DNA of 64,000 nt from Prochlorococcus marinus str. MIT 0917 (GTDB lineage: Bacteria; Cyanobacteriota; Cyanobacteriia; PCC-6307; Cyanobiaceae), in contig NZ_CP114784.1 of assembly GCF_027359575.1 (NCBI RefSeq), forward strand, positions 310,001-374,000. Direction: 5' to 3'. The notes beneath the pieces are model-generated. The model ran no database searches, was not told where the DNA came from, and saw only the letters and a program-made list of their open reading frames with translations. Of the stretch, positions 1-64,000 are shown piece by piece (position 1 is the stretch's first letter; every line of letters begins with the position of its first letter). Made by a program: the position numbers and the translations under genes.

Positions 1-897
1 TCTCTATTAGGAGTCTCTCCTGGATGTGATTCAAATGAACTTAAATCCGCATTTAGAAAAGAAGCAAGAAAGTGGCACCCTGATTTAAATAAAAATGATA
101 TTAACGCTGAGGAGAGATTTAAATTAATTAATGAGGCTTACGCCATTCTTAGCGATCCAAAAAAGAGGAGTGAATGGGAGAAAAAAAATATAAAACATAA
201 GGATATCTTTGATAATAGATTCCCAACTTATGAGGAGTATTTAGATGTTGTATTAGGTATAAGAACCAATTTAAAACAAGAAATTGATGATATTGATGAT
301 CAATATTCTGAAATTCCTCAAGATCAATTTGAAAACTTTGAAGATACTGATTTTAACGATTATATTCCTACAACTAGCGAACCAAATCCACCACCAACTT
401 TAATTTATGAAGACCAAGAATCCATTATAGAAATCTCACCAGATCAAGCTCTTAATGGTTCTACTGTTGAAATTCAGTTGCAAGACGGTACTCTTGTCGA
501 AGTATTAACTCCGCCCTTTGCCGGTGATGGATGGAGATTAAGAATAGAAGGTGCAGCAATTGGTTGTCGAGATCATTTTGTTCAATTAAAAGTACAAACA
601 GAAGATGGCTTAAGAATTGATGGCTTAAGAGTTTTGTATCGTCTTGAATTATTTCCACATGACGCTTTATTAGGATGCGCTGTTGATATACCCACTCTAA
701 ATGGTTCGGTAACATTGCAAGTACCTCCTAATTCATCAACTGGTAGGTTATTAAGACTTAGAGGCCGTGGATTGGCATACGAGGAATATCGAGGTGATCA
801 AATTGTAGAAATAGTTATTGTGTTACCTGATAATCTAACTGATTCGGAAATTGCATTATATCAACGTCTAAATGAACTTTCTATGGAAAATTATTAG
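1..897 (+). CDS. DnaJ-type (class B, CbpA-like) co-chaperone, 5' truncated
   Basis: The reading frame is open from the first base, so the start lies outside the window; 298 residues are visible and probably only about ten are missing. The J domain is at the N-terminus with its HPD motif at visible residues 26-28, the signature that stimulates Hsp70 ATPase. An acidic linker follows (about 75-140), then the C-terminal client-binding beta domains from about residue 141. There is no Cys-rich CxxCxGxG zinc finger, so this is a class B protein rather than canonical DnaJ. It acts with DnaK in cytoplasmic protein folding. The gene ends 56 bases before the DUF3110 gene and is co-oriented with it. Confidence 0.9.
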   Translation, partial: SLLGVSPGCDSNELKSAFRKEARKWHPDLNKNDINAEERFKLINEAYAILSDPKKRSEWEKKNIKHKDIFDNRFPTYEEYLDVVLGIRTNLKQEIDDIDDQYSEIPQDQFENFEDTDFNDYIPTTSEPNPPPTLIYEDQESIIEISPDQALNGSTVEIQLQDGTLVEVLTPPFAGDGWRLRIEGAAIGCRDHFVQLKVQTEDGLRIDGLRVLYRLELFPHDALLGCAVDIPTLNGSVTLQVPPNSSTGRLLRLRGRGLAYEEYRGDQIVEIVIVLPDNLTDSEIALYQRLNELSMENY

Positions 898-953
898 GAA
901 CATATTGTTTATTCACTTAATCGATTTATAATTTAATAGATTATTAAATTCCT

Positions 954-1349
954 ATGTTGGTTCATGTCCTTTTGTATGAAGCGGGGACAGAAAGTGAAGG
1001 TATACATTCCCTCGAGCTTAAGGGCACAACAGTAATCCTTATGTTCGAAGATAGGGACGATGCTGATAGATATTGTGGTCTTTTAGAAGCTCAAGACTTC
1101 CCAACTCCGTCTGTTGAGGAGTTGACGAGGAGAGATATTGAAGCTTTTTGTATCGAATCAGGATATGAAGCTCGATATGTCGAAAAAGGTTTTATTCCAA
1201 GTACCGATGAAGAACGCCTTTTGATTTCACCACCTCTCTCAAATTTAGAAGTAGGAAATTGGAAAAATCAAGATAATTTAATTGAACCAGCTTCTTCCAC
1301 TAATGATCAACTTGAAGATATAAAAAAACGTTTAGAAAATCTTTTATGA
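954..1349 (+). CDS. DUF3110 protein
   Basis: A 131-residue protein whose first 80 residues match the cyanobacterial/plastid DUF3110 pattern: a beta-rich start (MLVHVLLYEAGTESEGIHSL), an acidic FEDRDDADRYCGLLEAQDFP segment and a second alpha/beta unit with the conserved CIESGYEARYV. The last 45 residues are polar and probably flexible. The function of the family is unknown. Its stop overlaps the start of murQ in an ATGA junction, so the two genes are probably translationally coupled in one operon, downstream of the J-domain gene. Confidence 0.85.
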   Translation: MLVHVLLYEAGTESEGIHSLELKGTTVILMFEDRDDADRYCGLLEAQDFPTPSVEELTRRDIEAFCIESGYEARYVEKGFIPSTDEERLLISPPLSNLEVGNWKNQDNLIEPASSTNDQLEDIKKRLENLL

Positions 1350-2278
1350 GTAATTTAAATAATGGTTCTATAAATAATAATTATCGGATATTAACTGAGC
1401 AGATAAATTTAAAATCGAATGAATTAGATATTAAATCGACTAATGAAATAGTCAAAATTTTTTCTGAAGCTGATAAAGAACCTCAAAAGGCTGTCGAGAA
1501 TTCCATTCCAGAGATAGTTAAGGCTATTGATGAAATTACAGTAAGACTTAAATCAAATGGTAGATTGTTTTATATTGGTACTGGTACTTCAGGAAGATTA
1601 GGTGTACTTGATGCATCAGAATGCCCCCCAACTTTTTGTACCAATCCAGATTTGGTTCAAGGGATAATCGCTGGAGGTATACCTTCATTAACAAGAAGTT
1701 CTGAATCTCTAGAGGATGTATCCGAGATTTCTATAGCTGATCTTAAAAGTAGATGTTTTTCAAATAGAGACGTCTTGATAGGTATAACATCTAGTGGTAG
1801 AACTCCATATGTTATTGGGGCATTAGACTATTCTAAAAGTATAAATGCACTAACTATTTCTATTTCATCAGTTCCAGAAAGTGATTCAGCCTTAAATAAT
1901 GATATAGATATTAGGCTGATTACAGGACCAGAGATTCTTGCGGGCTCCACAAGATTAAAAGCTGGAACAGCTACAAAGATGGTCTTAAATATAATTTCTA
2001 CATCTGTGATGATTAAATTAGGAAAGGTTTATGGTAATAGAATGATTGATTTATCCATAAGCAACGATAAATTATTTGATAGGGCAATTGGTATATTATT
2101 AGATATTGGTTCAGTCGAGAAAGAAACTGCTGTTCAACTTTTAAAGAAAACAAATGGATCTGTAAAATTATCTTTATTAATAGCTTTGACTGGGATGGAT
2201 GTTTTTAAAGCTAGGCAATTACTTAATAATTCAAAGGGAAATTTAAGAACAGCACTAATTTCGGCTAAAAGTGATTGA
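1346..2278 (+). CDS. murQ: N-acetylmuramic acid 6-phosphate etherase
   Basis: MurQ cleaves the D-lactyl ether of MurNAc-6-phosphate to GlcNAc-6-phosphate and D-lactate, recycling peptidoglycan sugar. The 310-residue protein has a SIS sugar-phosphate isomerase fold with the glycine-rich IGTGTSGRLGVLDASECPPT segment near residues 77-96 (including the family Glu), GITSSGRTPYV around 145, and the MurQ signature GPEILAGSTRLKAGTATK near 193-210. The C-terminal helices resemble the UBA-like tail of the family. Length is normal. The start overlaps the DUF3110 stop by four bases. No MurNAc kinase (AnmK/MurK) is seen nearby, so the source of the substrate is not shown here. Confidence 0.93.
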   Translation: MSNLNNGSINNNYRILTEQINLKSNELDIKSTNEIVKIFSEADKEPQKAVENSIPEIVKAIDEITVRLKSNGRLFYIGTGTSGRLGVLDASECPPTFCTNPDLVQGIIAGGIPSLTRSSESLEDVSEISIADLKSRCFSNRDVLIGITSSGRTPYVIGALDYSKSINALTISISSVPESDSALNNDIDIRLITGPEILAGSTRLKAGTATKMVLNIISTSVMIKLGKVYGNRMIDLSISNDKLFDRAIGILLDIGSVEKETAVQLLKKTNGSVKLSLLIALTGMDVFKARQLLNNSKGNLRTALISAKSD

Positions 2279-2367
2279 ATTATAGTTAATTAAACTTTTT
2301 ATATTCATAATATAGTTTCTGCATGAAAATTTAAAAACAGTTACTATATAAAAAATTAATTAGAACT

Positions 2368-2805
2368 ATGTCAAAAGTGTTGATGGACACAGATAAAGGC
2401 CAATTGACTATTGACCTGTTTGATAATGATGCACCCAAAACAGTAGAAAACTTTTTGAAGCTTGCTAAAGAGGGCTTTTATGATGGACTGTCTTTCCACA
2501 GAGTTATTAATGGTTTTATGGCACAAGGCGGTTGTCCAAATACTAGAGAAGGATCAAGAGGTATGCCTGGAACTGGAGGTCCTGGGTACTCCATTAACTG
2601 TGAAATTAATCCAAACAAGCATGAGGCTGGTTCTCTTTCCATGGCACACGCAGGAAAAGATACTGGTGGTAGTCAATTCTTTCTAGTTCATGCTCCACAA
2701 CCTCATTTGGATGGAGTACATACGGTTTTTGGCAAAACTAATGACATGGAAATTCTTCTATCTATTACTAATGGTACTAAAATTAATAGAGTAAGTATTG
2801 TCTAA
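2368..2805 (+). CDS. Peptidyl-prolyl cis-trans isomerase, cyclophilin type
   Basis: A single-domain cyclophilin of 145 residues that catalyses cis-trans isomerisation of prolyl bonds. Family motifs are in order: [14 protein letters not shown] near residues 41-54 (catalytic Arg in FHR), GGSQFFLV around 106-113, and [11 protein letters not shown] near 119-129. There is no signal peptide or membrane segment, so it is cytoplasmic. It is preceded by an AT-rich 89-base spacer after murQ and is convergent with ribBA, 30 bases from the end of that gene. Confidence 0.93.
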
Positions 2806-2835
2806 CAAAATTGTTATTTAATAATATTTTTATAA

Positions 2836-4521
2836 TTAATTCCATTCGATAGTGCTGGTTTTATCTTTATAAGCCCAATCAAATAATGGCGATTTTTCAA
2901 AACTTGAAAGTTCGCTAATTTTTTTCTCTTCGATTAATAAATTTGAAGAAGGATGTAAAAGTTTTTCATAATTATCGGTTTTAATTATTCCAATCCTTTT
3001 TGTATTTTTCCAATTACTTAGTTCTTTTAGTAGTGATTCAAGTAACCTTTTATCGATCAAGTTACCTTCTAAATGTGTTTTAATATCTCTATGCCTAATA
3101 TTCCAAATAAACAATGGATTTTTACATAGGGCTATCAACCTTGGAGAGTGTTGAATAGAAATATTTAAAAAATGATTTTCTGACCACTTAGCTGCTTTAT
3201 CTACAAAATGTTTTAAGTCATTATCGAAAACTTTGCCATCCCAATATACAACAATATTTTGTCTTTCATTGCTTAAATTTGCCTTTATATTATTATCAAA
3301 TAAGTGTCCAAGTTTTTCTCTTTTTACCTCCAGGTAAGCTGCATTGTGGTCTCCAGGGCATATGACCAGAGGAACACGTGATTCAACCTGAAGTCCGTAG
3401 CCTCCAAGTCCTGCTATTTTTCTTGGATTATTGGTTAGTAACTTAAGTCTGTTAATTCCTAAATCTGTCAATATTTGTGCTCCTACTCCATAATTTCTTA
3501 GGTCTGCAGGAAAGCCCAACTTCTCATTAGCCTCAACAGTATCTAATCCTCCGTCTTGCAAATTGTAGGCTTTTAATTTGTTAACTAAACCTATTCCTCT
3601 ACCTTCCTGCCTTAGATATACAACAACTCCTTCTCCTTCTTCAGATATTCTTGATAAGGCCGCCTCTAATTGTGGTCTGCAATCGCACCTTAATGATCCA
3701 AATGCATCTCCAGTTAGACACTCTGAATGCATTCGCACCAATACTGGCTCTTTTAAATTTTCTGGATCACCTTTTATTATTGCTACGTGTTCAGATCCAT
3801 CCAATTCGTTCTTATATCCTATTGCCTTAAAATCTCCAAATAGGCTAGGCAACTTTGCAATTGCTTGTCTGTAGACAAAGCGTTCATTTTCAAGTCTGTA
3901 ATGAATTAAATCTGCAATACTTATCAACTTTAATTTTCTTTCCTTCGAATATTTTTTCAATTCCGGAAGTCTTGCCATTGAGCCATCCAGGTTTTGGATT
4001 TCACAAATAACGCCTGCAGGAGATAGGCCAGCTAACAAAGATAAATCTACTGCTGCTTCCGTATGACCAGCTCTTTTTAAAACCCCACCAATTTTTGCTC
4101 TTAAGGGAAAAATATGCCCTGGTCTTCGTAAATCTATTGGTTTTGTTTGATTATTAAGAGCAACTTGAATTGTTTTAGCTCTATCTTCAGCTGATATTCC
4201 AGTTGATACTCCAAATTCAGGACCTGCATCGATGCTTACAGTGAAGGCTGTTTGGTTGGAATCGGTATTTCTATCGACCATTAAAGGTAGATCTAACTGG
4301 TCTAATCTTTCCCCTTGCATTGCTAGACAAATCAAACCTCTAGCTTCAGTTGCCATAAAATTTATTTGCTGAGGAGTCGCAAATTGAGCAGCACAGATTA
4401 AATCACCTTCGTTTTCTCTCTTTTCATCATCAACTACAACAACACATTCACCGTTTCTAATAGCAGCCAGAGCATCCGCTATATCATCAAATTCAATTTC
4501 ATAACAATCTTCTGATTTCAA
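2836..4521 (-). CDS. ribBA: Bifunctional riboflavin biosynthesis protein RibBA with C-terminal extension
   Basis: Two riboflavin pathway enzymes are fused. Residues about 10-205 are 3,4-dihydroxy-2-butanone-4-phosphate synthase, with [12 protein letters not shown] and the acidic metal-site region. Residues about 215-405 are GTP cyclohydrolase II, with the zinc cysteines in [19 protein letters not shown] and the [18 protein letters not shown] segment. Both active sites look intact. Roughly 150 further residues (from about 409 to 561) lie beyond the usual end of the enzyme and have no motif I recognise; they contain several Trp, Lys and His residues and read like a folded domain. The gene is divergent from argC with a short shared upstream region. 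Confidence 0.95.
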
Positions 4522-4608
4522 CTTATTCCTCGTGTTTGTGGTGAAATGGTTCTTTGCTACTTATTCTCAAATGAATATCTCATCATTCTACGAAATAACC
4601 TTGATGTT

Positions 4609-5688
4609 ATGGCAATTAGTACATCGAAAGCTGGGAGGATCGCAATTTATGGAGCATCTGGATATGGAGGTCTTCAACTCGTTAAGTTGATTAATGAGCA
4701 TCCAAACTTTGAGATTTCAACTTTAAATGGGGATCGATCAGTAGGTAAGAGCTGGAATGAAATAAATCCTTTTATGAAACTTGTTGGGGATAAAGAGATT
4801 ACTAAAGGAAATATTGATGAAATCGCTCAAGATTCTGATTATGCGATATTGAGCTTACCAAACGGCATATCATCACAATTAACCCCTTTATTATTAGAAA
4901 AAGGTATTAAAGTAATTGATTTATCAGCTGATTATAGATTTAAATCATTAGATAAATGGAAAGAAGTCTATTCCAAAGAAGCTGAAAAATATCAAAGATT
5001 TGACTACGAATTATGTGAAGAGGCTATTTATGGCTTTTCAGAGGTATTTAGTGGTGAAATTTCAAAGTCTAGATTAATTGCTTGTCCAGGTTGTTACCCA
5101 ACCTCATCTCTTAGTGTACTTATTCCATTCTTAAAACAAGGATTAATTGAAAGTGAAGGCATTATTATTGATGCAAAATCTGGCACATCCGGTGGAGGTA
5201 GAAATCCAAGCGAACAACTCTTACTCTCTGAATGTTCTGAATCAATTAAGCCATATGGAGTCATTGGGCATAGACATACTGCAGAGATAGAAAGTATCGC
5301 TAGTCACTTTGCTGGTCATGAAATTAATTTGCAATTTACGCCCCATTTGGTTCCTATGGTTAGAGGTATTTTATCGACAGTTTATGCGCGTTTAAGAGAT
5401 CCTGGATTAACAGCAGAAGATTGTAAAATTGTAATTGAAGCTTTTTATAAAAATCACCCATTTATTGATATTTTGCCTGTGGGTATTTATCCAGCTACTA
5501 AATGGGTTAAAAATACTAATAAAGTTATGATTTCAGTTGAAGTTGATAAACGTAATGGAAGAATAGTACTAATGAGTGTCATTGATAATCTTCTAAAAGG
5601 TCAAGCAGGACAGGCCATACAAAATTTAAATATTTTGCACGGACTTGAATCAGGTATTGGTCTACCTAAGATTACTTATTACCCTTGA
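4609..5688 (+). CDS. argC: N-acetyl-gamma-glutamyl-phosphate reductase
   Basis: ArgC reduces N-acetylglutamyl phosphate to the semialdehyde using NADPH in arginine synthesis. The Rossmann motif IAIYGASGYGGLQLVKLI is near the N-terminus, the catalytic Cys sits in ACPGCYPTSSL, and the conserved SGTSGGGRNPSEQLL and IGHRHTAEIE segments follow. The frame is open upstream to an ATG at 4546, but the family N-terminus and the dinucleotide-binding motif fit the ATG at 4609, giving 359 residues. The 3' end overlaps the convergent purN by 17 bases. Confidence 0.94.
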   Translation: MAISTSKAGRIAIYGASGYGGLQLVKLINEHPNFEISTLNGDRSVGKSWNEINPFMKLVGDKEITKGNIDEIAQDSDYAILSLPNGISSQLTPLLLEKGIKVIDLSADYRFKSLDKWKEVYSKEAEKYQRFDYELCEEAIYGFSEVFSGEISKSRLIACPGCYPTSSLSVLIPFLKQGLIESEGIIIDAKSGTSGGGRNPSEQLLLSECSESIKPYGVIGHRHTAEIESIASHFAGHEINLQFTPHLVPMVRGILSTVYARLRDPGLTAEDCKIVIEAFYKNHPFIDILPVGIYPATKWVKNTNKVMISVEVDKRNGRIVLMSVIDNLLKGQAGQAIQNLNILHGLESGIGLPKITYYP

Positions 5689-6373
5689 AGTTAGTTCTTA
5701 TATTCTTTGCTACTTTTGCTATCGCCAAAGGTAATATTATATGTTCCATTTTTTGAATTTTTTGTTTTAATGTCTCTTTACTATCTTTTTCTTGAATAGG
5801 GACTGCAGCTTGAATAATTATTGAGCCAGAATCAACTTCCTTTTGTACATAGTGAACCGTACATCCAGTTATAGTAACACTCTTATCTATTGCCTGCTGT
5901 ATTGCATCAACGCCTTTAAAAGAAGGTAATAGTGATGGATGTATATTAATTAGTCGGTTTGTAAACCTATTAATTAATTCTTCTCCAACAATTCTCATCC
6001 ATCCAGCCATAACAACTAGTTCTACTGATAAGTCCTCTAGTTTTTTTGATACCTTCCTGTCGTGTTCTAATCTAGTATCATAATCTCTATGATTAATAAT
6101 TACATAAGGTATTTTGTATTTGATAGCCTTTTTTATTGCTAAGCAATTAGGATTATTGACAATTAAGATAGAAATTTCTGCATTAAGTTTTTTATTTTGA
6201 ATTGATTTAATAATGTACTCAAAATTCGAGCCATTGCCAGAAGCAAGGACACCTAATCTTATTTTTGGTTCATATAAAGGGCTTTCTGAATCTAAAGGGC
6301 TGATTAGGCTATGTTCGTTTAAATCATAAGATAAATTGTTCTCCATATATTTTTTTTTATCTTGGTTCATCAA
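5672..6373 (-). CDS. purN: Phosphoribosylglycinamide formyltransferase
   Basis: PurN transfers a formyl group from 10-formyl-tetrahydrofolate to GAR in purine synthesis. The 233-residue protein contains the phosphate-binding VLASGNGSNFEYI segment (near 42-54), INIHPSLLPSFKGVDA with the catalytic Asn and His, and TGCTVHYVQKEVDSGSII with the catalytic Asp. About 35 residues precede the conserved core, longer than in bacterial PurN; a second Met at residue 10 is an alternative start. The gene is convergent with argC (17-base overlap) and divergent from pgi. Confidence 0.92.
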   Translation of the reverse strand: MMNQDKKKYMENNLSYDLNEHSLISPLDSESPLYEPKIRLGVLASGNGSNFEYIIKSIQNKKLNAEISILIVNNPNCLAIKKAIKYKIPYVIINHRDYDTRLEHDRKVSKKLEDLSVELVVMAGWMRIVGEELINRFTNRLINIHPSLLPSFKGVDAIQQAIDKSVTITGCTVHYVQKEVDSGSIIIQAAVPIQEKDSKETLKQKIQKMEHIILPLAIAKVAKNIRTNFKGNK

Positions 6374-6653
6374 ATAATGATATTTACAACTAAATATATG
6401 ACCTTTAGAAGAAATTACAATATCTAATTATAAAGACATATTTAATAGTAATGAAAGTTAATTAAACATTTAGTTATCCCAAAAGTAGATAAAAATGACT
6501 ATCAAGCATATTTACATTCCTATTTGTCAATTACTAAACATTCGCCATTTGAAAACCATTCTTGACTAATATAAATTAAATCAATTTGTTTTACGGTTCT
6601 CATTTGAGAATACCTGCAAACAGATCTCATTAAGGAGTATTCTTTTATCAATA

Positions 6654-8252
6654 ATGGCAATAACTGACATCTTCCAGATGAATAACTACGATAAATGGTT
6701 AAGATACTGCAATCTTTTATTTAGCGATGATTCATTAGGTTTCTGGCTAGATATAAGCAGAATGGATGTCGACAAGAGCGATTTTGAAAAATTTAAGGAA
6801 ATCTATTCCAAAGCTTTTGATTCTTTAGAAAGTCTAGAGAATGGATCGATTGCCAATATTGATGAAGATAGACAAGTTGGGCATTACTGGCTTCGAAATC
6901 CGAAAATTGCTCCAACTCAAGAAATTGCAGAATCTATCACCAAAGAAATACAAGACATATCAAAATTTGGGGAATCAATATTAAACGGAGAAATAACTAA
7001 CAGCGTTGGAAAAAAATATACAGATGTTTTTTGGATAGGTATAGGTGGTAGTGGTTTAGGTCCCTTACTTATTAAAGAGTCATTTAAGAGAGAGTCAATC
7101 GGATTGAATCTTCATTTTCTAGACAATGTAGACCCCGAAGGGATTTCACATAAATTAAATTCCATTCTTCCTAATATTGAATCAACTTTGTTTGTAGTTG
7201 TTAGTAAATCAGGTGGCACTCCAGAACCTTTGATAGGGATGGAGCAAGCTATGAAGTTTGTCCAAGATAACAACCAGAATTGGTCATCTCGAGCGATAGC
7301 AATTACATCAAAAGGGAGTAAGTTAGATGTCTTAGCAGCTAATGAAAATTGGTTACATATTTTTGATTTACCTGATTGGGTTGGTGGAAGGACAAGTATT
7401 ACTGGTGCTGTTGGATTATTACCTGCTGTACTAATTGGCGCTGATATTAATAAGTTTTTAGATGGTGCATCTCAAATGGATGCATTAACAAGAGTGAAAG
7501 ACATTAAAAATAATCCAGCAGCACTTTTATCCTTGGCTTGGTTCAAATCAGGGATGGGAAAAGGATTAAGAGATATGGTTGTACTTCCCTATAGAGACAG
7601 ATTAGAAGTTTTCAGTAGATATCTTCAACAACTTGTGATGGAATCATTAGGTAAGAAGTTAGATAGAGAAGGAAATCAAGTTAATCAAGGTATCGCAGTC
7701 TATGGTAATAAAGGATCTACCGATCAGCATGCATATGTGCAGCAATTAAGAGATGGTGTTGATAATTTCTTTGTCAATTTCATTGAGATTCTTCATGATC
7801 CAGCGGAGATAGTTGAAGTAAAAAATAAGCGACCAGGAGACTATTTGTCTGGATTTTTGCAAGGAACTCGCTCTGCATTATCTGAAGGTGGTAGACAGAA
7901 CTTGACTATTACATTTAAATCATTTGATGAATCTAGTCTTGGTGCATTAATTGCATTATTTGAGCGAGCAGTAAGCTTTTATGCTGAATTAATTAATGTG
8001 AATGCTTACAATCAACCTGGAGTTGAAGCGGGGAAGAAAGCGGCAACAAATATAATTAATCTTCAAAAAGACATTGAGGCACTATTGGATGATGGTAAAG
8101 AAAGAACATTAAATGAAATTAATAATTCATTGTCTACTGATTCAACGGAATCTATTTATTTAATCATGAGAAAACTTTCAGAAAATTCTGATCTTTATTC
8201 AATGAATGGTAATCAATCAAATCCAGATAAACTAATTATCTCGAAAACTTGA
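6654..8252 (+). CDS. pgi: Glucose-6-phosphate isomerase
   Basis: PGI interconverts glucose-6-phosphate and fructose-6-phosphate, linking the Calvin cycle, glycogen and the oxidative pentose phosphate pathway. The 532-residue protein has two SIS-like halves. Visible signatures are [14 protein letters not shown] near 125-138, [13 protein letters not shown], and the catalytic stretch [18 protein letters not shown] near 349-366. An AAGGAG sequence lies about 17 bases upstream of the ATG, too far for an ordinary ribosome site, so the start is supported mainly by homology. The gene has a 280-base divergent promoter region shared with purN and is convergent with leuS, three bases apart. Confidence 0.95.
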
Positions 8253-8255
8253 TTT

Positions 8256-10844
8256 CTAAATAACTATATTAACTAATTTATTTGGAACAACAATTATTCG
8301 TTTTGGTTCTTTCCCCTCTATCCATTTTAGAGCTGCTTCACTTTTAATAGCTATATTCTCTAATTCCTCTTTAGATAGATTTTTACTAGCCGCGATTGAT
8401 CCTCTAACTTTTCCATTAATTTGAATCATCAGTTTGAAAGTAGCTTGTTCTATTGCAGCTGCGTCAAATTTAGGCCATGATTGAAGATGAATACTTTGAG
8501 TATTCCCGATTCTCTTCCACAGCTCTTCTGCAATATGAGGAGAAAATGGAGAAGTTATTTTGACTAAAATTGAAATAACATTATTTAGAGTTTCATTACT
8601 ACAGTAATTAACTATTGAACTTAGGCCATTCACGGCTTTCATCAGTTCAGATATTGCTGTATTAAATTGAAGATGGTCTAGATCATCAGTAATTTCCTTG
8701 ATAGCAATATTAATTAGACGTAAGGCTTCATCGTCCTTAGACTTATCTTTTTCTATATTTAATCTTGAATTAGTCTTTGTTAGTTCTACGGTATTAATAA
8801 CAAATTTCCAGAGTCTCTGTATAAATCGATATTGCCCTTCAACATCTGAGTCATCCCATTCTAAATCTTTTTCAGGAGGAGCTTTAAAAAGAATAAACAT
8901 TCTAGCTGTGTCTGCACCATATTTATCTATGACTAATGATGGGTCTACACCATTATATTTAGACTTCGACATCTTTTCATAGATAATTTCAATATTTTCT
9001 CCAGTAATTGGATCTTTAGGATTATCAATATCTTTTATTTGATCTTTTGAAAAATATTTATTATTATTTGGATTTTTAAAAGTAATAGCTTGAACCATTC
9101 CCTGAGTTAATAGTTTCTTAAAGGGTTCATCAATATTTAATAATCCACAGCTTTTTAATGCTTTGGTTAAAAATCTTGAATAAAGTAAATGAAGGATTGC
9201 ATGCTCAATACCACCAACGTATTGTTTAACAGGTAGCCATTTATCTATCTCACTTTTTATAAATGGATGTTCCTCATTTCCAGGGTTTATATATCTTAAA
9301 AAATACCAAGATGAACACATAAATGTGTCCATTGTGTCAGTTTCTCTTTTTGCTTCAAGTCCACATTTAGGACAACAGGTATTTATCCATTCGGTTTTTG
9401 TCGTTAAAGGTGATTTGCCTTTACCAGTTAATTTAATATCAACAGGTAGCAAAACAGGAAGATCCTTGTCTGGGACTCTTACTTGACCACACTTCTTACA
9501 ATTAATAATCGGAATTGGGCAACCCCAATATCTTTGTCTAGATATAAGCCAATCCCTTAACTTATATGTGGTTTTTGGTTTTGCCCAATTAGCATTGGAT
9601 CCTAATTGAAGTATTTTTGTTTTTGCAATATCAGACTCAATTCCATTGAATATATCAGAATTGATCATTACTCCTTTATCAACATACACAGAGTCTAAAT
9701 AACTATCATCTTCATAATTATTGGGTCTTATGACATGATTAATGGGTAAATCATATGATTTAGCAAACTTATAATCTCTACTATCATGAGCGGGAACACC
9801 CATGACAACTCCAGTTCCATATTCCATAATCACATAGTCGCCAATCCAAACAGGAATCTCTTTGCTATTTGCTGGGTTAATTGCATTTACTCCTAAATAC
9901 ATTCCAAGTTTTTTTCTACTATCTGAATTACGTTCTTGATCACTTAACTTTTCTTGTGTATTCCTAAACTCTATTAGTTGATCGATATCTTTATCATTTA
10001 TTAATTGATCAATTAGTGGATGATTTGATGCTAATACAAGATAACTTACTCCATAGATTGTATCGATTCTTGTAGTGAAAGCTGTTAATTTTTGATTGTG
10101 ATTTTTAATATCAAAAGTTATTTCTGCTCCGATTGACTTGCCAATCCAATTTTTTTGCATAACCCTGACTCTTTCTGGCCAGTCTTTAAGCTTAACTAAA
10201 TCCTTATTTAGATCTTCGGCAAAACTTGTAATACTTAAAAACCACTGGTTTAAATCCTTTTTCTCAACTTTAGCTCCAGATCTCCAAGATTTACCTTCAG
10301 CATCTACTTGTTCATTTGCAAGAACAGTTTGATCAATTGGATCCCAATTTACTGTTGCTTTTTTTTGATAGGCAAGGTTATTTTTATGTAATTGATTAAA
10401 TATATATTGAGTCCATTTATAATAATCTTCTTTGCAAGTAGTAACTTCTTTAGACCAATCTATTGATAATCCAAGTCGATCTAATTGATCTTTCATTTGT
10501 AAAATATTTTTATCTGTCCAGGTAGATGGACTTGTCTCTCTCTCTATTGCTGCATTTTCAGCCGGTAAACCGAAGGCATCCCATCCCATTGGATGAAGGA
10601 CGTTATAACCTTGCATCCTTTTATATCTTGCCAATACATCTGTAATGACATAATTCCTCACGTGCCCCATATGTAATGAACCGGAAGGGTATGGGAACAT
10701 TGATAAGGCATAAAAAGTATTGTCTTTGTTTACCTCGGTATTTGTTCTATAGAGCCCTTGATTAACCCACTCTTTTTGCCAATAAGCTTCAATATCACGA
10801 GGCTTATAACGCTGGTCAATTATCTCTGAAGTAGTATTATTCAA
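8256..10844 (-). CDS. leuS: Leucyl-tRNA synthetase
   Basis: Class I synthetase charging tRNA-Leu; 862 residues, a normal bacterial length. The HIGH-type motif is HMGH at residues 58-61 and the KMSKS loop is near residue 623. A zinc-ribbon-like insertion (CKKCGQ and CCPKCG) and the CP1 editing domain, with its [16 protein letters not shown] segment, lie between them. The C-terminal anticodon-binding domain ends with the usual lysine/valine-rich tail. The gene is convergent with pgi and divergent from dapF across 135 bases. Confidence 0.97.
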
Positions 10845-10979
10845 GGAACATCTCCTTCAGTAGTTGATTTACCAATCAGATAATGTTCTCATAAATTGAT
10901 GCCCAATACGCGAATAGTTCTGAAATTACTACCAAGAACGCTTTATTTTCTATGAACATAGTTAAACAAACTTAAAATT

Positions 10980-11834
10980 ATGAAAAATAATTTCTCAAAA
11001 TATCAAGGTCTTGGTAATGATTTCATTATCTTTGATGCTCGTGGTAATAAATTAGATAATTTATTTACAGAAAATAAAGATAATTTTATTGAACATCTAT
11101 GTAATAGAAATTTTGGTATCGGAGCTGATGGAATTATTCTTATATTAGAATCCAATAATAAATGTTTTGCGAGAATGAGGATATTTAATTCTGATGGTTC
11201 TGAACCAGAAATGTGTGGCAACGGTATAAGATGCTTGGTTGCTTTTTTAAACGATAATAATGAAATTAAGGATAAGTCTGAGATTCGAATTGAAACCAAG
11301 GCTGGTCTTATTCTTACATCTATCTCTGATAATGAAAATATTAAAGTTAATATGGGAGAACCTATCCTTTCTCCTGAAGATATACCTACAAAATTGTTAA
11401 TGAATAATTTAACAGTTCCTAATGGAAAGATTACAATAAATGAACAAATCTTAAATGTTTATGCTGCTAGTATGGGAAATCCTCATATGATCTTATTTGT
11501 GGATAAAATTGATAACATACCATTTGAAGAGTGGGGAAGATACCTTGAAAAACACAATACATTTCCCAATAACACCAATGTTCACTTTGTAGAATTAATT
11601 GATAAATCAAATATTAAAGTTAAAGTATGGGAAAGGGGTTGTGGGCCAACGCTAGCTTGTGGTACAGGAGCTTGCGCTTGTCTGGTCATTACATCTAAGC
11701 TAGGTAAAACTTTAAACAACGCTAATATTTATTTACCAGGTGGCAAATTAGAAATTGAATGGCCGAATCAAGCAGGTCCAGTTTTAATGCAGGGGCCTGC
11801 ATTAAAAGTATTTAGTGGAGAGATAGATATTTAG
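10980..11834 (+). CDS. dapF: Diaminopimelate epimerase
   Basis: DapF converts LL- to meso-diaminopimelate, needed for lysine and peptidoglycan. The 284-residue protein has the two symmetric halves of the family, each with its catalytic cysteine: EMCGNGIRCL near residues 78-87 and GPTLACGTGACACL near 221-234. The N-terminal KYQGLGNDFIIFDAR segment is also characteristic. The cysteine desulfurase gene starts 12 bases after the stop, so the genes from here to dacB appear to be one transcription unit. Confidence 0.96.
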   Translation: MKNNFSKYQGLGNDFIIFDARGNKLDNLFTENKDNFIEHLCNRNFGIGADGIILILESNNKCFARMRIFNSDGSEPEMCGNGIRCLVAFLNDNNEIKDKSEIRIETKAGLILTSISDNENIKVNMGEPILSPEDIPTKLLMNNLTVPNGKITINEQILNVYAASMGNPHMILFVDKIDNIPFEEWGRYLEKHNTFPNNTNVHFVELIDKSNIKVKVWERGCGPTLACGTGACACLVITSKLGKTLNNANIYLPGGKLEIEWPNQAGPVLMQGPALKVFSGEIDI

Positions 11835-11846
11835 TTACTCTTCAAT

Positions 11847-13028
11847 ATGAATAATATTTATCTTGATGCATCAGCGACTACTCCGCCACATATAGATGTT
11901 ATTAATAAACAAAAGGATATTCAATCTGAATGCTGGGGGAATCCATCTAGTATCCATAAAGTTGGAGTTATTGCAAGAGAGATTTTGGAAAGATCTAGAT
12001 TATCAATAGCTAACAAATTAAAAGCTTCTTCCGATGAAATCTTTTTCACTTCTGGAGCAACTGAGTCGAATTATCTTGCACTTAAAGTTGTATCTAATAC
12101 TCTTGATAAAGGAAGACTTATTATAAGTAGCGTTGAACACCCTTCTATTAACATAATAGCCAATCAATTGCTTAATGATGGATGGGATGTGAAATACTGG
12201 CCTGTAGATCGTTATGGAATTATTGATCTAGATTTGTTGGAGGAGATGTTATCTCCTCCAACAAGATTGGTTTCGATAATCTGGGGTCAAAGTGAGATTG
12301 GGGCTATTCAGCCCATTAATCTCATAGGTATGGAATGTAAAAAACGCAATATAATTTTTCATACTGACGCTACACAGGTCCTCCCTAGCGGTCTTATTGA
12401 TTGGAGTAAATTAAATGTTGATATGGTTAGTGCATCTGCTCATAAACTTCAAGGCCCTAAAGGTATTGGATTATTAATGTTGCGAAGGGACATTCGAGAT
12501 TTATTACTGAATAATCCTTCATATGGATTTAAGAACGGCTCTATAAGATCTGGTACTGAATCAGTTCCCCTTATTGCAGGTTTTTCGACAGCAATTGATC
12601 TGCTAAATGAATATGTAGAATTTAATGCTAATCAAACTTTATTTCCTGTGAATAATGTTTCCAAAATGACTTCACTTTTAAAAAAAAATCTAGTTAAGAA
12701 TAAACAACTTACTTTTATTGGTCCTCATAAAGAAAGGCTCCCGAATAATCTTTCATTTCTTTGTCATACAAAATCAATGATTCCAATTAAAGGTAGAGAA
12801 ATTGTTCGATTATTGTCACAACATGGCGTTTATACAAGTAGTGGTAGTGCTTGCTCATCATCTAGTCAAGGACCTAATCCCATACTGGTAGCAATTAATG
12901 TTGATAAACCACTTCTAGAATCTGGATTAAGAATAACTATTGGTCCATGGATTTCAATTGATGATATTAACTCAGTTTCAAATATAATAAATGAATCATT
13001 GCAATCTTTAGAATTTAAAAAACAATGA
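11847..13028 (+). CDS. Cysteine desulfurase (NifS/IscS-like, class V aminotransferase fold)
   Basis: A PLP enzyme that takes sulfur from cysteine to a protein persulfide for Fe-S cluster or thio-cofactor synthesis. The 393-residue protein has the N-terminal YLDASATTPPH segment, the PLP lysine at 200 in SASAHKLQGPKG and the persulfide cysteine at 336 in SGSACSSSSQGPNP. That Cys region matches group I (IscS/NifS) enzymes rather than SufS. No iscU or iscA is adjacent; the neighbours are dapF upstream and a DUF1995 gene seven bases downstream, so the acceptor is not indicated by context. Confidence 0.93.
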   Translation: MNNIYLDASATTPPHIDVINKQKDIQSECWGNPSSIHKVGVIAREILERSRLSIANKLKASSDEIFFTSGATESNYLALKVVSNTLDKGRLIISSVEHPSINIIANQLLNDGWDVKYWPVDRYGIIDLDLLEEMLSPPTRLVSIIWGQSEIGAIQPINLIGMECKKRNIIFHTDATQVLPSGLIDWSKLNVDMVSASAHKLQGPKGIGLLMLRRDIRDLLLNNPSYGFKNGSIRSGTESVPLIAGFSTAIDLLNEYVEFNANQTLFPVNNVSKMTSLLKKNLVKNKQLTFIGPHKERLPNNLSFLCHTKSMIPIKGREIVRLLSQHGVYTSSGSACSSSSQGPNPILVAINVDKPLLESGLRITIGPWISIDDINSVSNIINESLQSLEFKKQ

Positions 13029-13035
13029 TCATCAA

Positions 13036-13659
13036 ATGAATAATAAGCTACCGTCAGATCTTAGAGAAGCAGAATCAAATGTATATGAATCAATTCAAAG
13101 TTATTTTTTAAGTAATTCTGAACAATCTTTTCTTTCTATCAACCTTAAATTTGAAGGATTAAGAATCAATCCAATAATTTTTCGTTTATCTAATAAACTA
13201 TCTGAAATTAAGTTCGATAATATTTTATTGTGGGCCGATGCTGGTGGAGCGGCTCTTGCTAAAAGAGATAACCCTGAATTGGCTAATAAGATTTTTACAT
13301 TTAAGGAGTTTATTAACTCTACAGACTCGTTGAATTCATTATTGTTAGTTTGTTCCCCTCAACCATACGATATTGAGATGTTTGAGCAAGTATGTTCCCA
13401 TGCTAAATCATCCGTAATTATGATTAATGGCAAGCTGGAAGATCCAATAGTAGGAATCGGAAGTGTCGGTAGGGAAATGAGAAAAAGGTTTGCTGAAAAA
13501 TGGCAAGTACTTTATTTTGTTCAACCATTATCCATGGGAGCCTTATTAAAAAAATTTCCCAATAACTGGGAGCTTTTTAAATTAAATTCTAACGGATATT
13601 CTTTTGTTAACTCATTTGATAAACGTCCTGATGATGAAACAATAATCCTAAACTTATAA
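13036..13659 (+). CDS. DUF1995 protein
   Basis: A 207-residue soluble protein of the DUF1995 family found in cyanobacteria and plastids. Recognisable segments are the N-terminal LPSDLREAESNVYESIQSYF, the central LLWADAGGAALAKRD and the C-terminal WQVLYFVQPLSMGALLKKFP. The biochemical role of the family is unknown; some plastid members are linked to photosystem assembly, but that is not shown here. It sits seven bases after the cysteine desulfurase and four bases before dacB, so it is most likely co-transcribed with both. Confidence 0.85.
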   Translation: MNNKLPSDLREAESNVYESIQSYFLSNSEQSFLSINLKFEGLRINPIIFRLSNKLSEIKFDNILLWADAGGAALAKRDNPELANKIFTFKEFINSTDSLNSLLLVCSPQPYDIEMFEQVCSHAKSSVIMINGKLEDPIVGIGSVGREMRKRFAEKWQVLYFVQPLSMGALLKKFPNNWELFKLNSNGYSFVNSFDKRPDDETIILNL

Positions 13660-13663
13660 CTGT

Positions 13664-14899
13664 ATGAAAAAAAAGTTATATATATATATTGGCTTATTTC
13701 TATTATCAATAAATATAGTTAATGGAACTTTATTTTCATTATATTCTTACATAAGACAAAGGCTTGATATAAATACTATAAGTCTTGAAAAGTTTAATAT
13801 ATGTGAGCCTTTGCAAGATAGATTGGAGGATTATACTTATAACTTTAATTCTAATATTAGCGTTAGTATTTTAGATGATTCTGGGGATTTTATTGTAGAT
13901 ATTAATGGTGAAATACCTAGAATCCCTGCCTCTAATCAGAAGATTCTTTCTAGCGCTTTCTCTTTAGACACCTTAGGACCTTATTATACTCTTAATACAT
14001 CTTTAAAAGAGCTAAGTGATGGAAGCTTATACATTGATGCATCTGGTGATCCAGATTTTGATAAAAGTCATTTAGAAGAGTTAATTGATGATCTTAATAA
14101 TACTAATTATAAGCCTAATTTACAATTGCCAATTATAATTAAAAGTAGCAATACAAAAAATTGGTGGCCTCCTAGCTGGCCTTATGCCGATAGAAAAGAA
14201 GAATATGGGGCTCCTATTACTAAGTATTCATTAGCTAGTAATGCAAGTGTTGATTCTTTAAATAATCCGATTGACAATTTTATTTATGAGTTAGACACTG
14301 CTCTACGAAAAAAGAATTTATCTAAAAAATATTATGTAAAATCCGTGAATGAAAACTATCCTATTGAGTATATTTCGACAAATAAAGTTATCAATTCAGC
14401 CCCTTTATATATTTTACTAAATCTTGTTAATTCTGAGAGCCACAATTTTACTGCTGAAGTTATTTTCAGACATTCATTAAATGATTGGTCACATGATTTT
14501 CCTAATCTAAAATACATGAATTGGATAAAAGATCAAAACTTTAAATCTGACAATTTTATTTTTGCAGATGCTAGTGGTTTATCAAGAAAGAATAGAGTTA
14601 CTACCTATGGTTTGTCACAGTTTTTGAGAAGAATGAAACTTAATAGATTTTCTGACTATTACTTCTCATCATTTTCAATATTAGGTGTTAGGGGATCGTT
14701 AGCTAATGTAAATGCACCAGTAAACCTTAAGGGTAGAATTTTGGCTAAATCCGGAAGGCTTAAGAATGTTAGATCAGTTTCTGGTATTATATTAGGAGAG
14801 GGCAAAGTTTTTAGTATTATAGTTAACAATATGGATAATTCGACTAAACATATAATGAAAATATTATCAATAGTAGATAATAATAATTATTGTAATTAA
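13664..14899 (+). CDS. dacB: D-alanyl-D-alanine carboxypeptidase / PBP4 family (peptidase S13)
   Basis: A periplasmic penicillin-binding protein that trims or opens peptide cross-links. An N-terminal hydrophobic stretch (about residues 3-20) after a KKK start serves as signal or anchor. All three active-site motifs are present in the S13 order: SxxK as S90-N-Q-K93, SxN as S259-H-N261, and KSG at 362-364. At 411 residues it is shorter than E. coli DacB, indicating a reduced inserted domain. The start is four bases after the DUF1995 gene; the stop overlaps convergent coaD by four bases. Confidence 0.9.
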
Positions 14900-15372
14900 T
14901 TATTATTTAGTGCTATAAGATCTTTGGCTATAAACTCAGGAACCATATGACGAATCTCACCACCAAATCTTGCGACTTCTTTAACTACAGAACTACTTAA
15001 AAAGCTATGATGTGTTTCTGTCGCGAGAAAAATTGTTTCGTATTGATTATTTAAAGACCTATTTGTATGAGCAACCTGTAGTTCATATTCAAAATCACTC
15101 ATAGCTCTTAAGCCTCTTAAAATAAGATCAGCATTATGTGTACGAGCACAATCCACAGTTAGACCTTTAAAAGCTATTGTTCTACAACCTGGTATATCTT
15201 TGGTAGCATTTTTGATCTGCTCAATTCTTCTATCGCACGAGAAAGTTGCCTTTTTTGATGGATTTTCTAATACTGCAATGAGAACTTCTCCAAATAAATC
15301 ACTTCCTCTTTGAATTAGATCAAGGTGTCCAAACGTTAATGGATCGAAACTACCGGGATAAAGAGCCTTCAT
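14896..15372 (-). CDS. coaD: Phosphopantetheine adenylyltransferase
   Basis: CoaD makes dephospho-CoA from 4'-phosphopantetheine and ATP. The 158-residue protein has the nucleotidyltransferase motif [16 protein letters not shown] (T/HxGH type) at residues 5-20, the conserved [14 protein letters not shown] segment near 88-101, and the C-terminal [12 protein letters not shown] that carries the ISSS/T-type site. Normal length. It is convergent with dacB (four-base overlap) and divergent from the flavin reductase gene. Confidence 0.95.
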
Positions 15373-15439
15373 GGTTTTTTAACTTTAAAAATGTCCATTT
15401 CTTTCATAGAATCTCATATCTATAAACGTATCAAAGCGC

Positions 15440-15922
15440 ATGACTCTTAATCAGGATGCCAAAAAAGTTCTTTTGCGCAAAATCCCTCATGGATTATTTA
15501 TATGTGCAGTAAGAGAAGGAGATGAAATAAATGGTTTTACTGCTAGCTGGGTAACACAAGGTTCATTTACGCCTCCTTTAGTTGTAATGGCTGTTCGCGC
15601 TGATGGATCTAGTCATGGAATTATTCAAAGAACTAAGATGTTTTCTCTAAATGTGTTGAGAGAAGATCAAAAGGATCTAGCAGCTGTATTCTTTAAGCCA
15701 CAAAAAGGATTAGGTGGACGATTTGAAGCTTGTAAATTTACTTATGGAGAGTTTGGTATGCCCTTAATCGAAGATGTAATAGGTGGAGTTGAATGTGAAG
15801 TTATTTCGGGCGTAGAACACGGCGACCATACAGTCTTTGTCGCTGAAGTAAAGAGTGCAGTATTGAATAAAGATGGATCTGCCTTAAATTTAGCGAGTAC
15901 AGGTTGGAACTATGGCGGCTAA
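15440..15922 (+). CDS. Flavin reductase-like (FMN-binding split-barrel) protein
   Basis: A 160-residue protein covering one flavin reductase-like domain. The typical start is IPHGLFICAVREGDEINGFTASW, here residues about 15-36, followed by VVMAVRADGSSHGIIQRT and the C-terminal GDHTVFVAEVKSA. It resembles the C-terminal domain of cyanobacterial flavodiiron proteins, but stands alone with no metallo-beta-lactamase or flavodoxin part. It would reduce flavin with NAD(P)H, but the physiological substrate is unknown. uvrC starts 18 bases downstream, so the two may share a transcript. Confidence 0.85.
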   Translation: MTLNQDAKKVLLRKIPHGLFICAVREGDEINGFTASWVTQGSFTPPLVVMAVRADGSSHGIIQRTKMFSLNVLREDQKDLAAVFFKPQKGLGGRFEACKFTYGEFGMPLIEDVIGGVECEVISGVEHGDHTVFVAEVKSAVLNKDGSALNLASTGWNYGG

Positions 15923-15940
15923 TTTAACGAGACATGATCG

Positions 15941-17863
15941 GTGGAATTAACGCCGTTAATTAAGGACAAGTTAAGACTATCGAGTTTTTTGAAGGATATA
16001 CCAAACGATCCTGGTTGTTATTTGATGAAAGATCGTGAGGATAGATTGTTATATGTTGGTAAGTCAAAAAAGTTAAGAAATAGAGTTAGAAGTTATTTCC
16101 GAGCCAGTGATGAATTGAGTCCAAGAATCTCTTTAATGGTTAGGCAAGTTGTAGATATTGAGTTGATAGTTACTGATACCGAAAGTGAAGCCTTAACTCT
16201 AGAATCAAATTTAATAAAATCTAATCAACCCTATTTTAATATTCTATTAAAAGATGATAAGAAATATCCCTATATTTGTATAACCTGGGGTGATAAATAT
16301 CCAAGAATCTTTTTAACTAGGAAAAGACGGGAAAGACAGAAAAATGATAAATATTATGGTCCATACGTTGATGTTTATTTACTTAGACAGACCCTATTTA
16401 GTATAAAAAAATTGTTTCCTCTTAGACAAAGAAGAATACCGCTTTATAAAGATAGAACGTGTCTTAACTATTCAATTGGAAGATGTCCAGGCGTGTGTCA
16501 AGAAGAAATAAGTTCAGAAGATTATAAAAATACACTAAAACGAGTTGAAATGATATTTCAAGGTAGAACTGAAGAATTGAGACTATTATTAGAAAAACAG
16601 ATGCATTCTTTTTCAGAGTCATTGAAGTTTGAAGAAGCTGGATCTGTCAGAGATCAGCTAAAAGGTATTGATAGATTGTATGAATCTCAAAAGATGATTA
16701 TTCCTGATTCATCTGTATGCAGAGATATAATCGCATTGGCATCCGAAGAGAATATATCCTCTATTCAAATTTTTCAAATGCGATCAGGAAAATTAATTGG
16801 AAGACTTGGATATTTCTCAGATAATAATAATCTCAGTACCTCTCAAATACTTCAAAAAGTTGTAGAAAATCATTACTCAAATGTAGATCCGATTGAAATA
16901 CCATCAGAAATATTAGTTCAAAATCAATTACAAAATACAGATATAATATCGGATTGGCTAAGTGACTTAAAAAAGCAAAAAGTTAATATAACAATCCCAA
17001 AAAGATCTAAGAAGGCGGAAATTATAAAATTAGTAGAAAAGAATGCAAATATGGAGTTGCAAAGAATTAGACAATCTCATGATAAAAATTTAGTTGAGCT
17101 TGACGATTTAACCAATATACTTGAGTTAGTAAAAATTCCAAAAAGAATAGAATGTTATGATATTAGTCATATTCAAGGTAGTGATGCTGTCGCTTCTCAG
17201 GTAGTATTTATTGATGGTATTGCGGCTAGGCAACATTACAGAAAATATAAAATTAAAAGTTCAAATATAAAACTAGGACATAGTGACGATTTCGAATCAA
17301 TGGCTGAAGTTATTACTAGGAGATTTAAAAGATGGGCTCGTTATAAAGATGATGGGGGTGATATGAATAAACTATCAAGTAATCAATCTAGTGTTTTAGA
17401 CAAGGATAATATGAATGATTGGCCTGATTTAGTTGTAATAGATGGAGGTAAAGGGCAATTAAGTTCGGTATTAGAGGCTTTAGAAGAGTTGAATCTAGAT
17501 CAAAATATAAATCTCATATCTTTAGCCAAAAAGAAAGAAGAGATATTTATTCCAAATGTTAAACAATCATTAGACACTGACCCTAATCAACCTGGAATGC
17601 TTTTGTTAAGAAGACTTAGAGATGAAGCTCATAGGTTTGCAATTACCTTTCACAGACAAAAAAGAAGTCAACGTATGAAACGCTCTCAATTAAATGAGAT
17701 ACCCGGATTGGGACCACAAAGAATCAAATTATTATTGGAGCATTTTAGATCAATAGAGGCTATTCAAATGGCATCTCTTTCCGAACTTTCATCAGCGCCA
17801 GGCTTAGGATCATCTACTGCTGGTGTTATTCGAAATTATTTTCACCCAAATGAAAATAAATAA
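15941..17863 (+). CDS. uvrC: UvrABC system protein C (excinuclease subunit)
   Basis: UvrC makes both incisions in nucleotide excision repair. The 640-residue protein shows the domains in order: GIY-YIG nuclease (GCYLMKDREDRLLYVGKSKK near 27-46), a UVR helix pair (about 205-240) for UvrB contact, an RNase H-like nuclease domain with YDISHIQGSDAVASQVVF near 405-425, and a C-terminal helix-hairpin-helix pair (IPGLGPQRIKLLLEHF). A GTG start is used; a nearby upstream ATG is out of frame. mfd at the other end of the window acts in the transcription-coupled branch of the same pathway. Confidence 0.96.
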   Translation: MELTPLIKDKLRLSSFLKDIPNDPGCYLMKDREDRLLYVGKSKKLRNRVRSYFRASDELSPRISLMVRQVVDIELIVTDTESEALTLESNLIKSNQPYFNILLKDDKKYPYICITWGDKYPRIFLTRKRRERQKNDKYYGPYVDVYLLRQTLFSIKKLFPLRQRRIPLYKDRTCLNYSIGRCPGVCQEEISSEDYKNTLKRVEMIFQGRTEELRLLLEKQMHSFSESLKFEEAGSVRDQLKGIDRLYESQKMIIPDSSVCRDIIALASEENISSIQIFQMRSGKLIGRLGYFSDNNNLSTSQILQKVVENHYSNVDPIEIPSEILVQNQLQNTDIISDWLSDLKKQKVNITIPKRSKKAEIIKLVEKNANMELQRIRQSHDKNLVELDDLTNILELVKIPKRIECYDISHIQGSDAVASQVVFIDGIAARQHYRKYKIKSSNIKLGHSDDFESMAEVITRRFKRWARYKDDGGDMNKLSSNQSSVLDKDNMNDWPDLVVIDGGKGQLSSVLEALEELNLDQNINLISLAKKKEEIFIPNVKQSLDTDPNQPGMLLLRRLRDEAHRFAITFHRQKRSQRMKRSQLNEIPGLGPQRIKLLLEHFRSIEAIQMASLSELSSAPGLGSSTAGVIRNYFHPNENK

Positions 17864-17955
17864 TCTATTGATAAATTATTAACGACAATGGGACAGTTAA
17901 TCTTTATTATAGTAATGTATAGAGTGATATGAATGTACGAAACATTTTATAGAAT

Positions 17956-18519
17956 ATGATTTTTTCACCAGAGACATATTTATGGTTTAAATCATTTCAT
18001 ATTATCGGTGTAGTTGTTTGGTTTGCAGGCTTATTTTACCTAGTCAGATTATTTATATATCATGTAGAAGTCCAGAATGAGAAAGAAGAAATAAGGGATA
18101 TATTTAATAAGCAATATACATTAATGGAAAAAAGACTAGCTAATATTATAACAACTCCTGGCATGGTATTAGCTGTCATTATGGCATCTGGATTATTATA
18201 TATGCAGCCTGTATATCTTACACAAACATGGATGCAGATTAAATTATTGTTTGTCGCTTTTTTACTTATTTATCATTTTTATTGCTATAAAATCATGAAC
18301 GAATTAACTAATAATCAATATAATTATAGTGGACAGCAACTCCGTGCTTTGAATGAGTTGCCGACACTATTATTAGTAGTTGTTGTCATGCTTGTTGTAT
18401 TTAAAAACCAGTTTCCAACTAGTGCAGCAAGTTGGTTGATATTTGGCTTAATTCTCTTTATGGCTGCAAGTATACAGTTTTATGCTAAATGGAGAAGAAA
18501 TAGGAAACAATTGACTTAG
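17956..18519 (+). CDS. hemJ: Protoporphyrinogen IX oxidase, HemJ type
   Basis: HemJ is the membrane protoporphyrinogen oxidase of most cyanobacteria, feeding heme and chlorophyll synthesis. The 187-residue protein has about four membrane helices. The conserved N-terminal helix FHIIGVVVWFAGLFYLVRLF carries the family His and Arg, and EKRLANIITTPGMV provides the second conserved segment. No HemG or HemY gene is present in the window. It lies 92 bases after uvrC and six bases before a PHP-domain gene. Confidence 0.9.
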   Translation: MIFSPETYLWFKSFHIIGVVVWFAGLFYLVRLFIYHVEVQNEKEEIRDIFNKQYTLMEKRLANIITTPGMVLAVIMASGLLYMQPVYLTQTWMQIKLLFVAFLLIYHFYCYKIMNELTNNQYNYSGQQLRALNELPTLLLVVVVMLVVFKNQFPTSAASWLIFGLILFMAASIQFYAKWRRNRKQLT

Positions 18520-18524
18520 TTAGT

Positions 18525-19184
18525 ATGTCTGATATTGATTCTACTGAATTAATTAACATAATTAAATCAATTACTAAGAATAGTTGTCCAAATTCTATCA
18601 ACTTTCACATGCATTCAACATTTAGCGATGGAAGTTTGACTGCTAAACAAATTTATTACCAAGCAATTGAATTAAATATTGATCATTATGCAATTACAGA
18701 TCATCATTCAGTTAATGCATATATTGAATTAAGCAAAATTAGCGACTCTATATATAAGCAGAGATCAAATCTTCCTAAACTTTGGACTGGTATAGAAATT
18801 ACTTGTCTATTAAAGGGGTGTTTAGTTCATGTTTTAGGTCTTGGATTTGATCATAATTCAAAATACTTATTACCTTATGTTGATCATAAGGCTGCTATTG
18901 GTAATGAATTATTAGCTTCGACAGTAGTAGATTCGATTCATAAAGCTAATGGAATTGCCGTTTTAGCTCATCCCGCTAGATATAAACTTCCATTTGATCT
19001 CTTGATTAATGAAGCATCAAAACTTGGTTTTGATGCTGTTGAAACTTGGTATAACTATGAAAGAGCACATAATTGGATCCCATCAGAATTTGTATGCGAT
19101 AAAATTTTTGATTGCGTAAACTCTTATTCATTATTATCAACTTGTGGTACCGATAGCCACGGACTATCTCTTCTTAGGCGTTAA
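18525..19184 (+). CDS. PHP-domain metal-dependent phosphoesterase
   Basis: A 219-residue PHP-superfamily protein. Metal-binding motifs are visible in order: NFHMHSTFSDGSLT near 26-39, AITDHHSVNAY near 55-65, an Glu in TGIEITC, VLAHPARYK near 146-154, and GTDSHG near the C-terminus. Similar proteins (TrpH/YciV type) hydrolyse nucleotide 3',5'-bisphosphates or trim RNA 5' ends, but the substrate here is not determined. It is somewhat shorter than the 270-290 residues typical of that group, the loss being in the middle insertion. It is convergent with cobN, five bases apart. Confidence 0.82.
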   Translation: MSDIDSTELINIIKSITKNSCPNSINFHMHSTFSDGSLTAKQIYYQAIELNIDHYAITDHHSVNAYIELSKISDSIYKQRSNLPKLWTGIEITCLLKGCLVHVLGLGFDHNSKYLLPYVDHKAAIGNELLASTVVDSIHKANGIAVLAHPARYKLPFDLLINEASKLGFDAVETWYNYERAHNWIPSEFVCDKIFDCVNSYSLLSTCGTDSHGLSLLRR

Positions 19185-19189
19185 ATAAT

Positions 19190-22100
19190 TTATAAATTAT
19201 TATTAGAAGTATAGTTTTCAATTTTACTATCTATATCTGATAGTAATTTTTTTATAGATGATATTTCTTCAATAGTTGCATTTGTCCAAAGTTTTCTGTT
19301 AGATGCTTCTAGTAATCTTTCAGCGATATCTCTTAAAGCCCAAGGATTGTTTTCACTAATAAAATTTTTCGTATTATTATTCATTAACCAATTATTCACT
19401 ATAGATTGATAACACCAATTAGGAACTAAGTTTGTAGTTGCATCATAAGAGAATAAATAGTCAAGGCTAGCTGACATTTCAAAAGCTCCTTTATATCCAT
19501 GTTCTTTAATCCCCTCTATCCATTTAGGGTTTAATAATCTGCTACGAACGACTTTATCAATTTCTTTTGAGAGTTTATGAATTCTTGGCCGTTGATACCT
19601 TGAATTATCTGCAAAATAGGCTTGTGGATCTGTTCCAGTAGTTTTTTTAATCGCGGAAATTAATCCACCCTGAAATTGATAGTAATCATCTGAATCAAGT
19701 ATGTCATGTTCTCTATTGTCCTGACTATGAAGTACTACTTTTACCTTTGATAAATTACTTTCTAATCCATCTTTGTCTTTTATGATTTCACTTGAACCTT
19801 CATATCTCCATTTACTCCATTCGATAAAAGCATCAGCGAGTTCTGATTGATTCTCCCAAGATCCACTATTGATTATTTCTTGTAATCCTGCTCCGTATGA
19901 TCCTGGGGCAGATCCATATATTCTTGATTTTGTATTTCCATTTCTATATGACTCAGCAAGTGGATTATTAGAAGAGGATTCTTTTAAATTTCCAATAAGA
20001 TTTTGACCTCTTCGAATCAATTCAATTATCTGTGGAAATGCATCCCTGAATAAACCAGAAATTCTCAATGTTACGTCTACTCTTGGTCTGTTCAATACAC
20101 TTAGGGGAATGACCTCAACGTCAACTACTCTTCTTAAAGTACCGTCCCATATTGGCCTTAAACCCATGAGAGCAAAAAGCTGACAAATATCTTCTCCACC
20201 ATTTCTCATTGTTGAAGTACCCCAAATTGAAATAGCAAGGTGTGAAAGGTGTTCACCATTTTCTTGTAGGTAAAGTTCCATTATTTGTTCAGCACTTCTT
20301 TTCCCTAAGTCCCAAGCTGTTTCAGTTGGTATTGCTCTTATATCAACCGAAAAGAAATTCTTGCCTGTGGGTAAAACTTCTAATTTCCCTCTTGTAGGAG
20401 CCCCAGAAGGACCGCTAGAAATTCTTTTACCGTCTAAAGCCTCGAGAAAATTTATTTTTTCGTTAGCTGAACTATTTAATAGTTTGGGTAAAATATTATT
20501 TAGTAAATGATTTATAAAAATATTAGGTTTTTCATGATCTAGGTAATTTAAAATTTTACTTTCAAGTTTTATCTTCTTTTTTGATTTATTCTTGTAATTA
20601 AGTATTTTAAAACAATGAAACTCTATTATATATTTCCCAATGTCATTCAACCAGTCAACTACTTTACCAACTTTCCTTGCATTAATATCTGTATAGTCTT
20701 TAAATAAATCAATGTCAACTTGGTTTAAGTTTTTACTCTCTTCGTCACTCCAAGGGTCTAACGTAAAACCTAAATCTTCTGCTAAACCTTGTGTAAGACC
20801 GAGAATTTTTCCTGTAGGTACATTAGAAATTGTGAGTGTTAATTCTAATAATTTGTCTATACTCTGATTAACTCCAAAAACATGAAGACCAGTTCTTATC
20901 TGAGAATTCTTAATTTCACATAAATAACTCTCTGCATTATCTATTAGATCTTGTATAATTAATTTATCTTTTTCTGCTTTTAATTTACTTGATTCAATGC
21001 CTGGCCATGAATTTTTAATTAAAAGATCTAGTATCTTTTTTTCTAATAATTCATTTCTATTATCGTTAATTAATTTAGATTCATAATATTCATCAATTAA
21101 ATTTTCAATTATTAGTAGGTCATTAAAACTACCGGCATGAGATAGTGGTGGGGTTAAATGGTCTATAATGATTGCATGTGTTCTTCTTTTTGCTTGGGAG
21201 CCTTCGCCAGGATCATTTACAATAAATGGATATATATTTGGAATAGGAGGACAAAGAATAAATGGGAAACAATTATGACTTAAGCCAACCCCTTTTCCTG
21301 GTAACCATTCCAAACTTCCATGTTTACCCAGATGTACAATTGCATTCGCTTTAAATGTATTATATAGCCAACAATATTGTGCAATATATTTATGTGTAGG
21401 AGGTAAGTCGGGCGAGTGTAAATCAGATAAATTATCGCTCTCATAACCCCTATTTGACTGAATTAAAATTGTTATGTTTCCAAAGTTTATTCCATTAATA
21501 GGAAATCCAGACTTTTCTAATTGAAAAGAATCAAGTGGGTCTCCCCATCGATTTGATATCTTTTCTTTAACTTTAGATTCGAGTTCTTTCCAATAAATTA
21601 AATAATCTTGAATATTTAAATATGATTGAGGTTCATTTGAGATTGTCTCTTCAGAATTGGTCCTATGACTTAATATAAGGTTAATTAATTCTTTACTATT
21701 ATCAGGAATATCTTCATTTCCTAGATTATATCCCTCGTCTTTAAGCCAGTTCAAAATATTTAATAGGCTTTCGGGTGTATCTAATCCAACTCCATTCGCA
21801 ATTCTTGAGTCTTTTACTGGGTAGTTTGCTATCACGAGAGCTATCTTTTTTTTTGAATTATTCGTTTGTTGTAGATAAGTTAGATTTTTGATATATTTTA
21901 TGCACCATTCAATATGTTTTTCATAGGGCTCTGTTTTATATACAGCAATTGATAATTCATTATCTGTATAAGTAAGGTTTTTAAATGCAACTGGAATTGT
22001 ACATATTCGACCATCCACTTCTGGTAATACAACTTGAATTGATAAGTCAATCGGGTTAAGACCTACTGTAGATTCTTTCCACTCAGTTATAGATGAGCTA

Positions 22101-22963
22101 GATATTAGTAGTTGATATACAGGTATATCTAATCTATCCCACAAGTTTTTTTTCACATCTTCATGTTTATATTCAACTGATGAAAATGAGGTTGTAGTTA
22201 TTATTGCTTTTATGTTCTCTTTTTCTAATAAACTTATTATTTGATTCTCTATATTTTTAGATTTAAAACTTGTAATCCATATTATTTTTGCATTTAAGTT
22301 GTATTTATTAGATATATCATTTATTTTATCAGCTAACTCTGTATTGCCAGATTGTAAAAGTGATTTATAGAGAAATACGGCAATAGATGGATTATCATTA
22401 TTTTTCCATTTCCATTTTATTAACTCATCATGATATTCAATTAAATCTGAATTTAAATTAATTTCTTCAACATCAATTAATTTCTCTAAGGTTTGAAGCA
22501 TATAATTATAGTTTTTTATACCTCCTTGATTTAAAAGTGTTTGTATTAAATTAACTTTCTCTTGATTTAAGCTACTAATTTCTCGAACATCATTTGCTGT
22601 ACTTTCAATTCCAGAGACTACTATAAGATGTCTATTTGGTTTCTCTAATTGCCATAAACCTAATTGTTCAAATCCATAAGACCAGTATGATCTTGACCCT
22701 AAAAACCTAACAAGAATAATTTCAGCTGTATTACATGTATTAGTTATATAATGATCAATTGATGCATTTGAAGATAAATAAGCTATAGGTAATGCTCTTA
22801 TTTTATTTTTCCACTTATTATTGTCACGGAGCTTTAATACTGTAGATAAACAGGTTATATCAGATGTAGCGCTAGTTAGGAAGATAACTGGAGCTGACGG
22901 CTGTTCGATAAATGTATTTTCTTCTTGAGGTTCATTCCCTGGAAGGGTGGAAATTCTATGCAT
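19190..22963 (-). CDS. cobN: Cobaltochelatase subunit CobN
   Basis: CobN is the large subunit of the ATP-dependent cobalt chelatase that inserts cobalt into the corrin ring; it is related to the magnesium chelatase subunit BchH/ChlH. At 1257 residues it has the expected length. Conserved stretches include [20 protein letters not shown] near 540-560, [29 protein letters not shown] split around 565-595, and the C-terminal [19 protein letters not shown]. The AAA+ partners (CobS/CobT or ChlI/ChlD-like) are not in this window. Together with cobU and metH it shows a corrinoid-making and corrinoid-using genome. Confidence 0.95.
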   Translation of the reverse strand: [1257 protein letters not shown]

Positions 22964-23034
22964 TCATTTATTATGTGTAATAAGAGCAGTAAAAACTGAA
23001 ATGCTGATTGTTTTCATCTTAGCTGGAACTAATA

Positions 23035-23949
23035 ATGCATAATTTTCTTCCATTCGCTTGGTTTGAAGGGCAATGTATCCCTTTTAATGAGGCGAAGCTA
23101 TCTATAGCTACTCATGCACTTCATTATGGAACTGCAGCTTTTGGAGGAATGCGGGCTATTCCTGATCCAAATAATAGTAAATCATTTTTATTATTTAGAG
23201 CAGACAAACACGCAAAAAGATTATGTCAAAGTGCTAGATTTTTGATGACTGAATTAGATGAGGATTTTGTATTAAAGTCTCTTGAAACATTTCTTGTTAA
23301 AAACAAACCGACTCAACCTGTATACATCAGACCATTTGTATATACTAGTGACTTAGGAATTGCACCAAGGTTACATAATATAGAAACTAATTTCTTTATT
23401 TATGGAATAGAACTAGGTGATTATCTATCACCTGATGGGGTTACTTGTCGCGTTAGTAGCTGGACTCGTCAGCAAGACAACTCACTTCCATTAAGAGGTA
23501 AAATTAGTGGAGCTTATATCACTAGCTCCTTAGCCAAAACTGAAGCAGTAAAAAGTGGATTTGATGAAGCACTCTTATTAAATAGTCAAGGAAAAATCAG
23601 TGAAGCCAGTGGTATGAACATCTTTATAGTACGTAATGGTGAATTAATTACACCTGGTGTTGATCAAGATATTCTTGAAGGTATAACTCGTTCAAGTGTT
23701 ATAGAACTTGCAAAAAAAGATGGTTTAAATGTTATTGAAAGACCAGTAGATAAAACAGAATTGTTTATATCCGATGAAGTATTCCTTACAGGTACGGCGG
23801 CAAAAATTACTCCTATAAAAATGATTGAATCTACATCAATGAGCAAAGATATGCCAATAATGAATTCATTAAGAACGAAGTTGACTAAAATTACAGAAGG
23901 TTTAGTTCCTGAATATGAAAATTGGGTTAAACGTGTACATATAGATTAA
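23035..23949 (+). CDS. ilvE: Branched-chain amino acid aminotransferase
   Basis: A class IV PLP aminotransferase (304 residues) carrying out the last step of leucine, isoleucine and valine synthesis. Visible family features are the N-terminal AWFEGQCIPFNEAKLSIATH, the PLP lysine K156 in RGKISGAYITSS, and the signature region from about EALLLNSQGKISEASGMNIF to EGITRSSVIELA. Normal length. It is divergent from cobN with 71 bases between, and metH follows 63 bases downstream on the same strand. Confidence 0.92.
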   Translation: MHNFLPFAWFEGQCIPFNEAKLSIATHALHYGTAAFGGMRAIPDPNNSKSFLLFRADKHAKRLCQSARFLMTELDEDFVLKSLETFLVKNKPTQPVYIRPFVYTSDLGIAPRLHNIETNFFIYGIELGDYLSPDGVTCRVSSWTRQQDNSLPLRGKISGAYITSSLAKTEAVKSGFDEALLLNSQGKISEASGMNIFIVRNGELITPGVDQDILEGITRSSVIELAKKDGLNVIERPVDKTELFISDEVFLTGTAAKITPIKMIESTSMSKDMPIMNSLRTKLTKITEGLVPEYENWVKRVHID

Positions 23950-24012
23950 AATAAGATTATATAACTTATTTAAATTAATGATTTTCATTTTTATAAGTTA
24001 AATATATAATTT

Positions 24013-27000
24013 ATGACTGATTTTTTAGGCTATCTCAACTCTGAAAAGAGACCGATATTAGTCTTTGATGGCGCTACCGGCACGTCTCTGCAAGATCAAC
24101 AACTTAATGCAGATGACTATGGCGGAGCTTCTTTAGAAGGTTGTAATGAAAACCTTGTATTGACATCGGTCTCCAGCGTCGAAAAAGTACATGAATCATT
24201 TTTAAATGCAGGTTGTGATGTAATCGAAACAAATACATTTGGTGCTACTTCAATTGTTCTAGATGAATATGGAATTGGTAATAAAGCTTATGAGATCAAT
24301 TTAAAAGCAGCACAAATAGCAAGGAATGTTGCAGATAAATATCAATCAGAGGAAAAACCACGATTTGTAGCTGGATCTATTGGACCAACAACCAAGCTAC
24401 CAACCCTAGGCCATATCAGTTTTGATGAGCTAAAAAATTCTTATCTTGAGCAAGCCAAAGCACTAATTGAAGGTGGAATTGATCTTTTTATTATTGAAAC
24501 ATGCCAAGATGTCCTTCAAATCAAGGCTGCTCTGCAAAGCGTAAATGAAGCTATTGGTTCTGGAAAGAGAATTCCATTAATGGTGTCGGTAACCATGGAA
24601 ACCACCGGCCAGATGCTTATTGGTAGTGATATTTCTTCTATTACAACAATACTGGAGCCATTTAATATTGATATTTTGGGCCTTAATTGTGCAACTGGCC
24701 CGGAAGAAATGAAAGATCATATTAAATATTTATCGCAACATTCACCATTTCATATAAGTTGTATACCAAATGCAGGACTTCCAGAGAATGTAGGAGGCAA
24801 GGCTCATTATCGATTAACTCCAATGGAACTTAAGTTCCAACTTAGTCATTTTATTAATGATTTAGGAGTTCAACTTATTGGAGGTTGTTGTGGAACCAGA
24901 CCGGAACATATTAAGCAACTTTCAGATTTATCTAAAGAGCTTTTATCTTCTGAACAAAGATTGGATACTCTTTCAAAAGAAAGATCTATAATTCCAGCTG
25001 CATCATCAATATATGAGTCTATTCCATATGTGCAAGATAACTCTTTCTTGATCGTAGGTGAGAGATTAAATGCAAGTGGATCTAAAAAAGTAAGAGAACT
25101 CCTAAACGATGAGGATTGGGACGGACTTGTTGGAATTGCAAAATCTCAACTAAAGGAAAATGCTCATGTTTTAGATGTAAATGTAGATTTTGTTGGAAGA
25201 AATGGGGTCGAAGATATGTCTATGTTAGTCAAAAGACTTGTTAATAATATTAATTTGCCTTTAATGCTTGATTCAACAGATTATGAAAAAATGGAGAGTG
25301 GGCTAAAACATGCTGGCGGAAAATGTATTTTAAATTCTACTAATTATGAGGATGGACTAGATAGATTCTATAAAGTAATTGATCTTGCTAAACGATACGG
25401 TTCAGCGGTCGTAATTGGTACAATTGACGAAGATGGAATGGCTAGATCTGCTGATAAAAAAGCAGAAATAGCAACAAGAGCCTATAAGGATGCGACTGAT
25501 TCTGGATTAAAATCTTATGAACTTTTTTATGATCCGTTAGCATTACCTATCTCAACAGGATTAGAAGAAGATAGAAAGAATGGTTTAGAAACTATAAAAG
25601 CAATTAAGTTAATAAAAGATAAACATCCAGAAGTTCATTTAATCCTTGGAATTTCAAATGTTAGTTTTGGATTATCTTCTAGTGCAAGAATTGTTCTTAA
25701 TTCTATCTTTCTTAATGAAGCAATTAAGGCCGGTCTTGATTCTGCAATTGTTTCTCCTTCCAAGATTTTACCTCTAAACAAAATAAGTGAAGAAGAGATA
25801 AAAATTTGCATGGATCTTATTTATGATAGAAGAATATTTGAAAATAAAGTATGCACATATGATCCTTTAACAACTTTAACTAGTTATTTCGATGATTCAA
25901 AGACACTTTTAAATAAAAGTACTAATAATGATGATATTAAATTACCAATAGAAGAAAAATTAAAGAATCATATTATTGATGGTGAAAAAACTAATTTACA
26001 CTCAAATCTTGATTTCGCATTAAAGAAATATAAACCTTTAGTAATAATTAATGAATATTTATTAGATGGCATGAAAGTTGTTGGTGAATTATTTGGGTCG
26101 GGTCAAATGCAATTACCCTTTGTTCTCCAATCTGCAGAAACAATGAAATTCGCAGTTTCATATTTAGAGCAATATATGGATAAATCTGAGGTTAACCAAT
26201 CAAAAGGAAAATTTATTATCGCAACAGTTAAGGGTGATGTTCACGATATTGGCAAAAATCTGGTCGATATAATTTTATCAAATAACGGGTATGAAGTTAT
26301 TAATTTAGGAATCAAGCAAGAAGTCAATTCAATAATCAATGCTCAGAAAGAGCATAACGCCGATTGCATTGCTATGAGTGGACTTCTAGTTAAATCAACA
26401 GCATTTATGAAGGATAATCTTAAAGCATTAAATGAAGAAGACATTTCTGTTCCTATTATTCTTGGTGGTGCAGCACTGACTCCAAAATTTGTTAATCAAG
26501 ATTGTGCAAGTGTTTATAGAGGGAAAGTTATTTATGGTAAAGATGCTTTTACAGATTTGAAATTTATGGATTCATATATGAAAGCAAAGGAATTAAATAA
26601 CTGGGATAATCTATCAGGCTTTAAAGAAGGTGCTCCTGAGGGCATCACTATTGGTAATTATAAAAATACCAATACTGAAGATAAAATTAGTACCAACAAA
26701 ATCAAGGATAAGCCTATTGAAGACAACTCAAGATCAAAAGATATATCTCAAATAGAACCTATTAAACCGCCTTTTATAGGCCCAAAGTTTTTATTAGAAA
26801 AAGACATAGACATAACTATGGTTTATAAATTCTTAGATCGTAATGCTTTATTTGCAGGCCAATGGCAAATGAAACGTTCAAAACAGATGTCTGCTTCTGA
26901 TTATAAGGATTTTTTACTTCAGAAGGCAGAACCGAAGTTAGATTACTGGATGAATAAAATAATCAATGAAAAGCTGATTAATCCATCATTAGTGTATGGA

Positions 27001-27561
27001 TATTTTCCTTGTGGAAGAGTTGGTAATAATTTAAAAGTATATGATAAAGATCACCAAAGTCTTTTAGGTGATTTTTTATTACCTAGGCAAAGATCTGGGA
27101 AAAGATATTGTATAGCAGATTTTTATAATGATTTAAATAACAAACAGCCTTCAGATTATTTGCCAATGCAGGCTGTAACAATGGGAGAAAGAGCTAGTGA
27201 ATATTCTCACCAATTATTTAGTCAAGATTCATACTCTGACTATCTATTTTTTCATGGTTTGACCGTGCAACTTGCAGAAGCACTTGCTGAATATATTCAT
27301 TCCGTTATTAGGATTGAATGTGGATTTGAATCTTATGAGCCAGGCAATATAAAGGATATTTTAGATGTTAAATATCGAGGATGCCGTTATTCTTTCGGCT
27401 ATCCTGCTTGTCCTGAAGTATCAGATTCTAGAAAACAATTGTTATGGCTTGATGCTAAGAAAATTAACATCTCTATGGATGAAAGTGAGCAACTTCATCC
27501 TGAACAAAGTACAACAGCTATTGTTGCCTTACATCCAGTAGCTAAATACTTTGGAATTTGA
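24013..27561 (+). CDS. metH: Cobalamin-dependent methionine synthase
   Basis: MetH transfers a methyl group from methyl-tetrahydrofolate to homocysteine through methylcobalamin. All four modules are present in 1182 residues: homocysteine-binding domain (about 1-325, zinc cysteines in GLNCATGP and GGCCGTRPEH), pterin-binding domain (about 345-600), cap plus B12 domain with the axial-ligand motif GDVHDIGKNL and its His near 743, and the SAM-binding reactivation domain (about 920-1182) ending in a PACPEV-containing segment. No cobalamin riboswitch fits in the 63-base upstream spacer. No cobalamin-independent MetE is seen here. Confidence 0.97.
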   Translation: MTDFLGYLNSEKRPILVFDGATGTSLQDQQLNADDYGGASLEGCNENLVLTSVSSVEKVHESFLNAGCDVIETNTFGATSIVLDEYGIGNKAYEINLKAAQIARNVADKYQSEEKPRFVAGSIGPTTKLPTLGHISFDELKNSYLEQAKALIEGGIDLFIIETCQDVLQIKAALQSVNEAIGSGKRIPLMVSVTMETTGQMLIGSDISSITTILEPFNIDILGLNCATGPEEMKDHIKYLSQHSPFHISCIPNAGLPENVGGKAHYRLTPMELKFQLSHFINDLGVQLIGGCCGTRPEHIKQLSDLSKELLSSEQRLDTLSKERSIIPAASSIYESIPYVQDNSFLIVGERLNASGSKKVRELLNDEDWDGLVGIAKSQLKENAHVLDVNVDFVGRNGVEDMSMLVKRLVNNINLPLMLDSTDYEKMESGLKHAGGKCILNSTNYEDGLDRFYKVIDLAKRYGSAVVIGTIDEDGMARSADKKAEIATRAYKDATDSGLKSYELFYDPLALPISTGLEEDRKNGLETIKAIKLIKDKHPEVHLILGISNVSFGLSSSARIVLNSIFLNEAIKAGLDSAIVSPSKILPLNKISEEEIKICMDLIYDRRIFENKVCTYDPLTTLTSYFDDSKTLLNKSTNNDDIKLPIEEKLKNHIIDGEKTNLHSNLDFALKKYKPLVIINEYLLDGMKVVGELFGSGQMQLPFVLQSAETMKFAVSYLEQYMDKSEVNQSKGKFIIATVKGDVHDIGKNLVDIILSNNGYEVINLGIKQEVNSIINAQKEHNADCIAMSGLLVKSTAFMKDNLKALNEEDISVPIILGGAALTPKFVNQDCASVYRGKVIYGKDAFTDLKFMDSYMKAKELNNWDNLSGFKEGAPEGITIGNYKNTNTEDKISTNKIKDKPIEDNSRSKDISQIEPIKPPFIGPKFLLEKDIDITMVYKFLDRNALFAGQWQMKRSKQMSASDYKDFLLQKAEPKLDYWMNKIINEKLINPSLVYGYFPCGRVGNNLKVYDKDHQSLLGDFLLPRQRSGKRYCIADFYNDLNNKQPSDYLPMQAVTMGERASEYSHQLFSQDSYSDYLFFHGLTVQLAEALAEYIHSVIRIECGFESYEPGNIKDILDVKYRGCRYSFGYPACPEVSDSRKQLLWLDAKKINISMDESEQLHPEQSTTAIVALHPVAKYFGI

Positions 27562-27594
27562 ATATTGTCCCCAATTTCTAAATTAATTTAAAAA

Positions 27595-27924
27595 TTAGTT
27601 ATTAATTTCATCAATAGTTTCTAATACTTCCATCTGAAACTCAGCCATTGATTCTGAGTCACTTAAATCAATGCCCTCTCCGGCAGCATTTTGAGTTAAT
27701 TCCTGAAAGTGAAAAGCACCCTCGCCCGTTGCCAAAAATTCCATGGCAGATGTTTCACCGCTCTCGCGAAACGCATCGCATAGAGCTAAAAAAGCTTCGT
27801 CTTCAGAAAAGTCCCAATCCATTGAGGACACATTACTGAATGAGGTTTTACCTCTTTCCCCCCTGCTTTCGTCAACCTTATTTGCCAATAATCTGAAACT
27901 ATTTTGCAAATTGATAAATTTCAA
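27595..27924 (-). CDS. Conserved hypothetical acidic protein
   Basis: A 109-residue acidic protein I do not recognise. It has a basic first third (NLQNSFRLLANK) and then a strongly acidic remainder (FSEDEAFLALCDAFRESGE, DLSDSESMAEFQMEVLETID) that should be mainly helical. There is no signal peptide, membrane helix or metal motif. It is convergent with metH, 33 bases from its stop, and is followed upstream by a 400-base gap. Coding is supported by length, composition and the sharply different GC-richer sequence of the gene. Confidence 0.7.
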   Translation of the reverse strand: MKFINLQNSFRLLANKVDESRGERGKTSFSNVSSMDWDFSEDEAFLALCDAFRESGETSAMEFLATGEGAFHFQELTQNAAGEGIDLSDSESMAEFQMEVLETIDEINN

Positions 27925-28328
27925 TTTTCTTCTGTTATCCGAAAACGGTTGCAGTGCAGTGGATTACAGCTAATTACTGATTTAAAAAAAATAATTCATG
28001 AATTTCACCTTTTGATTTTTAATTGGATAAATTTATTTTCAAGCAATTTTTAAGCAATAAACAACGGGACTTATGAGGAATCATGTGCTCTCTAAAAGCC
28101 CGAAAATCGCCCCTAATGCTTCGAACCAAGGGTGAGCATGCCAATGATCGTTCATTCGCTGGTTGGCTTGTTACGTTTAAATTTAATGATTTCTAGATTG
28201 ATGATTGATTATTTCAGCTTTTTTAATGATTGATTTGCCGTTGGTTGATAAGCTTTTATTTAAATTTTAAATTTATAGATTATTAATTATATAATGTATA
28301 AACATGATTTATCAAAGGTCTATTTTAG
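27925..28328. other. Intergenic gap with a GC-richer core
   Basis: About 400 bases separate the acidic hypothetical gene from the Ap4A-phosphorylase-like gene. The flanks are very AT-rich, but roughly 28061-28175 is clearly GC-richer and contains a 37-codon ORF listed separately. Nothing else can be assigned; the GC-richer core could instead be a structured non-coding RNA. Confidence 0.5.
28083..28196 (+). CDS. Possible 37-residue small protein
   Basis: A short ORF with a GAGG Shine-Dalgarno-like sequence just upstream of its ATG (TGAGGAATCATG). The peptide is basic at its start (CSLKARKSPLMLRTKGEH) and ends in hydrophobic residues (FAGWLVTFKFNDF). I do not recognise it. The local GC content is higher than in the surrounding spacer, which fits either coding or a structured RNA. 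A shorter ORF of 20 codons overlaps in another frame, so coding is not secure. Confidence 0.3.
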   Translation: MCSLKARKSPLMLRTKGEHANDRSFAGWLVTFKFNDF

Positions 28329-29165
28329 GTGAAGAGCGAATTTATATGGTCAAAAGCTCTGGAGATTAGTAAAAAAGCTGTTAACTGCGGAGCTGTAATT
28401 CCTCTGAATACTATAAAATATAAATATAGTGAAAAATGTTTTGATTTTGAGCTTCGTTTTCTCAAAAGTCCCATACCTAAGTATTTAATAGAATATGGAC
28501 CTAAACGAAATCCATTTATTCCTTGGGATACTAGATTACATATACTGCCAATAAATGATAAACATACACTAATATTAAATAAATATCCAGTACAGATAGG
28601 GCATATTTTATTAATTACTAATTGCTGGAAACCACAAAATGGCTGGCTAAATGAAGATGACTTTGAAGCTATCCTAAATGTTGATAATGATACTACTGGT
28701 TTATGGTTTTTTAATAGTAGTAAAGAAGCTGGTGCTAGTCAGCCTCATCGACATTTTCAATTATTACCAAGACATTTTAATGAGAATATTTGTCCTAGAT
28801 ATGAATGGTTTTGCTCTTTATTAAATAATACCATTGATACCAATTCAGAAATTTCTCACTGTATATCAATTAGACCAAGGAATATAAATAAAGACTTATA
28901 CTCGAATGATTTATTTAGCTCATATAAGTCTATGGCTAAAGAGATGAAAATAGGTGATATTGATTTAATCAATAAACCTTTAAAACCTTATAATTTACTT
29001 ATAACACCAGAATGGATTGCACTGATTACACGTAAAACTGATAGATCCAATGGATTCAGTATAAATGCTCTTGGGTTCGCTGGTTATTTTCTTGGAACAA
29101 AAAGATCTGATGTCGATACTCTTATTAAATTTGGTCCAGAAAGAATATTAAAGGATGTAATTTAA
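28329..29165 (+). CDS. ATP adenylyltransferase / Ap4A phosphorylase-like protein
   Basis: A 278-residue HIT-superfamily protein resembling Ap4A phosphorylase (APA1/APA2 type), which phosphorolyses diadenosine tetraphosphate to ATP and ADP. The active-site motif is SQPHRHFQLLP near 138-148, the HxHxQ form typical of this family, preceded by the family NKYPVQIGHILLITN segment. The start is a GTG; no ATG is available near the conserved start. The C-terminal half contains the partner domain (PYNLLITPEWIALITRK). It stands alone with long spacers on both sides. Confidence 0.85.
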   Translation: MKSEFIWSKALEISKKAVNCGAVIPLNTIKYKYSEKCFDFELRFLKSPIPKYLIEYGPKRNPFIPWDTRLHILPINDKHTLILNKYPVQIGHILLITNCWKPQNGWLNEDDFEAILNVDNDTTGLWFFNSSKEAGASQPHRHFQLLPRHFNENICPRYEWFCSLLNNTIDTNSEISHCISIRPRNINKDLYSNDLFSSYKSMAKEMKIGDIDLINKPLKPYNLLITPEWIALITRKTDRSNGFSINALGFAGYFLGTKRSDVDTLIKFGPERILKDVI

Positions 29166-29184
29166 GAAGTAGATTAAAGTTAAT

Positions 29185-29364
29185 TTAGCCTTCGACACTA
29201 GGAGTTGTTGAGTTCATTTGTTCTTCAAGTTTTGATATTGATGCTGTGATAGCAGCAAGTTTTCTTTCATAAGATTCTTTAACAGAAATTAAAAAATTTA
29301 ATTTCTTTGCTTGAAAAAATTTTTTTCTTTCACTCCAGTTTCTTGATGAGCCGCAGAAGTTCAT
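29185..29364 (-). CDS. Small hypothetical protein (59 aa)
   Basis: A 59-codon ORF on the minus strand in the gap after the Ap4A-phosphorylase-like gene. It is rich in Lys, Arg, Ser and Glu, beginning MNFCGSSRNWSERKKFFQ and ending in a predicted helix (YERKLAAITASISKLEEQ) with a short polar tail. A weak AGGT ribosome site lies ten bases upstream of the ATG. I do not recognise it; no membrane segment or known domain is visible. It is convergent with the upstream gene, 19 bases apart. Confidence 0.5.
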   Translation of the reverse strand: MNFCGSSRNWSERKKFFQAKKLNFLISVKESYERKLAAITASISKLEEQMNSTTPSVEG

Positions 29365-29557
29365 TTCTGATTACCTTTTTATTCATTAGAAAAATAATAC
29401 ATAATAATATTGATCGACGCGGCCATAATTTAATTTTTAGATAATATAATGAAATTTTTAATATATTTCTCAATTAGAGATTAATTATATAAATTCAAAG
29501 CTAAAAGTGTCTTGAAGATAAAAAGGCTATTAATATGAGACTAGATATAAGGGTCTT

Positions 29558-30595
29558 GTGGCAGAAGGGGAAGGCAAGGAAGTTAAGAGAATATCAATTG
29601 ATTTACCAATTGATCTAGTTGATGGTGTCGATCGACTTCGTAAAGAGTGGGGATTTAGGGCTAGAGGACTAGTTTTCGAGAGATTATTAGAGGTTATTTT
29701 ATCTAATGATTTAGATGATGATATATTTGAAAATAAACAACTAGATATTAATCATAATAGAAATCATGATTCTTCATCTGCTCATAATGGAACAGATATT
29801 AGTAACCAGGAAGAAAAAGCACTTGTGATAGGTGGAAATAAGAATATTGAAATAAAAAATGTAGTTATCAATGATGTCAAAGCTAAAGATGTTCAAAGTA
29901 ATAAACAAGATACTGTCTCTGCAGGCATTGAATTACCAGGGTTTATTAGAAAACAAACTACAAACCTAAAGAGAAGTTTGAGTAAAGATAAAACTTTTAA
30001 AAATATGGAAGATACCTCAATAACCACTATTAATATTGATGATCTTTTAAAAGCGAAAGATGCTGCAGAAAAACATTGGATCTATCTTTATGGTCAAAAA
30101 CCGACTGAAAGTGTCATTGAGGCTTCAATGATATGGCTTGCTAGAGATATCTGGCCAAATGTCGATGGTACAGAAAATATTCCTTTTACTTGGAATGCTG
30201 CCTGTAAAATGCTTAATTCATATTGCAGTGATTGGAAAATTGATTCGGTAACTTTTGATGATGTGATTATTTTGGCAGGAGCGCTCGAAGATCCCTTTTC
30301 AGCTAAAAACCTAAGAAGTAGAATCCCTACGCTCATTCGCAGATTCGTTAATAAATTCAAACGTAGTCATAATGTAACTTCATTCCAAACCCTTGAGTCT
30401 ACGATGACTGTTCATGGTGCTCTGAAGTTATTGGGTTTGCCAACAAAGGCTGGATCATCTTTAACCCTTTCTTTTATTAGAGATGCCTATAAAGAACAAG
30501 CTCTTTCCAATCACCCTGACGCTGGAGGATCAAACGAAACCATGAGAAAACTAAATGAGGCTTATCAATTACTCAAGGATTTATACAAACATTAG
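29558..30595 (+). CDS. Putative ribbon-helix-helix and J-domain fusion protein
   Basis: A 345-residue protein with an unusual arrangement. Residues about 9-47 (VKRISIDLPIDLVDGVDRLR onwards) look like a ribbon-helix-helix DNA-binding fold, beta strand then two helices. A polar linker follows to about residue 150, then a helical region of about 150 residues with no recognised family. The last 40 residues are a J domain, helix II-HPD-helix III, with HPD at 319-321. The start is GTG with a purine-rich leader. It would link DNA or a regulatory target to an Hsp70, but this role is inferred only from the two ends. Confidence 0.75.
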   Translation: MAEGEGKEVKRISIDLPIDLVDGVDRLRKEWGFRARGLVFERLLEVILSNDLDDDIFENKQLDINHNRNHDSSSAHNGTDISNQEEKALVIGGNKNIEIKNVVINDVKAKDVQSNKQDTVSAGIELPGFIRKQTTNLKRSLSKDKTFKNMEDTSITTINIDDLLKAKDAAEKHWIYLYGQKPTESVIEASMIWLARDIWPNVDGTENIPFTWNAACKMLNSYCSDWKIDSVTFDDVIILAGALEDPFSAKNLRSRIPTLIRRFVNKFKRSHNVTSFQTLESTMTVHGALKLLGLPTKAGSSLTLSFIRDAYKEQALSNHPDAGGSNETMRKLNEAYQLLKDLYKH

Positions 30596-30652
30596 ACTCT
30601 CGCAAGTCTTATTTTGGTCTTGGAATGAGTCTAAAATATAGACTTTAATGAG

Positions 30653-30668
30653 ATCTGATAGATCAGAT
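30653..30668 (+). repeat. Inverted repeat, possible terminator
   Basis: ATCTGAT-AG-ATCAGAT, a perfect 7-bp inverted repeat with a two-base centre, 58 bases after the stop of the J-domain fusion gene. A second short stem (AGTCT...AGACT, about 30629-30645) precedes it. The pair could end the transcript, but no strong U-run follows. Confidence 0.45.
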
Positions 30669-30785
30669 TTGTGTTGAATATATTTTCACCAATTAATCCA
30701 TAATTGGTTTGAAGATATACCGGGGAATTCAAGTTATTATTTTTTGATAAAAATCAATATATAAAATGTATAAGGAGTCATCAAT

Positions 30786-30801
30786 TGCATTTTAAAATGC
30801 A
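30786..30801. repeat. Perfect 16-bp palindrome
   Basis: TGCATTTTAAAATGCA reads identically on both strands. With no loop it is more like a dimeric protein binding site than an RNA hairpin. It stands in an otherwise gene-free gap about 3 kb from the nearest start on the minus strand (pheT). Confidence 0.6.
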
Positions 30802-30935
30802 TAAAAATCGGACTTTTGCTTAAACAGTTTGCAGAGATTCTTAGATTTGGTCCAGCCAGGGTCTAATTATGTCCATTCTCTGTCCATTGACTGCTTGTGT
30901 ACTCTATTCTACTGCTATTAAAGGCTTTTCTCGCT

Positions 30936-30964
30936 TGCATAACTGCTTTATAGACAGTTATGCA
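30936..30964. repeat. 10-bp inverted repeat with 9-base spacer
   Basis: TGCATAACTG and CAGTTATGCA are perfect complements separated by CTTTATAGA. A related TATGCA copy follows at about 30970. Perfect 10-bp arms are unlikely by chance; an operator, recombination site or RNA hairpin are all possible. Confidence 0.6.
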
Positions 30965-31054
30965 CGGCTATGCAGCATGAGATGCCAAGGATTTGAATTA
31001 ATTAGAAACTTATTCCAAAATTAGCATTGCAATCTTTCTCGGAAATCTAGTATG

Positions 31055-31071
31055 AGACTAATTATTAGTCT
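31055..31071. repeat. 8-bp inverted repeat with single-base centre
   Basis: AGACTAAT-T-ATTAGTCT. The half-site GACTAAT recurs nearby at about 31091 and, inverted, at 31258. The geometry suits a homodimeric regulator or a terminator of the convergent pheT transcript. Confidence 0.5.
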
Positions 31072-31307
31072 TGTAGTGATTCTTTTTTAGGACTAATAGG
31101 ATTCTTTCTCGATGTATTTTCTAATTGTTCACGAGGTAATGTTTAAATGTATTTATTCGAGAGTTATTCAAAGCAAATTAATCAATCTGATCGCCCAACG
31201 ATATACGGTGAACTTTTTTTATACTTTCAGGAATAATTATTATCTATTCAGTCCAATATTAGTCTTATTCTGGGACCTATCCTGAGTCGCATAAAAGACT
31301 TGAAAGA

Positions 31308-33782
31308 CTAACTTCTGAGGTCCGCGTTTATTTTTTCTTTAAGAGCGGTTCTTATTTTTTCGTGTATTGGATTTATATCTTCTTCAACTAGGGTTTTCTT
31401 AGGATCTCTATATTTTATTCTAAATGCCTGGCTAACCGAATCCTCGGGAATAGAAGATCCCTCGTAACGGTCTATCAATTCCACTTTCTCTAAAAGTGGT
31501 CTACCAGTTTTCTTTATTAGATTTATTATTTCTAAGGAACTATATTTTCTTGAATGAATAAGCGCAATATCCCTTTCCATGAAAGGAACAGTGGGATAAT
31601 CCTTGTAAATTCTTGTCCAATTGGTTTTCCTTGTCGCGGCCTTGATCAATGAATCAAAATCAAGGTTAAATAAGTAAGTTTCTTTAATTAGATCAAACTT
31701 CTCGGAGAGTGAAGGGTGTATTTGTCCGAAGAAGCCGATACTTTTTCCTTCAACAAATAATTCAGAAGTACGACCCGGATGCATGAAATCTTTTTCGCTA
31801 TGTTGCTTATCAATAGTTTCAATTCCGAGAATTTCAAGGGATTGCTTAAGTTTTCCTCTTGCTTCAAAATAATCTAAATATATTTGTCTTGATGCTGTGC
31901 CCCACTTACTAAAACGTTTATTACCAGTCAAAGCTCCTGCTAATAAATTTGTTTCAACAAAGCTTTCTTTATCTTTTTTGTATGTCTTTGCTATTTCAAA
32001 GATCCAACACCCTTCAGCTCCAAATGATATATTTCTCTGAAGAATTTTAAGATGTTCATCCCAAACATTTGTTCTTAATCTACTAGTCTCTGATAGTAAT
32101 GGATTCTTTATTATCACAGCATTTCCATCAGTGTTATCAGGACCAACAAGTGATGAAGTAACTACTTCTTGAAAACCATTATGGATCAGGGAATTTCGTA
32201 AACGTCTATCAACCAAATTTGCAGGTGTTAGTACTCCTGGCTCAAGAGGATCGGGCATATTTGAATCAAAATTATCATATCCAATTAGTCTTGCTATCTC
32301 TTCTATTAAATCGATTTCTCTAGTTAAATCAGATGATCTGTAAGGTGGAATTTGTACATCCCAACCACTAGCAGTTGATGACAGTACGCAGCCAAGTTTT
32401 GTTAAAAGAGGTTCAATTTCATCCTTATTAAGATAACGGAATGTATTAGATTTTTTATCTAATTTATTATTACCTATGCAACTTAATTTACCTAGAACCT
32501 TGTTTATTTTGTCTATTCTAAGATTGACATTAATATCTTTTCTATTAAATTCATTATTGACATGATTCGATTTAATATTACCACCTAATTCAAAGGAAAT
32601 AATATCACTAGCTCTTAGTGAAACCGCAGTTGTCATATTAGGTGATATACCCTTTTCGTATCTACTACTTGCTTCGGTTCTTAGCCCTATTTCTCTACTA
32701 CTATTTCTAACTGATGTAGGAGTAAATACAGCCGCTTCCAACCAAACTCTTGTGGTTTTAGCACTTACAGAGCTGTTGTTTCCTCCGATAACCCCAGCTA
32801 TTGCAATTGGATAATTGCCGCATGTAATTACCTTTATATTTTCATTTAATTTATATTCTTTTTTATCGAGTGCAATAAATGATTCGCCTTCTCTACCATT
32901 TCTAATACCAAAATCATTTGGCATAACTATTCTACCAACTATATTATCTAATAGATCTGCATCAAAGGCATGTAGTGGCTGGCCTTGCTCAAGCATTAAA
33001 AAATTTGTTATGTCTACAACAGGGTTTATACAATTTTGTCTTAATGAATTTAATTTATTAGATATAGATTTATTTATCTTTCCAGTATTATCTATATTAT
33101 CTATATACGTAAGTGAATAAATAAAGTCTGATCCTATCGTTTCTTTTTCTCTTATTTGTGGCTGAAATTTTTCAAAGTCTTTATTGAAATTTAAAGTTGG
33201 TAATGTTAATTTTGAATTTGTTATGGTTGATATTTCTCGTGCTATACCAGCCATAGACATACCATCAGGTCTATTAGCAGTAATAGCTAATTCAATTATG
33301 GTGTCATTCAAGCCAAGATATTCGACAGCATTTGAACCAATTGGAGGGATATTTGTTTCACTTTCTTCAAGAATTTCTATACCTTCATTACTACTTTCAA
33401 TCCCTAATTCATCCAATGAACATATCATTCCTGCACTTTCTACGCCTCGTAAATTAGATAATTTGATTTTTAATGATTTTGATGATAAATAGGCTCCAAC
33501 CTTCGCCACAAGGACGTGATATCCGGCTTTTACGTTTGGTGCACCACAAACAATACTTAGCTTTTTGGGTAAACCAACATCTACTGAACAAACTTTGAGC
33601 TTTTCGGCGTTTGGATGCGGAGTGATTTTCTCAACAAAACCAATAACAACATTCTTTGCTTGGTCTGATAAGTCTTCTAATGATTCAACTTCAAATCCTG
33701 TCATTGAAAGCTTTTCAGCCAATTCATCAATATCATTGTTAAATTCGACAAGATCTTTTAGCCAAGAAACTGATACCTTCAT
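31308..33782 (-). CDS. pheT: Phenylalanyl-tRNA synthetase beta subunit
   Basis: PheT forms the alpha2-beta2 synthetase charging tRNA-Phe. The start chosen is the ATG of KVSVSWLKDLVEF, five codons inside the longest frame, since this is the conserved family N-terminus; it gives 824 residues. Domains in order are the tRNA-binding OB fold (about 40-150), B3/B4 editing domain with VVDITNFLMLEQGQPLHAFD, B5 domain with the acidic LIEEIARLIGYDNF, the catalytic-core-like region and the C-terminal ferredoxin-fold anticodon-binding domain (KDYPTVPFMERDIALI). The alpha subunit pheS is not in this window. Confidence 0.96.
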   Translation of the reverse strand: MKVSVSWLKDLVEFNNDIDELAEKLSMTGFEVESLEDLSDQAKNVVIGFVEKITPHPNAEKLKVCSVDVGLPKKLSIVCGAPNVKAGYHVLVAKVGAYLSSKSLKIKLSNLRGVESAGMICSLDELGIESSNEGIEILEESETNIPPIGSNAVEYLGLNDTIIELAITANRPDGMSMAGIAREISTITNSKLTLPTLNFNKDFEKFQPQIREKETIGSDFIYSLTYIDNIDNTGKINKSISNKLNSLRQNCINPVVDITNFLMLEQGQPLHAFDADLLDNIVGRIVMPNDFGIRNGREGESFIALDKKEYKLNENIKVITCGNYPIAIAGVIGGNNSSVSAKTTRVWLEAAVFTPTSVRNSSREIGLRTEASSRYEKGISPNMTTAVSLRASDIISFELGGNIKSNHVNNEFNRKDINVNLRIDKINKVLGKLSCIGNNKLDKKSNTFRYLNKDEIEPLLTKLGCVLSSTASGWDVQIPPYRSSDLTREIDLIEEIARLIGYDNFDSNMPDPLEPGVLTPANLVDRRLRNSLIHNGFQEVVTSSLVGPDNTDGNAVIIKNPLLSETSRLRTNVWDEHLKILQRNISFGAEGCWIFEIAKTYKKDKESFVETNLLAGALTGNKRFSKWGTASRQIYLDYFEARGKLKQSLEILGIETIDKQHSEKDFMHPGRTSELFVEGKSIGFFGQIHPSLSEKFDLIKETYLFNLDFDSLIKAATRKTNWTRIYKDYPTVPFMERDIALIHSRKYSSLEIINLIKKTGRPLLEKVELIDRYEGSSIPEDSVSQAFRIKYRDPKKTLVEEDINPIHEKIRTALKEKINADLRS

Positions 33783-33898
33783 GATTTGCCCATACAAGAG
33801 TTAAACATTGGTTCTCAAATGAATTTATAAAAAAGGGTGCTTAGCCTAGTAAGATTGTACTTTGTTCCCTAGACTCACAAAAGTTGAGCTAAGTTCAT

Positions 33899-34096
33899 AT
33901 GGCTAAAAAAGGTACCAGAATAGTGGTCACTTTAGAATGTACGGAGTCTAGATCTGTTCCTAGCTCAGAAAAGCGTTCTGCAGGAGTATCTAGATACACT
34001 ACAGAAAAAAATCGTAGAAACACTACTGAGAGACTTGAACTTAAAAAATTCTGCCCTGAATTAAATAAGATGACTATTCATAGAGAAATTAAATAA
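33899..34096 (+). CDS. rpmG: 50S ribosomal protein L33
   Basis: 65 residues with the L33 pattern [35 protein letters not shown] and a C-terminal [15 protein letters not shown]. In zinc-binding L33 proteins each of the two cysteine pairs is CxxC; here each pair has lost its second Cys (CTES and CPEL), so zinc binding is probably lost. It is divergent from pheT and leads a two-gene ribosomal unit with rpsR, 27 bases downstream. Confidence 0.95.
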
Positions 34097-34123
34097 TCAT
34101 TTCCTTTTATACACTTTTTAAAA

Positions 34124-34345
34124 ATGACTAATTCAGTATTCAAGCAAAAGCTCTCTCCTATAAAGCCCGGGGATCCTATTGATTATAAGGACGTTGAATT
34201 ATTAAAGAAATTTATTACAGATAGAGGGAAAATTTTACCTAGAAGACTTACTGGATTAACAGCTAAGCAACAAAGAGATTTAACCACAGCAGTTAAAAGA
34301 GCAAGAATTATTGCCTTACTGCCATTTGTTAATCCAGAAGGATAA
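34124..34345 (+). CDS. rpsR: 30S ribosomal protein S18
   Basis: 73 residues matching S18, which binds S6 and the 16S rRNA central domain. Conserved segments are [20 protein letters not shown] and [20 protein letters not shown], followed by RIIALLPFV. It lies just after rpmG and 32 bases before the short RNase II gene, with a hairpin in that spacer. Confidence 0.96.
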
Positions 34346-34360
34346 ATTTATATAGTGAAT

Positions 34361-34379
34361 ATTCTATTAATAATAGAAT
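34361..34379 (+). promoter_or_regulatory. Hairpin covering the start of the RNase II gene
   Basis: ATTCTATT-AAT-AATAGAAT is a perfect 8-bp inverted repeat with a three-base loop. Its right arm includes the first two bases of the only ATG of the following RNase gene (34378-34380) and no Shine-Dalgarno sequence is free. It may limit translation of the nuclease, act as a processing site, or end the rpmG-rpsR transcript. Confidence 0.5.
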
Positions 34380-35661
34380 GTGCAATAAAGAAATAGATAA
34401 TGAAATTAAAGATATAATATCTACATTTAAACAAACAAATAATATAGATAGTCCGGCGGAAGACCTTACACATCTGAAAACGTATTCTATAGATGATTAT
34501 CAAACGTTTGAAATAGATGATGCTATTTCATTAGAAAAAATATCTTATCAGTATAAGCTATGGATACACATTGCTTCTCCTACTTCATATTTTGAATATC
34601 AATCAGCAATTGATAAAAAAGCAAGGAAGCTTAATTCAACGGTTTATTTATCAACTAATACTTATTATATGCTTCCTGAAATTTTGATAAATGATGTGTT
34701 TAGTCTAAGTAATAATGAAAAGAGAGAATCAGTAAGTTTAGGTGTTATTTTTAATGAAGATGGTAGTGTTGCTTCTACAGAGATAGTCCAGAGTATTATT
34801 AAAGTTAACTTTAGGTTAAATTATACAGAAGCTGATGAACTAATAGATTATGCGCCCAAAGAAGAAGAAGATTTAAGTATCATCTCTGAAATTTTACAAA
34901 GAAGAAAATGTTGGAGAAAGAATTCAGGTGCTATGGAAATATTAGAGTCATATGGAAAGATTATTGTAAAAGATAACAATCCCACAATCAAGATAATAGA
35001 TCCAACGTTATCGAGGCAATTAATAAGTGAAGCAATGATCTTGTATGGAAATGTAATTTCAAATTTTACTAAGGTCAATAAAATTCCTGTTCCATATAGA
35101 GTCCAACAAAGTATAGATAAAGTTTCTAAAGATATTATTCAATATTCTGATAATAATGTTTTATACAATTTTCTACTTAAGAGAACGATGGGTAAGTCAT
35201 ATTATTCTATAAAACCTTTACCTCACAAGAGTTTAGGATTGACATCTTATCTACATTGCACATCACCGATAAGAAGATATGCTGACTTGTTGGTTAACTA
35301 CCAACTAAATAGATATCTAAATAATAAAGAACTTATATCTAAAGATGATGTTGAACAAATGACTATCCAGATTAATAATCAAGGAAGAGAAAATATTATG
35401 AGATATAGAGATGATCAAAAACATTGGCTAATTCAATGGTTCAAAAAAAATTCGATTAAGGAATATAATGTGATTTTACTAAATTGGATAAACAAATATA
35501 AAAATATTTGTAATTTATACTTTATAGAATATCACTTTTCTACTATATGTAATCTAAAATCAAAAAAGAACTTAAATATCGGCGAGAGCTTTAACGTTCA
35601 AAATATAGTCTATAATAATGATGATATAATATATTTTGAATTAATTTCATTATCAAAATAA
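34378..35661 (+). CDS. Short RNase II-family (RNB) exoribonuclease
   Basis: A 427-residue protein that begins almost directly with the RNB domain. The metal-binding catalytic cluster is intact: D39, E45, D47 and D48 in SIDDYQTFEIDDAIS, corresponding to the RNase II aspartates with a conservative D-to-E exchange at the second position. The RNA-path signature CTSPIRRYADLLVNYQL is also intact. The N-terminal cold-shock domains are absent and the last 90 residues show no clear S1 motif. It should therefore be an active 3'-to-5' RNase with weak or partner-supplied RNA binding. It follows rpsR by 32 bases. Confidence 0.88.
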   Translation: MCNKEIDNEIKDIISTFKQTNNIDSPAEDLTHLKTYSIDDYQTFEIDDAISLEKISYQYKLWIHIASPTSYFEYQSAIDKKARKLNSTVYLSTNTYYMLPEILINDVFSLSNNEKRESVSLGVIFNEDGSVASTEIVQSIIKVNFRLNYTEADELIDYAPKEEEDLSIISEILQRRKCWRKNSGAMEILESYGKIIVKDNNPTIKIIDPTLSRQLISEAMILYGNVISNFTKVNKIPVPYRVQQSIDKVSKDIIQYSDNNVLYNFLLKRTMGKSYYSIKPLPHKSLGLTSYLHCTSPIRRYADLLVNYQLNRYLNNKELISKDDVEQMTIQINNQGRENIMRYRDDQKHWLIQWFKKNSIKEYNVILLNWINKYKNICNLYFIEYHFSTICNLKSKKNLNIGESFNVQNIVYNNDDIIYFELISLSK

Positions 35662-35719
35662 GCGTTCATCATAAGCGTGCAAGAGTTTTAAAAATACAAT
35701 ATAATATTTAGAATATATT

Positions 35720-37270
35720 ATGAAAATGAAATACACAATTACAACACCGCTATATTATGTTAATGACAAGCCTCATCTAGGTAGTTCATATACAACAATC
35801 GCTTGTGATGCATTAGCTCGATTTCAAAGACTAAGTGGAAATACAGTACTTTTTCTTACTGGTGTTGACGAGCATGGTCAAAAAATAGAGCGAACCGCAG
35901 AAAGTAAAAACCTTCAACCCCAACTACATTGCGATGAAATCACAGGAAAGTATAAGTATTTATGGGATAAATTAAATATTAGTTATGATCGTTTTGTAAG
36001 AACAACCTCTGAAGATCACACGTCACTAGTTCATCAATTTTATTCAAAAGTGTTGAAATCTGATGATGTTTATATGGGTAGGCAAAGTGGTTGGTATTGT
36101 GTAGGTTGTGAGGAATATAAGGATGTGGACGAGGATGATAAAAGCCCAATATGTTCTGTTCATAAAAAGGAATTAGAATGGAGAGATGAAGAGAATCTAT
36201 TTTTTAAATTATCAAAATATCAAGAGCAAATTGAAAAATTAATTCAAATTGATGGTTTCATTTCTCCTATAAGTAGAAAAAATGAAATTATCAATTTTGT
36301 CTCAAAAGGGTTAAGGGATTTCTCGATTTCTAGAGTAAACTTAAAATGGGGTATAAATGTTCCTGGAAATAATAATCACACTTTTTATGTATGGTTTGAT
36401 GCTTTATTAGGTTATATTAGTGGATCTCTTCGTGATCAAAACTCTCCTGAACTTACCGAGGAATCGTTATGTAATTGGCCTGCAAATATACATGTAATTG
36501 GAAAGGATATACTCAGATTTCATGCAGTTTATTGGCCAGCAATGTTACTTTCTGCTGGCATGAAACCACCTGCAAGTGTTTTTGGGCACGGGTTTTTAAC
36601 ACGAGAAGGGCAAAAAATGGGTAAATCATTAGGTAACGTGCTTGATCCGATCGAACTCTTGGAATATGGGGGTATAGATGCAATGAGATGGTATCTTTTG
36701 AGAGATATTGAATTTGGTGAAGATGGTGATTTTCAAATGAGAAGATTTGTGGATATCGTTAATAGTGATTTAAGTAACACCATTGGTAATTTGTTAAACA
36801 GAACAATTACAATGTCTAAAAAATGGTTTAATGATAAAATTCCAATAGATAATTCTTTATTACCTTCATGTCCTCTTAAGGTTCAATCAGAGATAAAAAT
36901 AAATGAATATATGCAGTCATTTAAAGATAGCAATTTTAAAAATTCTGCTAATGCAATTATAGACCTTGCTAATAGTGCAAATCTTTACCTAAATGATCGT
37001 GCACCATGGAAGCTAATTAAAGATATAACAAATAATCATATTGTTGCTCTTGATATATATTCCGTACTTGAATCTTGCCGAATTATTGGAATATTGCTAT
37101 ATCCTTTTGTTCCCAATTTAAGTACTAGAATTTTAAATCAATTAAAAATCGATTCTTCAACAGTCAATTTTCAAAAATCATTACATTGGGGGTTGCTAGA
37201 TCCTGAAAATGGACTGCAAGATCCTTTTCCTGTAATGGATAAAATTGAATTTAATGAGAATTCTATCTAG
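35720..37270 (+). CDS. metG: Methionyl-tRNA synthetase
   Basis: Class I synthetase charging initiator and elongator tRNA-Met; 516 residues without the C-terminal dimerisation domain found in some bacteria. Motifs are TTPLYYVNDKPHLGSSYTT (HIGH-like HLGS) at the start, a zinc-knuckle region with WYCVGCEEYK and ICSVH, and GQKMGKSLGNVLDP as the KMSKS loop. The last base of the stop is the first base of the downstream gene's start, so translation is coupled. Confidence 0.95.
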   Translation: MKMKYTITTPLYYVNDKPHLGSSYTTIACDALARFQRLSGNTVLFLTGVDEHGQKIERTAESKNLQPQLHCDEITGKYKYLWDKLNISYDRFVRTTSEDHTSLVHQFYSKVLKSDDVYMGRQSGWYCVGCEEYKDVDEDDKSPICSVHKKELEWRDEENLFFKLSKYQEQIEKLIQIDGFISPISRKNEIINFVSKGLRDFSISRVNLKWGINVPGNNNHTFYVWFDALLGYISGSLRDQNSPELTEESLCNWPANIHVIGKDILRFHAVYWPAMLLSAGMKPPASVFGHGFLTREGQKMGKSLGNVLDPIELLEYGGIDAMRWYLLRDIEFGEDGDFQMRRFVDIVNSDLSNTIGNLLNRTITMSKKWFNDKIPIDNSLLPSCPLKVQSEIKINEYMQSFKDSNFKNSANAIIDLANSANLYLNDRAPWKLIKDITNNHIVALDIYSVLESCRIIGILLYPFVPNLSTRILNQLKIDSSTVNFQKSLHWGLLDPENGLQDPFPVMDKIEFNENSI

Positions 37271-37929
37271 TGAATAATTTAACATATTATTTCCTACTGA
37301 TAATTACTATATTACCCCTATTTGGCTGTCAAAATTTTAATAAATCTGCTACTGGGGTAGATAATAAAAGCTATATTAATAATTTTGAATTACTTCAGGA
37401 AAATCCTAATAATCAAACAACTATAAAAATTACTAGTCCAAAAGCCATAATTAATCCTTCAAATAATGATATTGAAATCTTTGAAAGCACTATTGAATTA
37501 GTTAATAACAATGGTCAAGACTTTAAAGTTAAATCCGGCAATGCTACTCTCAACAATTTAGATAATTCTATTAGAGTTTATAATAGTGTAAATCTATTAT
37601 TTCTTAACATCCCTTATTACGACATTAGTACTAATTCATTTGATTGGGATTTAAATACCTCTATTATTGATATTAATAATCCAGTTAAAATAAATTTTGA
37701 TAATACCGAGATAAAAGCAACTAATGGATTTTATAATATTGGCTCTAGCATACTTGAAATAGACAATAGTGAATTCAATAGATATATCTATAATTCAGAA
37801 GGTCTAGAGGAATATCAGGTAAAAATTAATTCAGACCTTTCAAAATGGTATAAAAAAGATAATACTTTAGAATTTACATCTAATAAAAAACAGGTAGAAA
37901 CAACTATTAACTTTCTACTTACTGAGTAA
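37270..37929 (+). CDS. LptC-like (DUF1239) lipoprotein
   Basis: A 219-residue protein with a lipoprotein signal peptide: NNLTYYFLLIITILPLFGCQ, with the lipobox Cys at about residue 20. The rest is beta-rich and Asn-rich with the pattern of LptC/DUF1239 proteins, such as SPKAIINPSNNDIEIFESTI and repeated short hydrophobic strands. LptC is the inner-membrane, periplasm-facing part of the lipopolysaccharide transport bridge. The GTG start overlaps the metG stop by one base. Family assignment rests on pattern and length rather than a single motif. Confidence 0.7.
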   Translation: MNNLTYYFLLIITILPLFGCQNFNKSATGVDNKSYINNFELLQENPNNQTTIKITSPKAIINPSNNDIEIFESTIELVNNNGQDFKVKSGNATLNNLDNSIRVYNSVNLLFLNIPYYDISTNSFDWDLNTSIIDINNPVKINFDNTEIKATNGFYNIGSSILEIDNSEFNRYIYNSEGLEEYQVKINSDLSKWYKKDNTLEFTSNKKQVETTINFLLTE

Positions 37930-38532
37930 TATGTATAATTTATCAGACCATCCTGATATCCATTTTTCATCAGAATTAGTGAAAGATCTCTTTGACCAAC
38001 CCCCAACTATTGTAAGGCCTCTATTTTTAAGAGGATAAACTATAACTGCAGGTAAATTATTTAACACGCCATCAAACTCATCTCTCCCTGGAAATAATTC
38101 AGTATTAACCAACGAGATTAATCGGTTTTGTTCAATTGATCTTTTACATATTTCTCCAGGCTCAAATATTTTTTCAGAAATCAAGCCTCTTCTAAGTATT
38201 ACTTTATTATCCCAAAATATTAATATTGTACTAGCTGCTGTTGCAGTAAGTATTTGCTGACTTCCCCACGCTAATTCATTTTTTTGATCGTATGTTAAAT
38301 CATTACTAAGTTCAAACCCCTCCTTTCCATCTAATATTGCTTTAGCAGGTTGTTTAGGTTTAATTTCAGTCCAAATATAACCTATAGTTATTAAAGCTAT
38401 TGACGCAATTCCTGATATTGTTTCTGCTCTTACTATTGTTGGATTAACTTGAGTTGCAGTTGCAATATTTATAATTGATAAAATTAATAAAAACGATCCA
38501 AATATTATAACTAAGCTAGATATTTTATACAT
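37915..38532 (-). CDS. Cofactor assembly of complex C subunit B (CCB2/CCB4-like)
   Basis: A 205-residue protein with two N-terminal membrane helices (about 5-27 and 38-55) and a soluble domain with EKIFEPGEICKRSIEQN-type segments and SLVNTELFPGRDEFDGVLNN. This matches the cyanobacterial/plastid CCB2/CCB4 family, which attaches heme ci to cytochrome b6 of the b6f complex. The pattern GSQQILTATAASTILIFW is typical. It is convergent with the LptC-like gene (15-base overlap) and divergent from cobU. Confidence 0.85.
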   Translation of the reverse strand: MYKISSLVIIFGSFLLILSIINIATATQVNPTIVRAETISGIASIALITIGYIWTEIKPKQPAKAILDGKEGFELSNDLTYDQKNELAWGSQQILTATAASTILIFWDNKVILRRGLISEKIFEPGEICKRSIEQNRLISLVNTELFPGRDEFDGVLNNLPAVIVYPLKNRGLTIVGGWSKRSFTNSDEKWISGWSDKLYILLSK

Positions 38533-38618
38533 TTATCTATTCAATCAAGTTTAAATAAATATTTTGATTTTTTATTATACATATCAATGCCTACTTTTAA
38601 TCTTTAAAATAACTCGAT

Positions 38619-38624
38619 ATAATA
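38619..38624 (+). promoter_or_regulatory. Candidate -10 element upstream of cobU
   Basis: A perfect TATAAT hexamer sits 43 bases upstream of the cobU start in the divergent spacer. A recognisable -35 hexamer is not seen at the expected distance, which is usual for this AT-rich genome, so support is modest. Confidence 0.35.
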
Positions 38625-38667
38625 TATAAATAAACACTATTAATAGATTTATCCAATACCTCAGAAT

Positions 38668-39225
38668 ATGATCACACCAATACCCAAAAATTATAAAGGA
38701 CTCATATCAATTACTGGACCAACAAGAAGTGGAAAAAGTAAATTAGCTGAACTTTTAATAACGGAGCAAGATCCTGTCACTTACATAGCCACATCAAAAC
38801 CAAGACCAAATGATCCAGATTGGCTAAAAAGAGTGGACCTTCACAGGAAAAGAAGGCCTGACATTTGGACTCTCATTGAGCATCCAAAAGACATCTGCAA
38901 AGCAATTGAATCGATCAAAAGAAATGAGTCAATATTAATCGACTCATTAGGTGGATTAGTGGAGCAGTACCTAATAGAAGATGACGATCAATGGAATAAT
39001 TTCCAAATCAAATTTCTTAATTGCCTCTCACAAGATATTTTATGCATTGTTGTTGTTTCTGAGGAGCTTGGCTGGGGAATTGTTCCAGCAACACCAATTG
39101 GTCATTTATTTCGTGAACGTCATTGCAACCTAAGCTCATTGATAAGTCGCCAATCAAATAAAAGGTGGCTTGCGGTTAATGGGACTGCAATTGATTTAGA
39201 TAAAATTGGTGATCTCATACCATGA
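38668..39225 (+). CDS. cobU: Adenosylcobinamide kinase / adenosylcobinamide-phosphate guanylyltransferase
   Basis: CobU phosphorylates adenosylcobinamide and then attaches GMP, preparing the lower ligand arm of (pseudo)cobalamin. The 185-residue protein has a P-loop GPTRSGKSKLAELL near 16-29, the SIDSLGGLVEQYL-type segment, and the VVVSEELGWGIVPATPIGHLFR stretch typical of the family. The stop overlaps trmL by four bases, so the two are translationally coupled. Confidence 0.92.
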   Translation: MITPIPKNYKGLISITGPTRSGKSKLAELLITEQDPVTYIATSKPRPNDPDWLKRVDLHRKRRPDIWTLIEHPKDICKAIESIKRNESILIDSLGGLVEQYLIEDDDQWNNFQIKFLNCLSQDILCIVVVSEELGWGIVPATPIGHLFRERHCNLSSLISRQSNKRWLAVNGTAIDLDKIGDLIP

Positions 39226-39716
39226 ACTCTTCAAATGGTCCAAGACCTCGTGTCGCATTATTTGAACCAAGAATTCCACAGAATACTGGAACGATAGGTA
39301 GATCGTGCTTAGCGTTTGATATGTCGTTGGATATTATCAAACCTACTGGCTTTAGCTTTGAAGATAAATATTTAAAAAGAGCTGGATTAGATTACTGGCA
39401 AGACGTAGATGTACATTTATTTGAATCATTTGATCAATATGTAAAATCTTTTACAAGCTCAAGAATTATTGCTCTTACAAAAAAAAGTAGTAATTCGATC
39501 TCAAATATTATTTATAGAGATACAGATATACTGTTATTCGGAAGAGAGGATACAGGGTTACCCGATAACATAATGAAAAAATGTGAATTAGTTGCAGGTA
39601 TACCTATGCCTGGTGGTGAGAATGAATTAAAAGTTGGCGGAGTTAGAAGTTTGAATTTATCCGTTGCATGTGGGATAGTTTGTTATTCAGCATGCTTACA
39701 ATTGAATTTATTATGA
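39222..39716 (+). CDS. trmL: tRNA (cytidine(34)-2'-O)-methyltransferase TrmL
   Basis: A SPOUT-class methyltransferase of 164 residues that 2'-O-methylates the wobble base of tRNA-Leu. The three SPOUT motifs are visible: PQNTGTIGRSCLAFDMSL, LLFGREDTGLPDN and VRSLNLSVACGIVCYSA, which together form the knotted SAM pocket. Length is typical. It is coupled to cobU by an ATGA overlap and marks the left edge of the small-gene zone. Confidence 0.93.
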   Translation: MNSSNGPRPRVALFEPRIPQNTGTIGRSCLAFDMSLDIIKPTGFSFEDKYLKRAGLDYWQDVDVHLFESFDQYVKSFTSSRIIALTKKSSNSISNIIYRDTDILLFGREDTGLPDNIMKKCELVAGIPMPGGENELKVGGVRSLNLSVACGIVCYSACLQLNLL

Positions 39717-39722
39717 AATAGC

Positions 39723-39917
39723 TTATTCTTTTGATCCAAGATAGTTACAATATAAAACTCCTTCATTAATTATTTTATTATCATCTACCTCTATCCATTC
39801 TTTATATTCATCATATAGTGCTTCCCTGTTCTCACCTTTCAAATTATTGAGACGTTTAAGAGATACATTAAGCATTACCTCAACTGCTTGTATAGCACCA
39901 GATTGTCTTGAAGACAT
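39723..39917 (-). CDS. Small hypothetical protein, paralogue of the gene at 40102
   Basis: A 64-residue soluble protein with a predicted helical core. It shares the pattern EV...LN.SLKRLNNLKGENREAL, then a YKEW motif, with the divergently oriented protein starting at 40102 (EV...NSALHQLSKLEGQNKLAL then FKEW). No known domain is recognised. The gene is convergent with trmL, six bases apart. Conservation between the two copies is good evidence that both are real genes. Confidence 0.65.
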   Translation of the reverse strand: MSSRQSGAIQAVEVMLNVSLKRLNNLKGENREALYDEYKEWIEVDDNKIINEGVLYCNYLGSKE

Positions 39918-39994
39918 TGATTAATTGCATATTTTTTATTTTAAATCATGAAAAAGAAGAATTCAGTTTCATTTATTACATAATTCTGAGGTTC

Positions 39995-40015
39995 GTTTTA
40001 CTTCGTCAGTAAAAC
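39995..40015. repeat. Inverted repeat between divergent paralogues
   Basis: GTTTTAC and GTAAAAC flank a seven-base loop (TTCGTCA) in the 184-base spacer between the two divergent small genes. It could be a shared operator or the hairpin of a small RNA. Confidence 0.4.
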
Positions 40016-40101
40016 AAAGTAAATAAATTATCATATTACGGGATTTACTAATTCACAGTTGTTTATCGAAGAAATAAAATTTAATCAACTAAATGTTTAA
40101 G

Positions 40102-40281
40102 ATGTCAAAATCAAGCTTAATCAGTAGTTGTGAGGTGAGTATAAATTCTGCACTTCATCAACTCTCAAAACTAGAAGGTCAAAACAAGTTGGCACTAGAG
40201 AGTGAATTTAAAGAGTGGTTAAATGCTATTGAGAGTAATGAAAAAAATTATGATATCCTTTATATCAAAAAAATTAGTTGA
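40102..40281 (+). CDS. Small hypothetical protein, paralogue of the gene at 39723
   Basis: A 59-residue protein; the frame also allows an ATG three codons earlier, but the second Met matches the start of its paralogue. The core EVSINSALHQLSKLEGQNKL and the FKEWLNAIESNEK segment align with the copy ending at 39917 on the other strand. The protein is charged, probably helical, and lacks membrane or metal motifs. Function unknown. Confidence 0.65.
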   Translation: MSKSSLISSCEVSINSALHQLSKLEGQNKLALESEFKEWLNAIESNEKNYDILYIKKIS

Positions 40282-40494
40282 ACTTAATCACTCATCCGCG
40301 TAGATGTAAATCACAATATTTAGTGCGTTGATTTTTTATTCTAGTACTATTCTCTAGATCTTAATTTTTTACTGCAATAAAGATAATTATAAATAGAATA
40401 AATATTGCGAAAAAATAAAAGTGTAAAAGGAGCACATCCTATTTAAACTATAAATATTCCTTATATAGAAAAAAAAATAGGTGATAATGTGAGT

Positions 40495-40627
40495 ATGAAT
40501 AAAGAGAATCTATATCAACTTTTACCGGATTAGACTAAAGCTTGAATTATTTTTTGACGACGAATTATTAGTACTTTATTCTGTTATAGCTTTATCAGAA
40601 AGTTCGATGTTCCCGGTATTCATGTAA
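40495..40627 (+). pseudogene. Frameshifted small gene
   Basis: An AGGTGA ribosome site precedes an ORF that reads MNKENLYQLLPD and stops at TAG 40531. In the next frame, starting a base later, coding-like sequence continues as LKLELFFDDELLVLYSVI then ALSESSMFPVFM to a TAA at 40627. Joined, the two parts make a plausible acidic protein of about 43 residues. A single-base change restoring the frame would explain this; a sequencing error is equally possible. A GTG six bases upstream is an alternative start. Confidence 0.5.
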
Positions 40628-40807
40628 CAAGTAAATTTTTTAATTATAAAGGAATAAATATCTTTCAAGATGTCCTAGAAATATAAAAATTATAAAATCC
40701 TAATCAGAAAATTTTTAATATTGACATAATAAAGATGATACATTTTTATTTGCATAAAATATTTTTCGAACTATAGTAATTAGATAACATAATAAATTAG
40801 GTTAACA

Positions 40808-41023
40808 ATGAGCTCGATATCTTCTATCTTAAATCAGGTAAGAAATCTTTTGCCCTATTTGATTTTAATAGCCATCTATTTCTTTTTTGTTAATCTTGAA
40901 GCAAGAAAAGAACAAACAAAATTGAAAAATTCTGATATGGAAAATATAGTGCCAGAAAATAAATCTACATTTGACGATAATAATATGAGAATAAAAATAC
41001 CAGTTATTCCATATGATAACTAA
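40808..41023 (+). CDS. Small single-span membrane protein
   Basis: 71 residues with a membrane helix at about 13-28 (LLPYLILIAIYFFFVN) followed by a charged, probably cytoplasmic or stromal tail (LEARKEQTKLKNSD onwards) ending in a hydrophobic IPVIPYDN. The ATG is preceded by an AGGTTAAC sequence. No family recognised. Small bitopic proteins of this kind are common in picocyanobacterial accessory zones. Confidence 0.6.
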   Translation: MSSISSILNQVRNLLPYLILIAIYFFFVNLEARKEQTKLKNSDMENIVPENKSTFDDNNMRIKIPVIPYDN

Positions 41024-41026
41024 TTT

Positions 41027-41137
41027 CTAACTTATATTTAATTTGGAATTCCTCTCTTTTAATAAATCACACTGCCTCTTTTCTGCCCTATCAAGTTGTC
41101 TTTTGATTTCTAAGCAGTGCTGACATTTGCAAATCAT
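41027..41137 (-). CDS. Tiny Cys/His-containing protein (36 aa)
   Basis: A 36-codon ORF starting MICKCQHCLEIKRQLDRAEK, then a charged helix with a further Cys. The CxCxxC pattern with a neighbouring His could bind a metal such as zinc. The remaining sequence is a Lys/Arg/Glu-rich helix. An AGAG-type purine stretch precedes the ATG. It is convergent with the membrane-protein gene, three bases apart. Not recognised; coding support is the motif and composition. Confidence 0.4.
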   Translation of the reverse strand: MICKCQHCLEIKRQLDRAEKRQCDLLKERNSKLNIS

Positions 41138-41512
41138 ACTAGAGAGAAGATTAAATTAATTAACTTTTTCAGTTTGAGATGAATTGTTGTTGTTGTTGTT
41201 GAACTGATTTGCGAGTAAAGAGAACAGATAAAATATGTACCCTTTTTTTAACTTAACAAAAATATTCTAAAAATCAAGTTTTTAGTCTAAGAATAAGATC
41301 AGATCTGAATATTTTTTGTGAGAATGCTTATTTCAACTTAATTTATTTTTTGGTTTACTTATCAAGAGAATCAAATTCGTTTTTAAGTTGTTCTTGTAAT
41401 ATAACTTTATTGGCAAATTTAGTTCTGTATTTATACAGCCAAAACCTACATTACATTTTTGGTGTCAATAATATAGTGTTACATCATAAAGAATGGATTT
41501 GAATCAATAAAT
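41138..41512. other. Gap with a TTG repeat and a broken ORF
   Basis: 375 bases without a secure gene. It holds a (TTG)n tract near 41184-41101+ that forms a start-Asn-Cys5-stop mini-ORF at 41179-41102+, described as a finding, and a 31-codon open stretch on the minus strand (41355-41450) with no start codon. The rest is AT-rich without visible structure. Confidence 0.4.
41355..41450 (-). pseudogene. Possible 3' remnant of a small gene
   Basis: The minus strand reads CRFWLYKYRTKFANKVI, then LQEQLKNEFDSLDK and stop. Composition is protein-like (aromatic, basic, then an acidic helical end), but a stop lies directly upstream and there is no start codon. Two ATGs just upstream are in other frames, so the start may have been lost by an indel. 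Low confidence. Confidence 0.3.
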
Positions 41513-41722
41513 TTGAAAGCCAATAGTTCATTGTATAAATTGTCCGAATGGCCTACGTGTACATTTTTTATAGTCTATCTAAGAGAAAGTTTTATAGAAA
41601 ATGATTTGATATATTATTTTGATTTTGAAGGAGGCGTTAATTATATTTGTATTCATATTCCAATTAAGAATCGATTTCGAAGACCAAATGTTACTTTAAA
41701 TGTTTATGCTTTTATTAAATAA
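41513..41722 (+). CDS. Hypothetical protein (69 aa), weak
   Basis: An ORF with only a TTG start and no clear ribosome site. The product has a hydrophobic-aromatic pattern (SEWPTCTFFIVYLRESF, YYFDFEGGVNYICIHIP) and a basic segment near the end. It resembles no family I know. It is kept because it is the longest open frame in its stretch, but chance is a real alternative in such AT-rich sequence. Confidence 0.3.
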   Translation: MKANSSLYKLSEWPTCTFFIVYLRESFIENDLIYYFDFEGGVNYICIHIPIKNRFRRPNVTLNVYAFIK

Positions 41723-41773
41723 ATTATCAATAGAAAATAATGAACTAAAATAGTTAGAGTATACAAAGTAATA

Positions 41774-41965
41774 ATGATTAGAAAATTATTTAATTATGAG
41801 ACCAAACGCTCATATTCTTTATTGGGCTTAGATAAAAGAGCCGCATCAGCTATTCAAAATCATTTTCGTTTAAGCAATTATCAAATGTTAGTACTTAGCT
41901 GGTTAAAGGGAATATGGACCGGAATTTTAATTTCTCTTGTTTTTCACTATTTTATAACTCATTAA
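41774..41965 (+). CDS. Small basic membrane protein (63 aa)
   Basis: 63 residues with a basic N-terminal half (MIRKLFNYETKRSYSLLGLD, then KRAASAIQNHFRL) and a C-terminal membrane helix at about 43-60 (WLKGIWTGILISLVFHYF). Positive charges before the helix suggest an N-in orientation. It has an ATG start. No family recognised and no high-light-inducible (chlorophyll-binding) motif is present. Confidence 0.5.
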   Translation: MIRKLFNYETKRSYSLLGLDKRAASAIQNHFRLSNYQMLVLSWLKGIWTGILISLVFHYFITH

Positions 41966-42159
41966 GCTGGTATTACTTAAAATTTTTTACACATAAGAAT
42001 TTTATTTAATATATGTTTCGTTAAATATAACCAATATTTATACTTTATAAAAAATAAGTTTAAATTTGAGAATTGATTTCATATACATGATTCCTATACA
42101 TGTTCATCATATAGCGTAGAAGTAATATAAACATAGTATTTATGATAGAAAATAGGGTT

Positions 42160-42315
42160 TTATATATTGCATATTTTTTCATTAACTTTTTGAGATTCAG
42201 CTCTAGATAGAGTAGCTTCAATTTGAGCCAGTACTTGTTGAAGTTCAGCGCTCTTATTTAAGGATGTCTCAGCCATTGATCTAAGCTTTTGAAGTTCCTT
42301 AGACGCAGTTTTCAT
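42160..42315 (-). CDS. Small helical protein (51 aa) with a broken paralogue nearby
   Basis: A 51-codon ORF predicted to be one long helix: KELQKLRSMAETSLNKSAEL, then QQVLAQIEATLSRAESQKV. A second copy of this pattern lies 500 bases away on the same strand at 42825-42961 with a frameshift. The similarity between copies (NKSAELQQVLAQIEATLSRA versus NKTAQLHQALAQIESALSRK) supports this as a real gene family. Function unknown; a coiled coil or dimer is likely. Confidence 0.6.
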   Translation of the reverse strand: MKTASKELQKLRSMAETSLNKSAELQQVLAQIEATLSRAESQKVNEKICNI

Positions 42316-42654
42316 AGAGAAAATGAAAAAAAATAGATTTTCATAGGCAAAAGGAGAATCACCTATTTAAAATCATACAAATAAGATATATTAAAATTTG
42401 CCGAAAAATTTCTTGATGTCAATAGATAAAATCTATTTATGTAGTTAATGTTATAATTTAAAGGGGTATTTAAGGAATTGAGTGAATTATAAAAATTTTA
42501 TCAAGGCTTAATCTGACAAATATTTAATCTTAATAGTAATATTTTATTAAATAAATTAATAGCAAATTAACGTCATTAAAAATTGTTCTTAAATGAATTA
42601 AGAAGAAAAACGATTAATTATGTTTAAAATAATTTTAAGAAATAAATTGATTTA
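42316..42654. other. AT-rich gap without visible gene
   Basis: About 340 bases of very AT-rich sequence. I see no ORF with a plausible start, no long inverted repeat and no RNA gene. Confidence 0.6.
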
Positions 42655-42714
42655 TTAATCTTCCTTTCCTTTCTTTTCAGAATCTACAGGTCTAACGGGC
42701 TTAGGTAAAAGCAT
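42655..42714 (-). CDS. Possible 19-residue peptide
   Basis: A very short ORF encoding MLLPKPVRPVDSEKKGKED. The proline-rich start and charged end look non-random, but there is no clear ribosome site and the size is at the limit of what sequence alone can support. Confidence 0.25.
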   Translation of the reverse strand: MLLPKPVRPVDSEKKGKED

Positions 42715-42824
42715 GATAAAAAACTAATCTCTATATTCATTTATAGGTGTTTTTCAAAATACGTAAATAAGAATTAAAAGTTTGAAACTTCTTGATACAT
42801 GATTTTCTATGTACTTTGAGACTT

Positions 42825-42961
42825 CTAAGAAACTTTTTGATTTTCCTTTCTTGAGAGTGCTGATTCTATCTGTGCTAGCGCTTGATGAAGTTGAGCTGTC
42901 TTGTTCTTAGGCACTTTGCTTAAGAGCGAAGGTTCTTAATTTCTACTGATGAATTTGTCAT
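42825..42961 (-). pseudogene. Frameshifted paralogue of the gene at 42160
   Basis: Starts as MTNSSVEIKNLRS and then hits a stop. In a shifted frame it continues LLSKVPKNKTAQLHQALAQI then ESALSRKENQKVS and stop, aligning along its whole length with the intact copy at 42160-42315. The total length is not a multiple of three (137 bases), so one indel separates the two parts. It is either a decaying duplicate or a sequencing error. Confidence 0.6.
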
Positions 42962-43093
42962 AGGCAAGAAATTAGCATTTGAGCTTTCACCATTCATGTA
43001 AATCAAGAAAACAAGATAGTTTTACTTGAAGTAAAAGCTAAAATTAAGTTGTTCATGAGATATTTCATTAACTTATCCTTAAAGGGGAGATTT

Positions 43094-43303
43094 ATGATGA
43101 CAGAAGAATGGAAACCAGTAGATTCTCAAGTCCTTGTAGATGCCTGGGAAGAAATTAAGGACTGCGCTGAAGCTATCCAAAAAGATCTTGCTTGCCCTGA
43201 TGAGACTATTTCAAAAATGTTGAGGTCAGTAGCTGAAACATTTGACAATACTGTTGAAGATATTCTCGATAAAGCTGAGGAGGATTGGGAAGAAGAAAAA
43301 TAG
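43094..43303 (+). CDS. Small acidic protein (69 aa)
   Basis: A strong AAGGGGAG ribosome site ends about six bases before the ATG at 43094, which decides the start against an in-frame ATG 15 codons earlier. The product is acidic and helical (MMTEEWKPVDSQVLVDAWEE; ILDKAEEDWEEEK at the end) with two cysteines (DCAEA, LACPD). No known domain. The next small ORF starts 16 bases after the stop, so the two are probably one transcript. Confidence 0.65.
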   Translation: MMTEEWKPVDSQVLVDAWEEIKDCAEAIQKDLACPDETISKMLRSVAETFDNTVEDILDKAEEDWEEEK

Positions 43304-43318
43304 TTGTATTATTATCAT

Positions 43319-43459
43319 ATGATTCCAGATTTTTTTCAATCTCCAGAGCCAGCAACTCATATTGGTCTCTGGAAATCAATAATTGGTCTATTTATTGTTT
43401 TATTTGCATCTTTTGTCGGTGTGGAAATTAAACTGGGTAATGAAGACGAAGAACCATAA
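43319..43459 (+). CDS. Small single-span membrane protein (46 aa)
   Basis: A 46-codon ORF with a short polar start (MIPDFFQSPEPATHIGLWKS), one membrane helix (about 20-37, IIGLFIVLFASFVGVEI) and an acidic tail NEDEEP. It begins 16 bases after the acidic protein gene. Size and layout resemble small photosynthetic-membrane subunits, but it matches none that I recognise. Confidence 0.55.
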   Translation: MIPDFFQSPEPATHIGLWKSIIGLFIVLFASFVGVEIKLGNEDEEP

Positions 43460-44053
43460 CCTTTATAAATAAACAGTTTGTTATTAAAGGTCGATAATTT
43501 ATTTCATATTAATTTCGATATAGGATTTAAAATTTATCAATCTATAAATGTTTTTTATTTTTAAAAACGTATTTAATTAAATTTAAAATATTATCCCTGC
43601 TTGGTTTTCGTAAATTATAGCTTTACAGAGAAAGCAAATAAATATTAATTTTTTAGATGGATTAAATTAGCCACAAAGTGGAATTAGAAATACGGTAAGA
43701 ATAAGAACATTTGTATTCACTGGATGGAGTAAGGGATATGAAATGGAAAATTTAATGAATTAGCTTTAAATAATAATTGTGTAGATATGCTTGGATTTTT
43801 TAAGCTGTAAATATCAAATTGGGTTCCCCATGAAAAAACAACAGAATTTAGATAAGTACTTATAAAATCAATCATTGAAATAAATTAAATGAAAATCTAA
43901 ATAAAAGTCGAGTTGGCAAAGACTGGAGGTTTATGCTCTTAACAAAAATAAGTTTCTTAGTCCTAGTAGGTAAAGACTTATCTAATAATTTTCTCTGTCA
44001 AAGGTCAACATCACTCAACTTGATAATTTTTTATGTAAACCAATTCATATGAG
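43460..44053. other. AT-rich gap with decayed-looking coding fragments
   Basis: About 590 bases with no secure gene. A fragment near 43695-43763 reads VRIRTFVFTGWSKGYEMENLMN before a stop and has no start, like the remains of a small gene. A 39-codon ORF at 43933-44052 has a GGAGG sequence too close to its ATG. Neither is firm. Confidence 0.4.
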
Positions 44054-44134
44054 ATGAAGATGATAAAAAGCAAAGTATGGATTGAAGAACTTTCAAAACC
44101 TTTAAAAACTGAGGATGACGAAGATTACTGCTAG
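44054..44134 (+). CDS. Possible 26-residue acidic peptide
   Basis: A short ORF encoding MKMIKSKVWIEELSKPLKTE followed by an acidic DDEDYC end. The basic-to-acidic charge layout looks protein-like, but no clear ribosome site is present and the size leaves it uncertain. Confidence 0.25.
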   Translation: MKMIKSKVWIEELSKPLKTEDDEDYC

Positions 44135-44295
44135 AGAAGCCTCTTTATGTTCCAAGCATCTTCACTCTATAGATAGCAATATCTTTTAATATTAATAACA
44201 AGATAAGTTTATAAGCTCAAATTTCAATTTATATAAAAGAATATTTAAAACATACAAAAAGGTTCTTGTTAATTTATTAATACTATCTATATAGT

Positions 44296-44475
44296 TTAAG
44301 AGTTTTGATTAAGATTCTTTTGTCCCCATGCTTTGTGCTTTTTATCTAAATCCGATATTGAATTACATTGAGCCTTTAATTTTAAAAGGTAAGATACTTT
44401 AGATATTTTAGTATACGAAATCTTATCTGGATAATCGACCAAAGGCTGGTATGCATTTAAGTAATTACTACTCAT
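44296..44475 (-). CDS. Small hypothetical protein (59 aa)
   Basis: A 59-codon minus-strand ORF with an ATG start: MSSNYLNAYQPLVDYPDKIS at the N-terminus, a basic helical middle (YLLKLKAQCNSISDLDKKH) and a KAWGQKNLNQNS end. The composition is that of a soluble, basic protein. No motif is recognised. It lies in the accessory zone, 466 bases from the tRNA gene. Confidence 0.5.
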   Translation of the reverse strand: MSSNYLNAYQPLVDYPDKISYTKISKVSYLLKLKAQCNSISDLDKKHKAWGQKNLNQNS

Positions 44476-44941
44476 TTAAGTTTATTATTACTTGTATTCA
44501 ATATTTACTTCAGCTTTAAAACAAAATGAACTTCTTTAATATTCTCTTTCAATTTGCTTTACAAACTAATATCAAGTTTAGTTTTTTTGCTTATTTACCT
44601 CCAACAATAACGTTTTAACTAAAGTCTAATTTTTTAATATAATGTAATTTATATAAGTTTTTGGATGTTTAATAAGTGAGGTTACGGTATCCCAGCTATC
44701 ATCAGCTACACGTTAAGTAGATATTGATTAAGGACCACCTCTAAAACAGCTGATTTTTTGATTTGGAATTTTTCAAATACCATAAATAAAAATTTTGATC
44801 TAAAGATTTCTTCCTTAGAAGACGATCCTGAATTATTATGTTGGACGTATGCCTTTGACTATCAGATTTGCAAGCTCTTATTCAAGAAAAATTTTCTTAG
44901 TATTAGCATTGCTAAATCTTTTATTTATACTGGTATCAACA
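44476..44941. other. Gap before the tRNA gene
   Basis: About 465 bases. An open frame running to 44964 (from 44728, no ATG) ends inside the tRNA and is probably chance or a remnant. A GC-richer patch around 44676-44740 is of unknown nature. Confidence 0.4.
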
Positions 44942-45015
44942 GTCAGTGTAGCTCAGCCGGTTAGAGCACAGCATTCATAACGCTGAGGTCGAGAGTTCAA
45001 GTCTCTCCACTGACA
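44942..45015 (+). tRNA. tRNA-Met (CAU anticodon)
   Basis: A complete cloverleaf is readable: acceptor stem GTCAGTG/CACTGAC with seven perfect pairs, D stem GCTC/GAGC, anticodon stem CAGCA/CGCTG with one A-C mismatch next to the loop TTCATAA (anticodon CAT), five-base variable loop, T stem GAGAG/CTCTC with loop TTCAAGT, and discriminator A. CCA is not encoded. The intact Watson-Crick first pair argues against initiator tRNA; an Ile-type CAU tRNA modified by TilS cannot be ruled out. It marks the right end of the small-gene zone. Confidence 0.93.
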
Positions 45016-45137
45016 TATGAATAAAGATAAAGCTAATCTATGGAAATATTGTAGCTGATTTACTTGTTTTTCTTTATTGATCAATACTTAAATACTATCT
45101 ATTTTTAGTTCTGCAGACTAAATATTTTAAATATATA

Positions 45138-45548
45138 TTATTTCATATCTATTTGATTCAGTCTTTCTTTGAAGGTTGGTGGTGATGAATCCTCGTTAGA
45201 TTTAATTTGCTCTGGCAAAAAACCATCATTTTTTCTACTGATATTATTATTCATTTTGTTGTGTATTGAAAAGTTCTTGGCATTATTAAAACTTACTGTT
45301 GATTTGTTACTATTGGCATCATTGATCACATTTGATTTATTAGAGAATGCACTATTTTGTATATGTGTGATATTTGATTTGTTTTTATTGTCTAGATTAG
45401 TATCATTGCTTTCAATGGTTGATCCCTTTTTTTTATTATTTAAAGGATACTTTTTAACTTCACTTCTTAACTGATTTAAAAGTTTATAATGATTAGAAGT
45501 ACTAAATTTTTTTACAAGCGATGGGTCCCAACTTATTGGATCATTCAT
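45138..45548 (-). CDS. Conserved low-complexity hypothetical protein
   Basis: A 136-residue protein with an ordered-looking N-terminus (NDPISWDPSLVKKFSTSNHY, KLLNQLRSEVKKYPL), a long Asn/Ser/Lys-rich disordered middle, and a short C-terminal motif (FLPEQIKSNEDSSPPTFKER, LNQIDMK). The two end motifs flanking a disordered spacer suggest a scaffold or adaptor. The overlapping plus-strand frame is a shadow. No known domain is recognised. Confidence 0.65.
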   Translation of the reverse strand: MNDPISWDPSLVKKFSTSNHYKLLNQLRSEVKKYPLNNKKKGSTIESNDTNLDNKNKSNITHIQNSAFSNKSNVINDANSNKSTVSFNNAKNFSIHNKMNNNISRKNDGFLPEQIKSNEDSSPPTFKERLNQIDMK

Positions 45549-45672
45549 TTTTATAGATTATGATCGATTAGATAGAAAGAGTAAGTTTCTTTGAACTTTA
45601 CATGATAAATTATAAAAAGGAAAAAGGGAAGTTCTTTACCCTCCATACCAATCAAAATACGCAACAAATTCC

Positions 45673-46269
45673 ATGACGACAAATGAGTGCCTAAGGGTAG
45701 GAATGCAAGCTCCTGATTTTGCTGCTACAGCAGTCGTTGATCAAGAATTTAAGGATATAACGCTCTCTCAATACCGAGGAAAGTATGTAGTTTTATTTTT
45801 CTATCCACTAGACTTCACATTTGTTTGTCCTACTGAGATCACTGCCTTCAGTGACAGATATAGCGATTTTAGTAGTAAAAACACAGAAGTTTTAGGTGTT
45901 TCAGTGGATAGCAAATTTACTCATCTGGCTTGGATTCAGACACCTAGAAATGAAGGTGGAATTGGTGATATCAACTATCCACTCGTATCTGATCTTAAGC
46001 GTGAAATTTCTCAATCTTATAATGTTTTAAATGATGATGGCGAAGCTGATAGAGGCTTATTTATAATCAATCCAAAAGGAATAATTATGCATTCAACAAT
46101 TAACAAAGCTCCAGTTGGTAGAAATATTGATGAAACTCTAAGAATATTACAAGCATATCAGTATGTTGAATCTCACCCGGATGAAGTATGTCCTGCTGGC
46201 TGGACACCTGGAGATAAAACTATGAAAGAAGATCCTAAAGGCAGCAAAGAATACTTTTCAGCTCTATAA
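45673..46269 (+). CDS. 2-Cys peroxiredoxin
   Basis: A typical 2-Cys peroxiredoxin of 198 residues that reduces H2O2 and organic peroxides using thioredoxin. The peroxidatic cysteine is C52 in [11 protein letters not shown] and the resolving cysteine is C173 in [11 protein letters not shown]. The C-terminal tail carrying the resolving Cys is full length. It is upstream of and convergent with the FtsH-like gene. Confidence 0.96.
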
Positions 46270-46293
46270 AAGTAACAAACAGTTTTTACTTAG

Positions 46294-48018
46294 TTAATTA
46301 GATAGGAAAGAATTAAGGGAACTTACAATATATTCAGATTCAAGGGTTTCATTAACAATCAATTCCTCCACAAGAGTATCCATTAATGAAACTTTATCTG
46401 AAAGAAGTCTAATTGCATCATTAATAGCATTATTAGCTATTGAAATAATATGCATATCAATTTCCTTGCTTGTCTTCTGAGAATATTCTTTTCTATTTTT
46501 CATAATATCCTTTCCAAGAAATATTGATTCTCTTTCTGATCCATATGCAATGGGACCAAGATCTGAAAAACCAAATTTAGTAACCATTTGATTAGCCCAA
46601 AAATAAACATTTTCCAGATCCTTTTGTGAGCCTTGTGTAACTTCTTTAGAACCAAATACAATGATTTCGGCGGCTCTAGAACCAAGCGAGATAACAATTT
46701 TGCTATATATGTAGTTTCTGGTTAACAATCCACTGTCTATAGTCTCCTCATCGGGCATAAAATAAGTCATTCCAGAGATGTCTCCTGGAGACTTAAACAA
46801 AGAAATTTTTTCTAATTTTTCTGGCGATGGAATCAATAAAGCAACTAAGCTTTTACCAATAATTTGATAAGCTATTTGCCTTTTTTTAGTGCTATCAGAA
46901 AGGGGCTTAGACAATAAGCCAAATCTTGCTTTCTCAAGTGCGCTATCAAGTTCAATGTTGCTTATGCTCTGTTTATTGTTTCTAGCAGTATAAATAGCTG
47001 CCTCATTAAGTAAATTTTGTAAATCTGCACCAGAAAATCCAGGAGTCTTCGTTGCCCAATCCATAAGATTCACAGAATCACTTAGGGGTTTTGATCTTGC
47101 ATGCACAGATAAAATTTTGTGTCTCGCTTTTCTATCAGGAAGTGATATGTAAATACGACGATCAAATCTCCCTGGTCTTGTTAAAGCCTGATCAAGGACA
47201 TCAGGCCTGTTCGTAGCAGCAATTACAATCACACCATTATTAGTTTCGAATCCATCCATTTCTGTTAGGAGCTGATTCAATGTTTGTTCTCTCTCATCGT
47301 TTCCACCTCCTATTCCAGCGCCCCTTTGACGTCCGATCGAATCGATTTCATCGATAAAAACTATGCAAGGAGATTTTGATTTTGCACTCCTAAATAAATC
47401 CCGAACACGACTAGCTCCAACACCAACAAACATTTCAACAAATTCTGACGCAGAGATAGAAAAGAAAGGCACATCTGCTTCTCCTGCAATTGCACGAGCT
47501 AATAATGTCTTACCGGTTCCAGGGGGACCCACTAATAAAACACCCTTTGGAGTTATTGCACCAAGATCTATCAATTTCTGTGGATTCTTTAAAAAGGTTA
47601 CTATTTCATTTAACTCATCAGATTCTTCATTTAATCCAGCCACATCATCAAAAGTATATTTTTTAATATCATCTTCATTTACCTGAGAAGAGCGAGAAGC
47701 AAAACCCCGCATATTGCTTAATAACTTGGATGATCTTCTAATTAAAAATGAAAGTGATAAAACAAATATTAGGGTTAGGCCAAAACCAGTAATTAAATTA
47801 GCTAATCGTTGTTCTGATCGGATATCTCTAACTGTAAGTGGAACATTATATTCTTCCGATATTCGAAGAATTTTCTGATCATTATAAAATATTGGAATTA
47901 AATTTTTCTGCCCATTAATAAATTCAACTATCACCTCTCTTCTATTTGGGATTAAGATAATAGAAATAATTTCACCACTTTCAATATCCGTTAATAATTG
48001 ACTATAACTTTTATTCAT
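46294..48018 (-). CDS. FtsH-family AAA+ protein lacking the protease zinc site
   Basis: A 574-residue FtsH homologue. The AAA+ module is intact: Walker A GPPGTGKT at 164-171, Walker B in CIVFIDEID at 218-226, and the second region of homology [20 protein letters not shown] near 270-288. In the C-terminal peptidase domain, the position of HEXXH (normally AYHEAGH) reads AYQIIGK at residues 383-389, so both zinc His and the catalytic Glu are gone. Only one membrane helix is clear (about 75-93) instead of two. It should bind and unfold proteins or act as a chaperone or partner subunit, but not cut them. It resembles the plastid FtsHi situation. Confidence 0.9.
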
Positions 48019-48191
48019 TTGATAATTAAAACAAATAACTCAAAAGAATTTATATATAAACTATAGTAAAAATCTTAGCCATCTCGAAGTTATATAGAAA
48101 AATGGACAAGATTTTATTTTTTCTTCAACGGCTTTTTGTTAAATTGGTGCATGACGTTATAAAATATAAAGTCTGTCAATGTTAAGTAAAA

Positions 48192-48368
48192 ATGGCTGTA
48201 CCCAAGAAGAAAACCTCAAAAGGGAAGAGAAATCAAAGGCATGCTACATGGAAATCTAAAGCTGCCATAGCAGCTGAAAAGGCTTTATCAATTGGAAAAT
48301 CAGTTCTTACAGGAAGAGCTCAGGGATTTGTTTATCCAATGAATGAGACAGAAGAAGAATCTGATTAA
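48192..48368 (+). CDS. rpmF: 50S ribosomal protein L32
   Basis: 58 residues with the L32 pattern: [20 protein letters not shown], then [20 protein letters not shown] and a short acidic end. No Cys pair is present, as in other zinc-free L32 proteins. It is divergent from the FtsH-like gene and seven bases before the convergent Ycf20-like gene end. Confidence 0.95.
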
Positions 48369-48374
48369 GGTTTT

Positions 48375-48695
48375 TTATGAACCAAGTTTGTATGCTTCAA
48401 GAATTAGTGCATATGTTGATCCAATTCGGAAATTATTTATAGAAATAATAATTAGCGAAGATTTAGAAAATATTAAAGATCGTATGGATAATTCCATAAT
48501 TACTACTATTAAAATAGCAAGATATATTGTATTGACAGATTTGTCTAATAAAAAAGAAAGTAAACTATTAGTAAGATAAAAACCAGTGAGTAAAGAAAGT
48601 AAAATAATACTTCTTTCCCTCCAAGAGTAAGAGATAATTGGATTTACTGTTCTAACCAGTGTATATATAAGTTTGCTGAATTTAGTATTCTGCAT
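48375..48695 (-). CDS. Ycf20-like (DUF565) membrane protein
   Basis: A 106-residue protein with the Ycf20/DUF565 layout: an N-terminal NTKFSKLIYTLVRTVNPIIS amphipathic segment, then WRERSIILLSLLTGFYLTNS leading into two membrane helices (about 30-50 and 57-75). Plant Ycf20-like proteins affect non-photochemical quenching, but the molecular role is unclear. It is convergent with rpmF. The alternative plus-strand frame over this region has no family support. Confidence 0.7.
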   Translation of the reverse strand: MQNTKFSKLIYTLVRTVNPIISYSWRERSIILLSLLTGFYLTNSLLSFLLDKSVNTIYLAILIVVIMELSIRSLIFSKSSLIIISINNFRIGSTYALILEAYKLGS

Positions 48696-48698
48696 TTG

Positions 48699-49445
48699 TC
48701 AATTAATAATAGTTGTTAAATATTCAAAATCAACATTATTGGTAATTAACTTCTTACCATAAATAAGCTTAGATGTAACATCGTTATTACCAAGACTATT
48801 TACACATGCATTTGCTTTTCTGCTAATTTTTTGAGTTGAACAGAACCAGGGGGGTAATGTCAAAAGGCAATTAAGATTTGCAGCCTTAGCAGCTTCGACA
48901 CCAATTATAGAATCTTCAATTGCTATACAATTAACTTCTAATTCTTTGCTTAATTGAAGTGCAAGCTTATATGCATCAGGAAATGGCTTATGTTTACTAA
49001 CATCTTCATATGTAATTATTTCTGAAAAATATTTTAAATGCGAACTCAATGAAGTAGTCAAAAATGGGTCCAAAGAATCTCTGCCACTCGTCGTAACTAT
49101 AAATTGCTGTACATCAAAACTAGATAGTTCATTAATTAGCCTCAGAACTCCCTCTCTTATTTTGATGCATCCAGACTTAATTAAGTCCATATAATGAAGA
49201 CGCTTTCTTGATTGAATTTCTGAACATTGGCTCTCAGTAATTTCACTATGAATTTCATTTCGATAGTGGATGATACGGTTATAGCCTCCTGATATCTTAA
49301 GAAGATCTAAATATTTGCTCTCATTCCAGTGCCAATCCAAATTAAAATCTTTGAAAGCTAAATTAAAAGCAACTCTATGCCCACACAATTCTGTGTCAGC
49401 TATAGTTCCATCTACATCCCAAAAAACTGCTTTTAACTTATGCAT
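48699..49445 (-). CDS. HAD-superfamily phosphatase, CbbY-like
   Basis: A 248-residue HAD hydrolase. The nucleophile motif FWDVDGTIADTE (DxD) opens the protein, the TTSGR segment gives motif II, the Lys lies in VSKHKPFPDAY, and the acidic motif IV is IAIEDSIIGVEAAKAANL. A C1-type helical cap fits the CbbY group, which in photosynthetic bacteria dephosphorylates xylulose-1,5-bisphosphate to prevent Rubisco inhibition. The substrate here is inferred, not shown. It is divergent from recJ. Confidence 0.85.
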   Translation of the reverse strand: MHKLKAVFWDVDGTIADTELCGHRVAFNLAFKDFNLDWHWNESKYLDLLKISGGYNRIIHYRNEIHSEITESQCSEIQSRKRLHYMDLIKSGCIKIREGVLRLINELSSFDVQQFIVTTSGRDSLDPFLTTSLSSHLKYFSEIITYEDVSKHKPFPDAYKLALQLSKELEVNCIAIEDSIIGVEAAKAANLNCLLTLPPWFCSTQKISRKANACVNSLGNNDVTSKLIYGKKLITNNVDFEYLTTIIN

Positions 49446-49506
49446 GTTATTTCGCTATAAAACAAATATAATTCTGATTGCCAAGGAATCAATCTAGGAT
49501 AAGCTT

Positions 49507-51396
49507 TTGAAAACAGATTATGATCAATTGACAAGATGGATATTGCCAAAGCCTATAAATGATGATGAATTAGATATTATTAATTTAAACTATACATTAC
49601 AGAAAGTCTTAATTAGAAGAGGGATAGATTTAAATAATGAATTTGATGAATATATATCACCATCAGAATTACCGAATCCGGAGCATCATTTCAATGAATT
49701 GAGCAAGGCTTCCCTAAGAATAATAGAAGCATGCAGTAGAAAGGAACAGATTGCTATATGTGGTGATTATGATGCAGATGGTATAACAAGTACAGTACTT
49801 TTAGTTGAATTATTATCTACACTTGGAGCAAGAGTTAAGCCATATATACCTTCACGACAGGATGAAGGTTATGGATTAAATCTTAATATGATAAACGAAA
49901 TAAATAATGAAAAGACAACACTTATTATTACCGTAGATAATGGGATCTCAGCATTTGATGCAATAAAAAAATCAAATGAACTTGGAATTGACTTGATTAT
50001 AACTGATCACCACAAAATTCCTGATGTGCAATTAGATATTTTTTCGTTAATACATCCTGAACTTACACCTATTTACTCACCTTATAAATATTTAGCTGGA
50101 GTAGGAATAGCATTCCTTCTTGCTAAAAATATATGTAATAAATTAAATTTTGATATTAATAGAACCGCTGCAAATGCATTATTTTGTATTGGAACTGTTG
50201 CCGATATGGCCCCGCTTAAAGGAGCTAATAGAAAATGGCTTAAAGAGTCTTTGCCTAAAATAAACACGACAACTAATAAAGGTATTAAATCAATTCTTAA
50301 AAATCTATCAATCGATCAAATAGCATTAACTTCGGACGATATAGGTTACAAGATTGCTCCATTAATAAATGCTGTTGGTAGAATAGGAGACCCACTACTT
50401 GTAATTGATCTCTTAACTAATGAATCGAATAAATATGTAGATAAACTTACTAAAGAGTGTTTTGCAATCAATAGAGAAAGAAAAAGAATTACAGCCTTAA
50501 TTGAACAAGAAGCTATTGAAATAGCGCTAAGTGAATACAAAGATAATAACAAATTCTTGGTTCTGAAAAAGAAAGAATGGCATCCTGGGATAATTGGTAT
50601 CGTAGCCGCAAGAATCGTTGATAAATTTAATTTACCTACAGCAATAATTGCAAAAACTAATGACGGTATGTTTAGAGGATCAATTAGATCAAATAATATA
50701 TTAAACGTAAATCGTGCGTTAGATGAATGTAGTGATCTGCTTATAGCACATGGTGGGCATTCAGCAGCAGCAGGTTTCTCAATAAAAGAAGAAAATATTA
50801 GTATGCTTAGAGAAAAACTAAATAAAATAGCAAATAGAGAATTTAAAAATATTGATCTAAATAAGTCAATAAAACCAGATGCATACCTAAGTTTTGTTGA
50901 TATTAACTATGATTTTTATAAACAATTAAGTTTGATTGGTCCCTTTGGGATGATGAATCCTGCGCCGATTTTCTGGACGAGAAAATGTAAAATCATAAAT
51001 ATATATAAGCTTAAAGGTGATCATCTTAAAATGATCCTCAATGATGGCACTTGCTCAATAGATGCAATTAAATGGAATGGTAGTATGGAATTAAATAATA
51101 ATGATTTAATAGATATTGCATTTTACATTGAAATTAATAGATGGCATGGTACAGAAAAACTTCAATTAAATATTATAGATATAAAAAAGCATAAAGATAT
51201 AATTGATTTAAAAATGCACAATCATTTATATAAATGCCAAATAAATGACAATAAAGATATATTAATCACGAATGTAAAAGGTCAATGCATTAGTTCAGAT
51301 GCATCAATATCTTCCAAGGATCTAAATATAAAACAAATAGTATTTGCAAAAAAGATTCTTACTTATGCAGAGGTTGCTCTCGGAAAGGCGGCTTAG
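49507..51396 (+). CDS. recJ: Single-stranded-DNA 5'-3' exonuclease RecJ
   Basis: RecJ degrades single-stranded DNA 5' to 3' in recombination and mismatch repair. The 629-residue protein has the DHH phosphoesterase motifs: GDYDADGITST near 94-104, ITVDNGIS, and ITDHHKIP with the DHH triad at 167-169. The DHHA1 domain includes AHGGHSAAAGFSI near 418-430 and an OB-fold lies beyond. The start is a TTG; no ATG occurs at the right place. psb30 ends four bases after the stop on the opposite strand. Confidence 0.94.
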   Translation: MKTDYDQLTRWILPKPINDDELDIINLNYTLQKVLIRRGIDLNNEFDEYISPSELPNPEHHFNELSKASLRIIEACSRKEQIAICGDYDADGITSTVLLVELLSTLGARVKPYIPSRQDEGYGLNLNMINEINNEKTTLIITVDNGISAFDAIKKSNELGIDLIITDHHKIPDVQLDIFSLIHPELTPIYSPYKYLAGVGIAFLLAKNICNKLNFDINRTAANALFCIGTVADMAPLKGANRKWLKESLPKINTTTNKGIKSILKNLSIDQIALTSDDIGYKIAPLINAVGRIGDPLLVIDLLTNESNKYVDKLTKECFAINRERKRITALIEQEAIEIALSEYKDNNKFLVLKKKEWHPGIIGIVAARIVDKFNLPTAIIAKTNDGMFRGSIRSNNILNVNRALDECSDLLIAHGGHSAAAGFSIKEENISMLREKLNKIANREFKNIDLNKSIKPDAYLSFVDINYDFYKQLSLIGPFGMMNPAPIFWTRKCKIINIYKLKGDHLKMILNDGTCSIDAIKWNGSMELNNNDLIDIAFYIEINRWHGTEKLQLNIIDIKKHKDIIDLKMHNHLYKCQINDNKDILITNVKGQCISSDASISSKDLNIKQIVFAKKILTYAEVALGKAA

Positions 51397-51399
51397 CCT

Positions 51400-51483
51400 T
51401 TATACGCCTCTTCTATAGAAGATTAAAGCGATTATTGCAGGTCCTGCAAGAAAGACTGCTACTAGTGGCAATAGGTTTCCCAT
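51400..51483 (-). CDS. psb30: Photosystem II protein Psb30 (Ycf12)
   Basis: A 27-residue single-span thylakoid protein: MGNLLPLVAVFLAGPAIIAL followed by a short basic end (IFYRRGV). The LAGPAIIxL core and the RRG C-terminus are the signature of Psb30/Ycf12, a small photosystem II subunit near PsbJ and PsbK. It is too short for ordinary gene callers. It lies between recJ (convergent, three-base spacer) and the Gdt1 pair. Confidence 0.85.
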   Translation of the reverse strand: MGNLLPLVAVFLAGPAIIALIFYRRGV

Positions 51484-51723
51484 GTTGATTAAAAGTTTTT
51501 TATATTCTACTAAACAAGAGGCTTTCCTACCCATTAATTTAAAAAATTTGATGTTATATCTTCACTAATTGCTATTTATGGATTATTTGTGTTGTTCTTT
51601 GACTATGGATAAAATCGACTCAGAACAGACAATCTGTTGATTGCTTGATCATTTATCGTTTTTATATATAAAATGTGATTGTTGTATAAACATATAGAAG
51701 GCAACATCACTGAATTGGAATTA

Positions 51724-52071
51724 ATGGGTAAACCTAAACAAATTTCTAAACCAGAAGTGAGTGATATAGCTGATAACACTCCTTTTTTAAGTATATTAAT
51801 TACATCTTTTAGTACTATTTTTTTGGCTGAGTTAGGGGACAAGACACAACTTGCCACATTAATTTTATCTGCTCAGTCTGGTAAACCCCTAATTATTTTC
51901 ATTGGAGCTGCTCTCGCACTTATTTCAACAAGCCTTCTCGGAGTTTTAATAGGAAGATGGATAGCAAATAACTTACCCAGAAAAAGGTTTACTATAATTT
52001 CAGGAATAATTATGTTAAGTTTAGGAATATATCTAGTAACACTAAGCTTTATTGACTTTCTTCAAAATTAG
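51724..52071 (+). CDS. UPF0016/Gdt1 half-transporter A
   Basis: A half-size Gdt1/TMEM165-type cation transporter (115 residues) with three predicted membrane helices and one copy of the signature ExGDKT as AELGDKTQLATLIL near residues 45-58. The family exports Mn2+ or Ca2+ in exchange for H+; the cyanobacterial Mnx protein is a member. Full-length members have two such halves, so this chain probably pairs with the one encoded just downstream. An in-frame TTG at 51679 is a longer possible start; the ATG at 51724 is preferred. Confidence 0.87.
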   Translation: MGKPKQISKPEVSDIADNTPFLSILITSFSTIFLAELGDKTQLATLILSAQSGKPLIIFIGAALALISTSLLGVLIGRWIANNLPRKRFTIISGIIMLSLGIYLVTLSFIDFLQN

Positions 52072-52087
52072 AACTTGATCTTTTTTA

Positions 52088-52384
52088 ATGATTCTAACGC
52101 TTCTTTTTACAACATTTGTCACTGTTTTTCTTGCTGAAATGGGCGACAAAACTCAATTAACAACAATAACTTTAAGTAGTACTACTAATAAACCTTTAGC
52201 TGTTTTTATTGGCTCGTCATTAGCCCTTATATTAGCTACGCTTTTAGGGGCACTTGCAGGAGGGTCTATTGCCAACCTAATTCCTGCATTCTTACTAAAA
52301 CTACTTTCTGGAATAGTATTCTTAATTATTGGTATTAACCTTTTAGTTCAAAGCGAAAAAGAAACTACTAATGATAGCTTATAA
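52088..52384 (+). CDS. UPF0016/Gdt1 half-transporter B
   Basis: The second Gdt1 half (98 residues), three predicted membrane helices and one signature, AEMGDKTQLTTITLS, near residues 18-32. The gene starts 17 bases after half A. Inverted pairing of two three-helix halves gives the complete six-helix transporter. Function in Mn2+ or Ca2+ handling is from the family; no metal specificity can be read here. Confidence 0.87.
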   Translation: MILTLLFTTFVTVFLAEMGDKTQLTTITLSSTTNKPLAVFIGSSLALILATLLGALAGGSIANLIPAFLLKLLSGIVFLIIGINLLVQSEKETTNDSL

Positions 52385-52466
52385 ACTAAAATCAATATCA
52401 AACTAAAAGTCTTTTGTTTTTGAAGACTTACTTCCAAAGAAATTAAATGAATTTTCCGCATCTATT

Positions 52467-54758
52467 ATGACCTCAGTTTTACAAATACTAGAAAGTCTTG
52501 ATATAGAGAAAGGATTAGAAGTTTCTAAACTTGAGAAATCCTTAAAACTCACAAAAAAACAAGATAGAGATAATTTGAACATTGCTATTAAAGCCCTTAA
52601 AAAGCTACGAATTGTTCAAAGTAATCAAGATGATAAACTTACAATCAACAATGATAGATGTTTTCTGCAAGGTAGGGTGCGATGTAGTAGTAAAGGCTAT
52701 TGCTTTGTTGTTAGAGAGGATCAAGGCGAAGATATTTATATTAGAGAAGCAAATTTAAATAATGCTTGGCATGGTGATTCCGTAATTGTTTTAATCACAA
52801 AGCAAGCAGTTAAAAGAAGAGCACCAGAAGGCTCAATTCAATGTGTATTAGAAAGATATAATAATATTTTGCTTGCAAAGGTAGAATCTGAACAATCAAC
52901 AGGTGAATTAAAGGCTTACCCTTTAGATGACAGGATACCAGTTGTTATTGATCTTGAAAATAGTGAAGATTATAAAAAAAAGATTACTGATAAAGATTTA
53001 ATTTATGAAATAAAGATAAATAAATTTCCAATTGCTCAATTTAAAGCAAAAGGATCGATAATTAGAGATTTATCAATTAATGCTGGTGTAGATGGTGATA
53101 TTGAATTATTACTTTCAAAGAATAATATTTCTAGAATTTTTGATGTCCCTAAAATCGCCCCTAAGAAAATCCCTTTAAAAGGAAGAGAAGACCTAACAAG
53201 TCAACCTTCTTTATTATTAGATAGTTGGGAATCTAAAAACTCTCCATCCCTTCCTGCGTTATATGCCCAACCCTATGAAGGTGGTAACAGAATATGGCTT
53301 CATTCTCCTTCAGTTTCCGAAAGAATCAATTTAGGCAGCAAACTAGATAAATATCTTAAAGAAAAGGGGGAGGTTATTTGTTTAGGAAATGATTGGCTGG
53401 ACTTCCTTAATGATTCGCTTAGTTCAGCATCTAAATTTAAACTTAATGAAGAATCAGAAGCAATTTCACTGGTTATAGATATTAATGGGGAAGGTGAGAT
53501 AATAGATTGGAAATTTGTTCTTAGCATTGTTAAACCAGTAAAACTTATTACAGCAAAACAGCTTAAGGCAATTAACAATAGAAAGCCAACATCCAAGTCC
53601 ATTCCTGTAGTACTTAAAGCTATCAAAGATAATCTTGAAGTAATTTATACGATTTTACATTCAGCAAAACTAATCAATAATACCAATAATGTATCTATTA
53701 AATTAGATGAGTACATCCCTAATATAGACAGATTAAGTGAATTACAAATAACTTTTCCTGGCAGGGACTTTCATGGATGGTCTAAAACATATGACAGTGG
53801 TGATCCTCAGTCCATATTAGATATCTATATTAGACTTTCTAATAATATACTTGCCAAGCATTTAGTTGGATATAAATTGCCAATTATATATAAGGAACAT
53901 GAAGAAATAGATCAATCATATATTAATGAGGTGTCTAAATCAGCATTGGCATTAGATAAAAAGATAACAGTAAATCCTGATGGTACCGTAACGATAATTG
54001 AGTTAATAAAATCATTTGAGTCAAGTACCGAAAAGAAAATACTTCATAAACTTATGAAGCATATAATTCCTGGGATTCATTTGAAACTTTATAAGCCAAA
54101 TTCTGATATAGATAATGATGATCAAAATAAAGAGATAAAAACAAATAATATTGAGGCCTTTTGGTGTTGCCCTTATTTGAATTATTGGAATGTTTTTAAT
54201 CAGCTTATATTAACTTCACTTTTAGCTGATGGTAAAAATAAATCTACTAGTCGAAGTAAGGAAATTATAGACTTGGGTAAAAAAGATAGCTGGAGAGATG
54301 TTGATTGGGATATCTTCTCATCTAAGATAAAGGAAAATATTGATAAGCATTCAAATTTAAGGTTAGTTCAAAATCTAAATGAAATAAGAAAAAAGTCGAA
54401 ATCCTTTAGAAATAACATAATATCAATTGCTCAGTGTAGGGAAGCACAGAAAATCATAGGTAAAGAAGTAACCGCTGTTATTACTGGAGTACAAAGTTAT
54501 GGTTTTTTTGCTGAGATAGAAGATTTAACGGCTGAAGGATTAGTACACGTAAGCACTTTAGGTGACGATTGGTATGAATATAGATCTAGACAGAACCTTT
54601 TAGTTGGAAGAAAGAATAAAAAGACTTATCAACTTGCTCAAAATGTTAATGTTAGGGTTCTAAAGGTAGATATTATAAAAAATCAAATTGATTTGGAGCT
54701 TGTAAAAGATTCTGATAAAGAATCAATAAATAAAATTGATATTGATTCTTATAGTTAA
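52467..54758 (+). CDS. RNase R-like (RNB/S1) protein with lost catalytic cluster
   Basis: A 763-residue RNase R/II homologue. In order: N-terminal helical domain, a cold-shock domain (about 69-112, GRVRCSSKGYCFVVREDQGE), an RNB-like region and a C-terminal S1 domain (about 670-750, VTAVITGVQSYGFFAEIEDL). The RNB entry REDLTSQPSLLLDSWES is recognisable near 239-256, but where the DFDDA metal cluster belongs the sequence is NSPSLPA (258-264); only D252 of four acids remains. The RNA-path CxxPIRRYxDL motif is degraded to CCPYLNYWNVFNQL. It is thus probably an RNA-binding pseudo-nuclease. The UbiX-like gene starts six bases downstream. Confidence 0.88.
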   Translation: MTSVLQILESLDIEKGLEVSKLEKSLKLTKKQDRDNLNIAIKALKKLRIVQSNQDDKLTINNDRCFLQGRVRCSSKGYCFVVREDQGEDIYIREANLNNAWHGDSVIVLITKQAVKRRAPEGSIQCVLERYNNILLAKVESEQSTGELKAYPLDDRIPVVIDLENSEDYKKKITDKDLIYEIKINKFPIAQFKAKGSIIRDLSINAGVDGDIELLLSKNNISRIFDVPKIAPKKIPLKGREDLTSQPSLLLDSWESKNSPSLPALYAQPYEGGNRIWLHSPSVSERINLGSKLDKYLKEKGEVICLGNDWLDFLNDSLSSASKFKLNEESEAISLVIDINGEGEIIDWKFVLSIVKPVKLITAKQLKAINNRKPTSKSIPVVLKAIKDNLEVIYTILHSAKLINNTNNVSIKLDEYIPNIDRLSELQITFPGRDFHGWSKTYDSGDPQSILDIYIRLSNNILAKHLVGYKLPIIYKEHEEIDQSYINEVSKSALALDKKITVNPDGTVTIIELIKSFESSTEKKILHKLMKHIIPGIHLKLYKPNSDIDNDDQNKEIKTNNIEAFWCCPYLNYWNVFNQLILTSLLADGKNKSTSRSKEIIDLGKKDSWRDVDWDIFSSKIKENIDKHSNLRLVQNLNEIRKKSKSFRNNIISIAQCREAQKIIGKEVTAVITGVQSYGFFAEIEDLTAEGLVHVSTLGDDWYEYRSRQNLLVGRKNKKTYQLAQNVNVRVLKVDIIKNQIDLELVKDSDKESINKIDIDSYS

Positions 54759-54764
54759 AAGCAA

Positions 54765-55373
54765 ATGAACAGTATTGTTATTGCTATGACAGGCGCTTCA
54801 GCTATGCAAATAGGTGAACGTTCAATACAAGTTTTGTTAGAAAATAATCAAGATGTTGATTTAATTCTTAGCAAGGGTGCATATGAAGTAGCGAAAAGTG
54901 AACGTAATATTAATATTCCAGTAGAACCAAAAGCTCAATGTGATTTTTGGAGAAACAGACTTGACGTTAATTCAGGAAAGCTAACTTGTTTTAGATGGAA
55001 CGATCATTCAGCTTCAATTGCAAGCGGTAGTCATAAGACAAAAGGTATGGTAATTGTCCCTTGTTCAATGGGAACAATGGGGAGGATAGCCTCCGGCTTT
55101 TCATCAGATTTAATAGAAAGATGTGCCGACGTTCACTTAAAGGAGAATAGGCCTTTAATAATATCTCCAAGGGAAACACCATTAAATTTAATTCATATAG
55201 ACAACATAAAACGTTTAGCTATTGCTGGAGCATTAATAGTTCCGCCGATTCCAGCTTGGTATACAAACCCACAAAATATTGAAGACATTATTGATTTTAT
55301 TGTAGTTAGATTGTTTGATTCACTTGGCGAAGATTTAGATTACATTAAGAGATGGGATGGTCCAAACAAATGA
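54765..55373 (+). CDS. ubiX: UbiX-like flavin prenyltransferase / flavoprotein
   Basis: A 202-residue flavoprotein of the UbiX/Pad1 family, which makes prenylated FMN for UbiD-type decarboxylases. The start VIAMTGASAMQIGERSIQVL is the family GASG-like segment (here GAS followed by A), VPCSMGTMGRIASGFSSDLI and SPRETPLNLIHIDN are the conserved active-site and prenyl-binding stretches. Plastoquinone synthesis in cyanobacteria may use it, but a partner UbiD is not in this window. Its stop overlaps the next start in an ATGA junction. Confidence 0.87.
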   Translation: MNSIVIAMTGASAMQIGERSIQVLLENNQDVDLILSKGAYEVAKSERNINIPVEPKAQCDFWRNRLDVNSGKLTCFRWNDHSASIASGSHKTKGMVIVPCSMGTMGRIASGFSSDLIERCADVHLKENRPLIISPRETPLNLIHIDNIKRLAIAGALIVPPIPAWYTNPQNIEDIIDFIVVRLFDSLGEDLDYIKRWDGPNK

Positions 55374-55912
55374 AGTTTAATACTTTAATAAAAGCAATAC
55401 CTTTACTATCAACTTTATTATTGATAACGTTTCTAAGTATTAGTAATCAAAAGGAATATACTAGATTAAGATTGCTTGTATGGAATACGCCATCACTTAC
55501 ATTAGGAACATATCTTTCCATATCTATAGGAACAGGCTTTATTATTTCATACCTTATAACAACTAATCTTGCAAAAGTATATGCCGGCAACGCAAATAAA
55601 CCACTAAGGTACAAAGGTGAAAGCAAATATGAAGAGAGTAATGAGATATCAGATACCTTTGATACACTATCATCTGAAAACACTTTAATACATAGAGATT
55701 TTAAAGATCCATTACCTACAATTAAAGCTAATTTTAGAGTAATTGAGAGAAGAGAAAAAAAATATCCAAGTTCTATAAATAATAGCGTTAACAACGTCAA
55801 CTTAAATGAATTTGAAGAGCCATACTATGAAAAACCTTATAAGAATGAAATTAGCACCCAGATGAATTCAAGTTCAGATGATTGGAGTGATGAATCTTAT
55901 TCAAGATGGTAA
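55370..55912 (+). CDS. Small membrane protein with LapA-like N-terminus
   Basis: A 180-residue protein with two membrane helices (about 8-26 and 44-66), the second ending before a positively charged stretch. The pattern resembles LapA/DUF1049 proteins, which in other bacteria help place lipopolysaccharide assembly factors. The rest is a long hydrophilic tail with a basic ERREKKYPSS segment. The start at 55370 overlaps the upstream stop; an in-frame ATG six codons earlier would overlap ubiX further. Confidence 0.6.
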   Translation: MKFNTLIKAIPLLSTLLLITFLSISNQKEYTRLRLLVWNTPSLTLGTYLSISIGTGFIISYLITTNLAKVYAGNANKPLRYKGESKYEESNEISDTFDTLSSENTLIHRDFKDPLPTIKANFRVIERREKKYPSSINNSVNNVNLNEFEEPYYEKPYKNEISTQMNSSSDDWSDESYSRW

Positions 55913-55985
55913 TCGGAAATTTTAACAATATATTTAATCAACAATATCCCAACATCGATCTTAATGAATTTGTTAAACTGAACAA

Positions 55986-56519
55986 ATGGAAAATCAACCC
56001 CCCACAAACGATAAGAACTCCGGAAATGAAGTAAAAAAGACAGAATCTAATAATTTGAATATTCAAGAAACTTCTGTTGTTAACCAAAAAGTTTCCAATA
56101 TTTTAGATAACCCAAAAACGTCATCTGAAATCAAACCAAACAAACCTCCAAAACCACCTAAGTTAGAAGACAAACCCTTTGATGAGTTTATAATTAAACA
56201 TTTAATTCCTGGACTAAAGACCTCTATAGAAGATAAAGGAACATTAGTCAGTGAAATTAAATTAATAGAAGGTGAAAGGCCAGTTGTCGGAGGTAAATGC
56301 TGGATGGTATTTTGTGAAATGTCTGAACAAAGAAAATTTTGGCTTTGCTTTAACAGTGAAATAATAACTTCAGATAAAACTATACTATTAGCAGAATCAA
56401 ATTCGGATCCAAGCATTGTTGAATCCTTCCTGATTGACGAGAAAAAGACTACATTACCTTTACTAATATCGAGGGTACTTCAAAGATTAAATGGTCAGAA
56501 ATGGATTGGTGCTAATTAA
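55986..56519 (+). CDS. DUF2996 protein
   Basis: A 177-residue protein. The first 65 residues are polar and probably disordered; the rest matches the cyanobacterial/plastid DUF2996 pattern: FDEFIIKHLIPGLKTSIEDK, then GGKCWMVFCEMSEQRKFWLC, and a C-terminal VLQRLNGQKWIGAN. A member in Synechocystis takes part in photosystem II assembly, but the function here is only inferred. A strong hairpin follows its stop, so it probably ends a transcription unit. Confidence 0.85.
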   Translation: MENQPPTNDKNSGNEVKKTESNNLNIQETSVVNQKVSNILDNPKTSSEIKPNKPPKPPKLEDKPFDEFIIKHLIPGLKTSIEDKGTLVSEIKLIEGERPVVGGKCWMVFCEMSEQRKFWLCFNSEIITSDKTILLAESNSDPSIVESFLIDEKKTTLPLLISRVLQRLNGQKWIGAN

Positions 56520-56553
56520 TTGTATTTGTTTAGTTATTAACTAAATAAATCTT

Positions 56554-56588
56554 TTTATTGTTATTATTTTTTTAATAATAACAATAAA
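56554..56588 (+). terminator. Strong 15-bp hairpin after the DUF2996 gene
   Basis: TTTATTGTTATTATT and AATAATAACAATAAA are perfect 15-bp arms around a five-T loop, 35 bases after the DUF2996 stop. Although AT-rich, the arm length makes a stable terminator-type structure, which could work in both directions. Confidence 0.65.
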
Positions 56589-56654
56589 TATATCTTCTTA
56601 ATATTTATATACGCAGTTCAGGCAGTCAAATGCCATAATAAGAAAAAAAACAAA

Positions 56655-58100
56655 TTGAGAAACTCATTACTAAGTAAACAAACTGAAAAAGTACTGTTTC
56701 ATACTTTTGATGACACATTAAAGCCACAAATTGAAGATTTATTGTCACTTGGTAAATCTGCCGGAGCTGACCTAATAGAAATCTTTCTTGAAAAATCAGA
56801 CAATATATCTTTATTAGCAGAGCAAGAGGAAATATCCAATGTCAGTCCATCTTTTGGAATTGGAGCTGGTATCAGGGTGTTTCTTGGAAAAAAAGACGGT
56901 TTTGTTAGTACAAACGATTTATCCAATGAAGGACTACTCTTTGCTCTTAATCAGGCTTTAGGTATGTTGGGCCTAGCAGTCGGAACTAAAAACAACGTTA
57001 GATTTGAAGGATTAACTGAATTAAAAGACTTTGGTACAAAAAAAAATGAATGGTTAGTTAATTCTCCAAATCTTGATGAATCAACCTTCCAACTTCTTAC
57101 TGCTACCAAATCACTCGCTGATAAAAATAAAAATTTACAAGTAAGGAGAGCTAGCTATTCAAGGAATTGGCAAGAAGTTCTTGTTGCTGCTTCTGATGGA
57201 GTATTTGCTAGAGATATCCGTCTTCACCAAACCGTTGGTATAAATGTGATTGCTCAAAAGGATAAAAACAGATCAACATCTGCCAGAAGATATGGAAGTT
57301 CCGGCAACCCAGACGATTTAAGAAAATGGGATATCGAGCAAAGTACTTGTGACTTAAATGAAAGTGCACAAAAAATGCTTTATGCGGGATATGTAGAAGC
57401 AGGTCAAATGCCTGTTGTACTGGCCAATAAATTCGGTGGAGTCATATTCCATGAAGCTTGTGGTCATCTTCTTGAAACCACACAATTGGAGCGTGGAACA
57501 TCTCCTTTTCATGACTCAATAAACAAACAGATTGCTCATAAGGCTGTAAGTGCAGTAGATGAAGGTCTTTCAAATCATGCTTTTGGTTCACTATCTATGG
57601 ATGATGAAGGGATGGAACCTCAAAATACTTTACTAATCGAAAATGGAATATTAAAAAAATTCCTTTCAGATAGAGCAGGTTTTTTAAGGACTGGACATCC
57701 ACGAACTGGTAGCGGTAGAAGACAAAATTTTTCATTTGCTGCTGCAAGTCGTATGAGAAATACATATATTCAACAAGGCGATTTCTCTCCTAATGAATTA
57801 ATAACAAGTGTTGATAATGGCCTTTATTGTAAATCAATGGGTGGAGGAAGTGTTGGTCCTACTGGGCAATTTAATTTCTCAGTTGAGGAAGGCTATTTGA
57901 TAAAAAATGGAAAGCTTGATAAACCAGTTAAGGGTGCAACATTAATTGGCGAGGCAAAAGAAATACTACCTAGAATATCAATGTGTGCTAATGATCTAGA
58001 TCTTGCAGCTGGTTTTTGTGGTTCTGTAAGTGGAAGTGTAAACGTTACTGTAGGTCAACCTCATATAAAAGTGGATTCAATAACAGTAGGAGGTAGATAA
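56655..58100 (+). CDS. tldD: TldD metalloprotease subunit
   Basis: TldD is the catalytic subunit of the TldD/TldE heterodimeric metallopeptidase that degrades unfolded peptides and matures some ribosomal peptides. The zinc motif HExxxH is H266-E-A-C-G-H271 in VIFHEACGHLLETT; the conserved SMGGGSVGPTGQFNFSVEEG segment lies near 395-414. At 481 residues it is normal in length. A TTG start is used. The tldE gene follows one base after the stop, giving a typical heterodimer pair. Confidence 0.93.
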   Translation: MRNSLLSKQTEKVLFHTFDDTLKPQIEDLLSLGKSAGADLIEIFLEKSDNISLLAEQEEISNVSPSFGIGAGIRVFLGKKDGFVSTNDLSNEGLLFALNQALGMLGLAVGTKNNVRFEGLTELKDFGTKKNEWLVNSPNLDESTFQLLTATKSLADKNKNLQVRRASYSRNWQEVLVAASDGVFARDIRLHQTVGINVIAQKDKNRSTSARRYGSSGNPDDLRKWDIEQSTCDLNESAQKMLYAGYVEAGQMPVVLANKFGGVIFHEACGHLLETTQLERGTSPFHDSINKQIAHKAVSAVDEGLSNHAFGSLSMDDEGMEPQNTLLIENGILKKFLSDRAGFLRTGHPRTGSGRRQNFSFAAASRMRNTYIQQGDFSPNELITSVDNGLYCKSMGGGSVGPTGQFNFSVEEGYLIKNGKLDKPVKGATLIGEAKEILPRISMCANDLDLAAGFCGSVSGSVNVTVGQPHIKVDSITVGGR

Positions 58101-58101
58101 A

Positions 58102-59490
58102 ATGATTAACTTAATTACTACATATAAAATAGGTGAATTAGATCCACATCTATTAATTAATATTTTAAAAGAATATAGTAAAGAGTCATCAATTAAAAAA
58201 TGGGATATGGGAGCATCAACTAGTAGGGATATTTCTGTTCAAGTTCAACAAGGTAATGCAAAACAGCTAAAAGGTGCCCAACGAAATTCAATGACCTTAA
58301 GGGTGTGGAATGATAATAATCAGGTAGGTATTACTAGCACTTCTGACTTGACGAGCGAAGGAATTAAGAAAGCATTCAGAGGAGCTATTGAAGCCAGCCT
58401 TTTTGGCAACGAAAATGAATCTCCAGAATTCTCTCCATTAGCCAGGGCAGAATTGGAAGCTCTAAATTCTAAAGTCTCCAATCCTCATACAATTGATGAA
58501 TTACTTACTATTCTAAAAAATGCAGAAAAACAATTAATTGAGTCACATCAATCAATAGATTCAATTCCATATAATGGATTGAATGAAACATATATGGAAA
58601 GAATATATATAAACAGTGAGGGAGCTAATAGACACATGAAATTATCACAATCCTCTATTTATTTGTATGCAAAGGCTGAAGAAGAAAACAAAAAGCCCAG
58701 AAGTGCAGGTTGTATTAGAATAAATTCTAATTTAGATGAACTTGATATAGACTCTTGTATAAATGAAACATCTAAAAAGATAATTAGTCATTTAAATTAT
58801 AAATCTATTGAAACAAATAAGTATCTTATATGTTTTACACCTGCGGCTTTTCTTCAATTAATAAGTGCATTCAGTTCAATGTTTAATGCACGTTCAATTA
58901 TTGATGGCCTTAGTTTAATGAACAAAGATTCAATTGGTAAGCAAATATCAGTTCCTAATTTAAATATAAGTGACGAAGGTCTGCACCCAGAAAATGTAGG
59001 TGCATTTAGTTTTGATGGCGAAGGAACTCCAACGCAAAATATTAAATTGGTTACTAAAGGAAAATTATCTAACTTACTTCACTCAGAAGCTACTGCAAGA
59101 AAATTTGGAGTTAAACCTACTGGTCATGCAGGGTTAGGAGCTAAGGTGTCCGTTTCACCTGATTGGCTGGTTATAAGCAAAAGTGAATCTGAAATTGATA
59201 AAGATGAAAGTTTGAGTATAAAAAATACACACAAGGAATATATTCTAATAGATGAACTATCTGCTATTCATTCTGGAGTCAAAGCTAGTCAAGGTTCTTT
59301 CTCATTACCTTTCGATGGTTGGATCGTTAATGATGGTAAAAAAATATCTATTGAAGCTGCAACAGTTGCAGGAGATATTTTAAATCTCTTAAATAGTATC
59401 GTGAAAATAGAGAATGAACAGATAGTTACGCATCAAGGGATCAGTCCACATGTTTGGGTGGAGAATATATCAATAACTGGTGAAGCGTGA
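58102..59490 (+). CDS. pmbA: TldE (PmbA) metalloprotease partner
   Basis: The regulatory or substrate-binding partner of TldD, 462 residues. It lacks the HExxxH zinc motif, as expected. Conserved features are [20 protein letters not shown] near 50-69, the [10 protein letters not shown]-like [11 protein letters not shown] segment, and the C-terminal [19 protein letters not shown]. It starts two bases after the tldD stop and its own stop overlaps fmt by four bases, so the three genes are likely co-translated. Confidence 0.9.
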
Positions 59491-60497
59491 AGATAGTTTT
59501 TTGGGGAACGCCTACTTATGCTGCGGAAAATCTAGTAAACATTGTTAATTCTGGACATCAAGTAATTGCGGTAGTTACACAGCCAGATAGAAAGAGAGGT
59601 CGAGGGAGAGGCTTGTCACCTTCACCAGTGAAACAAGCTGCAATGGATCTTGGCATACCTGCCTTCGTTACTCATTCAATAAGAAATGATCAAATTACAA
59701 AGGAAAAACTTAAATGTTTGCATGCTGATGTTTTTATTGTTGTAGCCTTTGGTCAAATTCTTCCAAAAGAAATATTAGATCAGCCGAAACTTGGATGCTG
59801 GAATAGTCATGCTTCGCTATTACCGGTTTGGAGAGGAGCAGCTCCTATTCAGTGGAGCATTATAAATGATGATGTACAGACAGGTATATGTATTATGTCA
59901 ATGGAAGAAGGTTTAGATACAGGTCCGGTTATTAACCGAGAGATTACGGTCATTAATGATTCAGATAATCTAGAGATTTTAAGTACTAGACTGTCAAATA
60001 TTTCATCAAAACTATTAGTAAATTCACTTAATAAAATCGAATTAACGAAAGGTTTGAGTAAATCATCGAGACTGGAATATTTAAAAGCTATTGATCAAAC
60101 TAAGCTAAAAGGTAAACCTAGTTATGCTAGACAAATAAAAAAAGAAGATTATTTAATAGATTGGAATCAAAATGCTAGAAAAATAATAAAAAAAATACAG
60201 GGATTATATCCAAATGCGTATACTATTTATAATGGTAAAAGAATAAAGATTTTAGAAGCTAGTACTTTAGAAAATAAAGAGAAATTAATTGAAAGTAAAC
60301 AAATAGATAACGAATCAATAGAAAAAAGTAAAGGAGGAGAAGTAATTATGATAAATAAAGAAGATGGCGTAATAATAATGACGAATGATTTTCCAATTCA
60401 GATTAATTATGCCCAGTTAGAAGGGAAAAAGGCTACTAATAGTTATACTTTATCAATTCAATCTGATCTAAGTGTTAGTAAAATATTAGGTAACTAA
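59487..60497 (+). CDS. fmt: Methionyl-tRNA formyltransferase
   Basis: Fmt formylates initiator Met-tRNA using 10-formyl-THF. The 336-residue protein has the formyltransferase core with [20 protein letters not shown] (catalytic Asn-His region) near 108-127 and [14 protein letters not shown] near 141-154, and a C-terminal OB-like domain joined by a linker. The GTG start overlaps the tldE stop. The end overlaps the convergent TerC-family gene by four bases. Confidence 0.95.
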
Positions 60498-61213
60498 AAA
60501 TTATCAGTTGTATTCTCTTTACTTGAAAAGCCCCATAGAAATAGGCATACCATTAGAAAGAAGAATAAATATTCTGGTATGACTAATAAATTGAATAGCA
60601 ATTCGAGAATTAACTTTATTCCAATAATACCAACTGCTATATAACCAGCCTTTTCTAAGTTAATGTATATCTCAAGCCATTTAATGAATAATCCAGAAGT
60701 GAATCGTAATGCTATTACCCCAATAATTGCACCGGTAATAACTAAAAGAAATTGATCACTTATTGCAACAGCTGCTGTAATACTGTCAATAGAAAAAGCT
60801 AGATCGGTTATTGACAATAGAACAATAATCTTAAATATTGAACTTTCTGAATTGTTATTAATATGTTTATTATCATTAGATTTATTAGTATTTATGGAGA
60901 TAAACTTTGAGATTGACAGAGATATCAAATAAATACCACCAATTAATTTTACTGGCCAAAAGTTAAGTATGAATTGCGCCGTAAGAATTACGAGTATTCT
61001 CAGTATTAATGCAATGAATATACCTATATTTAGTGCTTTTTTTTGAAGCTGAATATCATTTAGATTCTTAGTTATGGACGCTAAAGCTACAGCATTATCA
61101 GCTGACAATACTAGCTCCAAAGAGACAATGATTGGCAAGAGTGGTGCTAGTTCAACCCATCTGTCGATACCATCAAGTAAAGGGGTTAAGGATCTGAGAG
61201 ATGCTGAATCCAT
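60494..61213 (-). CDS. TerC-family membrane protein
   Basis: A 239-residue membrane protein with about seven predicted helices. The family signature is near the N-terminus: [19 protein letters not shown], and [20 protein letters not shown] gives the second conserved acidic segment. TerC/YkoY/Alx proteins export Mn2+ in other bacteria, and a plastid member is needed for thylakoid protein insertion. The metal here is not determined. It is convergent with fmt and divergent from the repeat-protein gene. Confidence 0.88.
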
Positions 61214-61298
61214 TAAATTAGGAAAAAATAGCTATTTCACAGCCTGTTTGATATATTTTAACTCTTACTATTCTAAATAGTGTCAATTCAGAAGGGTT

Positions 61299-61949
61299 AT
61301 GCGAATTGAATCTAAACTTTGCCACATATCCGAGAATAAAGTCGTTGTTAAAGTAACTGGATGGAATAATGATAAAAATCTAGGTAGTGCACTTGCTGAA
61401 GGGGGAACAGTTGAAGTGGCTGAAGACAAAGCTATTTCAAGACTAAATAAAAGGATAAACGGAGAAATAAATAATGAGGAAATCATAAAAACTGATAAAG
61501 AAGATGATGTAAAAACCCCATTGAAAGTTGAGTTACCTAAGAGTAATAAGATGGAAAATATTTATAAAGAGCCAACTGATTGGAGTAATATTTTAACTGC
61601 TATAGATTTAGAAATACAAAGGTTAAAATGGTCAAGAGATGATGAAAACATTTTTCTTGAAAAAAACTTGGGTTATAATAATCGAAACAAAATTACTAAA
61701 TACAGTGATATAGTAAACTATCTAAGTTTGTTAAAAAAGACAGACATTTTACATTCAACTAATAAAGTAAATATAAATATTAATAAATTAATTGAAGAAT
61801 CTGACAGTATACTTAGAGATTTATCATGGGACAACTTACAGGGAAGAGAATATTTACAAAGAGAGTTTAATGTTTCAACGAGAAAGGAACTTAATGAAGA
61901 ACAATTAATTTCATTTATTGAAAAAATAAAATCAATTCGAAATCAATAA
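61299..61949 (+). CDS. Hypothetical protein with two helical repeats
   Basis: 216 residues. The first 60 form a small beta-rich unit (MRIESKLCHISENKVVVKVT). After a polar linker there are two helical repeats of about 50 residues: EIQRLKWSRDDENIFLEKNL with YSDIVNYLSLLKK, and LRDLSWDNLQGREYLQREFN with NEEQLISFIEKI. This L/W...EYLxxxF...R...L...LxxFIxxL pattern is a recurrent repeat in cyanobacterial proteins. Function unknown. mfd begins 73 bases downstream, on the same strand. Confidence 0.65.
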   Translation: MRIESKLCHISENKVVVKVTGWNNDKNLGSALAEGGTVEVAEDKAISRLNKRINGEINNEEIIKTDKEDDVKTPLKVELPKSNKMENIYKEPTDWSNILTAIDLEIQRLKWSRDDENIFLEKNLGYNNRNKITKYSDIVNYLSLLKKTDILHSTNKVNININKLIEESDSILRDLSWDNLQGREYLQREFNVSTRKELNEEQLISFIEKIKSIRNQ

Positions 61950-62021
61950 CTAACTTACTATGTCTTCTCAATAGACAAATAAAATGTTATTGTAATCACA
62001 ATAAAATAGTCGACAAGAATA

Positions 62022-64000
62022 GTGACTTTAGAGTCTGTTGCAAATTATTTAGAAAATCACCAGTTAACAAATGAGTTAATTGGACGTACAAATAGAGAAG
62101 AAAGATTAATATTAACAGGAGCTTCTCGTACAGCTAAAGCACTAATCACAACTTCACTTGCTAAGAAAGAATCCAATATATTATTAGTAATTGTACCCAC
62201 ATTAGAAGAAGCGACCAGGTGGTATCCACTGGTAAAAGATTGTGGATGGACCAAGACATGTTTATATCCTACAACTGAAGTCTCTCCATATGACTCAATA
62301 CAGATAACCACAGAAATTGTATGGGGTCAGTTACAAGTACTTAGTGATATATTGGAATTAAAAGATGATGAGAATATCGCAATTATTGCAACGGAAAGAG
62401 CATTACAACCCCATCTCCCTCCAATTGAATATCTTAAATCAAAATGCATTAAATTAAAGGTTGGTGCTGAAATAAACCTAAGAGATTTATCACTCAAATT
62501 GAGTGAAAGTGGATATAAAAAATCTAACAATGTTGATCAAGAAGGTACATGGACGAGACGGGGAGATATAGTTGATATTTATCCTGTTAGTAGTGAACTA
62601 CCAATTAGATTAGAGTTGTTTGGTGATATGCTAGATAAGATTAAAGAATTTGATCCAATATCGCAAAGATCGTTAGAAACAATTGATAATGTATGTATTA
62701 CTCCAAAAGGTTATGATCCTTTAATTATTAATAAACTTTTATCAATTCAAGACAAGGATATATCGAGTCTGTTATCACAGGATCAGTACTCTGAGTTGAT
62801 AAATTCAAATGTATTAGAATCTGCTAAAAAATATTTAGGGGTAGCATTTGATAAGCCTTCATCATTATTAAATTACCTAGATGATAGTACATTTATTGTA
62901 GTAGATGAAAGGATGCAAGGTTTATCCCATGGGCATGCTTGGTATAACATTGTTGATGAAAGTTATACTGATCTAATAGGGAGTAAAAGCTGTTCAGTAA
63001 CAGCAAAAAATTTATTTAAACCTAATCTGCATACTAATATTAATGATATTTATGATACAGTTAATACTTATAAAGGGCTAGACATAACAGATTTAGAAGA
63101 TACTACAGACAAGGATAATGTATTTAATATTTCCAGCAAAGTACATAATTGGCTCCCTAATCAATATGGTAAGATTAGTTTATCATTAAAAGATTATATA
63201 AAAGATAAATATTCAATATGGATTATATCAGCACAACCCAGTCGTGCAGTCTCTCTATTAGAAGAACATGAGTGTATCTCCAAGTTTATACCAAATAATA
63301 AAGATTTATATGGCATTAAAAGCATTATAGCTGACAACATACCGGTCGCTATTAAAAATAATAATGAGGGAGAAATTGAAGGGTTTTACCTTCCAGCATG
63401 GAAAATAGCTTTACTAACTGACAAGGAATTTTTTGGACAACATAATATTTCTAGTACTGGTTATGTAAGAAGAAGGAAGCAATCAGAAAGTAAAAAGATA
63501 GATCCCAATAAAATGAAACCTGGTGATTACGTGGTTCACAGAAATCATGGCATAGGCTTATTCCAAAATATTCAAAAATTAAACATTAATGGTGATTCGA
63601 GAGATTATTTAGTAATAAAATATATGGATGGAAAATTAAGTGTTGCGGCTGATCAACTTGGTAGTTTAGGGAGATATAGAAATTCAAATTCAAAGACTCC
63701 CAAAATAAGTAAACTAGGCGGTGCTAATTGGAACAAAATAAAGGAAAAGGCAAAAAAATCAGTTAAAAAGGTTGCTCTTGATTTGATTAAGTTATATGCA
63801 GAAAGAAGTAGAGAAAAAGGGTTCAAGTTTCCAATTGATGGACCATGGCAAAGTGAATTAGAAGACTCATTTCCATACCCATTAACTCCTGATCAGGCAA
63901 AAGCCACTATCCAGGTGAAATCTGATATGGAATGTGAAAAGCCTATGGATAGACTCGTTTGTGGTGATGTTGGATTTGGAAAAACAGAGGTTGCAATAAG
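62022..64000 (+). CDS. mfd: Transcription-repair coupling factor Mfd, 3' truncated
   Basis: Mfd removes RNA polymerase stalled at lesions and recruits UvrA. The start is a GTG at 62022, the first possible start after an in-frame stop at 62007. The visible 659 residues hold the UvrB-homology domain (about 1-340), the RNA-polymerase-interacting CarD-like domain from about residue 498 (MKPGDYVVHRNHGIGLF), and the beginning of the translocase with Walker A GDVGFGKTE at 648-656. The remaining motor and C-terminal domain lie past the window. Confidence 0.95.
   Translation, partial: MTLESVANYLENHQLTNELIGRTNREERLILTGASRTAKALITTSLAKKESNILLVIVPTLEEATRWYPLVKDCGWTKTCLYPTTEVSPYDSIQITTEIVWGQLQVLSDILELKDDENIAIIATERALQPHLPPIEYLKSKCIKLKVGAEINLRDLSLKLSESGYKKSNNVDQEGTWTRRGDIVDIYPVSSELPIRLELFGDMLDKIKEFDPISQRSLETIDNVCITPKGYDPLIINKLLSIQDKDISSLLSQDQYSELINSNVLESAKKYLGVAFDKPSSLLNYLDDSTFIVVDERMQGLSHGHAWYNIVDESYTDLIGSKSCSVTAKNLFKPNLHTNINDIYDTVNTYKGLDITDLEDTTDKDNVFNISSKVHNWLPNQYGKISLSLKDYIKDKYSIWIISAQPSRAVSLLEEHECISKFIPNNKDLYGIKSIIADNIPVAIKNNNEGEIEGFYLPAWKIALLTDKEFFGQHNISSTGYVRRRKQSESKKIDPNKMKPGDYVVHRNHGIGLFQNIQKLNINGDSRDYLVIKYMDGKLSVAADQLGSLGRYRNSNSKTPKISKLGGANWNKIKEKAKKSVKKVALDLIKLYAERSREKGFKFPIDGPWQSELEDSFPYPLTPDQAKATIQVKSDMECEKPMDRLVCGDVGFGKTEVAI

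What the first reader, a model, noticed from the sequence alone, without database searches (positions are those of the whole stretch)
53220..53260. RNase R-like protein that has lost the RNB metal cluster
The 763-residue protein keeps its cold-shock and S1 domains and a recognisable RNB entry, but the DFDDA block is replaced by NSPSLPA and the CTSPIRRYxDL-type motif is replaced by CCPYLNYWNVFNQL. Three of the four catalytic aspartates are gone. The frame is open across 2.3 kb, so it is not a pseudogene. Inference: an RNA-binding scaffold or regulator evolved from a nuclease.
Basis: partly seen in the sequence, partly recalled or inferred. Interest (0 to 1): 0.72.

Follow-up and report, generated by a model that had tools for sequence, protein, structure and literature searches.

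The report
Known inactive nuclease relative, Zam
The protein is the Prochlorococcus version of Zam, a cyanobacterial relative of an RNA-degrading enzyme that was already reported to have lost its cutting site; what this survey adds is that marine relatives carry a fixed replacement site, and that the second enzyme of the pair in Prochlorococcus has lost its front third.

Summary
The 763-residue frame at 52467-54758 is an RNase R-fold protein whose RNB metal cluster is gone; even the aspartate that is left (D252) is not conserved. But it is not new: it is the ortholog of Zam, which Thomas et al. 2022 (PMC9145284) described across cyanobacteria as an RNB protein with a degenerate active site, two redox cysteines in the first cold-shock domain (C73/C79, as here) and no detected nuclease activity. 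It is under purifying selection (median dN/dS 0.14 in its genus), strongest in CSD1 and S1. Best reading: a redox-gated regulator of RNA decay, possibly acting on RNase E.

Not met in the papers seen: (1) in picocyanobacteria the former site carries fixed new residues (W254, P260, W566, N578, Q579 in 134-137 of 137 rows); (2) the genome's intact RNB paralog, also in this window (34378-35661), lacks the roughly 260 N-terminal residues found in other cyanobacteria, so in Prochlorococcus catalysis and the CSD1/S1 domains lie on different proteins; (3) six of 37 Zams outside the family keep both central aspartates.

The parts
52467..54758 (+). zam: RNase R-fold protein with dead RNB site, 763 aa
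52662..52847 (+). CSD1 (residues 66-127), slowest-evolving domain
   Evidence: OB_RNB 69-125; mean rate 0.28
52683..52703 (+). redox cysteine pair C73/C79 in the motif RCSSKGYCF
   Evidence: each C in 136 of 137 picocyanobacterial rows, both in 36 of 37 other Zams; redox role from PMC9145284
52848..53081 (+). CSD2 region (residues 128-205, bounds taken from strands of the model, not from a Pfam hit), poorly conserved
   Evidence: strands 134-203; mean rate 1.04; the Pfam CSD2 hit (87-130) overlaps CSD1
53184..54224 (+). RNB domain (residues 240-586), catalytic residues lost
53220..53260 (+). former Asp-cluster segment, residues 252-265, now DSWESKNSPSLPAL with W254, P260, L262, P263 near-fixed in picocyanobacteria
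54162..54203 (+). former TSPxRRY segment, residues 566-579, WCCPYLNYWNVFNQ with W566 near-fixed, N578 and Q579 fixed in picocyanobacteria
54456..54704 (+). S1 domain (residues 664-746)
34378..35661 (+). rnb paralog, 427 aa, RNB domain only (28-315), catalytic motif SIDDYQTFEIDDA and CTSPIRRY intact, N-terminal region missing

Best explanation
It is the Prochlorococcus ortholog of Zam, an RNase R-derived protein without exonuclease chemistry. Most likely it works as a redox-gated regulator of RNA decay. The reversible C73-C79 disulfide in the RNA-contacting loop of CSD1 switches CSD1/S1 between states, and in one of them Zam engages RNA and/or RNase E and changes turnover of a set of mRNAs. The dead RNB domain is kept as a folded core that holds CSD1 and S1 apart; in picocyanobacteria its former catalytic pocket has been re-packed with new fixed residues. 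Shown here: homology, predicted fold, loss of catalytic residues, selection pattern, cysteine conservation. Shown by others for PCC 7002: redox mobility shift, cysteine-dependent phenotype, no activity seen in vitro. Inferred: the RNase E/RNA step, the re-packing, and that the switch applies in Prochlorococcus, which generally lacks phycobilisomes (recalled), so the published pigment phenotype cannot be the conserved function.
For: Active-site columns lost. Zams form a branch apart from Rnb, picocyanobacterial ones one clade at 100 (quick tree). The AF2 model (pLDDT 87.6, pTM 0.87) matches RNase R structures (six rows at Z 33.5-35.7 over 531-608 residues, rmsd 3.2-4.5; a seventh, 8cdv_C, at Z 33.4 with rmsd 12.5), Dis3L2 (4pmw Z 33.8) and the pseudonuclease Ssd1 (7am1 Z 29.4, 600 residues, rmsd 3.9). 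Mean evolutionary rate CSD1 0.28 and S1 0.34 against RNB 1.06 and CSD2 1.04; dN/dS CSD1 0.053, S1 0.042, RNB 0.131. Cysteines near invariant. Ortholog in 271 of 300 family genomes, 193 of the 196 with good completeness. RNase E and PNPase present in the genome. Published Zam work in PMC9145284.
Against: PMC9145284 saw no RNA binding in vitro (aggregating protein). The review PMC10989914 reports Anabaena Alr1240 as an active RNase II that also boosts RNase E, and PMC9145284 takes the Anabaena protein of that report to be Zam; if so, family-wide inactivity is wrong. Six of 37 non-picocyanobacterial Zams keep D209 and D210. Positions 211, 285 and 488 are acidic in 82 of 82 non-redundant picocyanobacterial rows and 13 further positions in at least 80%; I could not measure whether any of them come together in the model. 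I met no interaction, expression or redox data for the Prochlorococcus protein.
Confidence: 0.62

Rival explanations
1. Split pair: in Prochlorococcus Zam supplies RNA binding in trans to the naked catalytic Rnb, so that two half-decayed paralogs together make one exonuclease.
For: Own Rnb has an intact motif but only an RNB domain; 28 of 50 family genomes have Rnb open frames of 398-466 aa and 18 of 50 have 676-737 aa; short versus long is one change on the Zam tree, support 99 (26 rows); Zam keeps CSD1 and S1 under the strongest constraint.
Against: The Zam site was already replaced in relatives whose Rnb is full length, so Zam did not lose its site because of this. The genes lie about 17 kb apart. 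No complex was predicted or tested. RNB proteins without canonical cold-shock domains exist (Deinococcus 2r7d, 461-469 residues).
Confidence: 0.12
2. Pure RNA-binding translational or stability regulator like yeast Ssd1, binding specific mRNAs on an outer CSD surface, independent of RNase E.
For: Same fold and the same kind of decay (7am1 Z 29.4); Ssd1 relocated its RNA binding to a conserved surface patch (abstract of PMC8934651); CSD1 is the most constrained part here.
Against: No RNA binding seen with PCC 7002 Zam; RNase E partner reported for the Anabaena protein.
Confidence: 0.2
3. The RNB pocket of picocyanobacterial Zam has gained a new ligand-binding or catalytic role.
For: The two former catalytic segments evolve somewhat slower than the rest of the RNB domain (mean rate 0.81 versus 1.10, Mann-Whitney p 0.041) and carry near-fixed W254, P260, W566 and fixed N578, Q579.
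Against: The residues are W/P/L/N/Q, which may only pack; no conserved acidic residue in the former catalytic columns; the rate difference is weak and the segments were chosen because they are the former site.
Confidence: 0.1
4. Still a working exonuclease, with metal held by residues from elsewhere.
For: Reported activity of Anabaena Alr1240 (review). In residues 206-663, 16 positions are acidic in at least 80% of 82 non-redundant rows, three of them (211, 285, 488) in all 82.
Against: None of those 16 positions is one of the four former catalytic columns, and R500 is lost too. That they do not come together in space was not measured.
Confidence: 0.04

Closest known systems
Zam of Synechocystis PCC 6803 (sll1910) and Synechococcus PCC 7002 (PMC9145284)
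   Same: RNB protein with cold-shock and S1 domains, CSD1 cysteines at 73 and 79, degenerate RNB site, conservation concentrated in OB-fold domains
   Different: Picocyanobacterial Zams read x-P-L-P at the four Asp columns and mostly L or F at R500; of 37 other Zams, 19 read E-N at the two central columns and 31 have R or Q at R500. In picocyanobacteria the CSD2 region is not more conserved than RNB
Yeast Ssd1 (PDB 7am1; PMC8934651)
   Same: Catalytically dead RNase II-family protein that keeps the fold; model matches at Z 29.4
   Different: Fungal Dis3L2 descent; no redox cysteine pair known to me; Ssd1 binds mRNA 5'UTRs, not shown for Zam
E. coli RNase R / RNase II
   Same: Fold (5xgu_A Z 33.5, rmsd 3.2; 2ix1_A Z 32.1, rmsd 7.0) and domain order
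   Different: Catalytic Asp and Arg residues lost, so the defining chemistry is missing

Membership tests
Zam (cyanobacterial RNB clade) | RNB domain with two cold-shock domains and S1 | tested here: met
   Pfam hits above cut-off for RNB, OB_RNB, S1 and CSD2; the CSD2 hit overlaps CSD1, so the second cold-shock domain rests on the model (strands 134-203) and its full-length match to RNase R
Zam (cyanobacterial RNB clade) | Two cysteines in the CSD1 L12 loop (C73/C79 in PCC 7002) | tested here: met
   C73 and C79 present; each C in 136 of 137 picocyanobacterial rows, both in 36 of 37 others
Zam (cyanobacterial RNB clade) | Degenerate RNB metal site | tested here: met
   D/P/L/P at D201/207/209/210, L at R500
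Zam (cyanobacterial RNB clade) | Groups apart from cyanobacterial Rnb in a tree | tested here: met
   58 Zam rows on one side of a branch with support 99, 18 Rnb rows one group with support 98 (quick tree, midpoint root, long E. coli branches)
Zam (cyanobacterial RNB clade) | Redox-dependent function in vivo | not testable with these tools
   needs mutants
RNase R / RNase II exoribonuclease | Four metal-binding acidic residues and the catalytic Arg | tested here: not met
RNase R (NCBIfam TIGR02063 equivalog) | Score above the curated cut-off of 597.85 bits | tested here: not met
   188.6 bits
RNase II-family pseudonuclease (Ssd1-like) | RNase II fold without a catalytic site | tested here: met
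   similarity of kind only, not descent; inactivity itself not assayed
RNase II-family pseudonuclease (Ssd1-like) | Sequence-specific mRNA binding | not testable with these tools
   needs CLIP or EMSA

The most novel reading that the evidence does not exclude
In streamlined Prochlorococcus the RNB machinery has been split by reciprocal decay: Rnb has become a bare catalytic domain (its roughly 260-residue N-terminal region lost), while Zam is a dead RNB core carrying the CSD1 and S1 RNA-binding domains under a redox switch. Zam would load RNA onto, or recruit, the naked Rnb (and RNase E), making 3' decay light- and redox-dependent through a two-protein nuclease.
Probability: 0.12. Interest if true: 0.65.

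Novelty: already known. Interest (0 to 1): 0.32.

Why it matters
It removes a likely mis-annotation (RNase R) from picocyanobacterial genomes and links the finding to a known photosynthesis regulator. If the picocyanobacterial additions hold, Prochlorococcus would be a simple natural system for asking what an ex-nuclease is kept for when phycobilisomes are gone and its catalytic paralog has shed its N-terminal region.

Tried and rejected
Second redox pair in the dead pocket (C305 with C567/C568): C305 and C567 are both Cys in 56 of 82 non-redundant rows (Fisher p 4e-5), but on the tree the association is not independent (median p 0.25 and 0.5); C305 with C568 shows none (median p 1). Dropped.

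Regained active site in the six D209-D210 Zams: the quick tree nested them among other Zams as one group (support 86; one change within Zam), but the constrained tree in which all other Zams form one clade had a likelihood 50.8 higher and AU p 0.954, so retention with a later loss is at least as good. Dropped. The same result shows that the free tree is not the best one for the order inside Zam.

Pseudogene: rejected by dN/dS. Of 406 pairs, 401 enter the overall and RNB medians (the five left out are identical pairs, one genome held in two collections); fewer enter the short regions (CSD1 335, CSD2 386, former sites 343, S1 359, residues 587-663 376). Median pS is about 0.6, so dS is high and the ratios are rough.

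A site completed by other acidic residues: judged from conservation only. On checking I found a third fully acidic position (488, E or D in 82 of 82) besides D211 and E285, and raised that rival from 0.03 to 0.04.

Papers: the primary Anabaena RNase II-RNase E paper (Zhou et al. 2020) is not held; I rely on its mention in PMC9145284 and PMC10989914. What I saw: PMC9145284 abstract, sections 1, 2.1, 3.1, 3.2, Discussion, figure legends and passages; PMC10989914, PMC3293843 and PMC10783494 passages only; PMC8097288 and PMC8934651 abstract and outline only; the rest search listings only. Supplements were not readable. That the picocyanobacterial additions were not met in print rests on the searches (open-licence papers only; several lists capped) and on PMC9145284's main text not holding the word Prochlorococcus.

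Full report
WHAT IS THERE. The + strand frame 52467-54758 encodes 763 residues without a stop. It scores well above the Pfam cut-offs for RNB, OB_RNB and S1 and just above that for CSD2, whose match (87-130) overlaps OB_RNB; it scores far below the curated cut-off for RNase R (188.6 against 597.85 bits). AlphaFold2, with 80 picocyanobacterial orthologs from named records as alignment, gives a confident model (pLDDT 87.6, pTM 0.87). Its best solved matches are RNase R (7dol_A Z 35.7 over 531 residues, rmsd 3.3; 5xgu_A Z 33.5 over 591, rmsd 3.2); the yeast pseudonuclease Ssd1 is also matched (7am1_A Z 29.4 over 600, rmsd 3.9).

THE SITE. Aligned with E. [quoted passage not shown] According to PMC3293843 (passages), these four aspartates and R500 form the site and D209 is the most critical. 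The residual D252 is D in only 2 of 137 picocyanobacterial rows. In residues 206-663 of 82 non-redundant rows, 16 positions are acidic in at least 80%, three of them (D211, E285, and 488 as E or D) in all 82, but none is a former catalytic column. Whether any of them meet in space was not measured.

IT IS ZAM. Thomas et al. 2022 (PMC9145284; abstract, named sections and passages) describe exactly this: a cyanobacterial RNB clade with degenerate active sites, conservation concentrated in CSD1, CSD2 and S1, essential CSD1 cysteines C73/C79, phenotypes of a zam deletion in PCC 7002, and no nuclease or RNA-binding activity seen with an aggregation-prone preparation. The window protein has cysteines at 73 and 79 in RCSSKGYCF; each is C in 136 of 137 picocyanobacterial rows and both are C in 36 of 37 other Zams. 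In an 82-row tree with the catalytic columns left out, 58 Zams lie together (99) apart from Rnb, and the 21 picocyanobacterial ones form one clade (100) on a long stem (quick tree, midpoint root). An ortholog is found in 271 of 300 family genomes (193 of the 196 at least 90% complete and at most 5% contaminated) and in 92 of 194 genomes of the phylum; all 92 matches are in the window's own class, and the 20 non-matching genomes that the output lists (82 more are not listed) are of other classes. The 80 named relatives kept of 578 are mostly Prochlorococcus, Synechococcus and Cyanobium.

SELECTION. In 29 sequences of the same genus (406 pairs, 401 usable overall) the median dN/dS is 0.136, with 0.053 in CSD1, 0.042 in S1, 0.131 in RNB and 0.100 in the two former catalytic segments (Nei-Gojobori, high dS, so rough; five genomes enter twice). 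Across 82 picocyanobacterial rows below 80% identity, mean relative rates are CSD1 0.28, S1 0.34, CSD2 region 1.04, RNB 1.06. So it is a functional gene whose most selected parts are CSD1 and S1. This agrees with the published picture except that the CSD2 region is not conserved here.

WHAT IS ADDED. First, in picocyanobacteria the lost site is not random: W254 136, P260 136, L262 130, P263 124, W566 134, N578 137, Q579 137 of 137 rows (copies of one genome included), and in 82 non-redundant rows the two segments evolve somewhat slower than the rest of the domain (0.81 against 1.10, p 0.041). Outside the family most of these columns differ: E-N at the two central positions in 19 of 37, N at 578 in 6 of 37; Q579 is shared by 29 of 37. 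Most likely the pocket was re-packed once at the base of the group; a new ligand role is not excluded. Second, of 37 Zams outside the family, six (L035, L036, L039, L046, L054, L199) keep D209 and D210 and a near-canonical TSPxRRY segment, though none has all four acidic residues. PMC9145284 says both that most Zams lack the four residues and that the canonical site is in none; these six fit the first wording better, and some may be active.

THE PARTNER PARALOG. The genome's only other RNB match is also in the window: 34378-35661, 427 aa, motif SIDDYQTFEIDDA and CTSPIRRY intact, Pfam RNB at 28-315 and nothing else above a cut-off. The preceding frame (ribosomal protein S18 by eye) ends about 30 bases upstream, leaving no room for more. 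Elsewhere Rnb open frames are mostly about 670-740 aa (the first a capped list). Of ten proteins scanned with Pfam, the one from outside the family carries CSD_RNase_II, wH_RNase_II and HTH_RNase_II before RNB; of four long family members, two show HTH_RNase_II (one above the cut-off, the other below it together with wH_RNase_II) and two show none of these; the five short ones show none. So in long family members the extra region is there by length but only partly recognisable. Of 50 family genomes, 28 have frames of 398-466 aa, 18 have 676-737 aa, one is split over two contigs and three show no second RNB match (90%, 81% and 74% complete). Short against long is a single change on a Zam tree of 26 of these (20 short, 6 long, support 99); G008, a short one of another genus, was not in that tree. 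So in Prochlorococcus catalysis sits on one protein and CSD1/S1 on the other. Whether they act together is untested and I put it at 0.12; the Zam site is also lost in relatives whose Rnb is still long, so the two losses were not simultaneous.

MECHANISM. Best reading: redox state sets the C73-C79 disulfide in the CSD1 RNA-contact loop; in one state Zam engages RNA and/or RNase E and shifts decay. RNase E and PNPase are present. The RNase E step rests on the Anabaena report as cited in PMC9145284 and PMC10989914. Precedent for such a protein is Ssd1 and the repeated loss of activity in fungal Dis3L2 relatives (abstracts of PMC8934651 and PMC8097288).

NEIGHBOURHOOD. recJ lies upstream and ubiX directly downstream. 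Within the fetched flanks (1.5-4 kb, some cut by contig ends) a ubiX match is found in 19 of 19 same-genus loci, in 33 of 33 others of the family (L023-L032, L070-L092), in 0 of 4 of genus g18, in 15 of 33 loci outside the family, and in 49 of 80 named loci; matches to the two small frames upstream of zam are found in 77 of those 80 and in 0 of 33 outside the family. This supports orthology and says little about function.

VERDICT. Real, correctly read, already known as Zam; modest new detail for picocyanobacteria.

Noticed in passing
34378-35661: The intact RNB paralog (Rnb) lacks the N-terminal region found in other cyanobacteria; short frames are seen in 28 of 50 family genomes, and short/long maps as one change on a 26-row Zam tree.
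   Followed up: partly
L035, L036, L039, L046, L054, L199: Zams outside picocyanobacteria that keep D209-D210 and a near-canonical TSPxRRY segment; possibly still active nucleases.
   Followed up: partly
L049:1992-4064: A 699-aa-frame Zam from family f18 lacks both redox cysteines and most of the former Asp segment; longest Zam end branch in the tree.
   Followed up: no
L065 (G420:C6:1830295-1830654): A separate 177-aa frame downstream of zam, 47% identical to window residues 634-747: a stand-alone copy of the S1 region.
   Followed up: no
51679-52384: Two tandem small frames, membrane-transporter-like by eye (GDT1/UPF0016, recalled), directly upstream of zam; matches to both in 77 of 80 named loci; no NCBIfam match.
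   Followed up: partly
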